Source: Rhizobium indicum (lineage in GTDB: Bacteria; Pseudomonadota; Alphaproteobacteria; Rhizobiales; Rhizobiaceae). Taken from it: a stretch of 64,000 bases of DNA. The notes beneath the pieces are model-generated. The model did no database searches. It was not told where the DNA came from and saw only the letters and a list, made by a program, of their open reading frames with translations. The position numbers were made by a program, and so were the translations under genes. Every line of letters starts with the position of its first letter. The first letter of the stretch is position 1. The stretch lies in assembly GCF_005862305.2 (NCBI RefSeq), contig NZ_CP054023.1, positions 124,001-188,000 of the forward strand, given 5' to 3'. This document shows positions 1-64,000 of the stretch, one piece after another.

Positions 1-61
1 TGCTGATACGGAGATCGCGAGCGATCCACCGATAACCGCAGCCTTCGGCAATCGGCATCAT
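1..61 (-). CDS. 5' end of an unidentified gene (partial, runs off the left edge)
   Basis: A minus-strand reading frame opens with two consecutive ATG codons (61 and 58) and stays open to the edge. A purine-rich GGAGC lies just upstream. The stop of the D-threonine-aldolase-like gene is only 24 bases upstream, so this is very likely the next gene of the same operon. About 20 residues are visible, beginning MMPIAEGCGYRW, too few to assign a family. Confidence 0.45.
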   Translation of the reverse strand, partial: MMPIAEGCGYRWIARDLRIS

Positions 62-84
62 TTTGCTCCAGCCGGAACCGCCCC

Positions 85-1185
85 CTACCAGACGAGACCG
101 CGGGCGGCGACCTGCTCGACGCGGGTGACGATGCCGCCCCGATGGAAGACCATCGTATCGAACAGATTGGACACCACGCAGGTGTGGTTCGGGATGATGA
201 AGAGCTTCTCGCCGATCTGCGGCCGGGGGCCGGTGCAATTCGACAGGTCGATCACGCCGTGTTCTTCCGAGAGGCTGCTGATCCGCGCCTCGGGATAACC
301 GACGATCAGCCCGTAGTCGCTAAAACCCTGAAGATCCGATGTCAGCGCCTTCGACCCGGCATCGATGACGGCGCGGTCGGCGTTTGGCCGCGACACGACG
401 GTCGCCAGCACATGCATGGCGCAATCGTCCTCGGTGCAATGGCCCATGCGCACCATCTGGCGATCGTTGTAAATATAGGTGCCGGCGCGGTGTTCCGTGG
501 CCGAGGTGACGAGATGCGCCTCGAAGAGGCTCGGCGTTCCGCCGTTGCTGACGATCGGGCAGGTTATGCCTTCCGTTTTCAGCTGCTTGAGCGCCTCTGT
601 GATGAAGGCTTCCACGGCGGCGGCCGATTGCGGCTTCGGATAGGTCACGATGCCGCCGAAGGTGAGGCCGTCGGCAGCGGCGATGCGCTTGGCGAGCGAG
701 GCCGCCTCACCCGGCGTCTGCACGCCGCAGCGGCTGCCGCCGGTATCGCATTCGACCAGAACCGTGAGCGGCTTGTGGCCGGAGAAATGTGCTGCCAGCC
801 CGTCGACCGTCACTTCGCTGTCGGCGACGACCTTGAGGGCCGAAATTCTCTCGTTCAACTTGGCCAGCCGCTCGAGCTTCTGCGGTCCGAGGATGTTGAA
901 GGTGATGAGGATGTCCTCGAAGCCTGCTTCGGCAAAAACTTCGGCTTCCGTCACCTTCTGGCAATTGATGCCCTTGGCGCCCGCGGCAACCTGCGCGACG
1001 GCGAGAGCCGGGATCTTGTGCGTCTTGATATGCGGGCGGAAGTTCAGTCCGTGCTGATCCATATAGGATTGAACGCGGTCTATGTTTGCCGCCAGCCGGT
1101 CTTCATCGATCACAGGACGCGGCGTCGAGAGATCGGCGATCCTGTCGCCTGCCTTGGCGATGACGGCAAACCGGTTGTCATGCAT
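85..1185 (-). CDS. D-threonine aldolase / D-serine dehydratase-like PLP enzyme
   Basis: This 366-residue protein belongs to the DSD1 / D-threonine aldolase family, which has an alanine-racemase-like PLP barrel followed by a small C-terminal domain. The PLP-lysine motif RPHIKTHK is at residues 50-57. The C-terminal metal site PNHTC has His334 and Cys336, as in metal-dependent D-serine dehydratases. Members retro-aldol cleave or dehydrate D-beta-hydroxy amino acids; the exact substrate cannot be read from sequence. The ATG directly follows the TAG stop of the M81 peptidase gene, so the two are co-transcribed. A divergent RidA gene (enamine/imine deaminase) would suit a PLP dehydratase that releases reactive enamines. 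Confidence 0.85.
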   Translation of the reverse strand: MHDNRFAVIAKAGDRIADLSTPRPVIDEDRLAANIDRVQSYMDQHGLNFRPHIKTHKIPALAVAQVAAGAKGINCQKVTEAEVFAEAGFEDILITFNILGPQKLERLAKLNERISALKVVADSEVTVDGLAAHFSGHKPLTVLVECDTGGSRCGVQTPGEAASLAKRIAAADGLTFGGIVTYPKPQSAAAVEAFITEALKQLKTEGITCPIVSNGGTPSLFEAHLVTSATEHRAGTYIYNDRQMVRMGHCTEDDCAMHVLATVVSRPNADRAVIDAGSKALTSDLQGFSDYGLIVGYPEARISSLSEEHGVIDLSNCTGPRPQIGEKLFIIPNHTCVVSNLFDTMVFHRGGIVTRVEQVAARGLVW

Positions 1186-2661
1186 CTAGGCGGCTCCGCG
1201 TTCTGGTCCATGTGGATCGGCGATGATCGGCCATATGGTCTTCGGTGCCCGCCGGTATGGCGTCGTCGCCGGATTATTGGGATAGGGCGTTCCTGCAGAG
1301 CAGTAAAGGATCTCGGCCGCGATCTTCGAGAAGGACGCGAAGAAGTGGTTGGTGGATTTGATCACCAGGATCTTCTGCCTGGCGGGGTCGATGCCCATCG
1401 CCGAAAAAAGGCTCGGATCGAAGCTTTGAGCGCGTGTGGAATTGAGGATGATGTCGAGGCCGTCAAGCACGATATGTGCGGCATCGCCGAAAGGTGCGAG
1501 GCTCTCGCCGAACTGCATCTCGGCATTCTTCAGCAGCTTGACGATCTTGACGGTGCCATCGATGGGATTGCCGGTGCCGGGCGCCGACTTGGCGCCGAAG
1601 CGCAGCGGAATTTCTGCCCCCTCGCCCGCCGCAAAACAAATCTGGACGGCCACCGGATCCCAGATGGTACCGATCGCGGCATTCGTGACGCCGCGGGCGA
1701 TCAGCTCTTCGAGGATAACCGTCGCATCCCCTGCCGTGCCGCCGCCCGGATTGTCCCAGACATCGGCAATGACGACAGGCCATGCGGTGGCGGCCATCGC
1801 ACGCGCGACGGCTTCCTTCTCGTCGATCTGCGGGACCATGAAGGTGCCGCGCTTCGAAAATAGCTCAAGGCCGAGCTCACGCGCCAAAGCCGCGCCCTTC
1901 TCCGGCTTATTATCAGTCACGACAAGCAGCTTCGTTCCCATTTCGGGAACGTCGCCCACCATGAAGCCGTGGATCACCGAGATCGACAGGATGTCCGGAT
2001 CATCCTTCTCGATCTGCATGATCTTGTCGACGAAGGAACGCATGGGCTCGCGCGATGTCGGGAAGACGTCGATCATCTTGCAGTCGAACACCGACATAAC
2101 AGGCTTAATCCGGCCCTCAAGCGTCTCGACCGCGATGCGCCAGAGATCCTCGGCGCGGTCGACGAAGTCCGTATGCGGAAACTCCTTGAAATAGACAGCG
2201 AAATCGAGAGCGGCGACGCGTTTTGCGGTAAGATGGCTGTGCGGATCGAGCTCGGCGCAGATGAGGACATCAGGCCCGACGATCTCACGGATGCGCGACA
2301 GAAGATCGCCTTCCGTATCCTCGTATCCGGCTGCCACCATGGCGCCGTGCAGGCCCATGACGACGGCGTCGACAGGCATTGCCGCACGGAGTTGGCCGAG
2401 GATTTCGTCACGCAATTCCTCGTAGGTCGTCCGGTTGACGAGGCCTGCGGGGTCGGCCCAGGTAGCCGTTCCCTCAATCAGTTCCCAACCCTTTTCTCGG
2501 GTGACGCGCCTTCCGACGGTGATCGGCGCGGTGCAGAGCGTTGGTGTTTCGGGATGCTGGCCGGGCGGGGCATAGAGAGAGGCTTCGAACGCGCGACGAT
2601 CCACGCAGATCGGGGAAAAGGTGTTGGTCTCGGTCGCCAATGCTGCCGTGAAAATGCGCAA
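1186..2661 (-). CDS. M81 family metallopeptidase (MlrC-like)
   Basis: The 491-residue product begins with the N-terminal motif typical of M81/MlrC proteins (MRIFTAALATETNTFSP). It has a likely zinc-ligand segment ELDPHSH near residue 130 and the MlrC C-terminal domain. MlrC of Sphingomonas hydrolyses linearised microcystin, but rhizobial paralogues sit in catabolic operons and their substrates are unknown. It is the middle gene of a minus-strand operon: NTF2-like protein, M81, D-threonine-aldolase-like enzyme, partial gene. Proximity to a D-amino-acid-type PLP enzyme suggests handling of a small amide or peptide; that is inference. Confidence 0.8.
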   Translation of the reverse strand: MRIFTAALATETNTFSPICVDRRAFEASLYAPPGQHPETPTLCTAPITVGRRVTREKGWELIEGTATWADPAGLVNRTTYEELRDEILGQLRAAMPVDAVVMGLHGAMVAAGYEDTEGDLLSRIREIVGPDVLICAELDPHSHLTAKRVAALDFAVYFKEFPHTDFVDRAEDLWRIAVETLEGRIKPVMSVFDCKMIDVFPTSREPMRSFVDKIMQIEKDDPDILSISVIHGFMVGDVPEMGTKLLVVTDNKPEKGAALARELGLELFSKRGTFMVPQIDEKEAVARAMAATAWPVVIADVWDNPGGGTAGDATVILEELIARGVTNAAIGTIWDPVAVQICFAAGEGAEIPLRFGAKSAPGTGNPIDGTVKIVKLLKNAEMQFGESLAPFGDAAHIVLDGLDIILNSTRAQSFDPSLFSAMGIDPARQKILVIKSTNHFFASFSKIAAEILYCSAGTPYPNNPATTPYRRAPKTIWPIIADPHGPERGAA

Positions 2662-2691
2662 GAAAGTGGCCTTCGTGTTGTCGGCCCCGCG

Positions 2692-3174
2692 TCAACCCAT
2701 CGGGTTCGGCAGGTAGCCGGTGAAACCTGAGATTTTCCAGCGTCCTTGGTGAAGCCTGCAATAATAGAGCGTCTGCCATTGCATGACGTCTCGGGTACCG
2801 TCAGGCTTGGAAATGCCGCCGTCGAATTTCTTGCGGACAAGCGCCATGTCGCCTTCGATTTCGATTTCTTCCAGCGTTGTCGTGGTGAAGATCGCCGTGC
2901 GTGTATCTTCCGCGAAACTCTGTTTGGCGAAATCCTTCGCCTGCCTCAGCCATTCGTCTCGATAGGCAGACAGCGTCGGAAATGCGAGACGCCACTTGTC
3001 AGGGCTGACTTCCTTGCGGCCATCGATGCCGATGAAGCCCTCTTCCACGAAGTCATCCTCGACCATCGACCAATCGGCGGCCAGAAAGGCATCGATATCG
3101 CGCGGAACGAGCATCTCCCAGATAGAATATCGGGCGCTGTCGGACGGGAATGGATTCTTGAAAGGATCGCGCAT
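2692..3174 (-). CDS. NTF2/SnoaL-like small protein of unknown function
   Basis: A 160-residue soluble protein with no signal peptide. The alternating helix and long beta-strand pattern, ending in a segment that reads as 'input protein, growth assay, function' strands (WQTLYYCRLHQGRWKISGF), is typical of NTF2-like cone folds. I do not recognise a specific enzyme. It is the first gene of the minus-strand operon and is divergent from ridA, sharing a 111-bp promoter region with it. Confidence 0.65.
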   Translation of the reverse strand: MRDPFKNPFPSDSARYSIWEMLVPRDIDAFLAADWSMVEDDFVEEGFIGIDGRKEVSPDKWRLAFPTLSAYRDEWLRQAKDFAKQSFAEDTRTAIFTTTTLEEIEIEGDMALVRKKFDGGISKPDGTRDVMQWQTLYYCRLHQGRWKISGFTGYLPNPMG

Positions 3175-3187
3175 ATCTGCCCTGGAT

Positions 3188-3201
3188 TGAAATTCTTTTC
3201 A
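3188..3201. promoter_or_regulatory. Dyad TGAAA-N4-TTTCA in the divergent promoter region
   Basis: A perfect 5-bp inverted repeat with a 4-bp spacer lies between the NTF2-like gene and ridA. RpiR-family regulators often bind TGAAA/TTTCA-type dyads, and an RpiR gene is in the adjacent operon, so this is its best candidate operator. Binding is inferred. Confidence 0.4.
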
Positions 3202-3285
3202 TAAATCGCGTTTTTCACTGGTCAAATTCTGCTTTCTATGGTCACTTGTCAACTTATCAAGAAAATAATTTGCAAGGACTTCAGC

Positions 3286-3675
3286 ATGCCGATCAAGCGC
3301 TATGGCACTGTTCAAACGGGCGCCGGCGGCAAGGCGCTGCCTTTCGCACGTGCGGTCGAAGCCGACGGATGGCTGTATGTTTCCGGGCAGGTTGCGATGG
3401 AAGATGGCGAAATCATCGACGGCAACATCATCGCCCAGACCCACAAGACGATTGCCAATGTCCTTTCGATCCTCGATGAAGCCGGATACGGTGTCGAGGA
3501 CGTCGTGCGCGTCGGCGTCTGGCTCGATGATCCGCGCGATTTCTGGACCTTCAACAAAATCTATCAGGAGTATTTCGGCGAACATCCGCCGGCACGAGCC
3601 TGTGTGCAATCGTCGATGATGGTTGATTGCAAGGTTGAGATCGACTGCGTGGCCTATAAGAAGAAGGATAGATAG
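3286..3675 (+). CDS. RidA family (YjgF/YER057c/UK114) imine deaminase
   Basis: A 129-residue RidA-type protein. RidA hydrolyses reactive enamine/imine intermediates released by PLP enzymes to stable keto acids. The conserved C-terminal strand region, with an arginine in PPARACVQSSM and VEIDCVAYK, is present. An upstream ATG at 3238 is in frame, but ATG 3286 is preceded by AAGGA at 3274-3278 and matches normal family length, so I chose it. It begins a plus-strand operon with the RpiR regulator, an SDR and an MFS transporter, and is divergent from the D-amino-acid-type PLP enzyme operon. Confidence 0.88.
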   Translation: MPIKRYGTVQTGAGGKALPFARAVEADGWLYVSGQVAMEDGEIIDGNIIAQTHKTIANVLSILDEAGYGVEDVVRVGVWLDDPRDFWTFNKIYQEYFGEHPPARACVQSSMMVDCKVEIDCVAYKKKDR

Positions 3676-3697
3676 CGAACTATCGGGGGGGACGGGC

Positions 3698-4561
3698 TTG
3701 GATATCTTTTCAACGCTGCAGGAAGACAAGGGCCGGCTCTCTCCCTCCGAGAGCCGCATCGCGGAGATCATCGTCAACGACTTCGAGTTTGCCGTGAATG
3801 CCTCGATCATCGAGCTCGCGGAACGGGCCGAGGTATCGCCGCCGACCGTTACCCGCTTTTGCCGGCGGCTCGGTTGCGAGAGCTTTTCCGACTTCAAGGT
3901 GCAGCTTGCCCGCACCGCCCATATCGGTGTTCGCTATCTGAAGCCGGAATCGAAAAGCACCGATCCGGCTGATGTCGCCCAGGATATCATCACCAAGGCG
4001 CAGAACGCGCTCTTTCTGCTGCATCGGTCGCTTGATCTTGCCGCGATCGAAGCCGCCGTTTCGCATATTGCCAAGGCCGATATGATCTATGCGTTCGGGT
4101 CGGGCGGCAATTCGTCGATGATCGCCGACGAGCTCCAGAACCGCCTGTTCCGTCTCGGGCTTCGCATCACCGCAAGTTCCGACCACAGCATGCAGCTGAT
4201 GATGGCTGCCGCGGCAAGGCCCGGCGATGTGCTGATCGGCTCGTCCTTCTCCGGGCGCAATATGGAGCTGGTGCGCGCCTTCGAGCTTGCCCGCCAGACC
4301 AAGGTGAAGACGATCGCGCTCACGCAGACGGAAAGTCCGGTTGCCAAGGCCGCCGAAATCGTCGTGCCGATCGACCTTCCCGAGGGCCACAATATCTATC
4401 GCCCGACCTCGACGCGCATAGCCTACATCGCGACGATCGATATCCTGTCGAGCCTGGTTGCCTATGCCGTTCAGCCGAAGGCGACGACCACGCTTCGGCG
4501 CATCAAGCAGCAGCTGGTCATTCACCGCGATGGCGACGACCGGCAATTGCTTGGAGATTGA
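3698..4561 (+). CDS. RpiR family transcriptional regulator (HTH + SIS)
   Basis: The product has an N-terminal HTH_6 domain (about residues 1-80, with SPPTVTRFCRRLG as recognition helix) and a C-terminal SIS sugar-phosphate-binding domain (about 125-260, with the SGGNSS and SFSGRN loops). I chose the TTG at 3698: a run of seven G lies 7 bp upstream and the protein then starts at the usual LDIFSTL helix. The in-frame ATG at 3623 would overlap ridA by 53 bp. Length is 287 residues. It probably controls this divergent locus in response to a phosphorylated or acidic sugar-like ligand. Confidence 0.88.
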   Translation: MDIFSTLQEDKGRLSPSESRIAEIIVNDFEFAVNASIIELAERAEVSPPTVTRFCRRLGCESFSDFKVQLARTAHIGVRYLKPESKSTDPADVAQDIITKAQNALFLLHRSLDLAAIEAAVSHIAKADMIYAFGSGGNSSMIADELQNRLFRLGLRITASSDHSMQLMMAAAARPGDVLIGSSFSGRNMELVRAFELARQTKVKTIALTQTESPVAKAAEIVVPIDLPEGHNIYRPTSTRIAYIATIDILSSLVAYAVQPKATTTLRRIKQQLVIHRDGDDRQLLGD

Positions 4562-4586
4562 GGTTCATGAACGGGAGCGACAGAAA

Positions 4587-5363
4587 ATGACGCAGTCGAT
4601 AGCCATCGTTACCGGCGCTGCAGGCGATATCGGCGCGGCGATCGCCGCACGGCTTGCCGATGACCACGACGTCGTGTTGCTCGCCGATATCGATGCTGCG
4701 GCTGCGGCTGCCGTGGCGTTGAAGCTCGGGCCGGATAATCGCTTCGTCGCCATCGAATGCGATGTAACCAGCGAGACGAGCATAGCGGAATTGGCAAGAC
4801 GCGCCGCCGACGTCGGCGTGGTTAAAACCCTGGTCAACAATGCGGGTGCCGCCCGCGCGACCAGCCTGCACGACACGACGCCCGAGATCTGGCGGGCGGA
4901 CAATGCGCTCAATCTCGAAGCGGCATTCTTATGTTTCCGCGCATTCGAGCCCATGCTGACGGTTTCGAAGGGGTCAGTCGTCAATATCGCCTCGGTCAAC
5001 GGCATGCATGTCTTCGGACACCCGGCCTATAGCGCCGCCAAGGCCGGCCTTTTGCATTTCACCCGGCTGGTCGCCGTGGAATACGGCAAGTTCGGCATCC
5101 GGTCCAATGCCGTCGCGCCCGGCACGGTGAAGACGCAGGCCTGGGAAGCCCGCGCGGCAGCCAATCCCAACGTTTTCGAGGAAGCACGCCGCTGGTATCC
5201 GCTGCAGCGCGTCGTCGATCCGAAAGATGTTGCCAATGCCGTGGCCTTCCTTGCCGGTCCCCAGGCCGCAGCCATCACCGGCGTCTGCCTGCCTGTCGAT
5301 TGCGGCCTCACGGCAGGCCAGGCCGAACTCGCGCGGACCTTCTCGCAATCGGAACATTACTGA
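4587..5363 (+). CDS. SDR family oxidoreductase
   Basis: A classical short-chain dehydrogenase of 258 residues. The cofactor motif TGAAGDIG is at residues 8-15, NNAG at about 86-89, and the catalytic Ser with YSAAK at about 150-156. An upstream in-frame ATG at 4458 would lie inside the RpiR gene. ATG 4587 is preceded by GGGAGCGA and gives the standard SDR N-terminus. It oxidises an unknown alcohol, probably within the catabolic route served by the neighbouring MFS carrier. Confidence 0.88.
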   Translation: MTQSIAIVTGAAGDIGAAIAARLADDHDVVLLADIDAAAAAAVALKLGPDNRFVAIECDVTSETSIAELARRAADVGVVKTLVNNAGAARATSLHDTTPEIWRADNALNLEAAFLCFRAFEPMLTVSKGSVVNIASVNGMHVFGHPAYSAAKAGLLHFTRLVAVEYGKFGIRSNAVAPGTVKTQAWEARAAANPNVFEEARRWYPLQRVVDPKDVANAVAFLAGPQAAAITGVCLPVDCGLTAGQAELARTFSQSEHY

Positions 5364-5378
5364 CATTCAGATGCCCGC

Positions 5379-6578
5379 ATGAGCCGCCTTTTCCCCGACG
5401 TCTTCCGCAATCCGGCGATCCGCGCCAGCATGATCGCCATTTTCACCTTCGGAATGGCGGGGGCGATGACCGCACCTTACCGTTCGGTCGTGGGTATCCG
5501 CGAATTGGGCTTAAGCGACGGCCTCTATTCCTTCCTGAGTTTCGTCTCGGCGGCGGTGAACGTCGTCATCAGCATTCTGCTCGGCAATCTCGCCGACCGG
5601 CTGGGCGAGTACCGCTCGACGATGATCGGCGCCTGCCTCTTCGGCATCGTCGGCTACGGCATGGTCTACGCCTTTCCGACTGCGGCCATATTCGTCATCA
5701 GCGGGTTGCTGCCCCTGCCGATCTACGGGGCGCTGAACTCGCTGCTGTTTGCCAATGCGCGCGCGGCCATGCACGGCATGAACCGAAGCGACATGGTGAC
5801 GGCCAACTCCGGCGTGCGCGCCATGATCTCGCTGTCCTGGGTGCTGATCCCAGGGATAACTGGCCTGCTGCTGTCTGGCGCATCGAGCATGCTGCCGGCC
5901 TACCTCTTTGCCAGCATCTCATGTCTGCTCTGCCAGGGGATCATCGTCTTCGCCCTGCCGAAGCGGACGGGAACGGAGATGGCAGCAGTTCATCATCTCA
6001 GCTATCTCGGCGCGCTTCGCCAGGTGGTTTCGCCGCGCATCTCGGCGCATATTTGCGGGGTGGCGCTCATCACCAGCACGCTGCATCTCAATGACGCCCT
6101 TCTGCCATTGATCGCCACCGGTGCCGCGCATGGCAGGCTGAGCGACGTCGGCATTCTCGTTGGCATCGTCGCATTGCTGGAAGTCGTCTTCATCATCGTC
6201 TGGTCGCGGATCGCGAGGAAGACCGGCCAGATGACGGCGCTGGCCGCCGGTACCATCATCTATGCCGTGTTCCTCAGCCTGCTCGGCTTTGCCTCCGAGC
6301 CGTGGCACCTCTATGCGCTCGCCTTACTTGCAGGCATCGGAGCGTCGGCGATCATCACCATTCCGATCACCTATCTGCAGGATCTGATCGCCGACCGGCC
6401 GGGCCTCGGCAGCGCCCTGATCTCCGTCAATATCTTTGCCAGCGCCGGGATCGGCGCGCTGGTCTTTGCCGCAGGCACCTATGTGACAGGCTATTCGGGA
6501 ACCGCGATCCTGAGCGCCGTCACCGGATTGTCCGGAATAGCGATCATCGGCCTCTTGCACAGACGCGGTGTCCGTTGA
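5379..6578 (+). CDS. MFS transporter, sugar-efflux/uptake type
   Basis: A 399-residue integral membrane protein with about twelve hydrophobic segments and the MFS loop-2/3 signature GNLADRLGEYRS at about residues 68-79. It resembles the SetA/sugar-efflux subgroup in length and pattern, but the substrate is unknown. It follows the SDR gene by 15 bp and so belongs to the ridA-rpiR-SDR operon. Confidence 0.82.
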   Translation: MSRLFPDVFRNPAIRASMIAIFTFGMAGAMTAPYRSVVGIRELGLSDGLYSFLSFVSAAVNVVISILLGNLADRLGEYRSTMIGACLFGIVGYGMVYAFPTAAIFVISGLLPLPIYGALNSLLFANARAAMHGMNRSDMVTANSGVRAMISLSWVLIPGITGLLLSGASSMLPAYLFASISCLLCQGIIVFALPKRTGTEMAAVHHLSYLGALRQVVSPRISAHICGVALITSTLHLNDALLPLIATGAAHGRLSDVGILVGIVALLEVVFIIVWSRIARKTGQMTALAAGTIIYAVFLSLLGFASEPWHLYALALLAGIGASAIITIPITYLQDLIADRPGLGSALISVNIFASAGIGALVFAAGTYVTGYSGTAILSAVTGLSGIAIIGLLHRRGVR

Positions 6579-6662
6579 GCAAATAAGTCGTTCCGAAGAA
6601 TGGAGCTTTCATCGGTGTTCGTCTTGTGACAAGGGTGACGCACCATTTCCTTTGAAGGCGAC

Positions 6663-7865
6663 ATGAAGGCGATCTCCGGCACGAATCTCGAGCAGGCCAA
6701 GTCTCACAACCGGCGTGTGGTGATCGAGGCTGTCCGCACGAACGGTCCCTTGTCGCGTGCGGCGATCGCCCGGATGACGGCGCTGACCGCCCAGACTGTG
6801 TCCAATATCGTCGAGGAACTGGAGAGATCCCACCTTCTCGTCCCGTCCGAGGCGCAGAAGCTGGCGCGCGGCCAGCCGATCATCCCCTACACCATCAATC
6901 CGCGCGGCGCCTATTCGATCGGCCTCGAACTTGGCCGCCAGCGCGCAAGTGGGATCCTGACGGATCTCTCCGGCGCCGTTTGCGCGCGCATCGAGCGCCA
7001 CGTCGAACATCCGGATCCGCAACGGGCCATGCCGGCTCTCCAAGCCATCGTCGAGGATCTTCAGCAAGCCTTCGCATTCGACCGGAATAGGCTGCTCGGC
7101 GTCGGGATGGCCCTGCCCGGCCGCTATGCCGATGGCGGCACCACCTCTCTCAGCCCGCTGAACCTGCCCGGCTGGCAGGATTTTCCCGTTGGGCACGAGC
7201 TGGAACAGCGGGTAAAAGTGCCGGTGCTGGTCGAGAACGATGCGACGGCAGCAGCGATCGGCGAGCGTCTTCATGGTGTCGCCCGCGGTTTGGGCAGCTT
7301 CGTCTATCTGTTTCTCGCCGGCGGCGGGGGCATCGGCGCCGGAATGTTCCTCGACGGCCACCTCTACAAGGGTAGCCGCAACAATGCCGGCGAGATCGGG
7401 CATATTATCGTCGAACCGCATGGCAAGCTCTGCAGCTGTGGCAAGCGCGGCTGTCTGGATCGCTACGTCTCGCCGGCCGTTGCCTATGAATACATGGGCA
7501 TTGCCAAGGCCGAGGAGCTGTCGCCCGACGATCTCGACGCGCTGATCGCCAAGGGCAGCGAAGGTCTCGACGCCTGGCTGGATCAGGCCGTCCAGCCGCT
7601 ACGGCAGACCGTCGATTTTCTGGAACTGGCCTTCGATCCGCAGACCATCGTACTCGGAGGCAGCATCTCGACGTCGCTGATGCTTCGGCTTGCAGAGCGG
7701 CTGGAGCCGTTGCACACCCCGATCGACCCTAATCAAAAACGGGCGGTGCCCCGTGTCATGATCGGCACGACCGGCAAGGATACGGCAATCCTCGGCGCCG
7801 CCGCCCTGCCGATCTTTTCCGAAACCAATCCGCGCTTCGACGTCCTGCAAAAGCCGCTCGGCTAG
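6663..7865 (+). CDS. ROK family transcriptional regulator (NagC/XylR type)
   Basis: A 400-residue protein with an N-terminal winged helix (residues about 12-75; NGPLSRAAIARMTALT) and a C-terminal ROK sugar-kinase-like domain. The zinc motif CSCGKRGCLD lies at about residues 258-267. ROK repressors respond to sugars such as xylose or N-acetylglucosamine-6-phosphate. It follows the MFS gene by 84 bp. A small dyad CTTGTGACAAG lies at 6623-6633 in that gap. The last 53 bp of this gene recur, 49 of 53 identical, at 9858-9910. Confidence 0.87.
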   Translation: MKAISGTNLEQAKSHNRRVVIEAVRTNGPLSRAAIARMTALTAQTVSNIVEELERSHLLVPSEAQKLARGQPIIPYTINPRGAYSIGLELGRQRASGILTDLSGAVCARIERHVEHPDPQRAMPALQAIVEDLQQAFAFDRNRLLGVGMALPGRYADGGTTSLSPLNLPGWQDFPVGHELEQRVKVPVLVENDATAAAIGERLHGVARGLGSFVYLFLAGGGGIGAGMFLDGHLYKGSRNNAGEIGHIIVEPHGKLCSCGKRGCLDRYVSPAVAYEYMGIAKAEELSPDDLDALIAKGSEGLDAWLDQAVQPLRQTVDFLELAFDPQTIVLGGSISTSLMLRLAERLEPLHTPIDPNQKRAVPRVMIGTTGKDTAILGAAALPIFSETNPRFDVLQKPLG

Positions 7866-7900
7866 CTACCTTCGCCCGGGAGATTGCCGAGGCCGGCCTC

Positions 7901-8815
7901 TCATCCGCCTGCCGGCAGCCTCGCCTCTGACTGCGGCGGGCGACGGGCTAGAGGTGGCGCAAAGATGACCACATTCCCGAGAAGCGTCAGCGCCAGGCCG
8001 AGCAGGCCTAGGCCGGTCCAGTGGTAGCCCTCGAAGACCGTCGACAATGACAGGGCGACGATCGGGAACAGGACGGTAGCATAGGCGGCGCGTGAGGAGC
8101 CGATGCGGGACACCAGCATGAGGTAGGTGGTGAAGCCGATCACCGATCCGATGGCCGCGAGATAGAGCAGCGCGGCAAGATAGGTGATGTTGGGCGGTGC
8201 CACGATCGGCGTTTGCGTCACGGCAATCAGGAACAGGAGGATGATCGTGCCATAGGTCATCCCCCAGGCATTGGCGGTCAGCGGTGAGATTCCGACCGCG
8301 CTGTTTCGACGCGATGCCATATTGCCCAGCGAGAAGAACAGCGTGCCAAGCGCTGCGAGCCCGATCCCTTTCAACGTGCCCATATCGAAATCGACGACAA
8401 CGTCCGGTCCGAAAAGGAGGAGAAGGCCGGTTGCTCCGAGCGCCGCTGCGAGAAGCGTGCGGCCTGTAATGCGGTCGCCGAAGAAGAGGCGCGCATTGAC
8501 GGCATTGTAGATCGTTGCGAGCGAGAAGATCACGGAGATCAGCCCGGACGGGATAGAGGCGGCGGCGTTGTAGAAGCAGATGAAATTGAGGCTGAACAGG
8601 CAGAGCGCTTGCGCAAGGATGAAAGGTTGATCGCGCAAGGCAGGGAGCTTGAGCCGCCGCATGACGGCCAGGATGGTGACCAGGATCACTGCTGCCACCG
8701 CAAATCTGTAAAAGACCGAGACCAAGACCGGCACGGGACCGACCTGCATCGCAATGGCGATCCAAGTCGTCCCCCATATGAGGACGGTCGCGATGAAGAG
8801 AGCGGCATTTGCCAT
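7901..8815 (-). CDS. DMT superfamily (EamA) permease
   Basis: A 304-residue inner-membrane protein with ten hydrophobic segments in two EamA repeats. The first segment contains the typical LIWGTTWIAI. The long upstream frame to 9079 overlaps the divergent AraC gene, so I start at ATG 8815, preceded by AGGATC. EamA proteins export or import amino acids and other metabolites. It is divergent from an AraC regulator, a common arrangement for inducible export pumps. It ends 35 bp after the convergent ROK gene. Confidence 0.87.
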   Translation of the reverse strand: MANAALFIATVLIWGTTWIAIAMQVGPVPVLVSVFYRFAVAAVILVTILAVMRRLKLPALRDQPFILAQALCLFSLNFICFYNAAASIPSGLISVIFSLATIYNAVNARLFFGDRITGRTLLAAALGATGLLLLFGPDVVVDFDMGTLKGIGLAALGTLFFSLGNMASRRNSAVGISPLTANAWGMTYGTIILLFLIAVTQTPIVAPPNITYLAALLYLAAIGSVIGFTTYLMLVSRIGSSRAAYATVLFPIVALSLSTVFEGYHWTGLGLLGLALTLLGNVVIFAPPLARRPPQSEARLPAGG

Positions 8816-8881
8816 GGAGTGATCCTCGTTTTCCCGACCAATAGGCGAACCGTGCGCAGGCCTCTTGCAGATTCTTGCTAT

Positions 8882-8893
8882 CAAATCGATTTG
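8882..8893. promoter_or_regulatory. Perfect palindrome CAAATCGATTTG between DMT and AraC genes
   Basis: A 12-bp perfect palindrome lies in the 130-bp divergent region of the DMT permease and AraC genes. Extended leftwards, the 13-mer CTATCAAATCGAT (8878-8890) is repeated exactly at 11855-11867, in front of the HxlR regulator. It is a candidate operator of the AraC protein. Confidence 0.35.
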
Positions 8894-8945
8894 CCCGGAC
8901 TTCCGGCTCGCCATGCGGGTCGACCGCCGGTATTGTTCGCGCGGC

Positions 8946-9833
8946 ATGGTCAGGTGTGGGGAAGAATTGGTGAAAGATAGCCGCCTCTCGGTTTTCAGGT
9001 TTTTGTCCGCATCTCCCACTGCACGGATGTCACAGTCCATCGATTTGGGTTTCGGGCGATCAGCTGCAATCTGGAGCAATGCACAGGACAGGATGAGCTA
9101 TGAGCGGCCAAACGGTCATACGTTCAGTCTTTATCTCAGGGGCGGCGCCGGAACGCGTCGTCTGGATGGCAGCCCCGGCGCGCGCGGCCGTCCGGGGGTC
9201 CTGTGCATCATGCCACAGGAGCACTCATCCGCATGGGAAATCACCGAATTCTCCGAATTCGTCCATCTGTATCTTCCCGACGATCAGATGCGCCGGATGT
9301 TTGCTGAGACGTTTGACCGCGATGCTCGGCTCATGGCTCTTCCCGAAGTAACCTTCGCCGATGCACCCGCCTTGGCGCACACGCTTCGGCAGATGACGAA
9401 AGCGATGTTGGCGGGCGGCCATCTGCTGGCTGAGGAAGCGATGACGCAGGCGATCAACGATTTCTTCGTTGATCCGCGTTATGGAGGAATGCGTCCCTGC
9501 GCGATCAGCGGCGGGCTTGCTCCTCATGTGCGGCGCCGGAGTCTGGAGTATATCGAGGCCCATCTCGGTGAGACAATCCGCTTGCAGGATCTGGCGGCGA
9601 TCGGGCAGCTCAGCGCGTTTCATTTTCAGCGGATGTTCCGGGCAAGCTACGGTGTGTCTCCGCATGGCTGGGTGGCCCACCGGCGTGTCGAGCGCGCCAA
9701 ATCGATGTTATCAGACATGGACCCAATAGCGCAGATCGCTTCGGCCTGCGGCTTCAGCAGCCAGAGCCACATGACACGGGCATTTAAGTTGGGCACAGGC
9801 ATCACACCCTCTGCCTACCGGCAACGACAGTGA
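8946..9833 (+). CDS. AraC family transcriptional regulator
   Basis: A 295-residue protein with a variable N-terminal half and a C-terminal double HTH (about residues 195-295). It contains SAFHFQRMFRASYGVSPHGW and the second-helix pattern IAQIASACGFSSQSHMTRAFK, both diagnostic of AraC/XylS. I chose ATG 8946 over the in-frame ATG at 8865, which lies close to the divergent promoter; neither has a strong ribosome binding site. It probably activates the divergent DMT permease. Confidence 0.85.
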   Translation: MVRCGEELVKDSRLSVFRFLSASPTARMSQSIDLGFGRSAAIWSNAQDRMSYERPNGHTFSLYLRGGAGTRRLDGSPGARGRPGVLCIMPQEHSSAWEITEFSEFVHLYLPDDQMRRMFAETFDRDARLMALPEVTFADAPALAHTLRQMTKAMLAGGHLLAEEAMTQAINDFFVDPRYGGMRPCAISGGLAPHVRRRSLEYIEAHLGETIRLQDLAAIGQLSAFHFQRMFRASYGVSPHGWVAHRRVERAKSMLSDMDPIAQIASACGFSSQSHMTRAFKLGTGITPSAYRQRQ

Positions 9834-9857
9834 AGCCCCTTCGCTCGACCGCACTTC

Positions 9858-9910
9858 TCTTTTCCGAAGCCAATCCGCGCTTCGGCGTCCTGCAAAAGGC
9901 GCTTGGCTAG
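9858..9910 (+). repeat. Duplicated 3' terminus of the ROK regulator gene (53 bp)
   Basis: This segment matches the last 53 bp of the ROK gene (7813-7865) at 49 positions, including the TAG stop. It lies just after the AraC stop. The two copies are direct repeats and enclose exactly the DMT permease and AraC genes. It is non-coding here and reads as a relic of an insertion or of a second ROK copy. Confidence 0.8.
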
Positions 9911-9937
9911 GCCGAGGGCTCTTCGGCCTTCCAGACC

Positions 9938-10939
9938 TCACTTCACCGCGATGACGACTTTCCCCTTGACGCGGCCTGTTTCCACATAGTCCAGCGCCTC
10001 GTTGGTCTTCTCGAACGGGAAGGCCCGGTCGATGATAGGGCGGATGGCGCCCGCCTCGATCAGCGCGGTGATCTTGCCGAGTTGCGCGCCGTTTGCCGTC
10101 ATGAAGAGGAAGGAATAGCCGATCCCCCGGCGTTTCGATTTCCGCCGGATGCCGAAGCTCAAGAAGCGCATGACCTGCTGCAGCAGCCAGCCGAAGCCGT
10201 TTTCCCTCGCGAAATCGGGATCGGGCGGACCCGATATCGAGATCAGCTTGCCGCCGGGCTTCAGGACGGCGAGCGATTTCTCCAGCGTATCCTTGCCGAG
10301 GCTGTTCAGCACGACGTCATAGCCCTTCAGCACCTTTTCGAAGTCGTCCTTCTTGTAGTCGACCACCACGTCCGCGCCGAGGCTTTTCACCAGATCGATA
10401 TTTGCCGTGCTCGCCGTTGTCGCCACATGAGCGCCGAGATGCTTGGCAAGCTGGATCGCGATGGTGCCGACGCCGCCGGAACCCGCATGGATCAGCACCC
10501 TCTGGCCTTTCTGCAGCTTGGCGCGCTCGACCAGCGCCTGCCATGCGGTCAGCGCCACAAGCGGAATGGATGCGGCCTCTTCCATGCTGAGATTGGCGGG
10601 CTTCAGCGCAACATCGGCAGCGTCGATGGCGATATACTCGGCGAACGTGCCAATGCGATCCTGATCAGGACGCGCATAGACCTCGTCACCGGGTTTGAAT
10701 TGCCGGACATTGGCGCCCACCCGGACCACGACGCCGGCGACATCGTTGCCGAGCACCAGCGGAAGCCGGTAGGGCAGGATGAGTTTGAACTCTCCGTCCC
10801 GGATCTTGGCATCCAGCGGGTTCACGCTGGCGGCATGGATCTCGACCATGACGTCGTTCTTGCGCAGCTGCGGTTCAGGGCTCTGGCCGAGCCTGAGGGC
10901 GCCACCTTTCTTGTAGCGATCGATCAGGAATGCTTTCAT
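9938..10939 (-). CDS. Zinc-type/quinone oxidoreductase-like NADP-dependent alcohol dehydrogenase
   Basis: An MDR-superfamily enzyme of 333 residues. It has an N-terminal GroES-like domain (ASVNPLDAKIRDGEF), the nucleotide-binding motif HAGSGGVGTIAIQLAK at about residues 150-165, and no structural or catalytic zinc cysteines, which places it with quinone oxidoreductase-like enzymes. ATG 10939 gives the standard MKAFLID start; an alternative TTG lies at 10993 overlapping the upstream SDR stop. It is second in an operon with that SDR and is probably under the HxlR regulator. Confidence 0.85.
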   Translation of the reverse strand: MKAFLIDRYKKGGALRLGQSPEPQLRKNDVMVEIHAASVNPLDAKIRDGEFKLILPYRLPLVLGNDVAGVVVRVGANVRQFKPGDEVYARPDQDRIGTFAEYIAIDAADVALKPANLSMEEAASIPLVALTAWQALVERAKLQKGQRVLIHAGSGGVGTIAIQLAKHLGAHVATTASTANIDLVKSLGADVVVDYKKDDFEKVLKGYDVVLNSLGKDTLEKSLAVLKPGGKLISISGPPDPDFARENGFGWLLQQVMRFLSFGIRRKSKRRGIGYSFLFMTANGAQLGKITALIEAGAIRPIIDRAFPFEKTNEALDYVETGRVKGKVVIAVK

Positions 10940-10989
10940 GAGGGCGAACTTTCGTTTCTGGGATGAGCCGGCAATGCGGCAAGGCAGGC

Positions 10990-11805
10990 TCAAGCGGGAA
11001 GTTTGTTGAATTTCCGGAGGCTCTTGTCGACGAAGGACTCGGGCAGGAAGCGGCGGATGAAGCGCACCTGGCCTGCTGCTTTCCCGGCCGTGTAGCGTCT
11101 CTTCGGCGAGGCCGCATTGGCGGCCCGGATGACGGTTGTGGCGACCACCTCGGGCGCATCGCCTTTTGAGACGATCTCGCGCATCAGCTTCTCCGCGTCG
11201 GCGCGCACTGCGTCATAGACGGCAAGCGGCCGGTCGGGGCGCGTGATGTTCTCCTCGAAGGAGGTGCGGGTGACACCCGGTTCGACGAGCACGACGCGGA
11301 TGCCCTGTGTGCGCACTTCATGATCGAGGGATTCCGAATAACCTTCGACCGCGTGCTTGGTCGCTGCGTAGAGCGCGTTGAAGGGCGCCGGGATCAGCCC
11401 AAGGATCGAGCTCAGGTTGATGATCCGACCGCCGCGCTGCCGCCGCATCACCGGCAGCACCGCATTGGTCATGCGCATCGTGCCGAAGACGTTGACGTCG
11501 AATACGGCTTTGGCCTGCGCCGTCGTCGATTCCTCGGCGCCGCCGAGCAGGCCGATTCCGGCATTGTTGACCAGAAGATCGATCCGTCCCGTGCGTTTTA
11601 GAACCTCGTCGACGACGCTCTGCACGGACTGATCGTCGATGACGTCGCAGACCAGCATGGTGATCCCATCGGCGGTGTCGGCCATCGGCTTTCGGCTGGT
11701 GCCGAACACCCGGTAGCCGTCGCGCCGCAGCGCCTTCGCCGTCACCAGCCCGATGCCGGAGGAAGCCCCGGTGACCAGGGCAATGCCGCGTTCTCTTTTG
11801 CTCAT
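10990..11805 (-). CDS. SDR family oxidoreductase
   Basis: A 271-residue classical SDR. TGASSGIG lies near residue 12, NNAG at about 88 and the catalytic YAATK at about 155-159. The C-terminal extension (about residues 215-271) is like the SDRs often annotated as oxidoreductase/retinol-dehydrogenase-like. ATG 11805 gives the family start; the longer frame to 11988 crosses the divergent HxlR gene. It leads the two-gene operon with the quinone oxidoreductase. HxlR regulators commonly control such oxidoreductases. Confidence 0.87.
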   Translation of the reverse strand: MSKRERGIALVTGASSGIGLVTAKALRRDGYRVFGTSRKPMADTADGITMLVCDVIDDQSVQSVVDEVLKRTGRIDLLVNNAGIGLLGGAEESTTAQAKAVFDVNVFGTMRMTNAVLPVMRRQRGGRIINLSSILGLIPAPFNALYAATKHAVEGYSESLDHEVRTQGIRVVLVEPGVTRTSFEENITRPDRPLAVYDAVRADAEKLMREIVSKGDAPEVVATTVIRAANAASPKRRYTAGKAAGQVRFIRRFLPESFVDKSLRKFNKLPA

Positions 11806-11854
11806 TGACGTCTGCCTTCGTTTTTGTCGTGGAACATCCATGCGCATTCTGTTA

Positions 11855-11869
11855 CTATCAAATCGATAG
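11855..11869. promoter_or_regulatory. Inverted repeat CTATC-N5-GATAG between SDR and HxlR genes
   Basis: A dyad lies in the 90-bp divergent region, 27 bp before the HxlR start codon. Its first 13 bases are identical to 8878-8890 in front of the AraC gene. It is the best candidate HxlR operator. Confidence 0.4.
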
Positions 11870-11895
11870 CAAGTCACTACTAAAAAGATACTGAC

Positions 11896-12357
11896 ATGAA
11901 GAATCTTTCCGAACAACCCTGCCTGATCGCCCGCAGCCTGGCGCTCGTCGGCGATGCGTGGAGCATGCTGATCATGCGCGACGCCCATGCGGGGCTGACC
12001 CGCTTCGATGAATTTCGCAAAAGCCTCGGCATCGTCCCGACAATGCTGACGGGGCGGCTGTCATCGCTGACCGAGGAAGGATTGCTGGAAAAGCGTCGCT
12101 ATTCCGAGCGTCCGCCGCGCGACGAATATGTGCTGACGGAAGCCGGCCGCGACTTTCTGCCGGTGCTGTTTGCGATCGGCGCCTGGGGCCGCAAGCACCG
12201 CGGCGGCGGTGCAGTCACCCGCTTCTTCGACGCCGAGACCGGAACGGAGATCGATCCCGTCACCATCGACCGCGCGACCGGCGCGGAGATTGGAACACGT
12301 CCTATTCGTATCGCCGCACCCGAATGTCAGCTGCCAGCGGCAGATGAACGCACCTGA
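11896..12357 (+). CDS. HxlR family transcriptional regulator
   Basis: A 153-residue winged-helix protein of the HxlR class. The N-terminal cysteine in the first helix (EQPCLIARSLALVGDAWSM) and the core RFDEFRKSLGIVPTMLTGRL plus wing YVLTEAGRDF are typical. A conserved N-terminal Cys often senses quinones or electrophiles in this family. The C-terminal 40 residues extend past the domain. It is divergent from the SDR/quinone oxidoreductase operon, which it likely controls. Confidence 0.87.
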   Translation: MKNLSEQPCLIARSLALVGDAWSMLIMRDAHAGLTRFDEFRKSLGIVPTMLTGRLSSLTEEGLLEKRRYSERPPRDEYVLTEAGRDFLPVLFAIGAWGRKHRGGGAVTRFFDAETGTEIDPVTIDRATGAEIGTRPIRIAAPECQLPAADERT

Positions 12358-12385
12358 CAACACCCGTTGAAAGCGATGTCAGTAT

Positions 12386-12417
12386 CCTTGCCATCGCCGC
12401 CTCCGGTGATGGCAAGG
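12386..12417. terminator. Hairpin between convergent hxlR-type and GH20 genes
   Basis: A perfect 10-bp stem, CCTTGCCATC / GATGGCAAGG, with a 12-base loop lies in the 96-bp convergent gap. No T-run follows on the plus strand, so it may be a bidirectional processing or termination structure. Confidence 0.5.
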
Positions 12418-12453
12418 GTGATCCTTAAATCAAAATCCAGCCCGATCCGGGCG

Positions 12454-14481
12454 CTAAGACTGCTGCAGCCCGTAGAGCAGCGGCATCAGTCCTGCGAGCG
12501 CCCTGAAACGCTCCCACGACTTGGATGACGGCTTCGTCCAACCCGTTTCGGCAAGCGCGGAAAGGCGCGGGAAGACGAGGCGGTCGAAAACGGCCCGATC
12601 CGTCATCGGCTCGGACCAGATGCAGGCCTGGATGCCGAGGAGTTTCTGTTTCTGGCTCGCCGTCCAGCCGCCGATGGGGTCGAAATTGTAGAGCTTCTCG
12701 GCATCCGAAGTCCCCGCCCAGCTGGCGCCGGGCTCGTCCCAGTCGGGCCTGAGCGCCATGTCGAGGTAATAGACCTGTCCGGGGCAGACGACTATCTCGT
12801 AGCCGCGCTCGGCAAGTTCGGCCGAGACCTCGACATTGCGCCAGCTGCAGAGATAGCTCTTGGATTTGTCGATGACATCGCCGTGGGCCGCCTCTTCCCA
12901 GCCGCCGGTGATGCAGCCCTTGCTCGCAAGGAAGCGCTGGACGCGGTTCAGGAATTCCGCCTGCAGGATGGCGGCACCCGAGCCGTGGATGTCGTCGGCG
13001 CCATGGGTATTGGTCACGACGTTCAGCCGCTTGGCATGTGCATCGGCAACCTCGTCGCCCGCCACGCTACGCAGGCGTTCGAGCGCTTCCGGCGAACCGG
13101 ACCATGCACCAAGCGGAACCTCGTCGGCGCCGAGATGGATGATCTTGAACGGAAAGAGCTCGATGAGTTCGGAGAGGATCGTCTCGATGATCTCATAGGT
13201 CTTCTCGCGGGCCGGATTGATGCAATTGTCGGGAAAGCCCTGAACCGAATAATAGCTGCCGACCTCGGCTGGATCGCGCAGTTCCGGTATTGCCTGCAGC
13301 ATGGCGTAGCAATGGCCGGGGACATCAATCTCCGGCACGATCTCCACGCCGAAGCTCTTGGCATGGGCGACGATCTCGCGGATGGCAGCCTTGGTGTAGT
13401 AACCGCCGGTGCGGGCCGGGCTCGAACCGAGCAGCGGCGGAACGGCAAGGCCGTGGCCACGCCAGGCGCCGACCGCGGTCAAATCAGGATAGGCGTCGAT
13501 CTCGACGCGCCAGGCTTCGTCGTCGGAAAGATGCCAGTGGAAGCGGTTGAGCTTATTCCAGGCAAGCACCGCCAGCAGCTTCTTGACTTCAGCCGCGCCA
13601 TAGAACTGGCGGGCGACGTCGAGATGCAGGCCGCGCCAACCCATCGACGGCTCATCGACGATCTCGCCGGAGGCCGGAAACTGGAAGACCTCGGGATGCA
13701 GCCTTGCACCGCGCCAGATCTGGCCGAGTGTGACGAGGCCGTAGAGGAAGCCGGTCTGGCTGCTTGCCTCGATCGTGATCGTCTCACCCTCGAAGCTCAG
13801 CCGATAGGCCTCTGGCCCGAAGCCGGCGGCATCCTTCAGGGCAACCGGAACCGCGCCTTCCGCCTCGCTCCGCACGATGCCTTCGACGGCGAAGAGATGC
13901 TCGACCAATGCTGCGAAACTGCGGGCTGCCGCCTCCCCTTCAGCGCTCTGCGCCTGCGGCGCAAAACCGGCCGGCAAGGGCCGACGGGAAGTGACCGCCA
14001 CATGGTTCGGCCAGGGAATGATCGACACCTGAACGGGCGCATTGACCGGCACCGGAAAGATCTCGGCGCCACGCTTCAGCGGCGCATTGCTGACCGAAGA
14101 TCGCGTCGGCTCTATGGTGAGCAGGATCGTGCTGCCGTCGGAAAGCGCGAGATAGCCGCTCGTCGCGCCGTCCGTCCAGTGACGGAACTGCCAGCTCAGC
14201 GCGTAGACCGAGATCGTCCACGTCTCGCCGGCGCCGAGAACGAAATTGGCCGGCGGCTGGAATTCGGTGAAATTCGAGAGCCGCTGCGAGACAGTGGCGC
14301 CTTCGACGCGCCCGGCCGGATCGACACGACCTGGGCCGCTCACGCACAGCGAAAAATTCGAAAGCGGCTCGGTGCCGAGGTTCTTGAGGCGCAGGACGTA
14401 GGTAAATTCCTTGCCGTCCGCAGGCGGATTCCAAAGGGTTTCAAGCCGCAGGGTTTTCGGTCGCGATGTGGGCATGGTCAC
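12454..14481 (-). CDS. GH20 beta-N-acetylhexosaminidase
   Basis: A 675-residue family 20 glycoside hydrolase that releases terminal GlcNAc/GalNAc by substrate-assisted catalysis. The catalytic Asp453-Glu454 pair sits in HLGADEVP. The barrel start GLHLDVARQFY and the substrate tryptophans of SWAGT and IWSE are visible. An N-terminal carbohydrate-binding-like region of about 170 residues precedes the GH20b domain. There is no signal peptide, so it should act in the cytoplasm on imported oligosaccharides. It is the last gene of the operon with the Opp-type ABC transporter, which indicates uptake of chito-oligosaccharides followed by internal cleavage. Confidence 0.9.
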   Translation of the reverse strand: MTMPTSRPKTLRLETLWNPPADGKEFTYVLRLKNLGTEPLSNFSLCVSGPGRVDPAGRVEGATVSQRLSNFTEFQPPANFVLGAGETWTISVYALSWQFRHWTDGATSGYLALSDGSTILLTIEPTRSSVSNAPLKRGAEIFPVPVNAPVQVSIIPWPNHVAVTSRRPLPAGFAPQAQSAEGEAAARSFAALVEHLFAVEGIVRSEAEGAVPVALKDAAGFGPEAYRLSFEGETITIEASSQTGFLYGLVTLGQIWRGARLHPEVFQFPASGEIVDEPSMGWRGLHLDVARQFYGAAEVKKLLAVLAWNKLNRFHWHLSDDEAWRVEIDAYPDLTAVGAWRGHGLAVPPLLGSSPARTGGYYTKAAIREIVAHAKSFGVEIVPEIDVPGHCYAMLQAIPELRDPAEVGSYYSVQGFPDNCINPAREKTYEIIETILSELIELFPFKIIHLGADEVPLGAWSGSPEALERLRSVAGDEVADAHAKRLNVVTNTHGADDIHGSGAAILQAEFLNRVQRFLASKGCITGGWEEAAHGDVIDKSKSYLCSWRNVEVSAELAERGYEIVVCPGQVYYLDMALRPDWDEPGASWAGTSDAEKLYNFDPIGGWTASQKQKLLGIQACIWSEPMTDRAVFDRLVFPRLSALAETGWTKPSSKSWERFRALAGLMPLLYGLQQS

Positions 14482-14512
14482 TTTTTCCTTTTGAAGATCG
14501 GGCTTTTACAAA

Positions 14513-14983
14513 TCAGGTCTTGAGCATTCCGGCGTAAATGCCGGGAGCGGAATTGGGGATCGGCACGGCTCCGACCGCCTTTTCGTAAAAGGCCGAGGGG
14601 CCGACGTCGCCGATGATCGCATAGGCATAGCCCATCGCTTTCAGGTCGTTCAGGCTGGCAAAAAGCAATGCCCGGCCGATGCCGAGCCCGCGAAGGCCTT
14701 CGTCGACGCCGGTCGGTCCGAAGAAGCCGCGCGCCGTCGCTTCATGGCAGGAAAAACCGACGAGCTTCTGCTCGCGCGTGGCGATGAAGCAGGTCGGCGG
14801 TTGGCGGGTCATCGCGACGGACGCCTCGCTCGCCCATCCCTCACCGAATTGTTCTGCGATCCAGCCAGTGATCAGCCGGAATTCCGGCGGCAGAGCCCGG
14901 CGGATCGTCACACCCTCGCGTGCCATTCGTTCGGGCGACTGCGTGTCTGGCGGCAGGGTGGAGAGGTTAACGAGATAGTCCAC
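14513..14983 (-). CDS. GNAT family N-acetyltransferase
   Basis: A 156-residue GNAT protein. The acetyl-CoA loop is GLRGLGIGRALL (about residues 100-111), with a late FYEKAVGA motif. The start is GTG 14983, which follows AAGGATGG and lies 11 bp after the ABC ATPase stop; the longer frame overlaps that ATPase. Placement between a chito-oligosaccharide-type transporter and a hexosaminidase suggests acetylation of glucosamine units or of an amino sugar, but this is inference. Confidence 0.82.
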   Translation of the reverse strand: MDYLVNLSTLPPDTQSPERMAREGVTIRRALPPEFRLITGWIAEQFGEGWASEASVAMTRQPPTCFIATREQKLVGFSCHEATARGFFGPTGVDEGLRGLGIGRALLFASLNDLKAMGYAYAIIGDVGPSAFYEKAVGAVPIPNSAPGIYAGMLKT

Positions 14984-14994
14984 TTTGCCATCCT

Positions 14995-15921
14995 TCAGCT
15001 GGAAACGCCGAGTGCGCGTATGAAATGGTTGGAGCCGACCTGCTCGATGACAGCCGATTCCGGACGGCTGAGCGAGCGTACCTTTTCCGCCTGTTCGAGG
15101 AAACGCGCGCTTCCGCCGGTCACGAACGGCCGGCTGCCATCCGGAACGGCCGAAAGCAGCAATTTTGTATAGGGATGGCGCGGATCGGACAGAACCGTAT
15201 CGGTGTCGCCCCATTCGACCATCTGGCCGGCGAACATGACGACGATCTCCTCGGCCACATGTGCGGCCGTCGCAATGTCGTGGGTGATATAGAGCAAGGC
15301 CAGGTCATTTTCCCGTTTCACCGTCGCGAGCAGATCGAGAATGTCCTTGCGGATGGAGACATCGAGCATCGAGGTCGGCTCATCGGCCACCAGCACGCTC
15401 GGCGCAACGGCAAGCGCGCGCGCGATATTCACCCGCTGCCGCTGGCCGCCCGAGAGTTCATGCGGGAATTTCTGCCTGGTCAAATCAGGTTCCAGCCCGA
15501 CGCTTGTCAGCAGGCGGGCAATCTCTTCGGCAAGATCCGCCCTGGAGCCGCTCTGCCGGTGCAATTGCAGCGGCCGCGCCAGATGATGGCTGACCGTAAA
15601 GGCCGGGTTGAGCGATGAGAACGGATCCTGGAAGACCATCTGCACCTCCCTGCGATACTGATGCTCATCTTTTGCCTCGCCGCGGACGGTCAGATCCTGC
15701 CCGCGGAAAAACAGCCTGCCGCCCGTCGGTTTGTCCAAGCGCGCGATGATGCGGGCGCAGGTCGTCTTGCCGCAGCCGGATTCGCCGACCAGCGCCAGGG
15801 CCCGACCGGGAAAGAGCGAGAAGGACACACCTTTCAGCGCCTGTACCGGGCCGAAATTACGCGTGAGATCTTCGAGCCGGATCACGGCTTCAGCGACCAC
15901 AGGATTTGTCTCCGCCTTCAT
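14995..15921 (-). CDS. Opp/Dpp-type ABC transporter ATP-binding protein (second ATPase)
   Basis: A 308-residue OppF/DppF-like ATPase: Walker A GESGCGKTT near residue 48, signature LSGGQRQR near 150, Walker B VLVADEPTSMLD, and a C-terminal oligopeptide-type extension with RHPYTKLLL. The start ATG 15921 overlaps the upstream ATPase stop as ATGA, indicating translational coupling. It pairs with the other ATPase and two permeases. Confidence 0.92.
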   Translation of the reverse strand: MKAETNPVVAEAVIRLEDLTRNFGPVQALKGVSFSLFPGRALALVGESGCGKTTCARIIARLDKPTGGRLFFRGQDLTVRGEAKDEHQYRREVQMVFQDPFSSLNPAFTVSHHLARPLQLHRQSGSRADLAEEIARLLTSVGLEPDLTRQKFPHELSGGQRQRVNIARALAVAPSVLVADEPTSMLDVSIRKDILDLLATVKRENDLALLYITHDIATAAHVAEEIVVMFAGQMVEWGDTDTVLSDPRHPYTKLLLSAVPDGSRPFVTGGSARFLEQAEKVRSLSRPESAVIEQVGSNHFIRALGVSS

Positions 15922-16733
15922 GCCAAGACTCCCGAGTGATGCGGATTGCCTGGAAGCTGCGGAATGGCATTCCAAAGCTTGCGGGTATAATCGTGCAGCG
16001 GCGCCTGGGCGACCTGGCGCACGTCCCCCACTTCCACGAGTTCGCCCTTCAGCATGACACCGATGCGCTGGCAGAGCTGCGCCATCAGATGCAGGTCATG
16101 GGTGATGAAGAGCACCGAGAAACCATAGGTCCGCTGCAGATCGACGACCTGCTCGAGGATCTCCCGCTGCACGACCACGTCGAGGGCCGTCGTCGGCTCG
16201 TCCATGATGATAAGCTCGGGTCTCAGCGCCAGGCAGATGGCGATGACGATGCGCTGACGCATGCCGCCGGAGAACTGGTGCGGGTAATCGCCGATGCGAT
16301 GCGTGGGAATGCCGACAAGGCGGAACATTTCCTCGCCGCGAGCCCTTGATTCCTCATGCGAGCAGCCTGTGTGTCGTCGCAGAACGTCATGGAACTGCGC
16401 CTCGACCCGCATCAGCGGATTGAGCGAATTCATCGCGCTCTGGAAGACCATGCCGATGCGCTTCCAGCGGATTCTCTGCAACTCGCGTTCCGGCAGCCTC
16501 AGGAGATCCTGTCCATCGAGCCTTATGCTGCCGCCGCTGATCCAGGCAGGCGCCTTGGAAAGACGCGTGATGGCATAGGCGATCGTGCTCTTGCCGCAGC
16601 CGGATTCACCGGCCAGCCCGAAGATCTCGCCACGGCCGATATTGAAGGAGACATCCTTGACGGCGCGGAACTCTCCCTTGTCGACGAGGTAGTCGACATT
16701 GAGCTTGTCGATTTCCAGAAGATTGTCGCTCAT
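15918..16733 (-). CDS. Opp/Dpp-type ABC transporter ATP-binding protein (first ATPase)
   Basis: A 271-residue OppD/DppD-like ATPase: Walker A GESGCGKST, signature FSGGMRQR, Walker B LIIMDEPTTALD. The usual C-terminal iron-sulphur cysteine cluster of OppD proteins is absent, and the protein is shorter than typical OppD (about 320-330). The start ATG 16733 overlaps the permease stop as ATGA. Confidence 0.92.
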   Translation of the reverse strand: MSDNLLEIDKLNVDYLVDKGEFRAVKDVSFNIGRGEIFGLAGESGCGKSTIAYAITRLSKAPAWISGGSIRLDGQDLLRLPERELQRIRWKRIGMVFQSAMNSLNPLMRVEAQFHDVLRRHTGCSHEESRARGEEMFRLVGIPTHRIGDYPHQFSGGMRQRIVIAICLALRPELIIMDEPTTALDVVVQREILEQVVDLQRTYGFSVLFITHDLHLMAQLCQRIGVMLKGELVEVGDVRQVAQAPLHDYTRKLWNAIPQLPGNPHHSGVLA

Positions 16734-17632
16734 CGGCCAAGCTCCAATTCTCTGTTGCGGGCGCGGGTGAGGCGGAACCAGCGTGTCAGCGCCGGGCCGG
16801 AGCGAAGCTGCGGATTGGCGATCTCGTCGAAGGTGAAATTCAAAAGCGCAAGGCCAAGGCCGGTGAGCGCGATGCCTGCCGCGGGCACCCCAATATCCCA
16901 CCAGGCGCCGACCATGATCGCCGAGGAATTCTGGGCGTTGTAAAGCATGGTGCCCCAGGAGACCTTCAAGGGATCCCCGAAGCCGAGATATTCGAGCGTC
17001 GTCTGGGCAACGATGGCGTAGATGATGCTGCCGACGAGATTGATGCCGATCAGCGTCGTCAGGTTCGGCAGGATCTCCACGAAGATGATGCGCCAGGCGG
17101 GCTCGCCGATCATCTTGGAAGCCGTGACGAAATCACGATTGCGAAGCGCCATCGTCTGTGACCGTGTCATGCGGGCGCCCCAAGGCCAGGAGGTCAGCGC
17201 GATGATCGACATGATCGCCATCGGCCCGACCGTGCCGGCGAAGGAGGCGAGCAGGATCAGCAACGGCATGTTCGGGATGACCAGGACGGCATTCGTCGCA
17301 AGATCGAGCACCGCATCGGTCTTGCCGCCAGCATAACCGGCGACGAGGCCGATGGCCGTGCCGACAATGGTGATGGCAATGCCCGTGGCAAAGCCGACGG
17401 AGAGAGAGCTGCGGGCGCCCCAGACGAACTGGCGATAGACATCCCGCCCCATCTTCGTGGTGCCCATGACATGTTCGATCGACGGCGGTTGGTGCGAGCG
17501 TCCGACACGCGCTCCGGGCTCGCCGGGCGCAATGATCGGCGCAAACAACGCCATCAGCCACAGGGCAACAATGATGACGAGGCCGGCCAGGGCTTTCTTC
17601 TGGCGGAGGATAGACCGTAGCCCGAAGCCCAT
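16730..17632 (-). CDS. Opp/Dpp-type ABC transporter permease (DppC-like)
   Basis: A 300-residue permease with a first helix (ALAGLVIIVALWLMALFAP), an extracytoplasmic loop with GTTKMGRDVYRQFVWGAR, and four to five further helices containing the EAA loop. These are hallmarks of DppC/OppC. It overlaps the upstream permease stop by one base (TAATG). Confidence 0.92.
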   Translation of the reverse strand: MGFGLRSILRQKKALAGLVIIVALWLMALFAPIIAPGEPGARVGRSHQPPSIEHVMGTTKMGRDVYRQFVWGARSSLSVGFATGIAITIVGTAIGLVAGYAGGKTDAVLDLATNAVLVIPNMPLLILLASFAGTVGPMAIMSIIALTSWPWGARMTRSQTMALRNRDFVTASKMIGEPAWRIIFVEILPNLTTLIGINLVGSIIYAIVAQTTLEYLGFGDPLKVSWGTMLYNAQNSSAIMVGAWWDIGVPAAGIALTGLGLALLNFTFDEIANPQLRSGPALTRWFRLTRARNRELELGR

Positions 17633-18612
17633 TATACGGCCTCCCGCAATCTGGGATCGACGAGCCCGTAAATGATGTCGACGAGGAAATTGGCGCCGAG
17701 CGTCGCGAGTGTCATCAGCAGCAGCTGTCCCTGGATGACCGGGTAATCGCGGGCGATGCTCGCGGTATAGAGCGTCAGTCCCAGGCCGGGATAGTTGAAG
17801 ACGATCTCGGTGACGATCGAGCCGCCAAAGACGGCGCCGAGCATCAGCGCCAGGTTGGTCAGCACCGGAAGCATGGCATTGCGGGCGCCGTAGCCGAACA
17901 TGACAGTGAGATGGCTGAGCCCCTTGGCGCGCCCCATGGTCACATAGTCCTCGCCGAGCACCGAGATCATCGACGAGCGCATCGTCGTCTGGAATTCGCC
18001 GATCAGGAACGGCGAGAGCGTCAGCACCGGCAGGATCGCATGGGCGAAGACGCTGCCGATGAAGGTGAAATTGAAGGCGGGATCGAGGTTCGGATCGTAG
18101 GCATAGCCCACGGGAAACCAGCGCAGCGAGACCGCGAAGACGAAAAGCGTCGTCAGCGCCACGATGACAGGCGGCACCGAAATCATGATCACGGAGAGCG
18201 GCGAGACGATCGTGTCGAAGCGCCCGCCGCGACGCCAGGCCGAGACCGCGCCAAGCACGACACCGACGCAGAGCGAAAAGATGATCGCGGTCGTCACGAG
18301 AAAGACCGTCCAGAGCGTCGACCGGCCAAGAACCTGGACGACGGTCTGGGGATAATATTTGACCGAGACGCCGAGATCCAAGGTCGCAAGCCCCTTGAGG
18401 TAATCGACGAATTGCCAGAGCATCGGCTGGTCGACCGCGCCGAAGCGCGCCTTGATCGCCTCGACGGCGGCAGGTGTCGCCCGCGGACCTAGCTGGGCGA
18501 CCATAGCGTCGACCGGACTCCCCGGCATGAGCCGGGGAAGAATGAAGTTCACGACGATGGCGAACGCCAGGGCGACCGCATAGACGCCGAGGCGCCGGCT
18601 CGAAATGCGCAT
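17632..18612 (-). CDS. Opp/Dpp-type ABC transporter permease (DppB-like)
   Basis: A 326-residue permease with six predicted helices. It has the conserved first-helix pattern (FAIVVNFILPRLMPGSP) and the EAA-type cytoplasmic loop containing YVTMGRAKGLS. It lies 19 bp downstream of the binding-protein gene. In Vibrio the chitobiose importer is built from this same peptide-type permease class. Confidence 0.92.
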   Translation of the reverse strand: MRISSRRLGVYAVALAFAIVVNFILPRLMPGSPVDAMVAQLGPRATPAAVEAIKARFGAVDQPMLWQFVDYLKGLATLDLGVSVKYYPQTVVQVLGRSTLWTVFLVTTAIIFSLCVGVVLGAVSAWRRGGRFDTIVSPLSVIMISVPPVIVALTTLFVFAVSLRWFPVGYAYDPNLDPAFNFTFIGSVFAHAILPVLTLSPFLIGEFQTTMRSSMISVLGEDYVTMGRAKGLSHLTVMFGYGARNAMLPVLTNLALMLGAVFGGSIVTEIVFNYPGLGLTLYTASIARDYPVIQGQLLLMTLATLGANFLVDIIYGLVDPRLREAV

Positions 18613-18631
18613 TTCCGCTCCCTCGCGAGGC

Positions 18632-20311
18632 TCAACTGACCGGCTTGAGGCGCAGCAGATGCATCAGGCGCATGCGGTTGTTGTCATGATCCTCGGGGTT
18701 CATGACGGGATCCTTGTCGGTGACCCAGCCGGTGAAGCGCTTGCTGGAGAACTGATACCAGGTCGGCCCGTTGAACACCGGCACGACGGGGAAGTCGTCG
18801 GCGATCAGCAGCTGGATGTCGTTGAAGATCTTCTTGTGATCGTCCTCCGATGTTGCCTTCAGATACAGATCGAAAAGGGCGTCCAGCTTCGGGTTCGAAT
18901 AGCGCGAGGGCGCGCCGGTGATGCGCCCGCCATAAGCGGTCGACAGGTTCTGGTAATAGCCGCGGAACGGCGTTGCGCCATCGGCGCGGGAGTTCATGAC
19001 GACCTCGAAGCTGCCGTCGATGAGCTGCTTGCGCCACTGTTCATATTCCGGGGTCGCGACCGACGCGTTGATGCCGGCGGCGCGCAATCCTTCGACGGCG
19101 ATCTGCACCGCATCGATCCAGTCGGTCCAGCCGTTCGGAACGATAATCGCGAAGGCGATCGGCTTGCCGCTCGGCGTCGTGCGGAAGCCGTCTGCACCCT
19201 TCTTGTAGCCGGCATCGTCGAGGATCTTGTTGGCTTTCTCGGTATCGAAACCCATGAAGGCGTCCTTGTCGCCTTCGGCGCCCTTGTTGCGCCAGGTCTC
19301 GAAGCGTGGCGGCAGGCCGGTCGCATGTTCGTTGACGACGGGATAGCCGAAGCCCGCAATATCGACCATCGACGTGCGATCCATGGCGAGGCTGAAGGCA
19401 TGGCGGAAGTTCAGGTCCTTATAGGCCTCGAGATTGCCTTCATTGCCGCTCTTGAAATTCATCTGGAAAGCGACGGTCTCGGCCGGCGGCTGCCAATAGC
19501 CGTTATGGTCGGGATCGAGCGCCACGAAGGTCTTGTCGATCTGGGGAATGAAGGAGCCGATCCAGTCCATGTTGCCTTCCGGCAGGATCGCAAGCATCTG
19601 GTCGTTGCCCGAGATCTGCGGCAGCCTGAGGCAATCGACATGCAGCGAGGCGGCATCCCAGTAGTTCGGGTTGCGGCATTGCTCGTAGACCTGCGGCGTG
19701 AAACGGCGCAGCTCCGTCATCGGGCCGGACCCCACAGGCTTCTCGTTCTTGAAGGCGACCGGATCGGAAACATCCTTCCAGATATGCTCGGGAACGACGG
19801 CGAGGTCGGCGAGCGTTTCCGGAAAATCGGAATTCACCGCCTTGAGATCGATCTTGACTTGGGTTGCCGACGGCGCCTCGACGGAGGCAACGGTCTCGCC
19901 GACGCCGACGCCGACGGTGTCGAGTGCGGCGTTCTTGAGCATGAGATCGATCGTGTATTTCACATCGGCCGACGTCAGCGGCTGACCGTCCGACCATTTC
20001 AGGCCTGATCGCAGCGTATAGGTGACGGATTTCATATCCTCGGAAAATTTATAGTCGGTCGCCAGACGAAACACCGGCTTGCCGCCATCCTCCGCATTGA
20101 AGATGACCAAGGGTTCGTAGATGAAATCCATGGTGCTCTGCCGGCGGCCGGCAAGGTCGAACGGATTGAAGTTCTGCACCCAGCTGGACTGCTCCTCGAT
20201 ATGTATCGTCAGCACCGACTCTGCGGATGCACTGCCCGCCGCGAAAGCGACAAGCACTGCCCAGCCGGCACGCATGGAAATGTCACGGAATACGCGCTTG
20301 CTCGATCTCAT
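18632..20311 (-). CDS. Opp-type periplasmic substrate-binding protein, probably for chito-oligosaccharides
   Basis: A 559-residue SBP_bac_5 protein with a Sec signal peptide (ARG-rich start, AVLVAFAAGSASA, predicted cleavage near residue 31). The mature part has the usual family segments SDGQPLTSADVKYTIDL and PVVPVFNGPTW. ATG 20311 follows AAGGGA and gives a standard signal peptide; the in-frame ATG at 20350 is less likely. Peptide-type binding proteins also bind oligosaccharides, including chitobiose in Vibrio. The GH20 and GNAT genes of the operon favour that reading here over peptides. Confidence 0.87.
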   Translation of the reverse strand: MRSSKRVFRDISMRAGWAVLVAFAAGSASAESVLTIHIEEQSSWVQNFNPFDLAGRRQSTMDFIYEPLVIFNAEDGGKPVFRLATDYKFSEDMKSVTYTLRSGLKWSDGQPLTSADVKYTIDLMLKNAALDTVGVGVGETVASVEAPSATQVKIDLKAVNSDFPETLADLAVVPEHIWKDVSDPVAFKNEKPVGSGPMTELRRFTPQVYEQCRNPNYWDAASLHVDCLRLPQISGNDQMLAILPEGNMDWIGSFIPQIDKTFVALDPDHNGYWQPPAETVAFQMNFKSGNEGNLEAYKDLNFRHAFSLAMDRTSMVDIAGFGYPVVNEHATGLPPRFETWRNKGAEGDKDAFMGFDTEKANKILDDAGYKKGADGFRTTPSGKPIAFAIIVPNGWTDWIDAVQIAVEGLRAAGINASVATPEYEQWRKQLIDGSFEVVMNSRADGATPFRGYYQNLSTAYGGRITGAPSRYSNPKLDALFDLYLKATSEDDHKKIFNDIQLLIADDFPVVPVFNGPTWYQFSSKRFTGWVTDKDPVMNPEDHDNNRMRLMHLLRLKPVS

Positions 20312-20344
20312 CCCAACGTTCCCTTGTTCTTTATTTTTGAAGTC

Positions 20345-20392
20345 AATCAAATTGATTTAATATTGATAGTCAGTTTCCCGCCGACACGTCAA
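20345..20392 (-). promoter_or_regulatory. Promoter and operator-like dyad of the Opp/GH20 operon
   Basis: Read on the minus strand, TTGACG (20392-20387), a 17-bp spacer and CTATCA (20369-20364) form a good housekeeping promoter about 55 bp before the binding-protein ATG. A perfect dyad AATCAAATTGATT (20345-20357) covers the expected start of transcription and may bind a repressor. Confidence 0.5.
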
Positions 20393-20549
20393 TTGCCGAT
20401 TGGAAATTTCTGCAGCGCCGCCGGATCGGCTCTCCGCAGACATTAACTGGGCATGACCTTCACCCAAAAGATGGCCGCCCAACCGAGCAGCCGAGCCATC
20501 GCATCACATTTCTGCAAAAAGATATCGCCGCGCCCCTTGGCGTTAACGA

Positions 20550-20569
20550 TTAAGGTACTTTTAAGTACC
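20550..20569. promoter_or_regulatory. CtrA-like site within a perfect palindrome upstream of flagellin
   Basis: TTAA-GGTACTT-TTAAG (20550-20565) fits the CtrA pattern TTAA-N7-TTAA. It overlaps a perfect inverted repeat GGTACTT-TT-AAGTACC (20554-20569). A further TTAAC lies at 20543. The site is about 127 bp before the flagellin ATG. In Sinorhizobium late flagellar genes are driven by Rem, which is an alternative user of the palindrome. The rest of the 384-bp gap (20312-20695) holds the Opp operon promoter and no gene. Confidence 0.45.
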
Positions 20570-20695
20570 ATAATTGACCCAACGATGGCGAATTGACCTT
20601 CCCGAACACGGGTCGATAAGCATGAGGCTGCTCGCCACGGCCCGGATTCACCCGGGATGCAACACATCCAACTTCATGAACGGGTCGAATTTCCA

Positions 20696-21604
20696 ATGAC
20701 GAGCATCAATACGAACAATTCAGCGATGGCTGCCCTTCAGACGCTGCGCAGCATCAATTCCAATCTCGAGACGACGCAGAACAGTGTCTCTACCGGCTAC
20801 CGGGTCGACACCGCATCCGACAACGCCGCCTATTGGTCGATCGCAACCACGATGCGGTCCGACAACAAGGCGCTCTCCGCCGTGTCCGACGCCCTTGGCC
20901 TCGGCGCAGCAAAGGTCGATACTGCCTATACGGCAATGGAAAATGCGATCGACGTCGTCGACGAGATCAAATCCAAGCTTGTGGCAGCGACTGAAGACGG
21001 TGTCGACAAATCAAAGGTCCAGGAAGAAATCACGCAGCTTCAGAATCAGCTGCTGAGCATCGCCCAGTCAGCGTCGTTCTCTGGTGAGAACTGGGTCGCG
21101 GGCGAAAGCGGCACGAAAAGCGTCGTGTCGTCCTTTGTTCGCGATGGCTCCGGCGCCGTTTCCGTTAAAGTGACGGATTATGCCCTGGATACCAGCTCCA
21201 CGGGCAACGTGTTGTTCGGCATGAGCAGCGGGACGATCGATACCGCGTCCGGCATCCTCGGAACGGTGGACGCAAATGGCGATTCCGTCTATTCGCTCGA
21301 CATTACCGACTTCACCACCGGTCAGATCCAGTCGGCGCTGTCGACTATCGAATCCGCGCTGTCGGCAATGACCTCTGCCGGTGCGCAGCTGGGTTCGATC
21401 TCGACGCGCATCGAACTGCAGGAAGACTTTGTCGGTGCGCTGTCGGATTCCATCGAGTCGGGCGTGGGACGGCTGGTCGACGCCGACATGGAGGAGGAGT
21501 CGAGCAGGCTGTCTGCCTTGCAGACACAACAGCAGCTGGCGATCCAGTCGCTATCGATCGCGAATTCGTCGTCGCAGAATATCCTGTCGCTCTTCCGCAG
21601 CTAA
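20696..21604 (+). CDS. Flagellin
   Basis: A 302-residue flagellin of the short rhizobial type. The conserved N-terminal D0/D1 helix starts TSINTNNSAMAALQTLRSIN and the C-terminal D0 helix ends SIANSSSQNILSLFRS. The variable centre (about residues 130-220) is short. I chose ATG 20696, which gives the canonical N-terminus, over the in-frame ATG at 20657. No other flagellar gene is in the window, so this is an orphan or secondary flagellin outside the main cluster. It is exported by the flagellar type III apparatus. Confidence 0.93.
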   Translation: MTSINTNNSAMAALQTLRSINSNLETTQNSVSTGYRVDTASDNAAYWSIATTMRSDNKALSAVSDALGLGAAKVDTAYTAMENAIDVVDEIKSKLVAATEDGVDKSKVQEEITQLQNQLLSIAQSASFSGENWVAGESGTKSVVSSFVRDGSGAVSVKVTDYALDTSSTGNVLFGMSSGTIDTASGILGTVDANGDSVYSLDITDFTTGQIQSALSTIESALSAMTSAGAQLGSISTRIELQEDFVGALSDSIESGVGRLVDADMEEESSRLSALQTQQQLAIQSLSIANSSSQNILSLFRS

Positions 21605-21648
21605 GCCCCGGACAAATAGGACGCTCGGACCAAATCCGTTGAACGGAG

Positions 21649-21681
21649 GATCGAGCCTGACCTACCCGGTCAGGCTCGATC
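21649..21681 (+). terminator. Strong hairpin after flagellin
   Basis: A perfect 14-bp stem, GATCGAGCCTGACC / GGTCAGGCTCGATC, with a 5-base loop begins 45 bp after the flagellin stop. There is no clear T-run, but the stem is among the strongest in the window. Confidence 0.7.
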
Positions 21682-21841
21682 GCAATTGGGGATGGAAATG
21701 CCTACAGCGCCGCTGTCTTTCAGACGCCGCGCTGCATCACTTTGAATTGCTGCATATTTTACTCTCGATCGATTCCGATTTAAGGAATTCTGCAGTAGTC
21801 TTCGCACCCTGGGCGGAGAATGCAGCGCGGGGGATCATCGC

Positions 21842-23383
21842 ATGTCGGAACGACTTGAATCTGCCCGCCCTGATGAAACACCCGCCATCGTCTGGCTCGG
21901 CTTCATGGCGATGTGCGTCGGCATGTTCATGGCGATCCTCGACGTCCAGGTGGTGGCGACATCGCTGCCGACCATCCAGTCGGCGCTGGATATCGATCCG
22001 GATCAGATGAGCTGGATACAGACGGCCTATCTCATTGCCGAAGTGGTGGCGATCCCGCTCACCGGCTTCTTGACGCGGCTTCTGACGATGCGATGGCTGT
22101 TCGTTACCGCCATCTGCCTGTTCGTCGCAGCCTCCGCCGGCTGTGCAATGAGCGGCAGCTTCGGTGAGCTGGTCGCCTGGCGGGTGCTTCAGGGTTTTTC
22201 CGGCGGAACCCTGATCCCCTCGGTGTTTTCGGCTGTGTTCATTCTCTTTCGGAACGAGCGCCAGGCGCTTGCGACGACGATCGCCGGCGTTCTCGCGGTT
22301 TTGGCCCCGACCGTCGGACCGATCGTCGGCGGATGGCTGACTGAGACCTATTCCTGGCACTGGCTGTTCCTGATCAACATCCTTCCAGGCATTGCCTCGG
22401 CAATCCTGGCGGCACGGTCCCTGCCGAGGCAGGCGACCGATCCGTCCGAACTCAGGCATCTCGACGGCCTGTCGCTTCTGCTGATGGCAACCTCGCTGAC
22501 GAGCCTGGAACTCAGCCTGAAAGAGGCGCCGACGAGCGGCTGGATCTCGGCCTATGTCCTAAGTCTGCTGGCGGTCTGCCTTGCGTCGGGAGGTGTCTTC
22601 ATCTGGCGAACGCTGCGCAGAGACCGGCCGATCGTCGATCTCGGAAATTTCGGCGATCGAAACTTTCTCGTCGGTTCGGTTCTGAGCTTCGTGCTCGGCA
22701 TCGGCCTCTTCGGCTCGGTCTATCTCATGCCGGTCTTTCTCGCTTTCATCAGAGGACACGACGCCCTTCAAATCGGCATGACGATGCTGGTCACCGGCGT
22801 CGCGCAATTGATCACGGCGCCGATCGCGGTCGCGCTGGAGAAGCGGATGGACGCGCGCGTGCTGTCGGCCGCCGGTTTCGCGCTCTTTGCGATCGGTGTC
22901 GGGATGAGCGCTTTTCAGGACCCTCGTTCGGATTATGACGCGATGTTCTGGCCGCAGGTCGTGCGCGGCGTCGCCATCATGTTCTGCCTGCTGCCACCGA
23001 CGCGACTGGCGCTCGGCACTCTGCCGCCAGACCGCATTCCCGACGCGAGCGGACTTTTCAACCTGATGCGCAACCTCGGCGGGGCCATCGGCATCGCGCT
23101 GATCGACACCATCATCTACACGCGCTCGGAGCCGCTGGGACAGGGCCTCTGGACCCGCCTTCAAGCCGGCGACGTCGAGGCCGCGACATTCGTCGGCGCA
23201 CCTCTCCAGACCATATCCGGGCATAGCGGCAGCTTCGACGCGGATACCACGGCGCTGCTCGATCCGCTGGTCCAGACCGCGGCAAGCGTCCAGGCAATCA
23301 ACGAGGCCTGGATGGTAATTGCCGTCCTGACCGGCTGCGCCCTGCTCTCAGTGCCCTTTGCCAGGCGGCCAACGTCAACGTGA
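21842..23383 (+). CDS. MFS transporter, DHA2 family (EmrB/QacA-like drug efflux)
   Basis: A 513-residue inner-membrane protein with about fourteen hydrophobic segments. It carries the DHA2 start FMAILDVQVVATSLPTIQ and the motif C region VLAVLAPTVGPIVGGWL. Such proteins are proton-driven exporters of hydrophobic toxins. No EmrA-type membrane fusion partner or regulator is adjacent, so it appears monocistronic. Confidence 0.88.
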   Translation: MSERLESARPDETPAIVWLGFMAMCVGMFMAILDVQVVATSLPTIQSALDIDPDQMSWIQTAYLIAEVVAIPLTGFLTRLLTMRWLFVTAICLFVAASAGCAMSGSFGELVAWRVLQGFSGGTLIPSVFSAVFILFRNERQALATTIAGVLAVLAPTVGPIVGGWLTETYSWHWLFLINILPGIASAILAARSLPRQATDPSELRHLDGLSLLLMATSLTSLELSLKEAPTSGWISAYVLSLLAVCLASGGVFIWRTLRRDRPIVDLGNFGDRNFLVGSVLSFVLGIGLFGSVYLMPVFLAFIRGHDALQIGMTMLVTGVAQLITAPIAVALEKRMDARVLSAAGFALFAIGVGMSAFQDPRSDYDAMFWPQVVRGVAIMFCLLPPTRLALGTLPPDRIPDASGLFNLMRNLGGAIGIALIDTIIYTRSEPLGQGLWTRLQAGDVEAATFVGAPLQTISGHSGSFDADTTALLDPLVQTAASVQAINEAWMVIAVLTGCALLSVPFARRPTST

Positions 23384-23560
23384 AAACCAGGGTTGACGAA
23401 ACCGCTCTAAGAGAATCAACTAAGTTGTTGAAAAACCTGGAGCCGAGACTGCAATGGTGCCACCAGCTGTCAGTCTCGCCGCAAAAATTTATTCTGCGAC
23501 AAGGTCGAACCTACCCTCCGCCATCCCGAGATGGAGGCCAACGCATCGGTCAAGCGGCTT

Positions 23561-24872
23561 CTAGGCTAGCGTAGCACTGCGTGTCTCTGCATCGATGAAA
23601 TAGGCTGCAGCACCTGCCAACAGCAGCAAAGCAGCGAAAATCCCGATGACCAGGCCGAAATCTTTAGTCACAAAAAGACCGATCAACGATGGCGCAAGTA
23701 GCCCTCCAAGCCGAGCCATAGCACCGGCGGCACCCATTCCGGTTGCCCTAGATGCAGTGGGATAAAGCTCTGGCGTATAGGCGTAGAGTGCACCCCACGT
23801 ACCAAGTAGCGCGAAACTCATGATTAGCAGTGACGACGCTACCAAGAGTGCGGATGAGCCGACGACGAACAAAATGGATCCCATCGCAGAAAGGATGCAA
23901 AATGCCACAAGCGTTGGACGCCGCCCCCATTTTTCGACGCCGTAGGCAGCGAGCGCATACCCAGGAAGCTGGGCAAGCGCGATCAGCACAAGAAAACCGT
24001 AGCCTCGAACGAAGCCAAAGCCGTCCCCGGCAAGTTTCGGAGGTATCCAGGTGAAGACGCCATAGTAAGAAATGGACACCAGAAACCAAACCGCGAGGAT
24101 CAAAAGGGTTCGACGCCGCAGAGCGTGGGAGAATATTCCGATACTACGCGTCGTTGTCGCAGGCGCGATGTCAACCTCTTGTCCCAGAGCACTGCGGCCA
24201 TTCACCAGGGCCATCCGGTCGATGATCGCCTTTGCTTCTCCACCCCTTCCCTTGCGCAGAAGATAGAGCGGCGATTCCGGCACGAAAAACCGCAGACCGA
24301 AACCGATAATCGCCGGGACCGCTGTTACGGCAAAGATCAATCGCCAGGCTTCGGCCACGTTCCAGAGACTGAGCAGCCAGGCTGCAAGTGCGACAACCAG
24401 AGTTCCGACGGCCCAGAAACCCTCCAGCAGCACCAGCCACCTGCCTCGGTTCTTCGCCGGTAGGAATTCGGCCATCATCGCATAGTCCACCGGCAACGTC
24501 CCGCCGACTGCTGCACCGGTCAGGAAGCGCATGAACAGGAGGAACGTGAAGTCTGGCGCGAAAATTGACAGCGTGCCAAAGACGGCATCACAGGAGACAG
24601 TCGCGATCAAAACGCCGCGACGGCCGATCCTATCGGCAAGCCTACCAAACCCCATTGCGCCCAGAAACATGCCAAGGAAAAACACCGTGCCCGTTGAAGC
24701 GCCTGCGGCACCGTTAGTTCGAAGCTCGTGGCGATCGAAGCGGCTGTGAAGCCCACTGCGATGACCTGCATGGCGTCAGTGCCCAGACCAACCCGAAGAT
24801 GGCCATCAGCCGTCCCTGATATCGTCCTGCCCCCGCGTGGTTGAGTGCATCGTCGATTGTGATTGTGGTCAT
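23561..24872 (-). pseudogene. MFS transporter (sugar/metabolite:H+ type) broken by two frameshifts
   Basis: The frame starting at ATG 24872 encodes a typical N-terminus (MTTITIDDALNHAGAGRYQG, then MAIFGLVWA) and loses phase near 24776-24782. The next frame encodes DAMQVIAVGFTAASI up to VPQALQ and loses phase again near 24691-24696. The third frame begins GTVFFLGMFLGAMGFGRLADRIGRRG and continues to the stop at 23561. Each junction reads as a single-base loss, about 85 bp apart. The downstream 370 residues look intact (about ten helices, SV2/sugar-porter-like), so the loss is recent, or the sequence has two errors. Confidence 0.8.
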
Positions 24873-25124
24873 TTGTTTTCCATACCCGGCTGCCGTGGTC
24901 CGCTCATAGCGCATTCAGCCCAAAAGGTCACAGCCGCAAGCCGCGATGGAGGTCGTCGCCGCGATATAAAGGCGAATCGACCGTCTCCTGTGATGGCACG
25001 ATGTCTAATGGCCAAAGGTTTTCCGCGAGGTTCACGTCGGACGGTAAACCGCCCACTTGACCACTAGTGGCACCACCCTCCTATCCGACGGCATTGGCCT
25101 CGGTCTGTCCCAACCGCGATCCTG
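24873..25124. other. Intergenic stretch, no gene seen
   Basis: This stretch lies upstream of the broken MFS gene and holds no coding frame with family features. I see no clear promoter pair. A strong terminator follows at 25125-25152. Confidence 0.4.
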
Positions 25125-25152
25125 AAAAGCCCGATGTTGAGATCGGGCTTTT
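25125..25152 (-). terminator. Rho-independent terminator of the PRC-barrel gene
   Basis: A perfect 11-bp stem AAAAGCCCGAT / ATCGGGCTTTT with a 6-base loop begins 18 bp after the stop of the minus-strand PRC-barrel gene. T residues close the stem on both strands, so it could act in both directions. Confidence 0.85.
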
Positions 25153-25169
25153 AACTTCCTCGCCGTGAA

Positions 25170-25466
25170 TTAGTCTCGATGCTCAGGCATTTCTTTCAGC
25201 TGATCTTTTGTCCAGGACGTAACTGCGTGAACGTCGCCATCTTCATCTCGCATGAAGTCCAGATCGCTGATCGGCACGGAAACAGGTTTCGCGCCAATGC
25301 CGAGAACCCCACCGACGTCGATGACGACATTTGCGCTGGTGCCTGAACCGTGCACGTGGTCCACGCTTCCAACCTTGTCGTCATCTGCGCCGTAGACAGT
25401 AGCGCCTTCAAGGACTGCGGCCGTTAGTTCGTCGGTGCCCAGTCTTACGTGCTTGCTGTGGTCCAT
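25170..25466 (-). CDS. PRC-barrel domain protein
   Basis: A 98-residue soluble protein with the PRC-barrel pattern: GATVYGADDDKVGSVDHV, then a V-rich strand (ANVVIDVGGVLGIGAKPVSVPISDL). PRC-barrel proteins occur in photosynthetic reaction centre H subunits and RimM, and free-standing ones in alpha-proteobacteria are often stress related. The ribosome binding site GGAGGAG is strong. It is monocistronic and ends at a good terminator. Confidence 0.82.
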   Translation of the reverse strand: MDHSKHVRLGTDELTAAVLEGATVYGADDDKVGSVDHVHGSGTSANVVIDVGGVLGIGAKPVSVPISDLDFMRDEDGDVHAVTSWTKDQLKEMPEHRD

Positions 25467-25689
25467 TTCAAACTCCTCCGTTCGAGCCCATGTGAAAGCC
25501 GCCGGGGGTGCTGTTTGTTCCTGTGTGAGGCTAATGGTTGACGCTCAAAGAGCTATCGGCCTTTGGGGACCGTTGTTGCTCCTCGTTGTTTAAGCTCCTG
25601 TAGATGAACGGTTAACTTGGCGAATGGCTTGAAATCGTCGGCCGTGCCGAGCCCCATGGCCCTATCGCGCATTCGTAGCGAAATCTAAC

Positions 25690-25953
25690 CTACGATTTCG
25701 GCTTAAAGAACCTATCGGCTTCCTTCATCGCATTCTGCGCCGATCCGTACAGCGCGCTTACGGCATCGCGCATTTCGGCAAACGCCTGCATGGTTCGTGG
25801 CGAAATGTAATCGCCTCTTGCTTCAGCATTGAGCCGCAAAGCTCTCTCGCAATCGGCGGCAATTCTATCCAGCTCCGGGGAAACCCGATAGAGCCGTTCC
25901 AAAATGGCGTCGATGTCACCCTTGGCGCGTTCAGACATTCGTTCTGTCATCAA
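25690..25953 (-). CDS. Small hypothetical helical protein
   Basis: An 87-residue protein predicted to be all alpha, with no signal or membrane segment. Charged heptad-like stretches (ILERLYRVSPELDRIAADCERAL) suggest a short coiled coil. I do not recognise a family. Starts at ATG 25953 and 25950 are equivalent. The 223-bp gap before it (25467-25689) shows nothing I can name. Confidence 0.55.
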   Translation of the reverse strand: MMTERMSERAKGDIDAILERLYRVSPELDRIAADCERALRLNAEARGDYISPRTMQAFAEMRDAVSALYGSAQNAMKEADRFFKPKS

Positions 25954-25997
25954 ACCCTCACCGCTGTGTCCCTTCCCCTGCAGCAGCCGAAGAACTC

Positions 25998-26786
25998 CTA
26001 AAGCAGTGTTCCCTGCTCGGCTTCGTCAGCCACTTTTACGTCCGCGTCACCACGGCGGCGAAGTTCCGTCTCCGCGCTGAAGCGGACGTCGGTATCCCGA
26101 TCGCGAGCGAACGCCTGCAATACCGCAATATCCACCCGATCCCAGCTTTTTCCACGCTCGGGGCCTGTAGGTACTCGTGGCAAAAGGCCCGGCTCGCTGC
26201 TCCATTTCACCAGTTGCTCGAAGGTGGATTCATTCAACATGTCCCGCAAATGATGTCCGGTTACGTACGCATCGGGCATTGCGCGGTGGGCGGGAAGACC
26301 GATCGCGTGCACCAGTCCCTCGGGCATACGCAGATACCGGAGCATCTGGTTGGAGAACCTCGGCAGTTCAGGCCACAGGCGAAGCGCGCATTTCCACGTA
26401 CATATCCAGGCCGCTCCCCTGGAAAATCTGGGGGTGCAGTAGCGCTGCTCGAAACTTGCCCGATGTGCAGCCAGTGCGATCACTCCACCTTCCGGCCGTA
26501 AGACGCTTGCGGCAATTTCTTTCCAAAAAGGTGCCGTCGCGACCTCTGCGTCCACGATGTGATGTATTGCCATCGTCTCAGGAGAGATCGGTCGCCCTGG
26601 ATTTATAAGCAATGATCCGCGCTCATCGTCAACCCGCCATCTCCCGTCATGGCCAAGCACGACGTCCTGCCAGCCGATCTCGCAAACATCATTCGGGCCA
26701 TTCCCGGCTGTTTCGAGGTCAACGACCCGGATGCGAGATGCATGATCTACAGGTTTTGATAGGATCCCACTGCTCTCAATCAACAT
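25998..26786 (-). CDS. DEDDh-type 3'-5' exonuclease domain protein
   Basis: A 262-residue protein whose first two thirds match the DnaQ-like exonuclease fold. Exo I is VVDLETAG (Asp and Glu of DEDD), Exo II is AHRASFEQRY and Exo IIIh is HRAMPDAYVTGHHL. In Exo II the usual Asp is replaced by Glu, which may weaken metal binding. The C-terminal 60 residues are charged and unique. It could degrade single-stranded DNA or RNA ends. It is separated by 44 bp from the small helical-protein gene on the same strand. Confidence 0.75.
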   Translation of the reverse strand: MLIESSGILSKPVDHASRIRVVDLETAGNGPNDVCEIGWQDVVLGHDGRWRVDDERGSLLINPGRPISPETMAIHHIVDAEVATAPFWKEIAASVLRPEGGVIALAAHRASFEQRYCTPRFSRGAAWICTWKCALRLWPELPRFSNQMLRYLRMPEGLVHAIGLPAHRAMPDAYVTGHHLRDMLNESTFEQLVKWSSEPGLLPRVPTGPERGKSWDRVDIAVLQAFARDRDTDVRFSAETELRRRGDADVKVADEAEQGTLL

Positions 26787-27080
26787 ATTTAGTTATTTCG
26801 ACCCGATGCCGTAAAAGTCCAGATATCACTCGGACATGATGCGACAGGCTGCTAACGATTGTCGACATGGTCGACGTGCTTAACCTGAGCGACATGGCTA
26901 AAAGAGGCCTGCTCCGCCACTAGCACCGATCATTTTGGAGAATTTTCCCAATGTTCCGTAAAATAACCGGGGCCACTTACCAGGCCCAGGAGATCGGACT
27001 TTACGCGACGGCGTCTCGCCTGTATTGCAGCACCACTTCAAATCGCCTGCCGACTTGTTGGTTTTCGCGCTTTGAGCAAC

Positions 27081-27115
27081 AAAAAGGGCGCTCCCCGGAA
27101 ACGGGTTGAGCGCCC
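27081..27115 (-). terminator. Rho-independent terminator of an unidentified minus-strand transcript
   Basis: On the minus strand GGGCGCTC pairs perfectly with GAGCGCCC (27115-27108 with 27093-27086), the inner bases can extend the stem, and TTTTT follows (27085-27081). No coding gene lies just upstream, so a short RNA between about 27270 and 27081 is implied. Confidence 0.75.
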
Positions 27116-27276
27116 TATAACTTTCCTCCATTGCAATCGTGTCTCGACAGCTCGCATATCGCCCGGGTCTCACACAAACTCTATCAATGACTGAATTGCG
27201 GTTTAGAACCGAGGCCAGCGCCTGGGACTTGGATGCCCGTCAATCAAACCCGGCGGCAACGCGTGATTTTCGCGGA

Positions 27277-27392
27277 CAAAAAAAGAGGGCCGACGGAGAA
27301 CCGCGGCCCATTAATTGTGAAGGTATAAACCTCCAGAGGGGAACAGCTGAAACGACGGAACTGGGAGGAAAGCCGTCGTGTTGCATCAGCTG
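27277..27392 (-). ncRNA. Candidate sRNA with an anti-Shine-Dalgarno hairpin loop
   Basis: On the minus strand a hairpin ACGACGG / CCGTCGT (27379-27352) exposes TCCTCCC in its loop. A terminator hairpin GGGCCG / CGGCCC (27309-27287) is followed by TCTTTTTTT. Upstream, a 16-bp box (27437-27452) matches the box before the 34.8-kb sRNA at 14 of 16 positions, with CATGGT as a weak -10 at nearly the same distance. An overlapping 88-codon frame exists, but its internal ATG is only one base from the AGGAG, so an RNA product is more likely. Confidence 0.55.
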
Positions 27393-27436
27393 TGATCACC
27401 ATGCTCCTTTTTTGACCGGTTGGAAAACATTTTTTG

Positions 27437-27452
27437 TGCAATGCAGCTATGC
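27437..27452 (-). promoter_or_regulatory. Conserved upstream box (copy 1 of 3)
   Basis: Read on the minus strand: GCATAGCTGCATTGCA. Close copies lie at 35014-35029 and, with three extra bases, 35407-35425. All three precede structured or DUF1127 transcripts on the minus strand. A LysR-type activator such as VtlR/LsrB is a possible binder. Confidence 0.5.
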
Positions 27453-27639
27453 AACAGCGGATCATCCAGCCGAAGTGGTCCGTGGAGGATGGCATCTTGA
27501 AGGCTCTCACCGCGACCTCTTGAACTCTTTAGAAGGCGTCGATCCGGAGCCGGACTAGGCCACAGAGAAACGAGCCATCCAATGATGAAGAGGCCATGCG
27601 TGCGATGCCTTTGATCGGGTTCGGCGATTTCGCTTGATT

Positions 27640-28308
27640 TTACTCGGCGTCGTCGTTCGCCTTTGGGAACAGTTGCAGCACATTTGACCCACTCGGGTGC
27701 GCGAGAGCGCGCGCCTTTGGGCGCCGCGAGTTGTTTTCTCCAGCCTTTTGGATAGCTGAAACGAGACCTTCCCGCTGGCGATAATAATCTGGCTTGGCAG
27801 GCAGGGTGAGGTCAAACTCTTCGAGCATACGCTCAATAATGTCCATCGCTTCAGCCGCCAGACCAGCATAACCTTCTTGGCGTCGCTCGAAGAAGCCATC
27901 GTATCCGGGCTTGGAAAGGTCGAGACTATCCAACGCATAAGAAAGGGTCTTCACTCGGTTCGACAACCACAAAATTTCTTCTGAAAGCTCGGTACTAAAA
28001 AGTCCCCAGTTCGCGTCGTGCGGAAGTGCAAGGGTTGGATCGCGAACGTGAAACGCGAATTCGCCTTCATCCATAGGATTGAACTCGGGCATGTCGTGAA
28101 CGGCCGCGTAGCTGGCTCCGACAAAATCGTCTAGGGCCAGCACCGTCAGCATCGCTAGGTTTCTAACCTCGGCTTTCGGGCGTCGGTTGATCCTAGACTT
28201 CGCAAGTCGAATGACGATGGGAAGCAAGGAGCCAGCGGCTAAACCGCCAGCGCCGATGAACGCTCCCATTGCCATGATCCCTTGAGTGGTTTCGAAGAAC
28301 TGCGTCAA
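27640..28308 (-). CDS. Hypothetical membrane-anchored protein
   Basis: A 222-residue protein with one N-terminal hydrophobic segment (about residues 12-33, rich in G and A), then a soluble helical domain, and a basic, proline-containing tail. The start is TTG 28308, preceded by GAGGTGA at good spacing. I recognise no family. It looks monocistronic. Confidence 0.6.
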   Translation of the reverse strand: MTQFFETTQGIMAMGAFIGAGGLAAGSLLPIVIRLAKSRINRRPKAEVRNLAMLTVLALDDFVGASYAAVHDMPEFNPMDEGEFAFHVRDPTLALPHDANWGLFSTELSEEILWLSNRVKTLSYALDSLDLSKPGYDGFFERRQEGYAGLAAEAMDIIERMLEEFDLTLPAKPDYYRQREGLVSAIQKAGENNSRRPKARALAHPSGSNVLQLFPKANDDAE

Positions 28309-28652
28309 TAGTCACCTCGTTGAATGGGAGCTGCGAGTTGCGTCAAGAAGCACGCACAGACGGAATCAGCGCTTTCCGTCCCAGTTTGCCTTGAACTTAA
28401 TTGATAGGGAACTCCGTTCCCGCCGTATGGCGCCATTGAGCAACCTGACGGCATCATCGTCTCCGGCGACCTCAGTTCCTTTGACGCCTTGGCAATGACC
28501 TCTCGGTGCAACTTTCGAATTGAAACATCAAGTGATATCGGCTGGCCTGTCTTTCAAGGACCTAATCGAGAACCGGCGATAGTGGTAAGATTTCTCTCAA
28601 CCATTTTGCGTCATCCTCCAGTTCCCTTCTGAAGCCAATCGACGAGATCTCA
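28309..28652. other. 344-bp gap upstream of the GH94-like gene
   Basis: It holds a perfect dyad GGGAAC-TCC-GTTCCC (28407-28421), a possible operator, and otherwise nothing I can name. Confidence 0.4.
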
Positions 28653-31600
28653 ATGGCCACGGACCTTGACCGCAGTTTTCAAATGCCCCGACGCGACGAG
28701 CTTGGCCTCTTCACGATTAGCAACGGTTCCGGCCTGTCGATATCGGCCTTGCCGAACGGCACCCTGTTTGCCATCGAATACGCCGACGACAAGGGATCGG
28801 TGCAGATCAACCAGATCCAGGGCTCGCCGCTCGCCGGCGGCGTCGGTCGCCTTTATCTGCGCATCGGCGGGGCCGCGCCCGAGGTGGTGGAGCTTGTCGG
28901 GCCTCGCGCTAACGGCAGCTTCGGGCACGATGCGACGAGCCTCTCCTGGAGCGGCAAGAGAGGCAATATCGGCTACAATGTCCGCCTCGCGCTTCATCCC
29001 TCCGAAACGGCCTGGTTCTGGCGTGCCTCCATCCGGCATCTGAAGGATGGGACGCTGCCGGTCGATCTGGTGCTGATCCAGGACGTCGGTCTCGGCGATC
29101 GCGGCTTCCTGATGAACAGCGAAGCCTATGCATCGCAATATGTCGATCATCATATCGCCGATCACGAGACATTCGGCCCTGTCGTGATGAACCGGCAAAA
29201 TCTCAAGCAGTCGGGCGCCCGCAACCCCTGGCTCGCGCAGGGCTGCCTCGATGGCGCGGCTGCCTATGCCACCGATGCGATCCAGCTGGTGCAGGCGAGT
29301 GACCGTCTCGGCGACCTGCTGGTCGGCCCCTTCGGCACCAACCTGCCGAGCAAACGGCGGCAGCAGGAGACGGCATGTCCCGCCATTCAGTCGAAATCGC
29401 TCTCCGTGCCGGCGACCGGCGCGACCGCGACCTTCTTTGCCGTGTTCGCCGCTGATCATCCCGAGGCGTCGAGCGATGCCGACCTTTCACGGCTTGACGA
29501 GCTCGCGGCCACAGACAGTGCGGTCTCCGATATCGAGGAGGCCACGCCGGTCCGCAGCCTGCTGCAGGATGCGGCCCTGCTGAAGGCCGAGGCGCTGGAT
29601 AAAAAGGCGATCGGCAAGCTCTATCCGGAGCGGAGCCTGGAAGAGCGCGTCGACGGAAAGCTTCTTTCGTTTTTCGTGCCGGACGGCGTTCTGAACCGTC
29701 ATGTGGTCCTGCGCGACAAGGAGTTGATGGTGGCGCGCCGTCACGGTGCCATCGTCCGCAGCGGCCAGAATATGCTGCTCGATGATGCGACGCTTGCCGC
29801 GACCTGTTGGATGCAAGGCATTTTCGCCGCCCAGTTGACGATCGGCAATACGTCTTTCCACAAGCTCTTTTCCGTCTCCCGAGACCCCTACAATCTGACC
29901 CGCGCCAGCGGGCTGCGCATCATGGCGGATGTCGGCGCCGGCTGGCAGCTACTGGCGGTGCCGTCGGCTTTCGAAATGGGGCTCAGCGATTGTCGCTGGA
30001 TCTATCGCCTCCCCGAACGCACGATCATCGTATCGGCGGTCGCCTCCGGCGAGGATGCAGCGATGCAGTGGACCGTCTCCGTCGAAGGCGAGCGGTGCCG
30101 CTTCCTGGTGTTCGGCCACGTCGTGCTTGGCGAGCGAGAATATGATGCGGGCGGGCAGATCGAATTCGATACGTCAGCCAAACGCATCCTTTTCCGGCCG
30201 GACCCGGCCTGGCTCTGGGGCGAGCGTTATCCCGATGCCGGCTATTGGCTGGTGAGCTCGACGCCCGATGCGATCGAGGAGATCGGTGGCGACGAACTGC
30301 TCTATAGCGACGGGGTAACACGCAACGGCGCCTTCGTGGCGCTCCGATCCCTGATGACGCAGGCGCTCTCTTTCGCCGTCGTCGGCTCGATGACCGATGC
30401 GGCGGAAGCCGAGCGCCTGGCGCAACGTTACGAGGCCGGCATCACCCATGAAGCCATGCTTGCACCGGCATCAACATTCTGGCGGAACACCGTGCGCGGC
30501 GTGACGATCGTCGGCACGTCGCCTGATCTTGCCGCGCAGACGGCCCTGCTGCCCTGGCTTGCGCATGATGCGATCGTGCATCTGAGCGTACCGCACGGCC
30601 TCGAGCAATATACCGGTGCTGCCTGGGGCACACGCGACGCCTGCCAGGGGCCGATCGAATTCCTGCTCGCCTACGAGCATGACCGGGAGGCCAAGGAAGT
30701 GCTGAAAACCGTCTTCAGCGAACAATACCTGGAAAAGGGAGACTGGCCGCAATGGTTCATGCTGGAGCCCTATGCCAACATCCGGGCGGGCGATAGTCAC
30801 GGCGACATCGTCGTCTGGCCGCTAAAGGCGCTCTGCGATTACATCGAAGCGACCGGCGATCTCGCCATCCTCCACGAGAAAGTCTCCTGGCGCGACGAAA
30901 AGACGATGGCCCGGGCGCCGGAGCTCGACACCATCGCGATCCATGTCGAGAAGCTGCTCGAGACCGTTCGCGAAGCTTTCATCCCGGGAACACATCTGAT
31001 CCGCTATGGCGAGGGAGACTGGAACGATTCCCTGCAACCGGCCGATCCGCATCTGCGCGACTGGATGGTCAGCAGCTGGACCGTTGCCCTGCTCTATGAG
31101 CAGATCGTCCGTTATTCGGCGATCCTGCGCCGCCTCGGCCATGGCGGCAAGGCCAAGGGCTTGAGGAAGATCGCAACGGCGATGCGCCGGGATTTCAACC
31201 GCCATCTCGTGCGCGATGGCGTCGTTGCCGGCTACGGTATCTTCGATCCCAGCCATGACGGCGTCGAATTGCTGCTGCATCCGAGCGACCGGCGCACCGG
31301 GCTGCATTTCTCGCTGATCTCGATGACGCAGGCGATGCTCGGCGGCCTCTTCACGCCGGTTCAGAGGCGCGTTCATATGAAGCTCATCGAGGAGCATCTG
31401 CTCTTTCCCGACGGCGTGCGGCTGATGGAAAAGCCGGCGACCTATGCCGGCGGGCCTGAGACGCTGTTTCGCCGCGCCGAATCCTCCTCCTTCTTCGGCC
31501 GGGAGATCGGGCTCATGTATGTCCATGCGCATCTGCGCTACTGCGAAACGTTGGCGCTGGAGGCAGAAGTGGACGAACTCTGGAAGGCGATCGCCGTCGT

Positions 31601-31940
31601 CAATCCGATTTCTGTCACCACGGCGCTGCCACATGCTTCGCTGCGCCAGCGCAATACCTATTTCAGCAGCAGCGATGCGGCTTTTCACGATCGTTATCAG
31701 GCAACGGCGGAATGGGAGCGCGTCAAGGCGGGAGAGATGGCCGTCGACGGCGGATGGCGGATCTATTCAAGTGGCCCGGGGCTCTACACCAGGAGCTTCG
31801 TCGAAAATATCCTCGGCTTCAAACGGCGCTTCGGCCGGCGCAAACGCAAACCCCTTCTGCCCGCGATCCACGCCTCAGCCGATCTGCAAACGGATCACGC
31901 CGCCTGGCGGCGGCTGATGAAGCCGAAGCCTGAGGTGTGA
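28653..31940 (+). CDS. GH94-like glycoside phosphorylase, possibly acting on beta-1,2-glucans
   Basis: A 1095-residue cytoplasmic protein with large N-terminal beta-sandwich regions and a C-terminal alpha/alpha barrel. The barrel has the cellobiose-phosphorylase-type stretches YTGAAWGTRDACQGP and HGDIVVWPLKALCDYIE and the GDWND motif (788-792, in GEGDWNDSL). Most GH94 cellobiose phosphorylases have about 800 residues. The length here is closer to 1,2-beta-oligoglucan phosphorylase (about 1100). Rhizobia make cyclic beta-1,2-glucan, so turnover of such glucans is plausible but not shown. The ATG lies after a weak GAGA. It converges on the GntR gene. Confidence 0.7.
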   Translation: MATDLDRSFQMPRRDELGLFTISNGSGLSISALPNGTLFAIEYADDKGSVQINQIQGSPLAGGVGRLYLRIGGAAPEVVELVGPRANGSFGHDATSLSWSGKRGNIGYNVRLALHPSETAWFWRASIRHLKDGTLPVDLVLIQDVGLGDRGFLMNSEAYASQYVDHHIADHETFGPVVMNRQNLKQSGARNPWLAQGCLDGAAAYATDAIQLVQASDRLGDLLVGPFGTNLPSKRRQQETACPAIQSKSLSVPATGATATFFAVFAADHPEASSDADLSRLDELAATDSAVSDIEEATPVRSLLQDAALLKAEALDKKAIGKLYPERSLEERVDGKLLSFFVPDGVLNRHVVLRDKELMVARRHGAIVRSGQNMLLDDATLAATCWMQGIFAAQLTIGNTSFHKLFSVSRDPYNLTRASGLRIMADVGAGWQLLAVPSAFEMGLSDCRWIYRLPERTIIVSAVASGEDAAMQWTVSVEGERCRFLVFGHVVLGEREYDAGGQIEFDTSAKRILFRPDPAWLWGERYPDAGYWLVSSTPDAIEEIGGDELLYSDGVTRNGAFVALRSLMTQALSFAVVGSMTDAAEAERLAQRYEAGITHEAMLAPASTFWRNTVRGVTIVGTSPDLAAQTALLPWLAHDAIVHLSVPHGLEQYTGAAWGTRDACQGPIEFLLAYEHDREAKEVLKTVFSEQYLEKGDWPQWFMLEPYANIRAGDSHGDIVVWPLKALCDYIEATGDLAILHEKVSWRDEKTMARAPELDTIAIHVEKLLETVREAFIPGTHLIRYGEGDWNDSLQPADPHLRDWMVSSWTVALLYEQIVRYSAILRRLGHGGKAKGLRKIATAMRRDFNRHLVRDGVVAGYGIFDPSHDGVELLLHPSDRRTGLHFSLISMTQAMLGGLFTPVQRRVHMKLIEEHLLFPDGVRLMEKPATYAGGPETLFRRAESSSFFGREIGLMYVHAHLRYCETLALEAEVDELWKAIAVVNPISVTTALPHASLRQRNTYFSSSDAAFHDRYQATAEWERVKAGEMAVDGGWRIYSSGPGLYTRSFVENILGFKRRFGRRKRKPLLPAIHASADLQTDHAAWRRLMKPKPEV

Positions 31941-31967
31941 AGTGGGCGGGTGCCATGCACTGCGGCA

Positions 31968-32708
31968 TTATGCGGTAGCGTCGCGCAGCTCCTCGAAGCG
32001 TGCGGCGCTTTTCGACAGGTGGCTTCGGATGGCGCGACGGGCGGCGGATTCGTCGCGGTCGCGGATCGCCGCGAATATGGCATGGTGTTCCCTGCGCATA
32101 CGCGCCGCATGGCGCTTGCGCTCGGCGGATGTCATCTTGTCCAAGCGCGCCCATTGCCGCGGCACCATGATGTTGCCGAACGTGTCGAAGAGGCGGCCGT
32201 AATAGGAGTTTTGCGTCGCGACCAGAATGGATCTGTGGAAGGCATAATCCTCTTGCGCGCCGTATCCACCCTCCTCGAGCGCCTTGTCGAGGGCGTCGAG
32301 ACGATCCTGCATGCGCTCGATATCTTCCTGCGTGCGCCGCATCGCGGCAAGACCGGCGGCTTCGTATTCGACCCCCATGCGCAGCTCCAGCACGCGCAAA
32401 ACCTCGTCGATCGACTGCAGGTCGTTGGGAATGATGGAGAAGGATCTGGGCGTCGGATCGTTCGAGACGAAAGCCCCAAGGCCTTGCCGCGTGGTGATCA
32501 GCCCCTTCGCGCGCAGCGCGGCGAGCGCTTCGCGGACGATCGTCCGGCTGACGCCGGTTGCCGTCATGATCGCCTGTTCGGTCGGCAGGCGTTGGCCGGG
32601 CTTCAGGTCGCCGGACTCGATTTGTGCCGTCAACATATCGGCAAGGTTGCTGCGCAGGTTGGGCGCCTGCTGAATGGTGGTAAAAACCGCGTTGTCCTTA
32701 TCTGCCAT
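31968..32708 (-). CDS. GntR family regulator, FadR subfamily
   Basis: A 246-residue regulator with an N-terminal winged helix (GQRLPTEQAIMTATGVSRTIVREALAAL split over residues about 38-65) and a C-terminal all-helical FCD domain with its metal-binding His residues (HRSILV, RREHHAIFAAI). ATG 32708 gives the usual start; the longer frame to 32780 lacks support. It sits downstream of kduD/kduI on the same strand, and the FadR subgroup commonly controls uronate catabolism, so it is probably their regulator. Confidence 0.85.
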   Translation of the reverse strand: MADKDNAVFTTIQQAPNLRSNLADMLTAQIESGDLKPGQRLPTEQAIMTATGVSRTIVREALAALRAKGLITTRQGLGAFVSNDPTPRSFSIIPNDLQSIDEVLRVLELRMGVEYEAAGLAAMRRTQEDIERMQDRLDALDKALEEGGYGAQEDYAFHRSILVATQNSYYGRLFDTFGNIMVPRQWARLDKMTSAERKRHAARMRREHHAIFAAIRDRDESAARRAIRSHLSKSAARFEELRDATA

Positions 32709-32797
32709 CCTGATTCGAAATCCCGGTGTCGAGACGGCTGCGCCGACCCGTTTCCTGTTCGCATTCCGCATCCACACCAATGCGGTGGGCAGCGGTG

Positions 32798-32899
32798 CTA
32801 AAGCGCGTCGCGATCTTTCAGATTAGCTCCCCCGCTTTAGGTCTTTGTTTTTACACATGTCGTTACCACAAAACCGCATCACACTTTTGCGCGACATGT
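32798..32899. repeat. Rhizobial intergenic mosaic (RIME-like) repeat with two palindromes
   Basis: The first inverted repeat is CTAAAGCG (32798-32805) / CGCTTTAG (32833-32840). The second is ACATGTCG (32855-32862) / CGACATGT (32892-32899) with inner CAAAA / TTTTG. I recognise the CGCTTTAGGTCTTTG and ATGTCGTTA segments as common in rhizobial intergenic repeats (RIME-type). It fills the gap between kduD and the GntR gene. Confidence 0.7.
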
Positions 32900-32927
32900 T
32901 TCAGGCCTGATCGGTTGGTGAGACCGA

Positions 32928-33692
32928 TCAGCGCGCCAGCCAACCGCCATCGACGGGCAGCACCGTTCCATGCACGTAGTCGGATGCCGACGATGCCAGG
33001 AATACGGCCGCACCGCCGAGTTCGGACGGCGTTCCCCAGCGCCCGGCCGGGATGCGGGCAAGGATGGCGGCATTGCGGTCGGCATCCTCGCGCAGCGCCG
33101 TGGTGTTGTTGGTCACGAAGTAACCCGGCGCAATGGCGTTGACGTTGACGCCCTTGCCGGCCCATTCGCAGGCCAGCAGCTTGGTCAGTCCGGCAAGCCC
33201 ACTTTTTGAGGCGGTATAAGACGGGATGCGGATGCCGCCCTGGAAGGAGAGCAGCGAGGCGATGTTGATAATCTTGCCCCTGCCCTTGTCGACCATGTGG
33301 CGGCCGGCCGCCTGCGACAGGAAGAAGGCGGTCTTCAGATTGACGTCGATCACCGCGTCCCAGTCTTCCTCGGTGAAGTCGAGCGCATCGGCGCGGCGGA
33401 TGATGCCGGCATTGTTGACGAGGATGTCGAGGCCGCCGAAGGTCTGGATGGTCTCAGTGACGATCCCCTTGACCGGTTCGATGCTGGCGAGATCGGCCTT
33501 GACGACATGGAAGCGGCTTCCCGCCTCCTTCACCAGTGCCTCGGTTTCGTCCATCGAGGAGCGTCCGACGGCGACGATCGACGCACCGGCCTGCGCCAAC
33601 GCGGCCGCGATGGCCTGGCCGAGCCCTGTATTGGCACCGGTGACGACGGCAACCCGGCCGGAAAGGTCGAAGGGATTTGCCACGATGCTCAC
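32928..33692 (-). CDS. kduD: 2-dehydro-3-deoxy-D-gluconate 5-dehydrogenase KduD
   Basis: A 254-residue SDR that interconverts 2,5-diketo-3-deoxygluconate and 2-keto-3-deoxygluconate in pectin/uronate breakdown. TGANTGLG lies at residues 19-26, NNAG near 93, and the catalytic Ser and YTASK near 158. The start is GTG 33692, overlapping the kduI stop as GTGA. Linkage with kduI makes the assignment firm. Confidence 0.9.
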   Translation of the reverse strand: MSIVANPFDLSGRVAVVTGANTGLGQAIAAALAQAGASIVAVGRSSMDETEALVKEAGSRFHVVKADLASIEPVKGIVTETIQTFGGLDILVNNAGIIRRADALDFTEEDWDAVIDVNLKTAFFLSQAAGRHMVDKGRGKIINIASLLSFQGGIRIPSYTASKSGLAGLTKLLACEWAGKGVNVNAIAPGYFVTNNTTALREDADRNAAILARIPAGRWGTPSELGGAAVFLASSASDYVHGTVLPVDGGWLAR

Positions 33693-34525
33693 CTCAGATC
33701 TGCAATGGCGATATGGTCCATGTCGGTGAAGCTCTTATTGTCGCCGGCCATCGCCCAGATGAAGCTGTAGTTCCTGGTGCCGGCGCCCGAATGGATCGAC
33801 CACGGCGGCGAGATGACTGCCTGTTCGTTGGCGACAAGCATATGCCGGGTCTGCTGCGGCTCGCCCATGAAGTGGAAGACACGCTGCTCCGCTTCCAGAT
33901 CGAAATAGAGATAGGCTTCCATGCGGCGGTCATGCGTATGGGCAGGCATGGTGTTCCAGACGCTGCCCGGCTCGATCATGGTGAAGCCCAGTGTGAGTTG
34001 GCACGACTGGCAGACATCAGGATGGATGAACTGGTAGATCGACCGCTTGTTGGCCGTCGCGGCTTCGCCCGGCGTCAGGTGACGGGCCTTTTCGCGGGTG
34101 AGCAATACGGTCGGGTGCGTTTGATGCGCTGGCGTCGAGACCAGATAGAACTTTGCCGGATTGGCGGCATCCGCGCTCTCGAACCTGATGTCCTTGGCAC
34201 CCTTGCCGACATAGAGGCAATCATATTTGGCAAGATCGTAGTTCGTGCCGTCGACGATGATGCGGCCGGCACCGCCGATGTTCAGGGCGCCGAGTTCACG
34301 CTCGGCAAGGAAGGTTTCCTGTCCGATCGCCGTCGGCGCCGTCAGCGTCAGCCCCGGGCCGAGTGGCGTCGCGCCGCCGATGACCATCCGGTCGTAATGC
34401 GAATATGTGAGCCGGATCTCTCCGCTCGCGAAGACGGTTTCCACCAGAAAGTGACGCCGCAGCGTCTCCGTGTCGAAATCACGCACGGCCTCGGGATGGG
34501 AGGCGTGCCTCACGTCGATCTGCAT
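33689..34525 (-). CDS. kduI: 5-dehydro-4-deoxy-D-glucuronate isomerase KduI
   Basis: A 278-residue cupin isomerase, the usual length for KduI. The zinc site is visible as HTHDRRMEAYLYFD (two His and Glu), with the fourth ligand in WSIHSGAG. It converts 5-keto-4-deoxyuronate, from pectin or other uronides, into 3-deoxy-D-glycero-2,5-hexodiulosonate, the KduD substrate. It is first in the kduI-kduD-gntR run, downstream of the anti-SD sRNA on the same strand. Confidence 0.95.
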   Translation of the reverse strand: MQIDVRHASHPEAVRDFDTETLRRHFLVETVFASGEIRLTYSHYDRMVIGGATPLGPGLTLTAPTAIGQETFLAERELGALNIGGAGRIIVDGTNYDLAKYDCLYVGKGAKDIRFESADAANPAKFYLVSTPAHQTHPTVLLTREKARHLTPGEAATANKRSIYQFIHPDVCQSCQLTLGFTMIEPGSVWNTMPAHTHDRRMEAYLYFDLEAEQRVFHFMGEPQQTRHMLVANEQAVISPPWSIHSGAGTRNYSFIWAMAGDNKSFTDMDHIAIADLR

Positions 34526-34628
34526 GTCAATTTTCCTTCCGCTTCATTGTCGCTACGGGTCGTCGCTGTTGCGGAAGCCGATCTTGTCCGGCGTGTTCCG
34601 CTGCGGCGGTATCCATCCGGTTACATAG

Positions 34629-34639
34629 TTGTACGACAA
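34629..34639. promoter_or_regulatory. Dyad TTGT-ACG-ACAA upstream of kduI
   Basis: A short inverted repeat about 104 bp before the kduI ATG. FadR-type GntR regulators bind dyads of this size. It is the best operator candidate for the GntR gene at 31968-32708. The rest of the stretch between it and the sRNA terminator shows nothing else. Confidence 0.4.
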
Positions 34640-34814
34640 GTTTGGTGTCAACAGGTTTGTCGGTGCTTGCTTGAGCAGACGCAAGGCCCGCAAGAGCACG
34701 AAAGAAAATCTGGGAATAGACAGGAGAATTTCTGGAAATGATGACGCCATCATCCAAGCAATGGATCGCAAGCGGCTGTTCTTGGCGCGATCCAGCGGTG
34801 CTATCGGCCAAAAC

Positions 34815-34970
34815 GAAAAAGCCTGCCGCGGGAGGAGGTGCGGCAGGCTTTCGTAAAAAACCGAACGACAGCTGGGAGGAGGAGTGCTGTCATTCCACAG
34901 ACGACCCTGGGAGGAGGATGGGGCGCCTGTACATCGAAGGGATGCGGGAGGAGGTGCATCGCTTCGATAG
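34815..34970 (-). ncRNA. sRNA made of four anti-Shine-Dalgarno hairpins (alpha-r14/cuckoo/CcsR type)
   Basis: Read on the minus strand, four consecutive stem-loops each expose CCTCCTCCC: stems ATCGAAG+GATGC (34968-34933), ACAG+CG+CCC (34930-34897), GACAGC (34891-34867) and AGCCTGCCGC (34849-34820). The last has a perfect 10-bp stem followed by TTTTTCG and is a terminator. A TATGAT -10 lies at 34981-34976, and a conserved box is centred about 50 bp before the likely start. Known relatives are the CcsR RNAs of Rhodobacter and the alpha-r14 (NfeR1) RNAs of rhizobia, whose CCUCCUCCC loops can pair with ribosome binding sites. Confidence 0.85.
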
Positions 34971-34975
34971 AAATA

Positions 34976-35029
34976 ATCATACTTATTTTTTGCTCAGTTG
35001 ATAGGCACTTCTTTGCAGGGCAGCTATGC
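34976..35029 (-). promoter_or_regulatory. Promoter and conserved box (copy 2 of 3) of the anti-SD sRNA
   Basis: On the minus strand GCATAGCTGCCCTGCA (35029-35014) is followed 32 bp later by a TATGAT -10 (34981-34976). The -35 region is poor, as expected for an activator-dependent promoter. Transcription would start at about 34970, directly at the first hairpin. Confidence 0.55.
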
Positions 35030-35080
35030 GTTATGCGAAAAGCGGGAGGCTCGATCACGTGGTCCATCTGCCGGAAGCAC

Positions 35081-35116
35081 AAAAGCAAAGCGCCCGCTCG
35101 GGAGGAAGCAGGCGCT
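35081..35116 (-). terminator. Terminator of the DUF1127 gene with an anti-SD loop (fifth hairpin)
   Basis: On the minus strand AGCGCC+GCT pairs with AGC+GGCGCT (35116-35089), one mismatch, with loop TCCTCCCG, followed by TTGCTTTTG. It lies 37 bp after the DUF1127 stop. It may yield a separate 3'UTR-derived sRNA, as in Rhodobacter. Confidence 0.75.
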
Positions 35117-35152
35117 GGCATAGTCTTTGAAGATGCTTGATCTAAGCTGCCG

Positions 35153-35299
35153 TTAGCGGGCGATGGCTGCGCGGGCGACGTTGCGGATTTCGCTGCGGCC
35201 GATGCCGAGGTCGTCCAGTTCGCGTGCGGACATACGACCCAGTTCAGCGACCGTCTGACGGTACTTGCGCCAGTTATTGAAAGAGCGTGCTACGTTCAT
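35153..35299 (-). CDS. DUF1127 small protein (CcaF1/YjiS-like)
   Basis: A 48-residue arginine-rich protein. The pattern NNWRKYRQTVAELGRMSARE followed by LDDLGIGRSEI is the whole DUF1127 domain. ATG 35299 follows AAAGGGG. In Rhodobacter the DUF1127 protein CcaF1 is an RNA-binding protein encoded immediately upstream of the CcsR anti-SD sRNAs and involved in their maturation. In Agrobacterium such proteins affect carbon and phosphate metabolism. The same gene order here strongly suggests a related function. Confidence 0.9.
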   Translation of the reverse strand: MNVARSFNNWRKYRQTVAELGRMSARELDDLGIGRSEIRNVARAAIAR

Positions 35300-35371
35300 G
35301 ATGATCCCCTTTCGTGGGCTTTCGAAGCTTAGCTGCCAGTCCTTGGCGCTTCGTTCGCTTCGATGAGCTGT

Positions 35372-35425
35372 ATATAGTATGGGACATCTGATTATTGCAG
35401 CGCCAATGCATCACTGCACCTATGC
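35372..35425 (-). promoter_or_regulatory. DUF1127 promoter and conserved box (copy 3 of 3)
   Basis: On the minus strand the box GCATAGGTGCAGTGATGCA (35425-35407) precedes CTGCAA (35400-35395), a 17-bp spacer and CTATAT (35377-35372), which is the rhizobial -10 consensus. The 5' leader would be about 65 nt. Confidence 0.6.
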
Positions 35426-35482
35426 GGCGATTGCATGGGTCGCCATATCTTGCAGCGGATCAGGATCCGAACCGCTTCGCGA

Positions 35483-36463
35483 TCAGAGTTTGAAACGATC
35501 GAAGGCCGTCAGCCGCACGATCGGCGGCTCCGCCTCGGCCCAGCGGTAAATATCCGAGCGCAGATAGGAAAGTTCGTCGCCGAGATCCTCTTCGCCGACT
35601 TCGATCCACCAGGACTTCAAGCGGCCGTCGCTGCCGTCCGACCAGCGGTAACCCCTCGCCTTCAGATGATCCTTCATCTCGAACGGGCTGTGTTCGGCAA
35701 AGATACGGATGCGCGAGCGCTGGCTGGCGCGGTAAAGCTCGGTGAACGGGCTTTCACCGTTGCGCTGCTCTCGATCGAGGATTTCCAGGAGTGCGTGGCA
35801 GTCGTCCACGGCGCGATGGCCTTCGTGGAAATATCCGGCCTGGCCGACGAGATAACCGAGCTTCGTACCCTCGAAGCCGCGGGCGCTCCAATCGATCTCC
35901 GAAACGGAGCATGCCCAGGCTTTGCCGGTGAAAATCTTCGAGAAGGCCTCGCAGAACGGCCGGTCGAAACCGGCATTGTGGGCAATGATCAGATCCGCCG
36001 GCTCGATCAGAGTTCTCAGCGATTGGATATCGATGAGCTGTCCTTCGACCATCGCATCGGTGATACCAGTCAGGCGGGTGATGTCCGGCGGGATCGGCCG
36101 GGACGGCTGTTGCAGGCCGCCGTAAATGCCGACGATATCGCCGATTGCGCCGTCATCGTCGAAGGTAAAGGCGACGGCGCCGATTTCGATGATCTCGTCG
36201 CTGCGGTGGTTGAGACCTGTGGTCTCGGTATCGAGAATGACGCCGAGCCGCGAAAACCCCGGCTGTCTGACTGACGCAATCGGCCGGGCGGCCAGTTTTC
36301 TCAAGATGCGATAGTTGCCGCTCTCTTCGAGCGCCCGCGCCATGTCTTCATCGGAGTGAACGACCGGCTGCGATGGCCGCCGGTGCGATGGACCGCGTGC
36401 CTTGGCAATCGCGGGCGATGCCTTGGCAAACATGTCGAGTTGCGAATCTCTGTGCACGCTCAT
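35483..36463 (-). CDS. 3'-5' exonuclease (DnaQ-like), stand-alone
   Basis: A 326-residue protein. The DEDDh domain spans about residues 70-245: Exo I VILDTETTGL, Exo II AHNAGFDRPF, Exo IIIh HRAVDDCHALLEIL, all ligands present. The C-terminal 80 residues (RSRIRIFAEHSPFEMKDHLK) form an extra domain seen in proteins annotated as DNA polymerase III epsilon-like. It is probably a DNA repair or processing exonuclease and not the replicative proofreader. Monocistronic. Confidence 0.85.
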   Translation of the reverse strand: MSVHRDSQLDMFAKASPAIAKARGPSHRRPSQPVVHSDEDMARALEESGNYRILRKLAARPIASVRQPGFSRLGVILDTETTGLNHRSDEIIEIGAVAFTFDDDGAIGDIVGIYGGLQQPSRPIPPDITRLTGITDAMVEGQLIDIQSLRTLIEPADLIIAHNAGFDRPFCEAFSKIFTGKAWACSVSEIDWSARGFEGTKLGYLVGQAGYFHEGHRAVDDCHALLEILDREQRNGESPFTELYRASQRSRIRIFAEHSPFEMKDHLKARGYRWSDGSDGRLKSWWIEVGEEDLGDELSYLRSDIYRWAEAEPPIVRLTAFDRFKL

Positions 36464-36555
36464 CGAATCTATATGTCACGGAGACGCGATTTAATCCATC
36501 GCACGACAGCACCGCGCGCCTTTCGAAAGGCGCAAGGACGCTGTAGCACCTTAAA

Positions 36556-37935
36556 TTATGCAGTAGCCAGGCGCGGCGGCGTGTCAGCGTCTGCGGTTTT
36601 GTCCGGCGGGAAGCTCAGCCGGCAGATCGCCCCGGGGCTGCGGTTGTCGATCGTCACCTCGCCGCCGTGCAAACGCAGGATATCGCGAACGAGATTGAGG
36701 CCGAGGCCGGCACCGCGTCCGTCGTGATGGCGCTTGAAGAATGGTTCGAATATGCGATCCCGCATATCGACGGGGATGCCCGGTCCCTCGTCCCTGACTT
36801 CGATCCAGTTGCAGCCTGAAGTCAGCGAGATGGTACCTTTCCTGCCGCCGTGGTTGATCGCGTTCTGCAGGATGTTCATCAGGGCGCGCTGCAACGCCAG
36901 AGGATCGCCCTCGATCTCGCCGGCGCCGTCGACATCGAACTGCACCGTATAACCGGCGGCAAAGGCCAGCGGCGCCATCTCGATGATGACCTTCCTTGCC
37001 AGCTGGCCGAGATCGACCTTGCAGAACTGGACCTTGCCCTGTTTCAGTCGCTGAAGATCGAGCATCTGCTCGGTGAGAACGGCGAGCCTGGCGGCATCTT
37101 CCAAGAGGTCGGTCTTGATCGAACTGTGCGGCAGCGATCCAATTCTGGTATTCAGAATGGCGATCGGCGTGCGCAGCTCATGGGCGGCATCGGTCAGAAA
37201 CCGTTCCTGCCTCTCATAACCCTCGTCGAGACGGCCGAGCGCGCGGTTGACGGCATGCACCAACGGCGCGATCTCTTCGGGAATATCGTTTTCCGACAGC
37301 CGGCCGCCACGCTGGTCGATATCGATCGTATCGGCCTGGAGCGCGGCCTGGTCGATCCCGACCAGCGACCTTCGCACGACAAGCGGCGTCGCGATCAACG
37401 CACCCAACGCCATCACTGCGACGATAGGAATAACAATTTTCGCAAGGACCAGCGAAAGCTTGAGCAGGATGAAGGTGGAGGAGTTGGGGCCGTCGGTGCC
37501 CGTCAGAAACTGCACCTGTCCCCAATCCGTCGCAATCCACTTCATCCGGGCAGCCGGACGGTCGTGGTCGCCGAGATTCGAGCCGAACTTGGCCTGGCCG
37601 ACATGATCGAGCGTGTTGCCGATTGCGGCATATTCTTCCGGAATCCGGCCCTCGGTTAAAACATGTCCCTGCATGTCGCGAATAGTGTACCAGAGATCGG
37701 GCGCGTCTTTGCGCAGCTGTCGTAAATCCTCGGTCTCCCTCAGGCTCAACTCTCCGGTGGGCTGGCGGAAGACAGCCTGGCGCAGGATCTCGATCGTGCC
37801 CTCCGTCGACCTGAATTCGGATATCTTGCCAACCGAAATCAGCACGATCATCACCAGGATGAGCACGACCGATTGCACGGCAAGAAGCCGCCAGAACAGG
37901 CGCTTGCGCAGCGAATAGGAGCATCGTTTGCTCAT
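36556..37935 (-). CDS. Sensor histidine kinase
   Basis: A 459-residue membrane kinase. Two hydrophobic helices (about residues 15-38 and 165-190) flank a 130-residue periplasmic sensor. HAMP follows, then HisKA with His252 in DAAHELRTP, and HATPase_c with N, G1 (DEGPGIP) and G2 (GAGLGLN) boxes. It overlaps the response regulator as ATGA and so is translated with it. The signal is unknown. Confidence 0.92.
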   Translation of the reverse strand: MSKRCSYSLRKRLFWRLLAVQSVVLILVMIVLISVGKISEFRSTEGTIEILRQAVFRQPTGELSLRETEDLRQLRKDAPDLWYTIRDMQGHVLTEGRIPEEYAAIGNTLDHVGQAKFGSNLGDHDRPAARMKWIATDWGQVQFLTGTDGPNSSTFILLKLSLVLAKIVIPIVAVMALGALIATPLVVRRSLVGIDQAALQADTIDIDQRGGRLSENDIPEEIAPLVHAVNRALGRLDEGYERQERFLTDAAHELRTPIAILNTRIGSLPHSSIKTDLLEDAARLAVLTEQMLDLQRLKQGKVQFCKVDLGQLARKVIIEMAPLAFAAGYTVQFDVDGAGEIEGDPLALQRALMNILQNAINHGGRKGTISLTSGCNWIEVRDEGPGIPVDMRDRIFEPFFKRHHDGRGAGLGLNLVRDILRLHGGEVTIDNRSPGAICRLSFPPDKTADADTPPRLATA

Positions 37936-38606
37936 GATGCTTCACGCAGGAGATAACCCACGCCCCGGATTACGTTGATGACCACGCCTGCTTGCGATGC
38001 TGCCAGCTTGCGCCGCAACCGCGATATGTGGGAATCGAGCGCGTTCGACTGGATCTCGTCGTCGAAGCCGAAGACCGCTTCCATCAAGGCCGGTCTCGGC
38101 ACCATGCGACCGGCACGGCGCATGAGGCATTCGAGCACCAGCGCCTCCCGGCGCGGCATTTCCAGACGCAGGCCGGAGACGATGATGTCGCAATAGGTCG
38201 GATCGAACGAAAGACGGCCGATCGAGATCAGCGCCGGGCGCAAGGTTTCGGAGCGGCGCATCACGGCGCGCAGCCGCGCCAGAAGTTCGTCGAAGACGAA
38301 GGGCTTGGCGAGGTAATCGTCGGCGCCGGTCTCAAGCCCGGTGATCCTGTCTGGAACCTCTCCCTTGGCGGTGATGACGATGATCGGCAGCGTCAGCCCC
38401 TTCTTGCGGATCTTCGGAATGAGTTCGAGGCCATCGCCGTCGGGTAGTTGCCGATCCAGAAGGACGGCGTCGTAGGCGCCGTCGCCGATCACCAGCTCTG
38501 CGTCGCCTAGGGTCGAAACGTGGTCCATCACCATGTCGTGCCTGGTGAGCGCCCCCCGGAGCGCCACGGCCATTTGAGGTTCATCCTCGATCAGTAATAT
38601 GCGCAT
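37932..38606 (-). CDS. OmpR-family response regulator
   Basis: A 224-residue regulator: receiver domain with Asp51 as phosphoacceptor (AVLLDRQLPDGDG) and Lys in YLAKPF, plus a C-terminal winged helix (DSHISRLRRKL). It is the first gene of the two-component operon. The upstream 143 bp contains two direct CTATCGG repeats 14 bp apart, a possible autoregulatory site. Confidence 0.92.
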   Translation of the reverse strand: MRILLIEDEPQMAVALRGALTRHDMVMDHVSTLGDAELVIGDGAYDAVLLDRQLPDGDGLELIPKIRKKGLTLPIIVITAKGEVPDRITGLETGADDYLAKPFVFDELLARLRAVMRRSETLRPALISIGRLSFDPTYCDIIVSGLRLEMPRREALVLECLMRRAGRMVPRPALMEAVFGFDDEIQSNALDSHISRLRRKLAASQAGVVINVIRGVGYLLREAS

Positions 38607-38749
38607 CTCACATTCCTGTCGTGGGGCCTATCGGAGGCCACTATCGGGGGTCCATAGGTGGAAACCATATCACCCTCGAGCAAGTCTGCGATGCCTGTTG
38701 CGCATCGAACGCCGGATTGCCGCCTCGTAGCGAAGGATTATATCCGCCA

Positions 38750-39349
38750 TCATGCGCGGCGTTGCTCGATCAATATCATTGGCTGGTACCTGCGGCTGAT
38801 CCGGTAGACGGCGGCCGGCGGGAGATTGCGCAACGTCCAGCCGATCCTCGTGGCGACAAGGCCGAGGGAGTCGAGGATTTCGACGGGCACCGGGCATTTC
38901 GGCCCGTAGGTGAACTGATAGAAGGCACCGTATGGCCTGAGATTGGAAAAGCAGCCCTCGAGGAGCGCCCGCACATCGTCGGGCCGCATGGCAAGAAGCG
39001 GAAGCCCGCTGACGACGCCGCCGAAGAAGCTTCCGGAAAGCGCCGTCTTCCATATCTGCCGGACGTCCAGCCGCAGCACCCTGGCATCGGGAAAGCGGCC
39101 TTGAAGCAGCGTGGCGAAATCCCGCTCGTATTCGACCAGCGTCAGATCGCGCTCTGCAATGCCGCGTTCCAAAAGGGCTGCGGTGAAAACACCGGTGCCC
39201 GGGCCGAGCTCGAGGACCGGCCCGGTCAGCGCAGAAATTTCCTTGGTCATCAGGCGCGCAAGGCGGGGACCTGACGGCGTGATCGAGGCGATGCGCAGCG
39301 GCGCGCGAAGCCAGGCGAGAAGAAAGCGTCGTCGATCGAAACGTGGCAT
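38750..39349 (-). CDS. Class I SAM methyltransferase, PmtA-like (phospholipid N-methyltransferase)
   Basis: A 199-residue protein. The N-terminus WLRAPLRIASITPSGPRLAR and motif I VLELGPGTGVFTAAL (about residues 45-59) are typical of the Rhodobacter/Sinorhizobium PmtA group, which makes phosphatidylcholine from phosphatidylethanolamine. An acidic residue in TLVEYERDF ends motif II. It may be a second PmtA or act on another lipid. Monocistronic. Confidence 0.72.
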   Translation of the reverse strand: MPRFDRRRFLLAWLRAPLRIASITPSGPRLARLMTKEISALTGPVLELGPGTGVFTAALLERGIAERDLTLVEYERDFATLLQGRFPDARVLRLDVRQIWKTALSGSFFGGVVSGLPLLAMRPDDVRALLEGCFSNLRPYGAFYQFTYGPKCPVPVEILDSLGLVATRIGWTLRNLPPAAVYRISRRYQPMILIEQRRA

Positions 39350-39435
39350 GGGACCTTCACATTGGCAGATTGATCCCAGCTATGAACCCGCCCAACATTG
39401 CAACAGTCTGTCAAATCGCCGCCCGAGGCAGTTCT

Positions 39436-40326
39436 TCATGCCGGGAACGAGACCTTCCGGTGCGCTGTTCTGAGCCCCTTTCGGTCGATCCAGCTTTTGA
39501 TTTCGGCGGCAATCGCCTCGGGCTGGTCCTCGGGGGCAATGTGGCGCGCCGGCCCGCAAGCTTTTATCTCCAGGCCTGCGATGCTGTCGCGACACCACGA
39601 AATCATCTCGCTGCCGATCAACAGCGTTTCGGAAGGCCCGTCGAAGGTCAGCAGCAGCTTGGGAGTCTCAGGACTGGCGGAAAGCCAGCGGTCATAGGCC
39701 TCGATCCTGGCAACCACATCGGCCGGCTCGCCATTGATCGGCATGGCGCGCGGCCATTCCAGCAGCGGGCGCCGGCTGTTACGGTCCGGATAGGGTGCGC
39801 GGTAGACATCCCAGTCGAAATCGCTGAGCCCTTTCAGCGTGGTCGCGCGCAAGGCCTGTTCGATGAAGAAATTTTCGTCGAGGACCTTGGCCTCGCCGGT
39901 TCCGGCACCCCGCAACAGTTCATAACGCGCCTTTCCACCGCCCGGCAGATCCTCCCAGCTCATCGGCCGCAGAATGGTTTCCATGAAGACGATCCCGCGC
40001 ACCCGCTCGGCGTCGCGCGAGGCCCAGTCGAATGCCAGCGCGCCGCCCCAGTCGTGGCCGACGAGCACGACGTCGTCGAGGTCAAGCGCATCGAACCAGC
40101 CGTCGAGATAGGCGATGTGATCGCCATAGCGATAGCCGATATCGGGTTTGCCGGAGCGTCCCATGCCGATGAGATCGGGCGCCAGGCAGCGGCCGGGCCC
40201 GATGCCGGGCATGATGTTCCGCCAGAGATGCGATGAGGTGGGATTGCCGTGAAGGAAGACGATCGGGTCGCCCTCCCCCAGCTCCTCGTAGGAGATGAAC
40301 GAGGTGAGGATATCGATGGTCGGCAT
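39436..40326 (-). CDS. Haloalkane dehalogenase (alpha/beta hydrolase, HLD-II type)
   Basis: A 296-residue alpha/beta hydrolase. The Asp nucleophile with its Trp is in GHDWGG (about residue 105). The halide-binding Asn is in HGNPTSS, the acid Glu in FMETI and the catalytic His in ARHIAPED. This Asp-His-Glu set fits DhaA-like subfamily II enzymes, which hydrolyse halogenated alkanes to alcohols. ATG 40326 gives the usual start; an ATG four codons upstream is possible. It is divergent from a MarR gene with a strong operator. Confidence 0.85.
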   Translation of the reverse strand: MPTIDILTSFISYEELGEGDPIVFLHGNPTSSHLWRNIMPGIGPGRCLAPDLIGMGRSGKPDIGYRYGDHIAYLDGWFDALDLDDVVLVGHDWGGALAFDWASRDAERVRGIVFMETILRPMSWEDLPGGGKARYELLRGAGTGEAKVLDENFFIEQALRATTLKGLSDFDWDVYRAPYPDRNSRRPLLEWPRAMPINGEPADVVARIEAYDRWLSASPETPKLLLTFDGPSETLLIGSEMISWCRDSIAGLEIKACGPARHIAPEDQPEAIAAEIKSWIDRKGLRTAHRKVSFPA

Positions 40327-40376
40327 ATGGAGCTCCACGCTTTCGTGCTATATAGGCAGGCGACTGTCCATTTATC

Positions 40377-40400
40377 ACATAGACAGGTAACTGTCTATGT
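40377..40400. promoter_or_regulatory. Perfect palindromic operator for the MarR regulator
   Basis: ACATAGACAG-GTAA-CTGTCTATGT: perfect 10-bp arms with a 4-bp spacer, 17 bp before the MarR ATG. A weaker related half-pair CAG-GCGA-CTG lies at 40357-40366 nearer the dehalogenase gene. MarR proteins bind such dyads, so it probably controls both genes. Confidence 0.7.
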
Positions 40401-40416
40401 TACTGCGTGAGGTTTC

Positions 40417-40839
40417 ATGTCGTCGTCTTCCCTTGGCCTGTTGTTGCGTCTGGTCCATCAGCATTGGACACAGGCCGTCGAAGCGGCACTCGATGAGGCC
40501 GGCTATGGCGATATCCGCCCGCCGCATGCCAATGTCTTCACTTTCGCGCGGCCGCAGGGCATCCAGGTCAGTGAGCTGACCAAGCTCGCCCGTGTTCGCA
40601 AGCAGACGATGACGCAGGCCGTGGAAGAACTCGAGCGCTTGGGTTATGTCGAGCGCCGGCCCGATCCGAATGACCGGCGCGGCCGGCTGGTGTTTCTGAC
40701 GGAAAAAGGCCAAGGGGTCAGGCCGATAGCGATGGCGGCAGGCCGGCGCGTCGATGAAAGCTGGGCGGCCTTGACCAGCCAGCAGCAGATGGATGATTTG
40801 CGCACCGCACTCCGGCGGCTGCTGGAGCAGCTGCAATAG
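40417..40839 (+). CDS. MarR family transcriptional regulator
   Basis: A 140-residue winged-helix protein. The recognition helix is in VSELTKLARVRKQTMTQAV and the wing is RRPDPNDRRGRLVFLT (about residues 87-102). It is divergent from the haloalkane dehalogenase gene and is its likely ligand-responsive repressor. Confidence 0.9.
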   Translation: MSSSSLGLLLRLVHQHWTQAVEAALDEAGYGDIRPPHANVFTFARPQGIQVSELTKLARVRKQTMTQAVEELERLGYVERRPDPNDRRGRLVFLTEKGQGVRPIAMAAGRRVDESWAALTSQQQMDDLRTALRRLLEQLQ

Positions 40840-40902
40840 CAAGGCGGGTTGGCATGAGAGCGACCCTTTCCACTTAACCGTCGCGCGACCAAAGGAGAAT
40901 GC

Positions 40903-42165
40903 ATGCCTGGTGACAACAGCAAAGGTGCCGACGAGGATGTCGTTATCATCGGCGCCGGCGCCGCCGGCATTGCCGCCGCCCGTCACCTGCAGGCAATCCG
41001 CCCGGATCTTTCCATCCTCCTGCTTGAAGCCGGCGATCGTCTCGGCGGTCGCGCTTGGACGGCCGGCTTGCCTGAAGCTGCCGATATCGGGCTCGATCTC
41101 GGCTGCGGCTGGCTGCATGGCGCGCGGACCAATGCCTGGACTGCGATCGCCGGCGAGGTCGGACTGACGGTCGACCACACGCCTGCGCCCTGGAACGATG
41201 GCGGACGGCGGCTTCAGCGGGATGACGCGGAGGCGCGTGCGGCAAGGCAGGCGATCGGCGCCTACTTCGAGCGCCTCGAGAGCCACGAGGGGAATGATGC
41301 AGCCATGGCCGATATGCTCGAGCCCAGAAATCCCTGGAACGGCCAGATCCGGGCGGTCGGCACCTATATCACCGGCGCCGAACTGGAGCGGTCGTCGGTC
41401 GTCGACTACAACAGATACGATCCCGGCCCTGGCCCTGACTGGCGGGTGCGCGAGGGTTATGGAACGCTGGTCTCGCTTTACGGCAAGCCGGTTCGGGCAA
41501 GGCTCGGCACCGAGGTCACGCGCATCGACCATCGTCATGCCGGCCACGTCGGCGTCGAGACGAACCAGGGTGTGCTCAGTGCCCGCGCGGTGCTGGTGAC
41601 CGTTTCCACGAATGTGCTTGCCGCCGGCAAGATCGCCTTCGACCCGCCTTTGCCCGACAAGATCGAGGCGGCAGCCCGTTTACCTCTAGGGCTCGCCGAC
41701 AAGCTGTTCTTGAGGCTCGCAAATCAGGAGGCGCTGCCGGCGGATACGCATATGTTGGGCTCTACCCGTCGCGGCGCGACCGGCACCTATCAGCTCAGGC
41801 CGTTTGGCGCTCCCGTCGTCGAGGCCTATTTCGCTGGCGACCTTGCGCATGATCTGGAGGGGCAAGGCAGAGAGGCTGCCTTCTCCTTCGCTGGAGATGA
41901 ACTGGCGGCACATTTTGGCGCGGACATCCGCAAGGAGCTATCAGTCGCCGCAATGTCGGCTTGGGCAGCAGCGCCGCATATCGGCGGCTCCTATTCCTAC
42001 GCCGAACCCGGCGCCTCCGATCAACGCGGCCGTCTCGCTGCGCCGCATGACGAGCGGATCTTCTTTGCCGGCGAAGCCTGTTCGAAGTCGCGTTATTCGA
42101 CGGCGCACGGCGCCTACGAGACCGGTGTCGCCGCAGCCGATCTGATCGCCGGCTCGTTTTCGTAA
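40903..42165 (+). CDS. Flavin-containing amine oxidase
   Basis: A 420-residue FAD enzyme. The dinucleotide fold VVIIGAGAAGIAAARHL lies at residues about 14-30, the second motif is RLGGRAWT, and the C-terminal FAD-binding segment is FFAGEACS with THGAYETG. Members oxidise amines to aldehydes with release of ammonia and peroxide. The substrate is unknown. It follows the MarR gene by 63 bp. Confidence 0.85.
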   Translation: MPGDNSKGADEDVVIIGAGAAGIAAARHLQAIRPDLSILLLEAGDRLGGRAWTAGLPEAADIGLDLGCGWLHGARTNAWTAIAGEVGLTVDHTPAPWNDGGRRLQRDDAEARAARQAIGAYFERLESHEGNDAAMADMLEPRNPWNGQIRAVGTYITGAELERSSVVDYNRYDPGPGPDWRVREGYGTLVSLYGKPVRARLGTEVTRIDHRHAGHVGVETNQGVLSARAVLVTVSTNVLAAGKIAFDPPLPDKIEAAARLPLGLADKLFLRLANQEALPADTHMLGSTRRGATGTYQLRPFGAPVVEAYFAGDLAHDLEGQGREAAFSFAGDELAAHFGADIRKELSVAAMSAWAAAPHIGGSYSYAEPGASDQRGRLAAPHDERIFFAGEACSKSRYSTAHGAYETGVAAADLIAGSFS

Positions 42166-42403
42166 AATCCGTGATCGTCGCCGGCTGCGGCGGCAGGCGG
42201 GAATATTTTTTTCTCACTTGTCGCGCGGGCGGGATTGGTTATGCTGCCCTCGCCTCTGTGCTCCCAGCTCAGGGCGCTATACGTCATCCGGCGGCAAGCG
42301 GCCGCCTCAAGCACAATATTGTCATTGTCATTGATTGCAGGAGCCCCGGCTTCTACCCCGACGTTTGCACGTCGGCTGCGGGTATCCGCATGAGGAGGAA
42401 GAA

Positions 42404-43435
42404 ATGGATTATCGCAAGCTCGGTCCCAGCGGGACCGTCGTCACCGCCTATTGCCTCGGCACCATGACCTTCGGCGCGGAGGCCGATGAGGCCGCCTCGC
42501 ACAAGCTGCTCGACGATTATTTCGCCTGGGGCGGCAATTTCATCGATACCGCCGATGTCTATAGCGCCGGCAAGTCGGAAGAGATCATCGGACGCTGGCT
42601 GAAGGCGCGCCCGACCGAGGCCCGCCAGGCGATCGTCGCCACCAAGGGGCGCTTTCCGATGGGCAACGGACCCAACGATATCGGCCTGTCGCGCCGGCAT
42701 CTTGGCCAGGCTCTCGACGATTCGCTCCGCCGCCTCGGCCTCGAGCAGATCGACCTCTACCAGATGCATGCCTGGGACGCGCTGACGCCGATCGAGGAAA
42801 CGCTGCGTTTCCTCGACGATGCGGTTACCTCCGGCAAGATCGGCTATTACGGCTTCTCCAATTATGTCGGCTGGCACATCGCCAAGGCCTCGGAGATCGC
42901 CAAGGCGCGCGGCTATACCCGCCCTGTGACGCTGCAGCCGCAATATAACCTGCTGGTGCGCGACATCGAGCTCGAGATCGTCGCTGCCTGTCAGGATGCC
43001 GGCATGGGTCTGTTGCCGTGGTCGCCGCTCGGCGGCGGCTGGCTGACCGGCAAGTACAAGCGCGACGAGATGCCGACGGGCGCCACCCGCCTCGGCGAAA
43101 ACCCCAATCGCGGCGGCGAGTCCTATGCGCCGCGCAATGCGATGGAGAGAACCTGGGCGATCATCGCTGTCGTCGAGGAGATCGCCAAGGCGCATGGCGT
43201 CAGCATGGCGCAGGTGGCGCTCGCCTGGACGGCGGCGCAGCCGGCAATCACGTCCGTGATCCTCGGCGCCCGCACGCCGGAACAGCTCGCCGACAATCTC
43301 GGTGCCATGAAGCTCAAACTCTCCGACGACGAGATGGCGCGGTTGAACGAGGTGAGTGCGCCCCAGCCTTTCGACTATCCCTACGGCAAAGGCGGCATCA
43401 ACCAGCGCCACCGCAAGATCGAGGGCGGCCGCTGA
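42404..43435 (+). CDS. Aldo/keto reductase
   Basis: A 343-residue (beta/alpha)8 reductase. The catalytic Asp and Tyr lie in DTADVYSAGKSEE, Lys in VATKGRF and His in DLYQMHAWD. The NADP-binding C-terminus VILGARTPEQLADN is present. ATG 42404 follows the strong GAGGAGG ribosome binding site; the upstream in-frame ATG at 42335 has none. Confidence 0.9.
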   Translation: MDYRKLGPSGTVVTAYCLGTMTFGAEADEAASHKLLDDYFAWGGNFIDTADVYSAGKSEEIIGRWLKARPTEARQAIVATKGRFPMGNGPNDIGLSRRHLGQALDDSLRRLGLEQIDLYQMHAWDALTPIEETLRFLDDAVTSGKIGYYGFSNYVGWHIAKASEIAKARGYTRPVTLQPQYNLLVRDIELEIVAACQDAGMGLLPWSPLGGGWLTGKYKRDEMPTGATRLGENPNRGGESYAPRNAMERTWAIIAVVEEIAKAHGVSMAQVALAWTAAQPAITSVILGARTPEQLADNLGAMKLKLSDDEMARLNEVSAPQPFDYPYGKGGINQRHRKIEGGR

Positions 43436-43489
43436 GCCCTCCGTCTGCAACCGGCTGAGTCGTCTCGCCCGGTCTGCAACCACCAATGA

Positions 43490-43519
43490 AAAAGCCGCCA
43501 TGTTTCCATGGCGGCTTTT
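43490..43519. terminator. Bidirectional terminator between convergent genes
   Basis: A perfect 13-bp stem AAAAGCCGCCATG / CATGGCGGCTTTT with a 4-base loop lies between the aldo/keto reductase (plus) and APC permease (minus). T-runs close it on both strands. Confidence 0.9.
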
Positions 43520-43544
43520 CGGCCTTTCTGCTTGGGAGGCGATT

Positions 43545-45329
43545 TTAGGCCGGAAGCTGGAAGATGACGTTGGCGATCAGGACGATCGCCAGGCCGCCGG
43601 CGAGTGCGAGATAGGGCAGGATGCCGGCTTTCTTGACGCCCAGATCCTGGCCGACGAGGCCAAGATCCTCCATCGCGCCGGCCGGGAATTTGCCGCCGTC
43701 GCGCACATAGTGGCGATAGGCGAAGACCGGCAGGATCAGGGCGGCGAAGATGAAGCCGACCCAGAGCGCATTGGAATAACCCCAGACCTTGGCACCGGCG
43801 CCGAGAAACAGCGCGTTGACGAAGGCCAGCACGGTGTTGAGGCCGATCAGCCAGGTCGGCGCCTTCCAGGGGCGTTCGATATGGCCGGAATCCATCCGGT
43901 GGATCCAGCCGGAATTGAGGTTCAGGAAGTTGAAGATGATGTAGCCGACATTCGAGACGGCGAGCACGAAGAAGTAGCCGCCGACATCCGAGGCGATCGC
44001 CAGCAGGAAGAGATTGAAGGCAAAATCGGTCCACATCGCCCTGGTCGGCGCGCCGTGTTCGTTGACGTGGTCGAGATATTTCGGCAGCCAGCCGTCCTTC
44101 GAGCCCTGGTAGAGCGTGCGCGAGGAACCGGCCATCGCCGTCATGATGGCGAGGAAGAGCGCCATGATCATCAACACGACGAGCAGCTGGGTAACGACGC
44201 GGCCGGCGCCGATCAGGCCGCCGAGCGCTTCGGCAACACCGGTGCCATCGACGATGCCGGGGGCCAGCATGCCTGCATGGCCGAGAACGCCCTGGAAGGC
44301 GAAGGGCACGAGGAAGAAAAACAGGCAGCAGGCAAGGCCTGAATAGAAGATCGCCTTGAAGGTGTCGGTCTTCGGGTTCTTGAGTTCGCGGGTGTAGCAG
44401 ACCGCCGTCTCGAAGCCGTAGGTCGACCAGGCGGCGATATAGAGGCCGCCGAGGAAGAGCGTCCAGCCGCCGTTGCTCCAGGTGCCGTCGGCCGCGGCAT
44501 AGGCGGCTGTCGGCGGCACGAGGCCGGTGACGTTGGTGGCAAGGATCTGGCCGCTGACGATCGGGTAAAGGCCGATGATGAGCAGCGGCACCAGCACGAT
44601 GATGGCCAGCCATTTCTGCACGCTTGCCGTCTCCGAAATGCCGCGATGCTGGATCGCGAAGATGATCAGCATCAGCATGCCGCCGATGAAGAAGGTGGCG
44701 TTGATATTGGCGGTGGCGAGGAAGGGAATGTTGAAGCTCAAGAGCGACCAGCTGCGGATCGCCGGCGTCAGAGCGGCGATCCCGTCGGTGCCGAGCAACG
44801 CCTTGACGGCGTCATCCGGCGTGGTGCCGGCATGGGCTGCGATATATTCGGCGACGCGGGGGCTGTCGGCCGTGACGGAAGCGGCATGCGCTGAGATCCA
44901 GTCGAGGACCATTTGCGAATCCGCCGCCGGAATTGGGTAGAAAGCGTTGAGGATATAACCGGCGGCGATGGCGCAGCCGAGCGACAGCACCGGCGACCAG
45001 GCAAACCAGTTGCACCAGACGGACAGCGGCGCGATGAATTTCGAGTAACGCAGCCAGGCAGTGGCGCCGTAGACTGAAGCGCCGCCGGATTTGTTGGCGA
45101 ACATGCCGGCGATTTCGGCATAGGTGAAGGATTGCAGGAAACCCATCACCATCGAGATGATCCAGACGACGAAGGCGAGCTTGCCCGTCGTGCCTGCGAT
45201 GCCGCCAATGGAGAAAAGAACGAGCGGCGGCACGCCCGCAGCCACCCAGAATGCGCCCTTCCAGTCGAGCGCGCGTACAAGCTTACCTTCGGTGCCGGAT
45301 GCAATCCCGGCCTCCACAACGTCTGTCAT
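43545..45329 (-). CDS. APC superfamily amino acid/amine permease
   Basis: A 594-residue permease with about twelve to fourteen hydrophobic segments and the APC motif in helix 1 (VLFSIGGIAGTTGKLAF). A large extracytoplasmic loop with two alanine-rich stretches lies at about residues 135-195, unusual for the family. ATG 45329 gives the normal start. It is divergent from tdm, with a regulatory box between them, so it may import a methylated amine or a product such as gamma-glutamylmethylamide. The substrate is inferred from position only. Confidence 0.82.
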   Translation of the reverse strand: MTDVVEAGIASGTEGKLVRALDWKGAFWVAAGVPPLVLFSIGGIAGTTGKLAFVVWIISMVMGFLQSFTYAEIAGMFANKSGGASVYGATAWLRYSKFIAPLSVWCNWFAWSPVLSLGCAIAAGYILNAFYPIPAADSQMVLDWISAHAASVTADSPRVAEYIAAHAGTTPDDAVKALLGTDGIAALTPAIRSWSLLSFNIPFLATANINATFFIGGMLMLIIFAIQHRGISETASVQKWLAIIVLVPLLIIGLYPIVSGQILATNVTGLVPPTAAYAAADGTWSNGGWTLFLGGLYIAAWSTYGFETAVCYTRELKNPKTDTFKAIFYSGLACCLFFFLVPFAFQGVLGHAGMLAPGIVDGTGVAEALGGLIGAGRVVTQLLVVLMIMALFLAIMTAMAGSSRTLYQGSKDGWLPKYLDHVNEHGAPTRAMWTDFAFNLFLLAIASDVGGYFFVLAVSNVGYIIFNFLNLNSGWIHRMDSGHIERPWKAPTWLIGLNTVLAFVNALFLGAGAKVWGYSNALWVGFIFAALILPVFAYRHYVRDGGKFPAGAMEDLGLVGQDLGVKKAGILPYLALAGGLAIVLIANVIFQLPA

Positions 45330-45470
45330 CGGTGAAATTCCCCATTCTATTTGTTCCGGACGTATCTTCGTACGTCTCCCTGAACGTGTCTCCCTGACAG
45401 TCTCAAGCCCGCCCGGATGATTTTGGCGATCCGTGTTCCCGACGGATTCCCCGAGTCTCAACTCTTTATG

Positions 45471-45495
45471 CATAGTGAAGATATTTTCTTTTTAG
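45471..45495. promoter_or_regulatory. AT-rich box between the permease and tdm
   Basis: CATAGTGAAGATATTTTC followed by TTTTTAG. The first ten bases resemble those of a box in front of the XRE-cupin gene (63663), and the TTTTCTTTT part one before mgsA (62903). It covers the region between a TTGACT -35 and the likely -10 of the permease promoter, a position suited to repression. The rest of the 250-bp divergent gap shows nothing else I can name. Confidence 0.45.
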
Positions 45496-45579
45496 TCAAC
45501 ATCACTTTACTTTCCCCGGGCATTTTGTAACCTGCATGGGTGGGTGTCCGAGGACGCCCGATCCTCCCATGAGGGCAGT

Positions 45580-47949
45580 ATGCGAGAACTTCATCCTGCT
45601 ATGACAGGCCTGCGGCCGGCCGCTCCGAGCCTCGTGCATTATCCCGGCATTCCCACCCTGCCGGAGGGAACCGAGCGCTATAGGACAAAGGGCGGCGGAT
45701 CGGTCGTTATGCGCGTCGAGCCGGGCGATCGCGTCAGCGTCATCGACAGCGAGGGCGGTCAGCTCTGCGAGATCTCCTTTCTCGACGAGAAAGGGCGTTT
45801 CCTCGCGGCCGGTCTCGGAACGGATTTCAGCAATTCAGCCGAGGGTTTGAAAGCCATTCTTCAAGCGGAGGATGAGAGCGCTGCCCGTACGCGTGCAGCG
45901 CTTCAGCGTCGCGGCGCCGATCTTGCAACGGCCGGCGCACTCAGCATCTTCGGGGCGGGATCGATGCCTGGCAGCCGGGCGGATTTCACGATTTCCCTGA
46001 AGGGCCTGCTGATCGTCGCGGCACCCGCCAGCGCCATGTCGCCGGAGGCGCAGGATACGGCGACGCCGATCGAGATCAGGATCATGCGCAGCCTGCTGAT
46101 CCGCGATTACGCTTCCGCTTTGCCGGAACCGGCCGCCGATCCCGTCGAGGATATCCGCATCCGGGCGGCGACCGCCGCGGCCTATTTCGTGCGGGCCGGC
46201 GAATTCATCCAGATCATCGACGTCTATGGACGCCAGTGCACCGATTTCCAGGCCTTCGCCGCCCGCAAGGTTGACAAGGGTCTCGACCTCGCGCTCGATT
46301 CCACCGTCACCCGCACTCTGCTCGGCCGCAGCTATCCGATGCCGGGTCTCCCCTCCAAGGCCTTCGACCGCGACTTCGAGCCACTGGTCGAAATCGTCCA
46401 GGATACGATCGGGCGCCACGATGCTTTCGCGACCGCCTGCAACTCGCGTTATTACGACGACATGGGTTATCCCGGCCACGTCAATTGCACGGATAATTTC
46501 AATGCGGTGCTGGCGCCTTACGGCATTGCCGGCCGCAAGGGCTGGGAAGCGCTGAACTATTTCTACAACACCAATATCGACCACAACAACCAGCTCTATC
46601 TCGACGAGCCCTGGTCGCGTCCCGGCGATTACGTGCTGATGCGGGCGCTGACCGATCTCGTCTGTGTCTCCTCGTCCTGCCCTGACGATATCGACGCTGC
46701 GAACGGTTGGGATCCGACGGATATCCACGTCCGCACCTTTTCCGGAAAAGAGAAATTCTCACGAGCGGTGGCCTATCGCATGACCCCAGATGCAGACGCC
46801 GAACTGACGCGCGAAACCGCCTTCCATCCCCGCCTCTCCGCCTTGACGCGGGACTATACCGAATATCGCGGCTACTGGCTGCCGAACCGCTTTTCCAGCG
46901 AAGGGCCGGTCGAGGAATACTGGGCCTGCCGCGAGCGCGCTGCCGTCATCGACCTCTCGCCCTTGCGGAAATTCGAGGTGACGGGGCCGGATGCCGAAGA
47001 GCTGCTGCAATATTGCCTGACGCGCGACGTGCGCAAACTGTCGACCGGCCAGGTTGTCTATTCCGCCATGTGCTACGAAAACGGTGGCATGATCGACGAT
47101 GGCACGCTGTTCCGGCTCGGTGACAAGAACTTCCGCTGGATCGGCGGCGATGATTTCAGCGGCATCTGGTTGCGTCAGCAGGCCGAGAAAAAGGGCTTCA
47201 AGGCCTGGGTCCGCTCTTCGACCGATCAGATGCACAACATTGCCCTGCAGGGGCCGAAAAGCCGCGATATCCTCAAGGAGATCATCTGGACGGCGCCGCG
47301 CCAGCCTGATATCGGCGAGCTCGAATGGTTCCGCTTCACCGTCGGCCGTATCGGCGGCTTCGAGGGTGCCCCAATCGTCGTCTCGCGCACGGGTTATACG
47401 GGTGAGCTCGGTTACGAGATCTTCTGTCATCCGAAGGATGCGCTGACGGTGTTCGACGCCGTCTGGGAGGCGGGCCAGCCGCACGGGTTGAAGCCGATGG
47501 GGCTGGAGGCGCTCGATATGGTTCGCATCGAGGCGGGCCTGATCTTTGCCCATCACGAATTCACCGACCAGACGGACCCGTTCGAGGCCGGGATCGGCTT
47601 CACGGTGCCGCTGAAATCCAAGCAGGACGAATTCATCGGCCGCGAGGCGCTGATCCGGCGCAAGGAGCATCCGCGCCATCTGCTCGTCGGCCTCGACATC
47701 AAGGCCAACGAGGCCGTCGGCCATGGCGATTGCATCCATATCGGCCGGGGCCAGGTGGGCGTTATCACCAGCGCCACGCGCTCGCCGATCCTCGGCAAGA
47801 CGATCGCGCTCGCCCGCATCGACGTGATGCATGCAAGCCCCGGCACCGAGGTCGAGATCGGTAAGCTCGACGGCCACCAGAAGCGCCTGCCGGCGACGAT
47901 CGTGCCGCTTTCGCACTACGACCCGCAGAAGACGCGGCCGCGCTCGTAA
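45580..47949 (+). CDS. tdm: Trimethylamine N-oxide demethylase Tdm (DUF1989 + GcvT)
   Basis: A 789-residue protein that should cleave trimethylamine N-oxide to dimethylamine and formaldehyde. The first 400 residues hold two DUF1989-like units (about 42-170 and 199-385). The last 370 residues are a GcvT-type tetrahydrofolate-binding domain (SRTGYTGELGYEIF). Cys287, Cys303 and Cys367 are spaced 16 and 64 residues, the spacing I recall for the zinc cysteines of Methylocella silvestris Tdm. The first DUF1989 unit lacks them. ATG 45580 follows GAGGG; an in-frame GTG at 45544 is possible. tmm and the dimethylamine genes lie 4-12 kb away. Confidence 0.87.
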   Translation: MRELHPAMTGLRPAAPSLVHYPGIPTLPEGTERYRTKGGGSVVMRVEPGDRVSVIDSEGGQLCEISFLDEKGRFLAAGLGTDFSNSAEGLKAILQAEDESAARTRAALQRRGADLATAGALSIFGAGSMPGSRADFTISLKGLLIVAAPASAMSPEAQDTATPIEIRIMRSLLIRDYASALPEPAADPVEDIRIRAATAAAYFVRAGEFIQIIDVYGRQCTDFQAFAARKVDKGLDLALDSTVTRTLLGRSYPMPGLPSKAFDRDFEPLVEIVQDTIGRHDAFATACNSRYYDDMGYPGHVNCTDNFNAVLAPYGIAGRKGWEALNYFYNTNIDHNNQLYLDEPWSRPGDYVLMRALTDLVCVSSSCPDDIDAANGWDPTDIHVRTFSGKEKFSRAVAYRMTPDADAELTRETAFHPRLSALTRDYTEYRGYWLPNRFSSEGPVEEYWACRERAAVIDLSPLRKFEVTGPDAEELLQYCLTRDVRKLSTGQVVYSAMCYENGGMIDDGTLFRLGDKNFRWIGGDDFSGIWLRQQAEKKGFKAWVRSSTDQMHNIALQGPKSRDILKEIIWTAPRQPDIGELEWFRFTVGRIGGFEGAPIVVSRTGYTGELGYEIFCHPKDALTVFDAVWEAGQPHGLKPMGLEALDMVRIEAGLIFAHHEFTDQTDPFEAGIGFTVPLKSKQDEFIGREALIRRKEHPRHLLVGLDIKANEAVGHGDCIHIGRGQVGVITSATRSPILGKTIALARIDVMHASPGTEVEIGKLDGHQKRLPATIVPLSHYDPQKTRPRS

Positions 47950-48060
47950 TGCCTGCTTTCGAGGTCGGGAGACGGCGATCGGCAGTTGATATTGCCGCCG
48001 ACGCGCACGACCAGCGAGATGCAATCTAATGGCGAATTGGCGAGTCAAAAAAACTAAAAG

Positions 48061-48231
48061 TTGACATATCCGGCTTTGATGATTATATCTCGGTGGTCGA
48101 TATTGCTTGTTTGACTTTTGTTATCGCACGCTGGCAACGTGCCCTGGACGAACTTCCCTCTTCAAAATCGAGATCATCATCCGTCGTGCTTCCGCACGTG
48201 CGGTCGTTCAATTGCTATGAAAGGGTTTGTT
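48061..48231 (+). promoter_or_regulatory. Promoter and long 5' leader of the cold-shock gene
   Basis: TTGACA (48061-48066), 17 bp, TATATC (48084-48089) is a near-consensus promoter. The leader would be about 136 nt and contains the palindrome CCGCACGTGCGG (48192-48203), 28 bp before the ATG. Long structured leaders are typical of temperature-responsive csp mRNAs. Confidence 0.7.
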
Positions 48232-48441
48232 ATGACCACTGGCACAGTTAAATGGTTCAATTCCACCAAGGGCTTCGGCTTCATTCAGCCTGATGACGGC
48301 GGCGCTGACGCCTTCGTCCACATCTCTGCCGTCGAACGCGCCGGCATGCGCGAAATCGTCGAAGGCCAGAAGATCGGCTACGAGCTTGAGCGCGATAACA
48401 AGTCGGGCAAAATGTCCGCTTGCAATCTCCAAGCTGCTTAA
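48232..48441 (+). CDS. Cold-shock protein (CspA family)
   Basis: A 69-residue single cold-shock domain with both RNA-binding motifs, KGFGFIQ (RNP1) and AFVHISA (RNP2). ATG 48232 follows AAAGGG; an in-frame ATG at 48217 would add five residues. It binds single-stranded RNA as a chaperone. Confidence 0.95.
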   Translation: MTTGTVKWFNSTKGFGFIQPDDGGADAFVHISAVERAGMREIVEGQKIGYELERDNKSGKMSACNLQAA

Positions 48442-48504
48442 ACTGAAATCTGCTTTCCTTTGACCGCGGATGTACCGGCACTGTCGAAAGTATGATACTA
48501 TCAA

Positions 48505-48530
48505 GGTCAGGCAAGTTGCCTGGCCTTTTT
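48505..48530 (+). terminator. Rho-independent terminator of the cold-shock gene
   Basis: GGTCAGGC / GCCTGGCC with a short loop, then TTTTT (48526-48530), begins 64 bp after the csp stop. It precedes the next small gene. Confidence 0.85.
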
Positions 48531-48569
48531 GCTGCTTTCGCCAAGCGGGCTCACAAATCCAGGATTAAT

Positions 48570-48794
48570 ATGACAGAGTCACACAGCAAATCACGCAAGC
48601 AGGCGGAGATTGCCTTTGGAAACGCGCAATCGCAATTCCTGGCGCGAAGCCGCGCGGTCGAAGAGATCGATTCGACCGTACGTGCCCGCGAGGAAAAAAC
48701 CTTGCGGTTACGCGAAGCGCGTGAAGCCAAGGAATTGCAGGATCGCTTGACAGGGGTTACTGCTCCCAGCGCGAAGCGAAAAAAGAAAATCTGA
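48570..48794 (+). CDS. Small charged hypothetical protein
   Basis: A 74-residue, highly charged, mostly helical protein (ARSRAVEEIDSTVRAREEKT) ending in a lysine tail. ATG 48570 follows AGGATTAAT; the longer frame to 48492 crosses the csp terminator. It is commonly seen next to csp in rhizobia as far as I recall; function unknown. Its TGA stop is supplied by the terminal repeat of the element at 48793. Confidence 0.7.
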   Translation: MTESHSKSRKQAEIAFGNAQSQFLARSRAVEEIDSTVRAREEKTLRLREAREAKELQDRLTGVTAPSAKRKKKI

Positions 48795-48904
48795 CCCTAC
48801 GGCATAATTCCTTAAATCGGTCCGATTTCAGGATAAAGCGATGCAGCAGTTCAAGGTATTACAGCGCCCTTTGCGCGTCTTAAGACGTGCGGCGCCGTAG
48901 GGTC
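48793..48904. repeat. 112-bp MITE-like element with 11-bp terminal inverted repeats
   Basis: The ends are perfect inverted repeats, GACCCTACGGC (48793-48803) and GCCGTAGGGTC (48894-48904). Inside are a dyad around AAATCGG-T-CCGATTT and the segment ATGCAGCAGTTCAAGG. The ATAATTCCTTAAATCGG, TTACAGCG and GCGCGTCTTAAGACG segments are of a kind I recognise from Rhizobium intergenic repeats. It has no coding capacity. Confidence 0.75.
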
Positions 48905-48929
48905 GAAGTCAAACAGTCAGGAAACAGAT

Positions 48930-49310
48930 TTGAAAAACGCCAAAAACAACGAGCTTTCCGATCGCCGCAGCGCCGCTGCCGAAGCCAAGGCCGCTCTCCT
49001 CAATGCGTATCGCAGCGCCAAGGATTCAGCCGAACCCACCAGGCTGGCAAAGCAGGCGGAGCGTCAAGCCATTGCCGCGGCCAGGGAAGAACGTCGCGCT
49101 CAGCGAGAACGGGTCAAGCTCAAGGAGCTGGAGCGGGCTCAGGCCGCCGAGGCCGAACGTCAGGCTGCCGCCGAGGCCGCAGCACGCGCCGATGCCGACG
49201 CGCGCGAAGCAGCTGACAAAGACCGGATCGCCCGCGTGATTGCCGACGAAGCCGCCCGAAAGGCCGAACGCGACCTGCGTTACGCCAATCGCAAAGCCAG
49301 GAAGTCCTGA
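48930..49310 (+). CDS. DUF6481-like highly charged protein
   Basis: A 126-residue protein rich in Ala, Arg and Glu, predicted to be one long helix or coiled coil (about residues 35-125). The start is TTG 48930 with AGGAAA upstream. It resembles the upstream 74-residue protein in composition. Function unknown; linkage with csp suggests an RNA-related or stress role, which is inference. Confidence 0.7.
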   Translation: MKNAKNNELSDRRSAAAEAKAALLNAYRSAKDSAEPTRLAKQAERQAIAAAREERRAQRERVKLKELERAQAAEAERQAAAEAAARADADAREAADKDRIARVIADEAARKAERDLRYANRKARKS

Positions 49311-49351
49311 TCGTCAGCGCCGCCTGTTGTCGTAACAGGCAGCGCTCTCTT

Positions 49352-49612
49352 TCAAGCGGCCTGCACGGCTGCATTCAGCGGGATTTCGACGTCGATCTCA
49401 AGGGTCGAGACGTACTCGTTGCGATCGATCGTCACCTGCACCTTGTCGTGGTCGAGCTGTACATGCTTTGCGATCACCGCCAGGATTTCCTCGCGCAGCA
49501 GGGTGACCAGGTCCGACCCTGCCGAGGAACGTTCATGGGCGAGAAGGACCTGCAGCCGTTCGCGGGCGGCCGGTGCGGTTCTCTGTTTGTTGAAAAGACG
49601 GAAAATATTCAT
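49352..49612 (-). CDS. minE: Cell division topological specificity factor MinE
   Basis: An 86-residue MinE: membrane-targeting amphipathic start [10 protein letters not shown], MinD-interacting helix [14 protein letters not shown] and the dimeric beta domain. It stimulates MinD ATPase to drive pole-to-pole oscillation. It overlaps minD as ATGA. Confidence 0.96.
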
Positions 49613-50427
49613 GCCGCCCTCCGTCCGAAGATCTTTCCGAAAATATTCCTCTTTTCCTCTGGGATGGCGATCGGCACCGTCTCGCCGGCGAGCCGGCGAG
49701 CGGCGTCGAAATAGGCCATCGCAGCCGCGCTGCGGCTGTCTGCCAGCGTGACCGGCGCACCGATGTTGGATGCACGCAGAACATCCATGCTTTCGGGTAT
49801 GATGCCGAGCAGCGGGATGGACAGGATTTCCAGGACGTCGTCGACCTTGAGCATGTCGCCGCGTTCGGCGCGGTTGGCGTCGTAGCGGGTGAGCAGCAAG
49901 TGCTTTTCCATCCGTTCGCCGCGTTCGGCCTTGGCGGTCTTGGCATCCAGCAGGCCGATGATGCGATCGGAATCGCGCACCGACGAGACCTCGGGATTGG
50001 TGACGACCACGGCAACATCGGCGTGGCGCATGGCGAGCGTTGCGCCGCGCTCGATCCCGGCGGGGCTGTCGCAGATGATCCAGTCGAAATAGCGCTTCAG
50101 GTCGTTGATGACGCGCTCGACGCCCTCGGCCGTCAGATTGTCCTTGTCGCGCGTCTGCGAGGCCGGCAGCAGGAACAGCGTTTCCAGCCGCTTGTCGCGG
50201 ATCAGCGCCTGGGTGAGCTTGGCGTCGCCTTGGATGACATTGATCAGGTCGTAGACGACCCTGCGTTCGGCGCCCATGACGAGGTCTAGATTGCGCAGGC
50301 CGACATCGAAATCGACGACGACGACTTTTTCATTGCGTTGCGCCAGTGCCGCTCCCAATGCGGCGGTCGAGGTCGTCTTGCCAACCCCGCCCTTGCCTGA
50401 CGTGACGACGATCACTTTCCCCATCAT
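49609..50427 (-). CDS. minD: Septum site-determining ATPase MinD
   Basis: A 272-residue ParA/MinD ATPase with deviant Walker A KGGVGKTT (residues about 11-18), [10 protein letters not shown] switch and a C-terminal amphipathic membrane-targeting helix ([12 protein letters not shown]). ATG 50427 or 50424 follows GGAGAGACA. Middle gene of minC-minD-minE. Confidence 0.96.
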
Positions 50428-50509
50428 TGTCTCTCCTTTGCCGTGGCCCCAGTAATTCAAAGTGTTGCAGCATTCGTTGCGCCTCTCGAAGAGACGCGCG
50501 GCGCTGTCG

Positions 50510-51229
50510 TCAGATCAGTTTCTCTGCCATGATCGCGTCGTCTTCGAGCCAGAGTTGAACAGCCTGTCCGCGAAGATTGGGCGCCATGTCTTCCGCCATT
50601 TTGTAGATGCCGTCGATTGCAACCAGCTCGGCCTCGAGCTTGCGGCAAAAGATCCGCGCCGATGCGTTTCCGATGGATCCCGCCATGGCTCGGCCACGCA
50701 AGGCGCCATAGATATGGACGGACCCACCGGCGATGACCTCGGCACCCGAGGCAACCGATCCGATGACGGTGACGTCGCCTTCCGGAAAGATCACCGATTG
50801 CCCCGAGCGCACCGGCTCCCTGATGACGATCGATTGCATAGCCGGGCGGGTCTCTGCCACTGCCGGTTTGCCGGGCGGATCGGCAGGCTCCTTTGCCTGA
50901 ACCTCGATATCGGAAACCGAACGACCGCCTTTGAGTGCTGGCGGCATGCCGGATCCGAGGATCGAAGGCCGCGCGCCCTCGATGCCCATGATGCTGACAT
51001 TGCGCTTGGCAAGTTCGGCAATCAGGTCCTTCAGCTGCGGCCGGTCGATTTGCAGGTCCGTCAGATCGAGCACGACAGGCCGTCCGAGGAAGAAGCCGGC
51101 CGAACGCGCGGCCAGATCGTCCAGCCTGATCAACCAATCATCGATTGGAAGATCCGGGGACAGCATGACCGCGAGGAAAGAGCGGCCCTTGATGCGGATA
51201 GAGCGAGCGTCTGTTAGCACTTTGGTCAT
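50510..51229 (-). CDS. minC: Septum site-determining protein MinC
   Basis: A 239-residue FtsZ antagonist with an N-terminal FtsZ-binding domain, a proline-rich linker (about 115-130) and the C-terminal right-handed beta-helix (GDVTVIGSVASGAEVIAGGSVHIYG) that binds MinD. First gene of the min operon; three CtrA half-sites lie 42-68 bp before its ATG. Confidence 0.95.
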   Translation of the reverse strand: MTKVLTDARSIRIKGRSFLAVMLSPDLPIDDWLIRLDDLAARSAGFFLGRPVVLDLTDLQIDRPQLKDLIAELAKRNVSIMGIEGARPSILGSGMPPALKGGRSVSDIEVQAKEPADPPGKPAVAETRPAMQSIVIREPVRSGQSVIFPEGDVTVIGSVASGAEVIAGGSVHIYGALRGRAMAGSIGNASARIFCRKLEAELVAIDGIYKMAEDMAPNLRGQAVQLWLEDDAIMAEKLI

Positions 51230-51270
51230 CTATGTGAAGAAATCGTTGACCATGTCTACCGCTGCTATGG

Positions 51271-51297
51271 TTAACAAAAAGTTAACGCAGCCTTAAC
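51271..51297 (-). promoter_or_regulatory. Three CtrA half-sites upstream of minC
   Basis: TTAA-CAAAAAG-TTAA-CGCAGCC-TTAAC: three TTAA half-sites each separated by exactly seven bases, so two overlapping full CtrA boxes (TTAA-N7-TTAAC). CtrA control of minCD expression has been reported in Sinorhizobium. Confidence 0.8.
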
Positions 51298-51438
51298 ATT
51301 AGCCATAATCACAGCAGATTCTTCAAGCGCAGGATTACCGCAAGTCATTGGAAAAGCGTTGCAATCTCTGGAAGCACTGAACGGTTAATAATGCGGCTTT
51401 CAACGTGAGCCGCAAATCTGCCGCTGCTTGGGCAACGC

Positions 51439-52041
51439 TCAGCCTTCCGCCTTGCGTTGTGCGTTGGAAATGGCGCGTGCGGCCTCTTCCGAGGAGTTGG
51501 CAAGCGTGCGCATCTCGGCGGCCAGTACGGCAAAGCCTGACCCGGCCGTGCCGGCGCGGGCGGCCTCGATGCCGGCATTGACAGCGAGCAGCTTGAGGTA
51601 ACGCAGCGATTGCAGGATCTCATTGGTCTTCGAGGCGGTGACGCGCATATCGGCGGTCTGATCATCGATTCGCTGATAGAGTGATTCGATGTTGATGATG
51701 CTGCCTTCGAGATAGAGAAGCTCACCCTTTTCGTCCCAGATACCGCCGCCGGTCTCGGTGACCCAGACGAGATGTCCCATGGCGTGGCGGATGCGGTATT
51801 CCATCGTCCAGTCGGTGCGCCTTTCGAGCGCCCGTCCGACGATCTCGTCCATCAGAGGCACATCTTCCTCGTACATGATCGAGGTGAAGGTCCGCGTGCG
51901 GTTGCCGATGATCTCGTCGGCCGGATAACCGAAGATGCGCTCGATGCCGTTGGTCATCTCCAGCATCGTATAGTTTTCATCGGCGCGGCAGCGATAGAGA
52001 AAACCGCTCATGCGCCCGAGAATGCTCGTTTGAAAATCCAT
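51439..52041 (-). CDS. Short soluble PAS-MCP signalling protein
   Basis: A 200-residue protein with no membrane segment. A PAS domain (about residues 10-125; YRIRHAMGHLVWVTE) is followed by only the hairpin tip of a chemoreceptor signalling domain (LLAVNAGIEAARAGTAGSGFAVLAAEMRTLA split across about 155-185). It lacks methylation helices. It may seed or modulate cytoplasmic chemoreceptor arrays. ATG 52041 is preferred to GTG 52050. Confidence 0.8.
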   Translation of the reverse strand: MDFQTSILGRMSGFLYRCRADENYTMLEMTNGIERIFGYPADEIIGNRTRTFTSIMYEEDVPLMDEIVGRALERRTDWTMEYRIRHAMGHLVWVTETGGGIWDEKGELLYLEGSIINIESLYQRIDDQTADMRVTASKTNEILQSLRYLKLLAVNAGIEAARAGTAGSGFAVLAAEMRTLANSSEEAARAISNAQRKAEG

Positions 52042-52093
52042 GAAGGCCACATCCGAAGAGAAGAGTTGCAGATGGATTTATGTCGTCTCGTTT

Positions 52094-52125
52094 CCGGAGG
52101 AGAGTGCCCGAACAGCCTCCTCCGG
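52094..52125 (-). terminator. Hairpin at the end of the methylated-amine operon
   Basis: A perfect 9-bp stem CCGGAGGAG / CTCCTCCGG with a 14-base loop lies 19 bp after the tmm stop. There is no T-run. It separates the operon from the PAS-MCP gene. Confidence 0.55.
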
Positions 52126-52143
52126 CAATGCAGGTCCGCCTCA

Positions 52144-53481
52144 TCAGTTGCGCAGATATTCCTCCATGGAATCGTCGAGCGCCTCGACCCAGGGCGTGTG
52201 ATGTGTGGGCGACATGTTGCCGGTCATCAGCGACCGGTAGGCATGGTCGCGGAAGCCCATGATGTTGTGGGCCTTGTGGTGTTCCCACTCCATGAAAGTC
52301 TGGTTGGTGCCCTCGATGTCGAAGCTGGGATAATCGGTTTCGGCAAGCAGTTCCTTCACATAGTCGCCCTGATACCAGATCATCTGCTCGGCATCTTCGA
52401 GCGTCTCCTCGCGGGCGCGCCACATGTCGAAATTCGCCTTCAGCTCCTCTTCCGGCGGCAGGGTGATGCGGCCCGTCATCACGTCGCGCGCCCACCAGGC
52501 CTGCACGTCGAACATGTTGAAGGTGTAGAACTGGTCCTGCATGCCGATATAGAAAAGCTGCGGGTTCTTGTCGAAGATCACCCCCTTGTAGAGGCTGTCG
52601 GCCCAGAGGCGGTTGGCGGTCTTCAGCCGGAGATCGTCTGGCAGGAAGGGAAAGTGGTGCTGGTATCCGGTGCAGAGGATCACCGCATCGACCTCCTTGG
52701 TCGAGCCGTCGAGGAAATGCGCCGTGCGGTTTTCGAGCTTGGTCAGCAGCGGCCGCTCCTCGAAATTCTCCGGCCATTTGAAGCCCATCGGTTTTGAGCG
52801 ATAGCTCGTCGTCACCGATTTCGCGCCGTATTTCCAGCATTGCGAGCCGATGTCTTCGGCCGAATAGCTGCGGCCGACGAGCAGGATATCCTTGCCCTTG
52901 AACTCCAGCGCGTCGCGGAAGTCGTGGGCGTGCAGCACGCGGCCGTTGAAGGTCTTCACACCCTCGAAATAGGGCACGTTCGGCGTCGAGAAGTGACCGC
53001 TGGCGACGACGACATAGTCGAATTCCTCGTCATACATCCGGTCCTCGATGCGGTTATGCGCCGTCACCGTGAACTTCTTCGTCTGATCGTCGAAGCGGAC
53101 CATGCGCACCGGCGTGCTGAAGCGCACCCAATGGCGGACGTTCGCCTTCTCGACGCGGCCCTTGATATAATCCCAGAGCACGGCGCGCGGCGGATAGGAG
53201 GCGATCGGCTTGCCGAAATGCTCCTCGAAGGAATAATCGGCAAATTCGAGGCATTCCTTCGGGCCGTTCGACCAGAGGTAACGATACATGCTGCCATGGA
53301 CCGGCTCGCCATATTCGTCGAGCCCGGTGCGCCAGGTATAGTTCCAGAGCCCGCCCCAATCCGACTGCTTTTCGAAGCAGACGATCTCCGGGATCTCGGC
53401 GCCCTTCTGGGCCGCCGATTGAAAGGCGCGCAGCTGCGCCAGCCCGGAAGGACCGGCACCGATGACGGCTACTCTTGTCAT
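52144..53481 (-). CDS. tmm: Trimethylamine monooxygenase (flavin-containing) Tmm
   Basis: A 445-residue class B flavin monooxygenase that oxidises trimethylamine to its N-oxide with NADPH and O2. FAD motif GAGPSGLAQ at residues 8-16, FMO signature [13 protein letters not shown] near 180, NADPH motif [11 protein letters not shown] near 204. The N-terminal stretch [17 protein letters not shown] and [19 protein letters not shown] match my memory of Methylocella Tmm almost word for word. It is the last gene of the operon, downstream of the dimethylamine demethylase genes. Some Tmm enzymes also take dimethyl sulphide or indole. Confidence 0.93.
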
Positions 53482-53531
53482 GAAGCATTCCCCTCTTGAT
53501 TATATCGTTTTATCTGGTGCATCGCTGCACC

Positions 53532-54572
53532 TCAGTCCGGATAGATGCCGGGGCTGGTCGGCGCCCCATCGTCATATTTCGAAAGCCAGTCGATCGTCGT
53601 CTCGCGGAAGCGGGTGAGGCCCTTGTAGTCGATAAGCTCCGGCGGCAGCGTCCTCAGCACGCGCGGAAAGCGGCGCGCCCATTTCGGCACGGTGACGAGC
53701 TCTTCCATGTTTATCAGGTAGCAGCGGATGACGAAGAGGATGGCGTTCGAGCGCGGCAGGCGCCAGAGGCTTTGCAATTCGACACGCAGATGCACCTTCT
53801 CGCCGACATTGTCTGGCGTCACCGTCGTGCGGTCAGGACCCCATTTGTGATAATTCTCCGGGCTGGTGTCGAGCCGCGGATTGATCGTCATCGTCCAGTT
53901 GAAGCGTCGTGTCGGCTTGCCCTGCTGCAGGTTCAGCAGGAATTTCAGCGCCCGGTCGAAGACGCCGATCTGGTGGGCGAGCGGCACCGGTCCGTGCCAT
54001 TCCATGAAGTTCATGCCGATATCGAAATCGAGCGACCAGTCGGCCTGCGTCGTCACCATGCCGGCATCCATCCAGAGATTGCTGTCGCGCTGGTCGACGA
54101 TGCAGAAGTCGCCCTGGGCCTGGCGGGTGATATATTCGAAGGGCTCATAGGGCAGCGTCGAGGCATCGCCGAAGGTGAAGCTGTCGTCGATGCCGAGTGG
54201 GCGGTTGATCCAGCGCCACTGGTCGCCGTTGCGGATCAGCGTGAAATGGTCGGGGTAACCCGCCGCCTGCTCTTCCATCAACAGTTCAAGCGTATCCCAT
54301 TGCGCGCTCATCATGTGCGGCAGCGCCTGGTAGCGCAGCGGATCTTCTTTTAGGACGAGGGCCCGGTCGTGCATCTCGGCAACGTAATGCTCGTCGACGT
54401 CGATCAGGCTTTCATAGACGGTTCCCGCCCGGCCATGCACATGCGGCTCCATATTGACCGAATACATGTATTCGTCGCGGTCGAAGGGAAACGGGAAACG
54501 CCGAATGTTCTCGGGGCTGTTCCGATAGCTGAAATCGTTCCGGAAGGTTTCCTGCTTGAAGACGATTGCCAT
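53532..54572 (-). CDS. Haem-dependent oxidative N-demethylase alpha subunit (DUF3445), dimethylamine monooxygenase
   Basis: A 346-residue DUF3445 protein. In Pseudomonas this family is the haem-binding PAS-fold catalytic subunit of a dimethylamine demethylase (HODM/Dmm) that yields methylamine and formaldehyde. The conserved stretch FDIGMNFMEWHGPVPLAH is present. ATG 54572 follows AAGGAGA; the longer frame overlaps the reductase. It sits between tmm and the reductase subunit gene, a complete four-subunit set. Confidence 0.88.
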   Translation of the reverse strand: MAIVFKQETFRNDFSYRNSPENIRRFPFPFDRDEYMYSVNMEPHVHGRAGTVYESLIDVDEHYVAEMHDRALVLKEDPLRYQALPHMMSAQWDTLELLMEEQAAGYPDHFTLIRNGDQWRWINRPLGIDDSFTFGDASTLPYEPFEYITRQAQGDFCIVDQRDSNLWMDAGMVTTQADWSLDFDIGMNFMEWHGPVPLAHQIGVFDRALKFLLNLQQGKPTRRFNWTMTINPRLDTSPENYHKWGPDRTTVTPDNVGEKVHLRVELQSLWRLPRSNAILFVIRCYLINMEELVTVPKWARRFPRVLRTLPPELIDYKGLTRFRETTIDWLSKYDDGAPTSPGIYPD

Positions 54573-54606
54573 GTCCGGTCTCCTTGTTCCGCTTTTCCCG
54601 ATGCCG

Positions 54607-55572
54607 CTAGAGATCAAGATGAAGCGTGTTTCCCTCGAAGCGGGAAACGCAGATCATCACCTTGCGGCCGGATGCTTTTTCTTCGCTCGTCAAATAGACG
54701 TCATGGTGCAGCAGCTTGCCGTCGCAGGTGACGACCCCGGTCTCGCATTGACCGCAGGCGCCGCCGCGACAGAGGAAGGGCGCGTCGACGCCCGCCGCCT
54801 CGATCGCCTCCAGCATGCTTTCGTGGTGGCCGACCTTCACGGTCTTGCCGGACCGCAGGAGCTCGATCGCGAAGGGCTTGCCTGGTAGAGACGACAGGAA
54901 CCGTTCCGAATGCAGGTTCTGTTCCGGCCAGCCGGCGTTGAGGCCGGTTTTCAACACGCCGTCGATCATGCCAGACGGGCCGCAGACATAGAGATGTGTG
55001 CCGAGCGGCTGGCTGTCGAGCAGGCGCGTCAGGGGGATGGCGCCGCCTTCGGCATCGCAATAGATCTTGATGCGATGTCCGCCGTAACGCTCCTGGAGTT
55101 CCCGCCAATAGGCGCCGCGGTCGCGTGTGCGGATGGCATAATGCAGCTCGAAATTGGCGCCCTCGCGGGAAAACTGCTCCATCATCGCGATGAAGGGGGT
55201 AATGCCGATGCCGCCGGCGATCAGAAGATGCTTGCGCCCGCGCCAGTCCGGCTGGAAAAGGTTGACAGGATAGCTGACCTTCAGCTCGTCGCCTTCGCGG
55301 ACTTTCTCATGCATGAAGGTGGAGCCGCCGCGCGAATCCTCGACGTGCAGCACGCTGATTTCATAAGCTGCGCAATCATGCGGCGGCGACATCAGCGAAT
55401 AGGCGTTGCGGCGCATATGGCCGCCATCGTTCATCAAGACGATGACGTGGGCGCCGCCGGAGAAATAAGGCATCGGCTTGCCGTCAAGACGCTCGAAACG
55501 AAAGCGCTTGACGCGCTCGGCGATCGGGGTGATCCGCGCCACGCGGACAGGAATTTCAGTGCCACCGCTCAA
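54607..55572 (-). CDS. Reductase subunit of dimethylamine demethylase (flavin / NAD(P) / 2Fe-2S)
   Basis: A 321-residue phthalate-dioxygenase-reductase-like protein: flavin motif RRNAYSLMSPP (near 75), NAD(P) motif LIAGGIGITPF and a C-terminal plant-type ferredoxin CRGGACGQC with a later Cys. It carries electrons to the haem subunit. The start is TTG 55572, overlapping the upstream stop and preceded by GGAGGAG at good spacing. Confidence 0.88.
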   Translation of the reverse strand: MSGGTEIPVRVARITPIAERVKRFRFERLDGKPMPYFSGGAHVIVLMNDGGHMRRNAYSLMSPPHDCAAYEISVLHVEDSRGGSTFMHEKVREGDELKVSYPVNLFQPDWRGRKHLLIAGGIGITPFIAMMEQFSREGANFELHYAIRTRDRGAYWRELQERYGGHRIKIYCDAEGGAIPLTRLLDSQPLGTHLYVCGPSGMIDGVLKTGLNAGWPEQNLHSERFLSSLPGKPFAIELLRSGKTVKVGHHESMLEAIEAAGVDAPFLCRGGACGQCETGVVTCDGKLLHHDVYLTSEEKASGRKVMICVSRFEGNTLHLDL

Positions 55573-56174
55573 AGGAACAACTCCTCCGGATCAGGCGCGC
55601 TGCCCGGTTCTTCCGCATCGATATTGACGCCCTGGAAGGCGGCGAGCCGGCGCGAATAATGGTCGCGCACCAGAAGCGGCAGCCCGCAATGGCTGCAGGC
55701 AAACGGGCTGGTGGTGACGTCGTCGGTGATGCCCTTGCAATGGACGCATTGCACGCGCCGGGCCAGCGAGCCGCGATGCTCGGTGATGACGGAGGCATGG
55801 TCCATGCCGTAATCGAGCGCCACCAGCATTGCCTGGCCGATGAAGCCCTCCGTGCCCGAAAGATAAAGCCGCGTGCCCATATGGGCGGTGGCAAGCGAAC
55901 CCTTCAATCGGAAGAGCAGCGTTGCGATCGTCGGCGCCGTGAAGAACATGTCGGCGCCGAGGCGGCGCAGCGTCTCGTCCAGGCCGGATCCTTGCGAGCC
56001 ACGGGCGACATAGAGGATCTCGCTGCGGGAAAGAGCTGTTTCGTCAAGCGCCGGCTGCTGATCGAGCAGAGCCCTGGCACCCTCCCCTTCGAGCGCGAAT
56101 ATGTGCCGCCGGGCGTTGGGCTGGATGGTCAGGCCCGTGTAGACTGGTCGGCTCTTGATGCCTGCAACGAGCAT
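55569..56174 (-). CDS. Small subunit of dimethylamine demethylase (DmmA family, CxxC zinc-ribbon-like)
   Basis: A 201-residue protein. The last third has CVHC and CSHC separated by 14 residues, a rubredoxin/zinc-ribbon-like metal site. The N-terminal part has a Rossmann-like pattern. I recognise it as the family named dimethylamine monooxygenase subunit DmmA. It overlaps the reductase gene by four bases. Confidence 0.82.
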   Translation of the reverse strand: MLVAGIKSRPVYTGLTIQPNARRHIFALEGEGARALLDQQPALDETALSRSEILYVARGSQGSGLDETLRRLGADMFFTAPTIATLLFRLKGSLATAHMGTRLYLSGTEGFIGQAMLVALDYGMDHASVITEHRGSLARRVQCVHCKGITDDVTTSPFACSHCGLPLLVRDHYSRRLAAFQGVNIDAEEPGSAPDPEELFL

Positions 56175-56185
56175 TGGCGTGCTCC

Positions 56186-57319
56186 TTAACCTACGGCAGT
56201 CCTCTTCTTCTTCTCCGGATCGTCGAAGGGAAGCGTATGGGCGGTGGCGCTTGCCTTCACGGTCATGCCGCGGACTTCGAGTTTCGTCCCATGCACCGCC
56301 TTGTCAACGTCCAGACGGGCAATCGCCATGGATTTCTTCGTCAGCGACGAATAGCTTGGGCAGGTAATGACGCCGACTTTTTTGCCGTCGGCAAAGACTT
56401 CGTCGCCGAGATCGGCCGGTCCGTCGGCATCGATCAGCATGCCGAAGATCTTGAAGCGTTCCTTGCCCTTCAGGCGAGCATGTTCCTCGGCGCCACGGAA
56501 GCCCGTCTTGCCGGGGCTGACGGTGAAGTCGAGGCCGAGTTCCCAGAGACTGTCGCCGGGCGGCTGATCGGCGAAGGGATACATCTGCGAATTATCGTAG
56601 GGGTAGAAGAGCAGGTAGCTTTCGACCCGCAGCATGTCGAGAACGGAGAAGCAGCAGGGGATGATGCCCATCTCCTTGCCTTCCTCGACGATCCGGTCCC
56701 AGACCATGACAGCGTCCTGGCCGCGCACGAAGATTTCGTAGCCGCGTTCGCCGGTATAGCCGGTGCGCGAGATCATCACCGGTGCGCCGAACAGCGTCGT
56801 CTGCATGTGGTGGAAATATTTGAGGTCGCGGATGCCGGGCACATATTTAGCGAGATAGTCGACCGCGATCGGACCCTGCAGCGACAGGTCGTGCAGGTCG
56901 TCATCGAAGAGGACCGCGCAATTGCGGCCTGCCGCCTGCTTGACGAGCTCCTCATGGCCGGAGCCGGAGCCATGCACCAGCATCCAGGAATTCGGGCCGG
57001 TGCGATAGACGATGCAGTCGTCGGTGAAGTGGCCACGGTCGTTCAACATGGTCGCATAGACGGACCGGCCGGGATAGATCTTCGTCAGGTCGCGGGTGGT
57101 GATGGAGTCGAGCACGGCAATGGCGTGCGGGCCGACCAGGTGCACCTTCTTCAGGCCCGAGACATCCATGATGCCTGCCTTGGTGCGGACGGCGATATGC
57201 TCTTCCGACATGTCCTTGTCGTAGGTCCAGGCGGTGCCCATGCCGCTCCAGTCCTCAAGCTTCGATCCCAGAGCGCGATGCCGATCCGCCAAGACGGAGA
57301 AACGCCATGATAAAGCCAT
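56186..57319 (-). CDS. GcvT-like folate-binding subunit of dimethylamine demethylase
   Basis: A 377-residue aminomethyltransferase-fold protein (SRTGYTGERGYEIF, LSLQGP). In HODM systems the GcvT-like subunit binds tetrahydrofolate and traps the released formaldehyde as methylene-THF. It leads the demethylase block, 11 bp before the small subunit, and has its own promoter. It resembles the C-terminal half of Tdm in this window. Confidence 0.85.
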   Translation of the reverse strand: MALSWRFSVLADRHRALGSKLEDWSGMGTAWTYDKDMSEEHIAVRTKAGIMDVSGLKKVHLVGPHAIAVLDSITTRDLTKIYPGRSVYATMLNDRGHFTDDCIVYRTGPNSWMLVHGSGSGHEELVKQAAGRNCAVLFDDDLHDLSLQGPIAVDYLAKYVPGIRDLKYFHHMQTTLFGAPVMISRTGYTGERGYEIFVRGQDAVMVWDRIVEEGKEMGIIPCCFSVLDMLRVESYLLFYPYDNSQMYPFADQPPGDSLWELGLDFTVSPGKTGFRGAEEHARLKGKERFKIFGMLIDADGPADLGDEVFADGKKVGVITCPSYSSLTKKSMAIARLDVDKAVHGTKLEVRGMTVKASATAHTLPFDDPEKKKRTAVG

Positions 57320-57362
57320 TGTCCGTTCCCTTTTATTTCCTCTACGGAATATTTATTTCCTG

Positions 57363-57391
57363 ACTATATTCGTCTTTCGCGCCGTGGCAAG
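57363..57391 (-). promoter_or_regulatory. Promoter of the dimethylamine demethylase-tmm genes
   Basis: On the minus strand CTTGCC (57391-57386), 17 bp, TATAGT (57368-57363) fits the rhizobial CTTGAC-N17-CTATAT pattern, about 44 bp before the GcvT-like ATG. AAGGGA then provides the ribosome binding site. Confidence 0.6.
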
Positions 57392-57433
57392 CCCGCCCGG
57401 CATGCATTTCCCAAAACTTTTGGCGCCCCTGCT

Positions 57434-57462
57434 GCATCCCTCACCAAATGAATGAGGGATGC
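57434..57462. terminator. Hairpin after purU
   Basis: A perfect 10-bp stem GCATCCCTCA / TGAGGGATGC with a 9-base loop lies 31 bp after the purU stop. It separates the purU-gmaS-mgs half from the demethylase half of the operon. Confidence 0.6.
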
Positions 57463-57493
57463 GGCTGCGCTTTTGCCGTCCCCCAAACCGTCT

Positions 57494-58378
57494 CTAACCC
57501 ATGCGTTCGGAGGCGTAGCTGCCGGGGCTTGCCGGGAAGACCACGGTGCGGTTGCCGTTGATGAAGGTGCGGTGATGAATATGGGCGTGGATGGCACGCG
57601 CCAGCACCTGGCTTTCGACATCGCGGCCGATCGAGACATAGTCGTCGGGTGACTGCGCATGGGTGATGCGCGCCGTGTCCTGCTCGATGATCGGGCCTTC
57701 GTCGAGATCGGCGGTGACGTAATGCGCCGTCGCCCCGATCAGCTTCACGCCGCGGCCGTAGGCCTGCTTGTAAGGATTGGCGCCCTTGAAGCTCGGCAGG
57801 AAGGAATGGTGGATGTTGATGATCCGGCCAGACATTTTCTGGCACATCTCGTCCGACAGGATCTGCATGTAGCGGGCGAGCACGATCAGCTCCGTGCCGG
57901 TCTGCTCGGCCACTTCCATGATATGGGCCTCGGCCTGCGCCTTGTTGGCCTTGGTGACCGGAATATGGTGGAAGGGAATGTCGTGGTTGACCACGACCTT
58001 CTGGTAGTCGAAATGGTTGGAGACGACGCCGACGATATCGATCGGCAGGGCGCCGATCTTCCAGCGGTAGAGCAGGTCGTTCAGACAATGGCCGAAACGC
58101 GACACCATCAGCAGCACCTTCATGCGCTTCTCGCTGTCGTGAAAATCGTAATCCATCGCGAAGGGCGCGGCGACGGCCGCGAAACCGGCGTCGATATCGG
58201 CGCCCGAAAGCCCCTCTTCCGAAATGAAGCTGACGCGCATGAAGAACTTGCCGGTATCGAGATCGTCGAACTGCGAGCTGTCGATGATGTTGCAGCCCCT
58301 GTCCGCCAGATAGCTCGAAATCGCCGCGACGATGCCGCGCGTCGACTTGCAGGATACGGTGAGTACGAAGTTCTTCAT
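57494..58378 (-). CDS. purU: Formyltetrahydrofolate deformylase PurU
   Basis: A 294-residue enzyme: N-terminal ACT domain (residues 1-80) and formyl-transferase domain with catalytic Asn-His in NIHHSFLPSFKG and Asp in TADLDEGPII. It hydrolyses 10-formyl-THF to formate and THF. Here it would recycle folate loaded by the two demethylases, and it is regularly linked to methylated-amine genes. Confidence 0.94.
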   Translation of the reverse strand: MKNFVLTVSCKSTRGIVAAISSYLADRGCNIIDSSQFDDLDTGKFFMRVSFISEEGLSGADIDAGFAAVAAPFAMDYDFHDSEKRMKVLLMVSRFGHCLNDLLYRWKIGALPIDIVGVVSNHFDYQKVVVNHDIPFHHIPVTKANKAQAEAHIMEVAEQTGTELIVLARYMQILSDEMCQKMSGRIINIHHSFLPSFKGANPYKQAYGRGVKLIGATAHYVTADLDEGPIIEQDTARITHAQSPDDYVSIGRDVESQVLARAIHAHIHHRTFINGNRTVVFPASPGSYASERMG

Positions 58379-58477
58379 GCCGTCACTTTCTTCGCCATAT
58401 CAAGTGCAGGGGTCTCGATCACGCCGGAGCTTGTTCGCCCCGGCGCGTTTGCCTGTCATTCGACGCGTCCAGGCCAC

Positions 58478-59785
58478 TCAGATATCGAGCGTGCTGTCGC
58501 GTTCCCACTGGGTGAAATGCGAGCAATAGGCATTCCATTCCTGATGCTTGAGCTTGAGATAGGCGGCGGAAAACTCGGCCCCGATCGCCTGCTTCAAGCC
58601 CTCGTCGGCATCATAGGCGCGCAGCGCATCGAGCAGGTTGAGCGGCAAGCGCGGCGCGTCCTTCACCAGATACCCCTCGGCATACATGTCGATATCGTAG
58701 TGCCGGCCGGGATCGGCTTGGCTGCGAATGCCGTCGAGGCCGGCCGCGATGATGATCGCCTGCAGCAGGTACGGGTTGACCGCACCATCAGGCAGGCGCA
58801 GCTCGAAGCGGCCCGGTCCCGGCACGCGCACCATATGGGTGCGGTTGTTGCCCGTCCAGGTCACGGTGTTCGGCGCCCAGGTCGCGCCCGATGTGGTGCG
58901 CGGCGCGTTGATGCGCTTATAGGAATTGACCGTCGGATTGGTGATCGCGGCAAGCGCGGAGGCGTGCTTCATGATGCCGCCGAGGAAGGTTTTGCCCTGA
59001 GCGGAGAGCCCAAAGGCCATTTCCTTGTCCGCAAAGGCGTTTACCTTGCCATCGATATCCCAGACCGAAATGTGGGCATGACACCCGTTTCCGGTCAGGC
59101 CCTTGAAGGGCTTCGGCATGAAGGTGGCGCGAAGGCCGTGCTTTTCGGCGACCGACTTGACCATGAACTTGAAGAAAGAGTGCTTGTCTGCCGTCTGAAG
59201 AGCGTCGTCATATTCCCAGTTCATCTCGAACTGGCCGTTCGCGTCCTCGTGGTCGTTCTGATAGGGCTTCCAGCCGAGCTCGAGCATGTAATCGCAAATC
59301 TCGGCGATGACATCATAGCGACGCATCACCGCCTGCTGATCGTAGCAAGGCTTTTCGGCTGTATCGAACTGGTCCGAAATCACCGAGCCGTCGGCGGAGA
59401 TGAGAAAGAACTCGGGCTCCACGCCGGTTTTCACCCGGAGCCCCTCCTTCGCAGCTTCAGCGACCAGTCTTTTCAGCACCACACGCGGTGCCTGTTCGAC
59501 AGGCTGATCGTCCATGACGCAGTCGGCGGCAACCCATGCGACGTCTTTCTTCCAGGGTAGCTGGATCACGGAGGAAGCATCGGGAAGCGCGAACAGGTCG
59601 GGATGGGCAGGCGTCAAATCGAGCCAGGTCGCGAAACCCGCGAAGCCGGCGCCATCTTTCTGCATATCGGCGATGGCTTCTGCCGGGACCAGCTTGGCGC
59701 GTTGGCCGCCGAACAGGTCGGTATAGCTGATCATGAAATATTTGATGCCTTTGTCTTTGGCAAAAGCAGCAAGGTCCAGTGTCAT
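58478..59785 (-). CDS. gmaS: Gamma-glutamylmethylamide synthetase GmaS (glutamine-synthetase fold)
   Basis: A 435-residue glutamine synthetase-like ligase: metal motifs KTGVEPEFF, GQFEMNWEY and GCHAHISVW, ATP/glutamate loops RVPGPGRFELRLPDGAVNP. It joins methylamine to glutamate using ATP. It differs from GlnA in length and lacks the adenylylation tyrosine motif. Neighbouring mgsABC makes GmaS far more likely than a polyamine or plain glutamine synthetase. Confidence 0.9.
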   Translation of the reverse strand: MTLDLAAFAKDKGIKYFMISYTDLFGGQRAKLVPAEAIADMQKDGAGFAGFATWLDLTPAHPDLFALPDASSVIQLPWKKDVAWVAADCVMDDQPVEQAPRVVLKRLVAEAAKEGLRVKTGVEPEFFLISADGSVISDQFDTAEKPCYDQQAVMRRYDVIAEICDYMLELGWKPYQNDHEDANGQFEMNWEYDDALQTADKHSFFKFMVKSVAEKHGLRATFMPKPFKGLTGNGCHAHISVWDIDGKVNAFADKEMAFGLSAQGKTFLGGIMKHASALAAITNPTVNSYKRINAPRTTSGATWAPNTVTWTGNNRTHMVRVPGPGRFELRLPDGAVNPYLLQAIIIAAGLDGIRSQADPGRHYDIDMYAEGYLVKDAPRLPLNLLDALRAYDADEGLKQAIGAEFSAAYLKLKHQEWNAYCSHFTQWERDSTLDI

Positions 59786-59865
59786 TCTCGTTCCCCTTTG
59801 GATTTCTTGGAGACACTTTGGTTATGGATGCGAGACGGCCGGGACGTTTGCCCGGCCGATAGAAA

Positions 59866-61194
59866 TCAATAGCCTCCCTTGCCGGGATACCAGTTTGTGC
59901 CGGCGAGCGGGATCTGGGCCATGGCGGCCGCTTCCATCGTCAGCGCGCAAAGATCTTCCGGTTCCAGGTTGTGCAGGTGGTTCTTGCCGCAGGCGCGCGC
60001 GATGGTCTGGGCTTCCAGAGTCATGACCTTCAGATAGTTGGCGAGACGGCGGCCAGCGGCGATTGGATCAAGGCGCTTCATCAGTTCCGGGTCCTGCGTC
60101 GTGATGCCGGCCGGGTCTTTGCCTTCGTGCCAGTCGTCATAGGCGCCGGCCGTCGTTCCGAGCTTTTGGTATTCTTCTTCCCAATGCGGATCGTTGTCGC
60201 CGATCGCAACGAGCGCCGCCGTGCCGATGGCAACGGCATCGGCACCCAGCGCCAGTGCCTTGGCCACGTCGGCGCCCGAACGGATGCCGCCGGAGATGAT
60301 CAGTTGCACCTTGCGATGCATGCCGAGATCCTGCAGCGCCTGGACGGCGGGGCGGATGCAGGCGAGCGTCGGCATGCCGACATTCTCGATGAAGACATCC
60401 TGGGTCGCGGCGGTTCCGCCCTGCATGCCATCGAGCACCACCACGTCGGCCCCAGCCTTCACGGCAAGCGCCGTATCGTAATAGGGACGCGCGCCGCCGA
60501 CCTTCACATAGATCGGCTTTTCCCAGTCGGTGATCTCGCGCAGTTCCAGGATCTTGATTTCGAGGTCGTCCGGGCCAGTCCAATCCGGATGGCGGCAGGC
60601 CGAGCGCTGGTCGATGCCCTTCGGCAGGTTGCGCATGTTGGCGACACGATCGGAAATCTTCTGGCCGAGCAGCATGCCGCCGCCGCCGGGTTTTGCGCCT
60701 TGACCGACAACCACTTCGATCGCATCGGCGCGACGCAGGTCCTTGGGATTCATGCCGTATCGCGACGGCAGATACTGGTAGACCAACGTTTGTGAATGGC
60801 CCCGCTCTTCATCGGTCATCCCGCCGTCGCCTGTCGTGGTGGAGGTTCCGGCAATCGTCGCGCCGCGTCCGAGCGCCTCCTTAGCATTGCCAGACAGAGC
60901 GCCGAAGCTCATGCCGGCAATGGTGATCGGCGTCTTCAGGTGAATGGGTTTTTTGGCGAAGCGCGCGCCGAGGACGACCGACGTGTCGCACTTCTCGCGG
61001 TAACCTTCCAGCGGATAGCGCGAGATCGATGCGCCGAGAAACAGCAGGTCGTCGAAATGCGGAACCTTCCGTTTGGTGCCGGCGCCACGGATGTCGTAAA
61101 TGCCGGTCGCCGCAGCACGGCGGATTTCCGCCAGCGTGTAATCGTCGAAGGTCGCGGACTTGCGCGGCGGGGTATAGGGGTTGTGATAGCTCAT
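59866..61194 (-). CDS. mgsC: N-methylglutamate synthase subunit C (GlxD; glutamate-synthase FMN domain)
   Basis: A 442-residue FMN-binding domain like that of glutamate synthase (VKVGGARPYYDTALAVKAGAD, ISGGIRSGADVAKALALGAD, GTAALVAIG). It transfers the methylamine group of gamma-glutamylmethylamide to form N-methylglutamate with MgsA and MgsB. It was often annotated GlxD in rhizobia. Confidence 0.9.
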   Translation of the reverse strand: MSYHNPYTPPRKSATFDDYTLAEIRRAAATGIYDIRGAGTKRKVPHFDDLLFLGASISRYPLEGYREKCDTSVVLGARFAKKPIHLKTPITIAGMSFGALSGNAKEALGRGATIAGTSTTTGDGGMTDEERGHSQTLVYQYLPSRYGMNPKDLRRADAIEVVVGQGAKPGGGGMLLGQKISDRVANMRNLPKGIDQRSACRHPDWTGPDDLEIKILELREITDWEKPIYVKVGGARPYYDTALAVKAGADVVVLDGMQGGTAATQDVFIENVGMPTLACIRPAVQALQDLGMHRKVQLIISGGIRSGADVAKALALGADAVAIGTAALVAIGDNDPHWEEEYQKLGTTAGAYDDWHEGKDPAGITTQDPELMKRLDPIAAGRRLANYLKVMTLEAQTIARACGKNHLHNLEPEDLCALTMEAAAMAQIPLAGTNWYPGKGGY

Positions 61195-61208
61195 GATGGT
61201 CCCTCGCC

Positions 61209-61895
61209 TTAATATGCGTCAGCGTTGTCGATATTGAAATTATAGAGCTTGCGGGCGGAGCCGTAACGCTTGAATTCCTCGGGCCTCACTTCGCTCACGC
61301 CCGCCTTTTCGAGAAGTTCGGCCAGCTTCGTCAGATGCTCGGGACGCAGCTCCTTTTCGATGCAATCGGCACCCAGGCTCTTGACCGAACCGCGCACGAA
61401 GAGCTTCGCCTCGTAGAGCGAATCCCCAAGCGCATCGCCGGCATCGCCGAGCACCACGAGGTGGCCCGACTGGCCCATGAAGGCGGACATGTGGCCGATA
61501 TTGCCATGAACGACGATGTCGATGCCCTTCATCGAGATGCCGCAGCGCGATGCCGCATTGCCCTTGATGACAAGAAGGCCGCCACGGCCGGTTGCGCCTG
61601 CATACTGGCTGGCATCACCCTCGATGACGACTGTTCCAGACATCATGTTTTCCGCAACACCCGGACCTGCCGAACCGTGAACGGTGACGGTCCCGCCGTC
61701 GTTCATCCCGGCGCAATAATAGCCGACCGACCCCTTCACATCGACCGTGACGGGCGCATCGATGCCGACGGCAACCGAATGGCTGCCGCGCGGATTGACG
61801 ACTTCGAAGGAAAGATCGTTCGAACCGTTCTGGATGTTGTGCAGGGCGCTGTTGAGTTCACGCAACGGCGTAGTGGCAAGATCAATGACAGGCAT
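61209..61895 (-). CDS. mgsB: N-methylglutamate synthase subunit B (GlxC; GXGXG domain)
   Basis: A 228-residue right-handed beta-helix of the GltB C-terminal type, with repeating G-X-X-G-X-X-X-G turns (GSVGYYCAGMNDGGTVTVHG). ATG 61895 (MPVIDLA) is chosen; the longer frame overlapping mgsA to 61937 is possible. The ribosome binding site is AAGGG. Confidence 0.9.
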   Translation of the reverse strand: MPVIDLATTPLRELNSALHNIQNGSNDLSFEVVNPRGSHSVAVGIDAPVTVDVKGSVGYYCAGMNDGGTVTVHGSAGPGVAENMMSGTVVIEGDASQYAGATGRGGLLVIKGNAASRCGISMKGIDIVVHGNIGHMSAFMGQSGHLVVLGDAGDALGDSLYEAKLFVRGSVKSLGADCIEKELRPEHLTKLAELLEKAGVSEVRPEEFKRYGSARKLYNFNIDNADAY

Positions 61896-61933
61896 GTTTC
61901 GATAACCCTTGGAGAATACGCATGAGGCGCCGG

Positions 61934-62842
61934 TCAAGCGACCTTCTGGTGATCCCAGAAATAGACGGTTGCAGGCTCCGGCTCCCAGACCCGGGCATTC
62001 TCGATGCCGGGCAGATTGACGAGCGCCCGGTATTCCGAACCGAAGGCGACATACTGGTCCGTTTCGGCCATGACAGCGGGCTTGCAGGCGATCGCATCGC
62101 GCACGACGCCGAAGCCGGACTTCGTGCCGACGACGAAGGTGAAGAAGCCGTCGAGGTCATCCACCGCGCCTTCCAGCGCCTGGCCGAGATTCTTGCCCTT
62201 GGCCATCTCTGCCGTCAGATAGGCGGCGGCGACCTCGGTGTCGTTTTCCGTTTCGAAGGTCATGCCTTCGCGCTTCAGCTCGCGGCGCAGATTGTTGTGG
62301 TTGGACAGCGAGCCATTATGCACCAGGCACTGGTCGGAGCCGGTGGAGAAAGGATGGGCGCCGAGCGTCGTGACGGCCGATTCCGTTGCCATGCGGGTAT
62401 GGCCGATGCCGTGGGTGCCGGCCATTGAATTGACCGCGAAGCGTGAGACGACATCCTTCGGCAGGCCGGTTTCCTTATAGATCTCGATCGCGTCGCCGCT
62501 ACTCATGATGCGGATGTTCGGACGCAGTTCCGAAACGGCTGCCTTGCCCGTGTCGAGCAGATCCTTGGCAAGCGTGATGACGGCATGCGTGCTCTTCACC
62601 TGGATGGTGACCGGTGCGCCAACCGCCTGGCCGAGTTCGGCCTCGAGGCCGGCGAAATCCTTCTTCGGATTGGCCGACTGGATGGTGATCTTGGCATTGT
62701 TGCCGCTGGCGTCGCCATAGATCGCGATACCGGCGCTGTCCGGCCCTCGATCCGTCATCGTCACCAGCATCGAGGACAGCAGTGCCCCGAGCTCCGGTTC
62801 GAGACTTTTATCCTTGAGGAAGAGACCCACAATTCCGCACAT
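61934..62842 (-). CDS. mgsA: N-methylglutamate synthase subunit A (GlxB; class II glutamine amidotransferase)
   Basis: A 302-residue Ntn amidotransferase whose nucleophile Cys2 is in MCGIVGLF. GTHGIGHTRMATES and HNGSLSNHNNLRREL are the substrate loops. It hydrolyses gamma-glutamylmethylamide to feed methylamine to the FMN subunit. It has a strong GGAGGT ribosome binding site and leads the operon. Confidence 0.92.
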   Translation of the reverse strand: MCGIVGLFLKDKSLEPELGALLSSMLVTMTDRGPDSAGIAIYGDASGNNAKITIQSANPKKDFAGLEAELGQAVGAPVTIQVKSTHAVITLAKDLLDTGKAAVSELRPNIRIMSSGDAIEIYKETGLPKDVVSRFAVNSMAGTHGIGHTRMATESAVTTLGAHPFSTGSDQCLVHNGSLSNHNNLRRELKREGMTFETENDTEVAAAYLTAEMAKGKNLGQALEGAVDDLDGFFTFVVGTKSGFGVVRDAIACKPAVMAETDQYVAFGSEYRALVNLPGIENARVWEPEPATVYFWDHQKVA

Positions 62843-62902
62843 GACCAGACCTCCGTTCGTGTTGAGAAAGGACTAGCAGGTCTGTTTTGGGTTTTCAACT
62901 CG

Positions 62903-62924
62903 GAAGAAAGATTTTTTCTTTTAA
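62903..62924. promoter_or_regulatory. AT-rich box before mgsA
   Basis: GAAGAAAGATTTTTTC with TTTTAA following, containing the dyad AAGAAA-N5-TTTCTT, 61-82 bp before the mgsA ATG. It resembles the boxes at 45471 and 63663. Confidence 0.45.
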
Positions 62925-62930
62925 GGCAAG

Positions 62931-63614
62931 TCAGCTTTTCGAGCTCTGCTGTGGATAGCTGATGATCGAGAGGTATTTGCTCGGCAGCTTCACCAGCTGC
63001 TCCGGCCCATGCGGCGCATCGGCGTCGAAGAACAGGCTGTCGCCCGGCTGCATCTGGAAAAGCTGGTCGCCGTGGCGGTAAACGACTTCCCCCTCGAGCA
63101 TATAGAGAAATTCCATCCCCTCGTGCTGGAAGGTCGGGAAGATGTCGGAGTCGGTCGTCAGGGTGATGAGGTAAGGCTCGACGATGACGCCGCTGGTATT
63201 GTTGTCGATATGACCGAGAACATTATACTGGTGACCGGCGCGCGTGCCGCGCCGTTCGAGCTCGATGCCCTGGCCTGCCTTGACGAAGACGGCGTTGCGC
63301 GGTTCCTCGAAACGACGGAAGAAGGCCGTCAGCGGCACACCGAGCGCCCGCGACAGCGATTGCAGCGTCGTCAGCGACGGCGAGATGTTGCCGTTCTCGA
63401 TCTTCGACAGCATGCCGAGCGAAATGCCGGTCGCCGCCGCCAGATCGGTGACCGTGATGCCGAGTTTCTTGCGGTAGGCGCGCACCTCATGGCCGATCGC
63501 CATTTCGAGGTTGTTTTCTTTCGGCTCGCGGACGGCGTGCGGGTCCTGGGAAAAGGGAGCGCGTCCACTATGCGCCTGTTCCGGTTGCTCTGCCGCTGCA
63601 CGCTTGGATTTCAT
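62931..63614 (-). CDS. XRE family regulator with C-terminal cupin domain
   Basis: A 227-residue regulator: HTH_3 (about residues 40-95; DLAAATGISLGMLSKIENG) and a C-terminal cupin (about 150-215; EFLYMLEGEVVYRHGDQLF, LFFDADAPHGPEQ). This class (SutR/PuuR-like) controls amine and amino-acid catabolism. ATG 63614 follows GGGGAA. It lies directly upstream of mgsA on the same strand and is the likely pathway regulator. Confidence 0.88.
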   Translation of the reverse strand: MKSKRAAAEQPEQAHSGRAPFSQDPHAVREPKENNLEMAIGHEVRAYRKKLGITVTDLAAATGISLGMLSKIENGNISPSLTTLQSLSRALGVPLTAFFRRFEEPRNAVFVKAGQGIELERRGTRAGHQYNVLGHIDNNTSGVIVEPYLITLTTDSDIFPTFQHEGMEFLYMLEGEVVYRHGDQLFQMQPGDSLFFDADAPHGPEQLVKLPSKYLSIISYPQQSSKS

Positions 63615-63662
63615 GGATTTTCCCCTGCCGCCTTCTCTTTTGTCCAAAGGCAACCCTATCGT

Positions 63663-63679
63663 CATAGTGAAAATTTCTC
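63663..63679. promoter_or_regulatory. AT-rich box before the XRE-cupin gene
   Basis: CATAGTGAAAATTTCTC with the dyad GAAAATTTC. On the minus strand it lies between TTGAGA and TAGGGT (17-bp spacing), a candidate promoter, so the regulator could repress itself. Confidence 0.45.
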
Positions 63680-63694
63680 AACCGTGAAGAAAAC

Positions 63695-64000
63695 CTATTC
63701 CCGCCGCGCCGCGCGCGGGGCGATGCCGTAGACGGCACGGAACATGCGGGAAAAATGGCTCAGGCTGGAAAAACCGGTGGCCACCGCGATTTCCGAGACG
63801 GAAAGCGGGCTCTGCTTCAACAGGCGATGGGCATGCTGCAGCCTGATCCTTCGGTATTGATCAAGGTAGGTGGTGCCGAGATGCGCCGAAAAGAGCCGGT
63901 CGAGATGGCGGGTGGTGACGCCGGCAATGCGCGCCATGGCGGCGCGCTCGAGCGGCATCTCGATCGTCTCCTCCATCCGTTCGAGAACGCCGAGCAGGCC
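63695..64000 (-). CDS. AraC family regulator, GlxA-like (partial, runs off the right edge)
   Basis: The C-terminal 101 residues are visible and open to the edge. The double HTH is clear: GVTTRHLDRLFSAHLGTT and SVSEIAVATGFSSLSHFSRMFR. The neighbouring GlxBCD-type genes suggest a GlxA family member, a second regulator of the locus. The N-terminal ligand domain lies outside the window. Confidence 0.8.
   Translation of the reverse strand, partial: GLLGVLERMEETIEMPLERAAMARIAGVTTRHLDRLFSAHLGTTYLDQYRRIRLQHAHRLLKQSPLSVSEIAVATGFSSLSHFSRMFRAVYGIAPRAARRE

Follow-up and report, generated by a model that had tools for sequence, protein, structure and literature searches.

A plasmid-borne four-hairpin alpha-r14 sRNA and its DUF1127 neighbor as predicted members of an LsrB/VtlR regulon

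The window, i.e., the whole 64-kb stretch of DNA analyzed here, carries a DUF1127 gene followed by a four-hairpin RNA. The observation of these two elements is confirmed, and they are mostly ordinary and well conserved. Judged by sequence, the RNA is the published four-hairpin form of alpha-r14 (SmelA099 type). We consider it highly probable that LsrB (VtlR) activates both units and that the RNA represses mRNAs by masking ribosome-binding sites, with ntrB as a likely target. The combination of RNA and DUF1127 gene is of a known kind. As far as sequence tells, what is mildly new is the adjacent pair found in this clade, with an LsrB-type box and a terminator for each of the two units. The conserved site thus places, by prediction, a plasmid-borne four-hairpin anti-Shine-Dalgarno (aSD) sRNA and its DUF1127 neighbor in the LsrB/VtlR regulon.

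Table 1. Features of the locus and of the second sRNA of the window (positions in the window).
Feature	Position	Strand	Basis and remarks
TGCA-N6-GCAT, exact, overlapping the DUF1127 box	35435-35422	-	runs into GCATAGGTGCAGT
LsrB/VtlR-type box GCATAGGTGCAGT upstream of DUF1127	35425-35413	-	fits GCAT-N3-TG-N3-T
-10-like CTATAT, DUF1127 promoter	35377-35372	-	sequence; putative start near 35365
DUF1127 small protein, 48 aa	35299-35153	-	Pfam PF06568, E 6.4e-17
DUF1127 intrinsic terminator, 6-nt loop CCTCCC	35116-35089	-	hairpin/terminator scan
LsrB/VtlR-type box GCATAGCTGCCCT upstream of sRNA	35029-35017	-	fits GCAT-N3-TG-N3-T; preceding TGCA half degenerate
-10-like TATGAT, sRNA promoter	34981-34976	-	sequence; putative start near 34969
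Four-hairpin alpha-r14 sRNA (SmelA099 type), ~155 nt, predicted transcript	34969-34815	-	RF02344, fold z -8.2, covariation
Hairpin 1, CCUCCUCCC loop 34954-34946	34969-34932	-	fold; hardly overlaps the Rfam ar14 match
Hairpin 2, loop 34917-34909	34931-34896	-	fold; 8/11 pairs changed on both sides
Hairpin 3, loop 34882-34874, then UUUUUU	34895-34863	-	fold; 7/10 pairs changed on both sides
Hairpin 4, U-rich end, loop 34838-34830	34852-34817	-	fold; 100% of cells paired, 8/13 pairs invariant
Alpha-r15 (AbcR-type) sRNA, plasmid-borne	27391-27281	-	RF02345, 103.9 bits; box 27452-27440

The four-hairpin RNA and its family

The 156-nt stretch 34970-34815 folds at -69.4 kcal/mol into four hairpins with CCUCCUCCC in each loop, which bears out the preliminary description of four aSD loops in one RNA, a predicted one. 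The motif CCTCCTCCC has four sites in the window, all inside the four-hairpin RNA at the loop positions of Table 1. Shuffled windows held 0.80 sites on average, and none (0/100) reached four. Two hairpins of the locus had been described as ending in terminators. The DUF1127 hairpin and hairpin 4 are indeed terminator-like, and the count could be three because hairpin 3 is directly followed by UUUUUU as well (34860-34855, minus strand). A shorter, three-hairpin product may arise at this U tract.

The alpha-r14 covariance search suggested earlier passed the gathering score of the Rfam model RF02344 (102.1 vs 58.8 bits, match 34936-34814), and the proposed kinship with the cuckoo/CcsR/alpha-r14 group holds. 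The traits of alpha-r14 are present, namely CCUCCUCCC-exposing hairpins and variable stems, with four hairpins instead of three. Alpha-r14 is reported as the family of S. meliloti NfeR1, an RNA with three hairpins (PMC7143759, PMC10746234). NfeR1 and the window RNA share the aSD loops and an LsrB-type box, whereas the window RNA has an extra 5' hairpin ahead of the Rfam match. The RF02344 model covers three hairpins, and in the four-hairpin copies seen the match starts after the first loop. In practical terms, the Rfam ar14 model omits hairpin 1 of four-hairpin RNAs.

The fusion of four loops in one RNA had been taken for a different architecture. This form is already in the literature, where RFMSmelA075 and RFMSmelA099 are described with three and four CCUCCUCCC hairpins, respectively, and with R. 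leguminosarum relatives (PMC3927594). An alignment of the window RNA with the SmelA099 locus on pSymA of S. meliloti 1021 (coordinates as reported in PMC7143759) spans the four hairpins and includes the box, and membership in the four-hairpin form is taken from this alignment. Loop spacing is 37, 36 and 46 nt in SmelA099 vs 37, 35 and 44 nt in the window, the last hairpin is alike, and the distance from the GCAT-N3-TG-N3-T box to the first loop is 74 vs 75 nt. The stem sequences differ between the two RNAs. In S. meliloti 1021, a motif search of about 2 kb around SmelA099 found no DUF1127 gene. The pSymA locus of S. medicae and the pT173a locus of Ensifer canadensis contain both DUF1127 and four loops.

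Conservation and covariation

A DNA search of the genus returned a match in 80/80 genomes, counting that of the window, with locus coverage varying between matches. Seventy loci were chosen from the better matches, with more than one from some genomes and with the window's own among them, and the DUF1127 gene is followed by an array of CCTCC loops in 69/70. Exactly four CCTCC loops were counted by a chain rule in 66 loci, with an extra CCTCC further on in 3, and a few loops deviate from a perfect CCTCCTCCC. In the alignment of 66 sequences (65 distinct), paired cells make up 93.7%, and 21/47 pairs have changed on both sides. Controls with slid partners pair in 35.5-53.2% of cells, and none of the five measures was reached by any shuffle (0/500); these counts are not probabilities because the structure is the window's own fold, i.e., that of an aligned sequence, and many sequences are close kin. 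Covariation resides mostly in helices 2 and 3, and helix 4 is almost invariant. Pairing is poorest in helix 1 (84.7% of cells), where several outer and inner pairs are broken in many relatives. A loss of both loops and compensatory stem changes among relatives, which the preliminary description had named as the outcome that would speak against it, did not occur.

Hairpin 4 and the DUF1127 hairpin do look like terminators, and the array could be read as repeated terminator-like hairpins without any function in trans. Such a reading is extremely improbable given loops that are nearly fixed over stems that covary across the genus, boxes kept at each promoter, and a DUF1127 terminator loop that, by contrast, drifts. 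The conservation of four near-identical loops while the stem sequences change could also point to a sponge, an array that sequesters a C-rich RNA-binding protein, or that competes with the 16S rRNA for ribosome-binding sites at large, instead of acting on chosen mRNAs. We regard a sponge as very unlikely. The NfeR1 motifs are reported to repress individual mRNAs, on the evidence of reporter assays and a mutated loop (PMC10746234). The protein sequestration raised in the preliminary description gains evidence neither for nor against from the sequence analysis. Repression of chosen mRNAs by the loops remains the preferred reading.

The DUF1127 gene, its terminator and leader

A 48-residue DUF1127 protein had been claimed on the minus strand, and the encoded product matches PF06568 with 61.4 bits against a gathering score of 23.3. 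Five hairpins with aSD loops had been counted. The four loops of the RNA stand and the fifth hairpin does carry CCTCCC in its loop, but its place in the array does not hold. CCTCCC lies within the DUF1127 terminator stretch in just 24/69 loci, so the loop drifts, and a fifth array member is ruled out. A terminator-like stem after DUF1127 is kept in the relatives shown. Because the CCTCCC of the fifth loop is not generally conserved, the array is best described as four hairpins plus a terminator. An additional CCTCCC occurs at 35049-35044, where folding is no stronger than in shuffled sequences (z -0.6).

The DUF1127 leader (35300-35370, minus strand) is strongly conserved among the closer relatives of the window and differs in more distant loci. 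Its last 70 nt can fold at -21.3 kcal/mol. No clear common fold emerged that would indicate a structured regulator, with an alifold energy of only -6.7 kcal/mol over 67 distinct sequences. A similar AUCGAAGCGA opens both the DUF1127 mRNA and the sRNA.

Promoters and LsrB/VtlR-type boxes

The two units have box cores of one type, GCATAGGTGC at 35425-35416 upstream of DUF1127 and GCATAGCTGC at 35029-35020 upstream of the sRNA. Exact GCATAGSTGC occurs at 3 sites in the window, these two and 27452-27443 before the alpha-r15 RNA, against 0.18 expected, and three sites were reached in 0/100 shuffles. The earlier statement that both units share an upstream box is therefore well founded. GCAT-N3-TG-N3-T, the reported VtlR/LsrB consensus (PMC7486931, PMC8844928), precedes DUF1127 in 67/69 loci and the RNA likewise in 67/69, the window included, compared with means of 1.3 and 1.2 in shuffled promoters; 2/69 loci lack a match at each promoter. 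The GCAT of both boxes lies ~45 nt before a TAT-containing -10 and ~60 nt before the putative start. The abcR1 promoter is reported to have its box at -61 to -49 (PMC8844928). For NfeR1 the LsrB motif is expected near -72 to -57, and the sRNA of the window has an exact GCAT-N3-TG-N3-T from about -60 of its putative start. The motif described for the NfeR1 promoter, TGCA-N6-GCAT (PMC10746234), is exact at DUF1127 and has 2 mismatches at the sRNA, in the first half. When up to 3 mismatches are allowed, the longer box TGCA-N6-GCAT-N-GS-TGC has 53 sites in the window vs 54.8 expected; only the tighter core is enriched.

Promoters and start points were inferred from the boxes and the -10-like sequences. 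Columns conserved to at least 90% among 30 aligned loci include TATAT in the DUF1127 -10 and TAT in the sRNA -10. Of the sigma-70 signature of NfeR1, CTTAGAC-N17-CTATAT, the sRNA promoter shows a TATGAT-like -10 alone and no clear -35, and a generic sigma-70 scan of 34700-35500 returned zero promoters on the minus strand. The terminator after DUF1127 and the second boxed promoter nevertheless agree with the view that the units are separately promoted.

In the whole genome, GCATRGSTGCNNTG has 11 sites vs 3 for the reversed control, and 3/11 are those of the window. Several of the remaining sites may be due to chance, because only one of the 8 outside the window (on C4) precedes an aSD array. 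At G000:C1:3992575 (L120), a box-like GCATGGCTGCTATG lies about 100 nt upstream of a potential ORF start.

Proposed regulation and targets

We suggest that LsrB would bind GCAT-N3-TG-N3-T ~60 nt upstream of each start and activate both neighboring units. The DUF1127 mRNA would stop at its own terminator, and the ~155-nt alpha-r14 sRNA would be transcribed separately. Acting in trans, the CCUCCUCCC loops would pair with the ribosome-binding sites of target mRNAs and block translation, the four loops probably being largely redundant. Sequence, fold, covariation, loop conservation and boxes come from the present analysis. The NfeR1 work in S. meliloti contributes LsrB activation, masking of ribosome-binding sites and loop redundancy: LsrB is reported to bind and activate the NfeR1 promoter (PMC10746234), and NfeR1 is described as an Hfq-independent RNA with three redundant aSD loops that silence two ABC-transporter mRNAs and ntrB (PMC10746234, PMC7143759). 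For the window copy we infer transcription, LsrB binding at both boxes and the target set. Because the RNA is homologous to NfeR1, it should cover ribosome-binding sites, and the binding of such sites by the loops proposed in the preliminary description is likely by this homology.

The target check covered one published target, ntrB, which would be a good candidate here too. The gene was named by its position between dusB and ntrC (dusB-ntrB-ntrC), with NR(II) as the best NCBIfam model at 193 bits vs a cut-off of 240. The start region of this putative ntrB has GGGAGG before the start. Its predicted duplex with a loop has -17.8 kcal/mol, barely beyond the 1% point (-17.3 kcal/mol) in a background of 2000 segments from the window. 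The DUF1127 mRNA was also considered as a target of the adjoining RNA, which is unsupported because its duplex, at -8.5 kcal/mol, sits near the background median of -9.1.

VtlR is reported to activate small DUF1127-type genes and AbcR sRNAs (PMC7486931, PMC12595884). The VtlR/LsrB regulon of Brucella, Agrobacterium and Sinorhizobium thus resembles the present case in its box type and in having AbcR-type sRNAs, NfeR1 and small DUF1127 genes among its targets (PMC7486931, PMC12595884, PMC10746234, PMC8844928). Unlike here, the DUF1127 targets and NfeR1 come from different species in these reports, which are not known to describe them as an adjacent pair. The literature does link DUF1127 with LsrB/VtlR. 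Among the papers surveyed, none joins DUF1127 with NfeR1 or SmelA099 and none was seen to state the twin-boxed adjacent pair, and the pairing may already be described in cuckoo or CcaF1 work.

Comparison with CcaF1-CcsR and arrangements across the family

The locus had been interpreted as a CcaF1-CcsR-like system, in which the DUF1127 protein binds the adjoining hairpin RNA and guides the processing or turnover of that RNA. CcaF1 of R. sphaeroides is reported as a DUF1127 RNA-binding protein co-transcribed with the CcsR RNAs (PMC10253847). The likeness with CcaF1-CcsR1-4 and with 'CIN1' loci extends to a DUF1127 gene adjoining CCUCCUCCC-type hairpins and to a weak match of the CcsR1 model RF02791 (E 2.2e-6). 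The one box type common to both units of the window also speaks for such a pair. The RF02791 match scores 33.9 bits vs a gathering score of 65.3, though, and the one-operon layout is absent. CcaF1-CcsR forms one processed transcript from an RpoHI/HII promoter, as described in PMC10253847, in contrast to the two units found here, where a terminator and separate boxed promoters stand between DUF1127 and the RNA. A common DUF1127-sRNA transcript thus finds no backing in the sequence, and read-through is possible. Because the SmelA099 locus aligns and RF02791 falls short, we assign the window RNA to alpha-r14 in the SmelA099 form, related to CcsR but not filed there.

Alpha-r14 matches occur in 97/101 genomes of the family (91 over the cut-off) and DUF1127 in 96/101. 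We read closely 29 family loci (L047-L075), those returned for the best hits, one of them from the same genus. They hold alpha-r14 RNAs fused behind DUF1127, before DUF1127, or without DUF1127 and then mostly boxed. DUF1127 lies within 1.5 kb of the ar14 RNA in 20/29 loci, directly upstream in 8 and downstream in 12, which favors a link between protein and RNA. None of these 20 loci has an exact box in the 200 nt preceding the RNA. Nine loci are without DUF1127 within 1.5 kb. An exact box occurs in 6 of them, placed relative to the Rfam start at -56/-57 in copies with three hairpins or at -95/-96 in those with four; the other three comprise one with a match to the pattern at -40 and two without a box. 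The distance from the DUF1127 stop to the first CCTCC is 27-57 nt in the 8 fused loci. By raw count, a box within 170 nt before DUF1127 is exact in 4/8 and has one mismatch in the other 4/8; among the latter, the one in L061 looks like chance. The fused-type DUF1127 proteins are just 50-65% identical to that of the window, and most of the 8 start with a MNLIRNYRNWRRYR-like sequence. Descent of the window locus from a fused ancestral operon that later split is unsupported, because the fused DUF1127 proteins differ at their start and show this level of identity, pairwise comparisons only.

Seven alpha-r14 RNAs of the genome score above the cut-off, and one more is weak. Four-loop copies are those of the window, C4:40969 (L003) and C2:1045846 (L005). 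No DUF1127 lies within 1.5 kb of L003 and L005, and the exact box is absent at L005. The missing DUF1127 neighbor at these two paralogues and at SmelA099, within about 1.5-2 kb, speaks against a CcaF1-CcsR-like pair, as does the divergence of the fused DUF1127 proteins. DUF1127 proteins also differ in their reported roles, since that of Agrobacterium acts on PhoR (PMC12501420) and Salmonella YjiS is reported to show no RNA binding (PMC11707872). Overall, we judge a CcaF1-CcsR-like pair unlikely and prefer two LsrB-activated units with an RNA acting on ribosome-binding sites. A chromosomal locus, L004 (G000:C1:588040-591158), has an alpha-r14 RNA, a DUF1127 gene and a second DUF1127 gene in this order, with GCATAGGTGATCT upstream of the first DUF1127.

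Whether the Hfq-independent NfeR1 has a chaperone is treated as an open question in PMC10746234. DUF1127 is a concrete candidate for such a chaperone because it is repeatedly linked to alpha-r14 RNAs. Small DUF1127 proteins might then be the missing RNA partner of Hfq-independent aSD sRNAs. LsrB would induce both, in other genera as a fused transcript and in this clade as two boxed units, and the arginine-rich protein might protect, mature or deliver the loops to target ribosome-binding sites. We consider this extended proposal unlikely.

Genomic setting and the alpha-r15 RNA

Sequences matching the locus are found on plasmids of the Rhizobium leguminosarum complex. Some part of the 801-bp locus query is matched by 429 plasmid records, and the best-ranked one has 96.9% identity over the whole query. 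On pRL11 of R. johnstonii 3841, where the locus lies at 574359-575156, the annotated neighbors are the same, i.e., a 3'-5' exonuclease, DUF1127, kduI and kduD. The pRL11 gene table is uninformative on the RNA because it holds zero RNA genes. NCBIfam models confirmed the exonuclease and kduI in the window.

The alpha-r15 RNA of the window is one of four copies in the genome, of which two stand in tandem on C1 adjoining a LysR-family gene. The tandem pair, the LysR-family gene and a thioredoxin reductase gene lie side by side. The same arrangement has been reported for vtlR and abcR1/2 (PMC7486931), and by analogy the LysR-family gene next to the tandem alpha-r15 copies is a candidate lsrB/vtlR.
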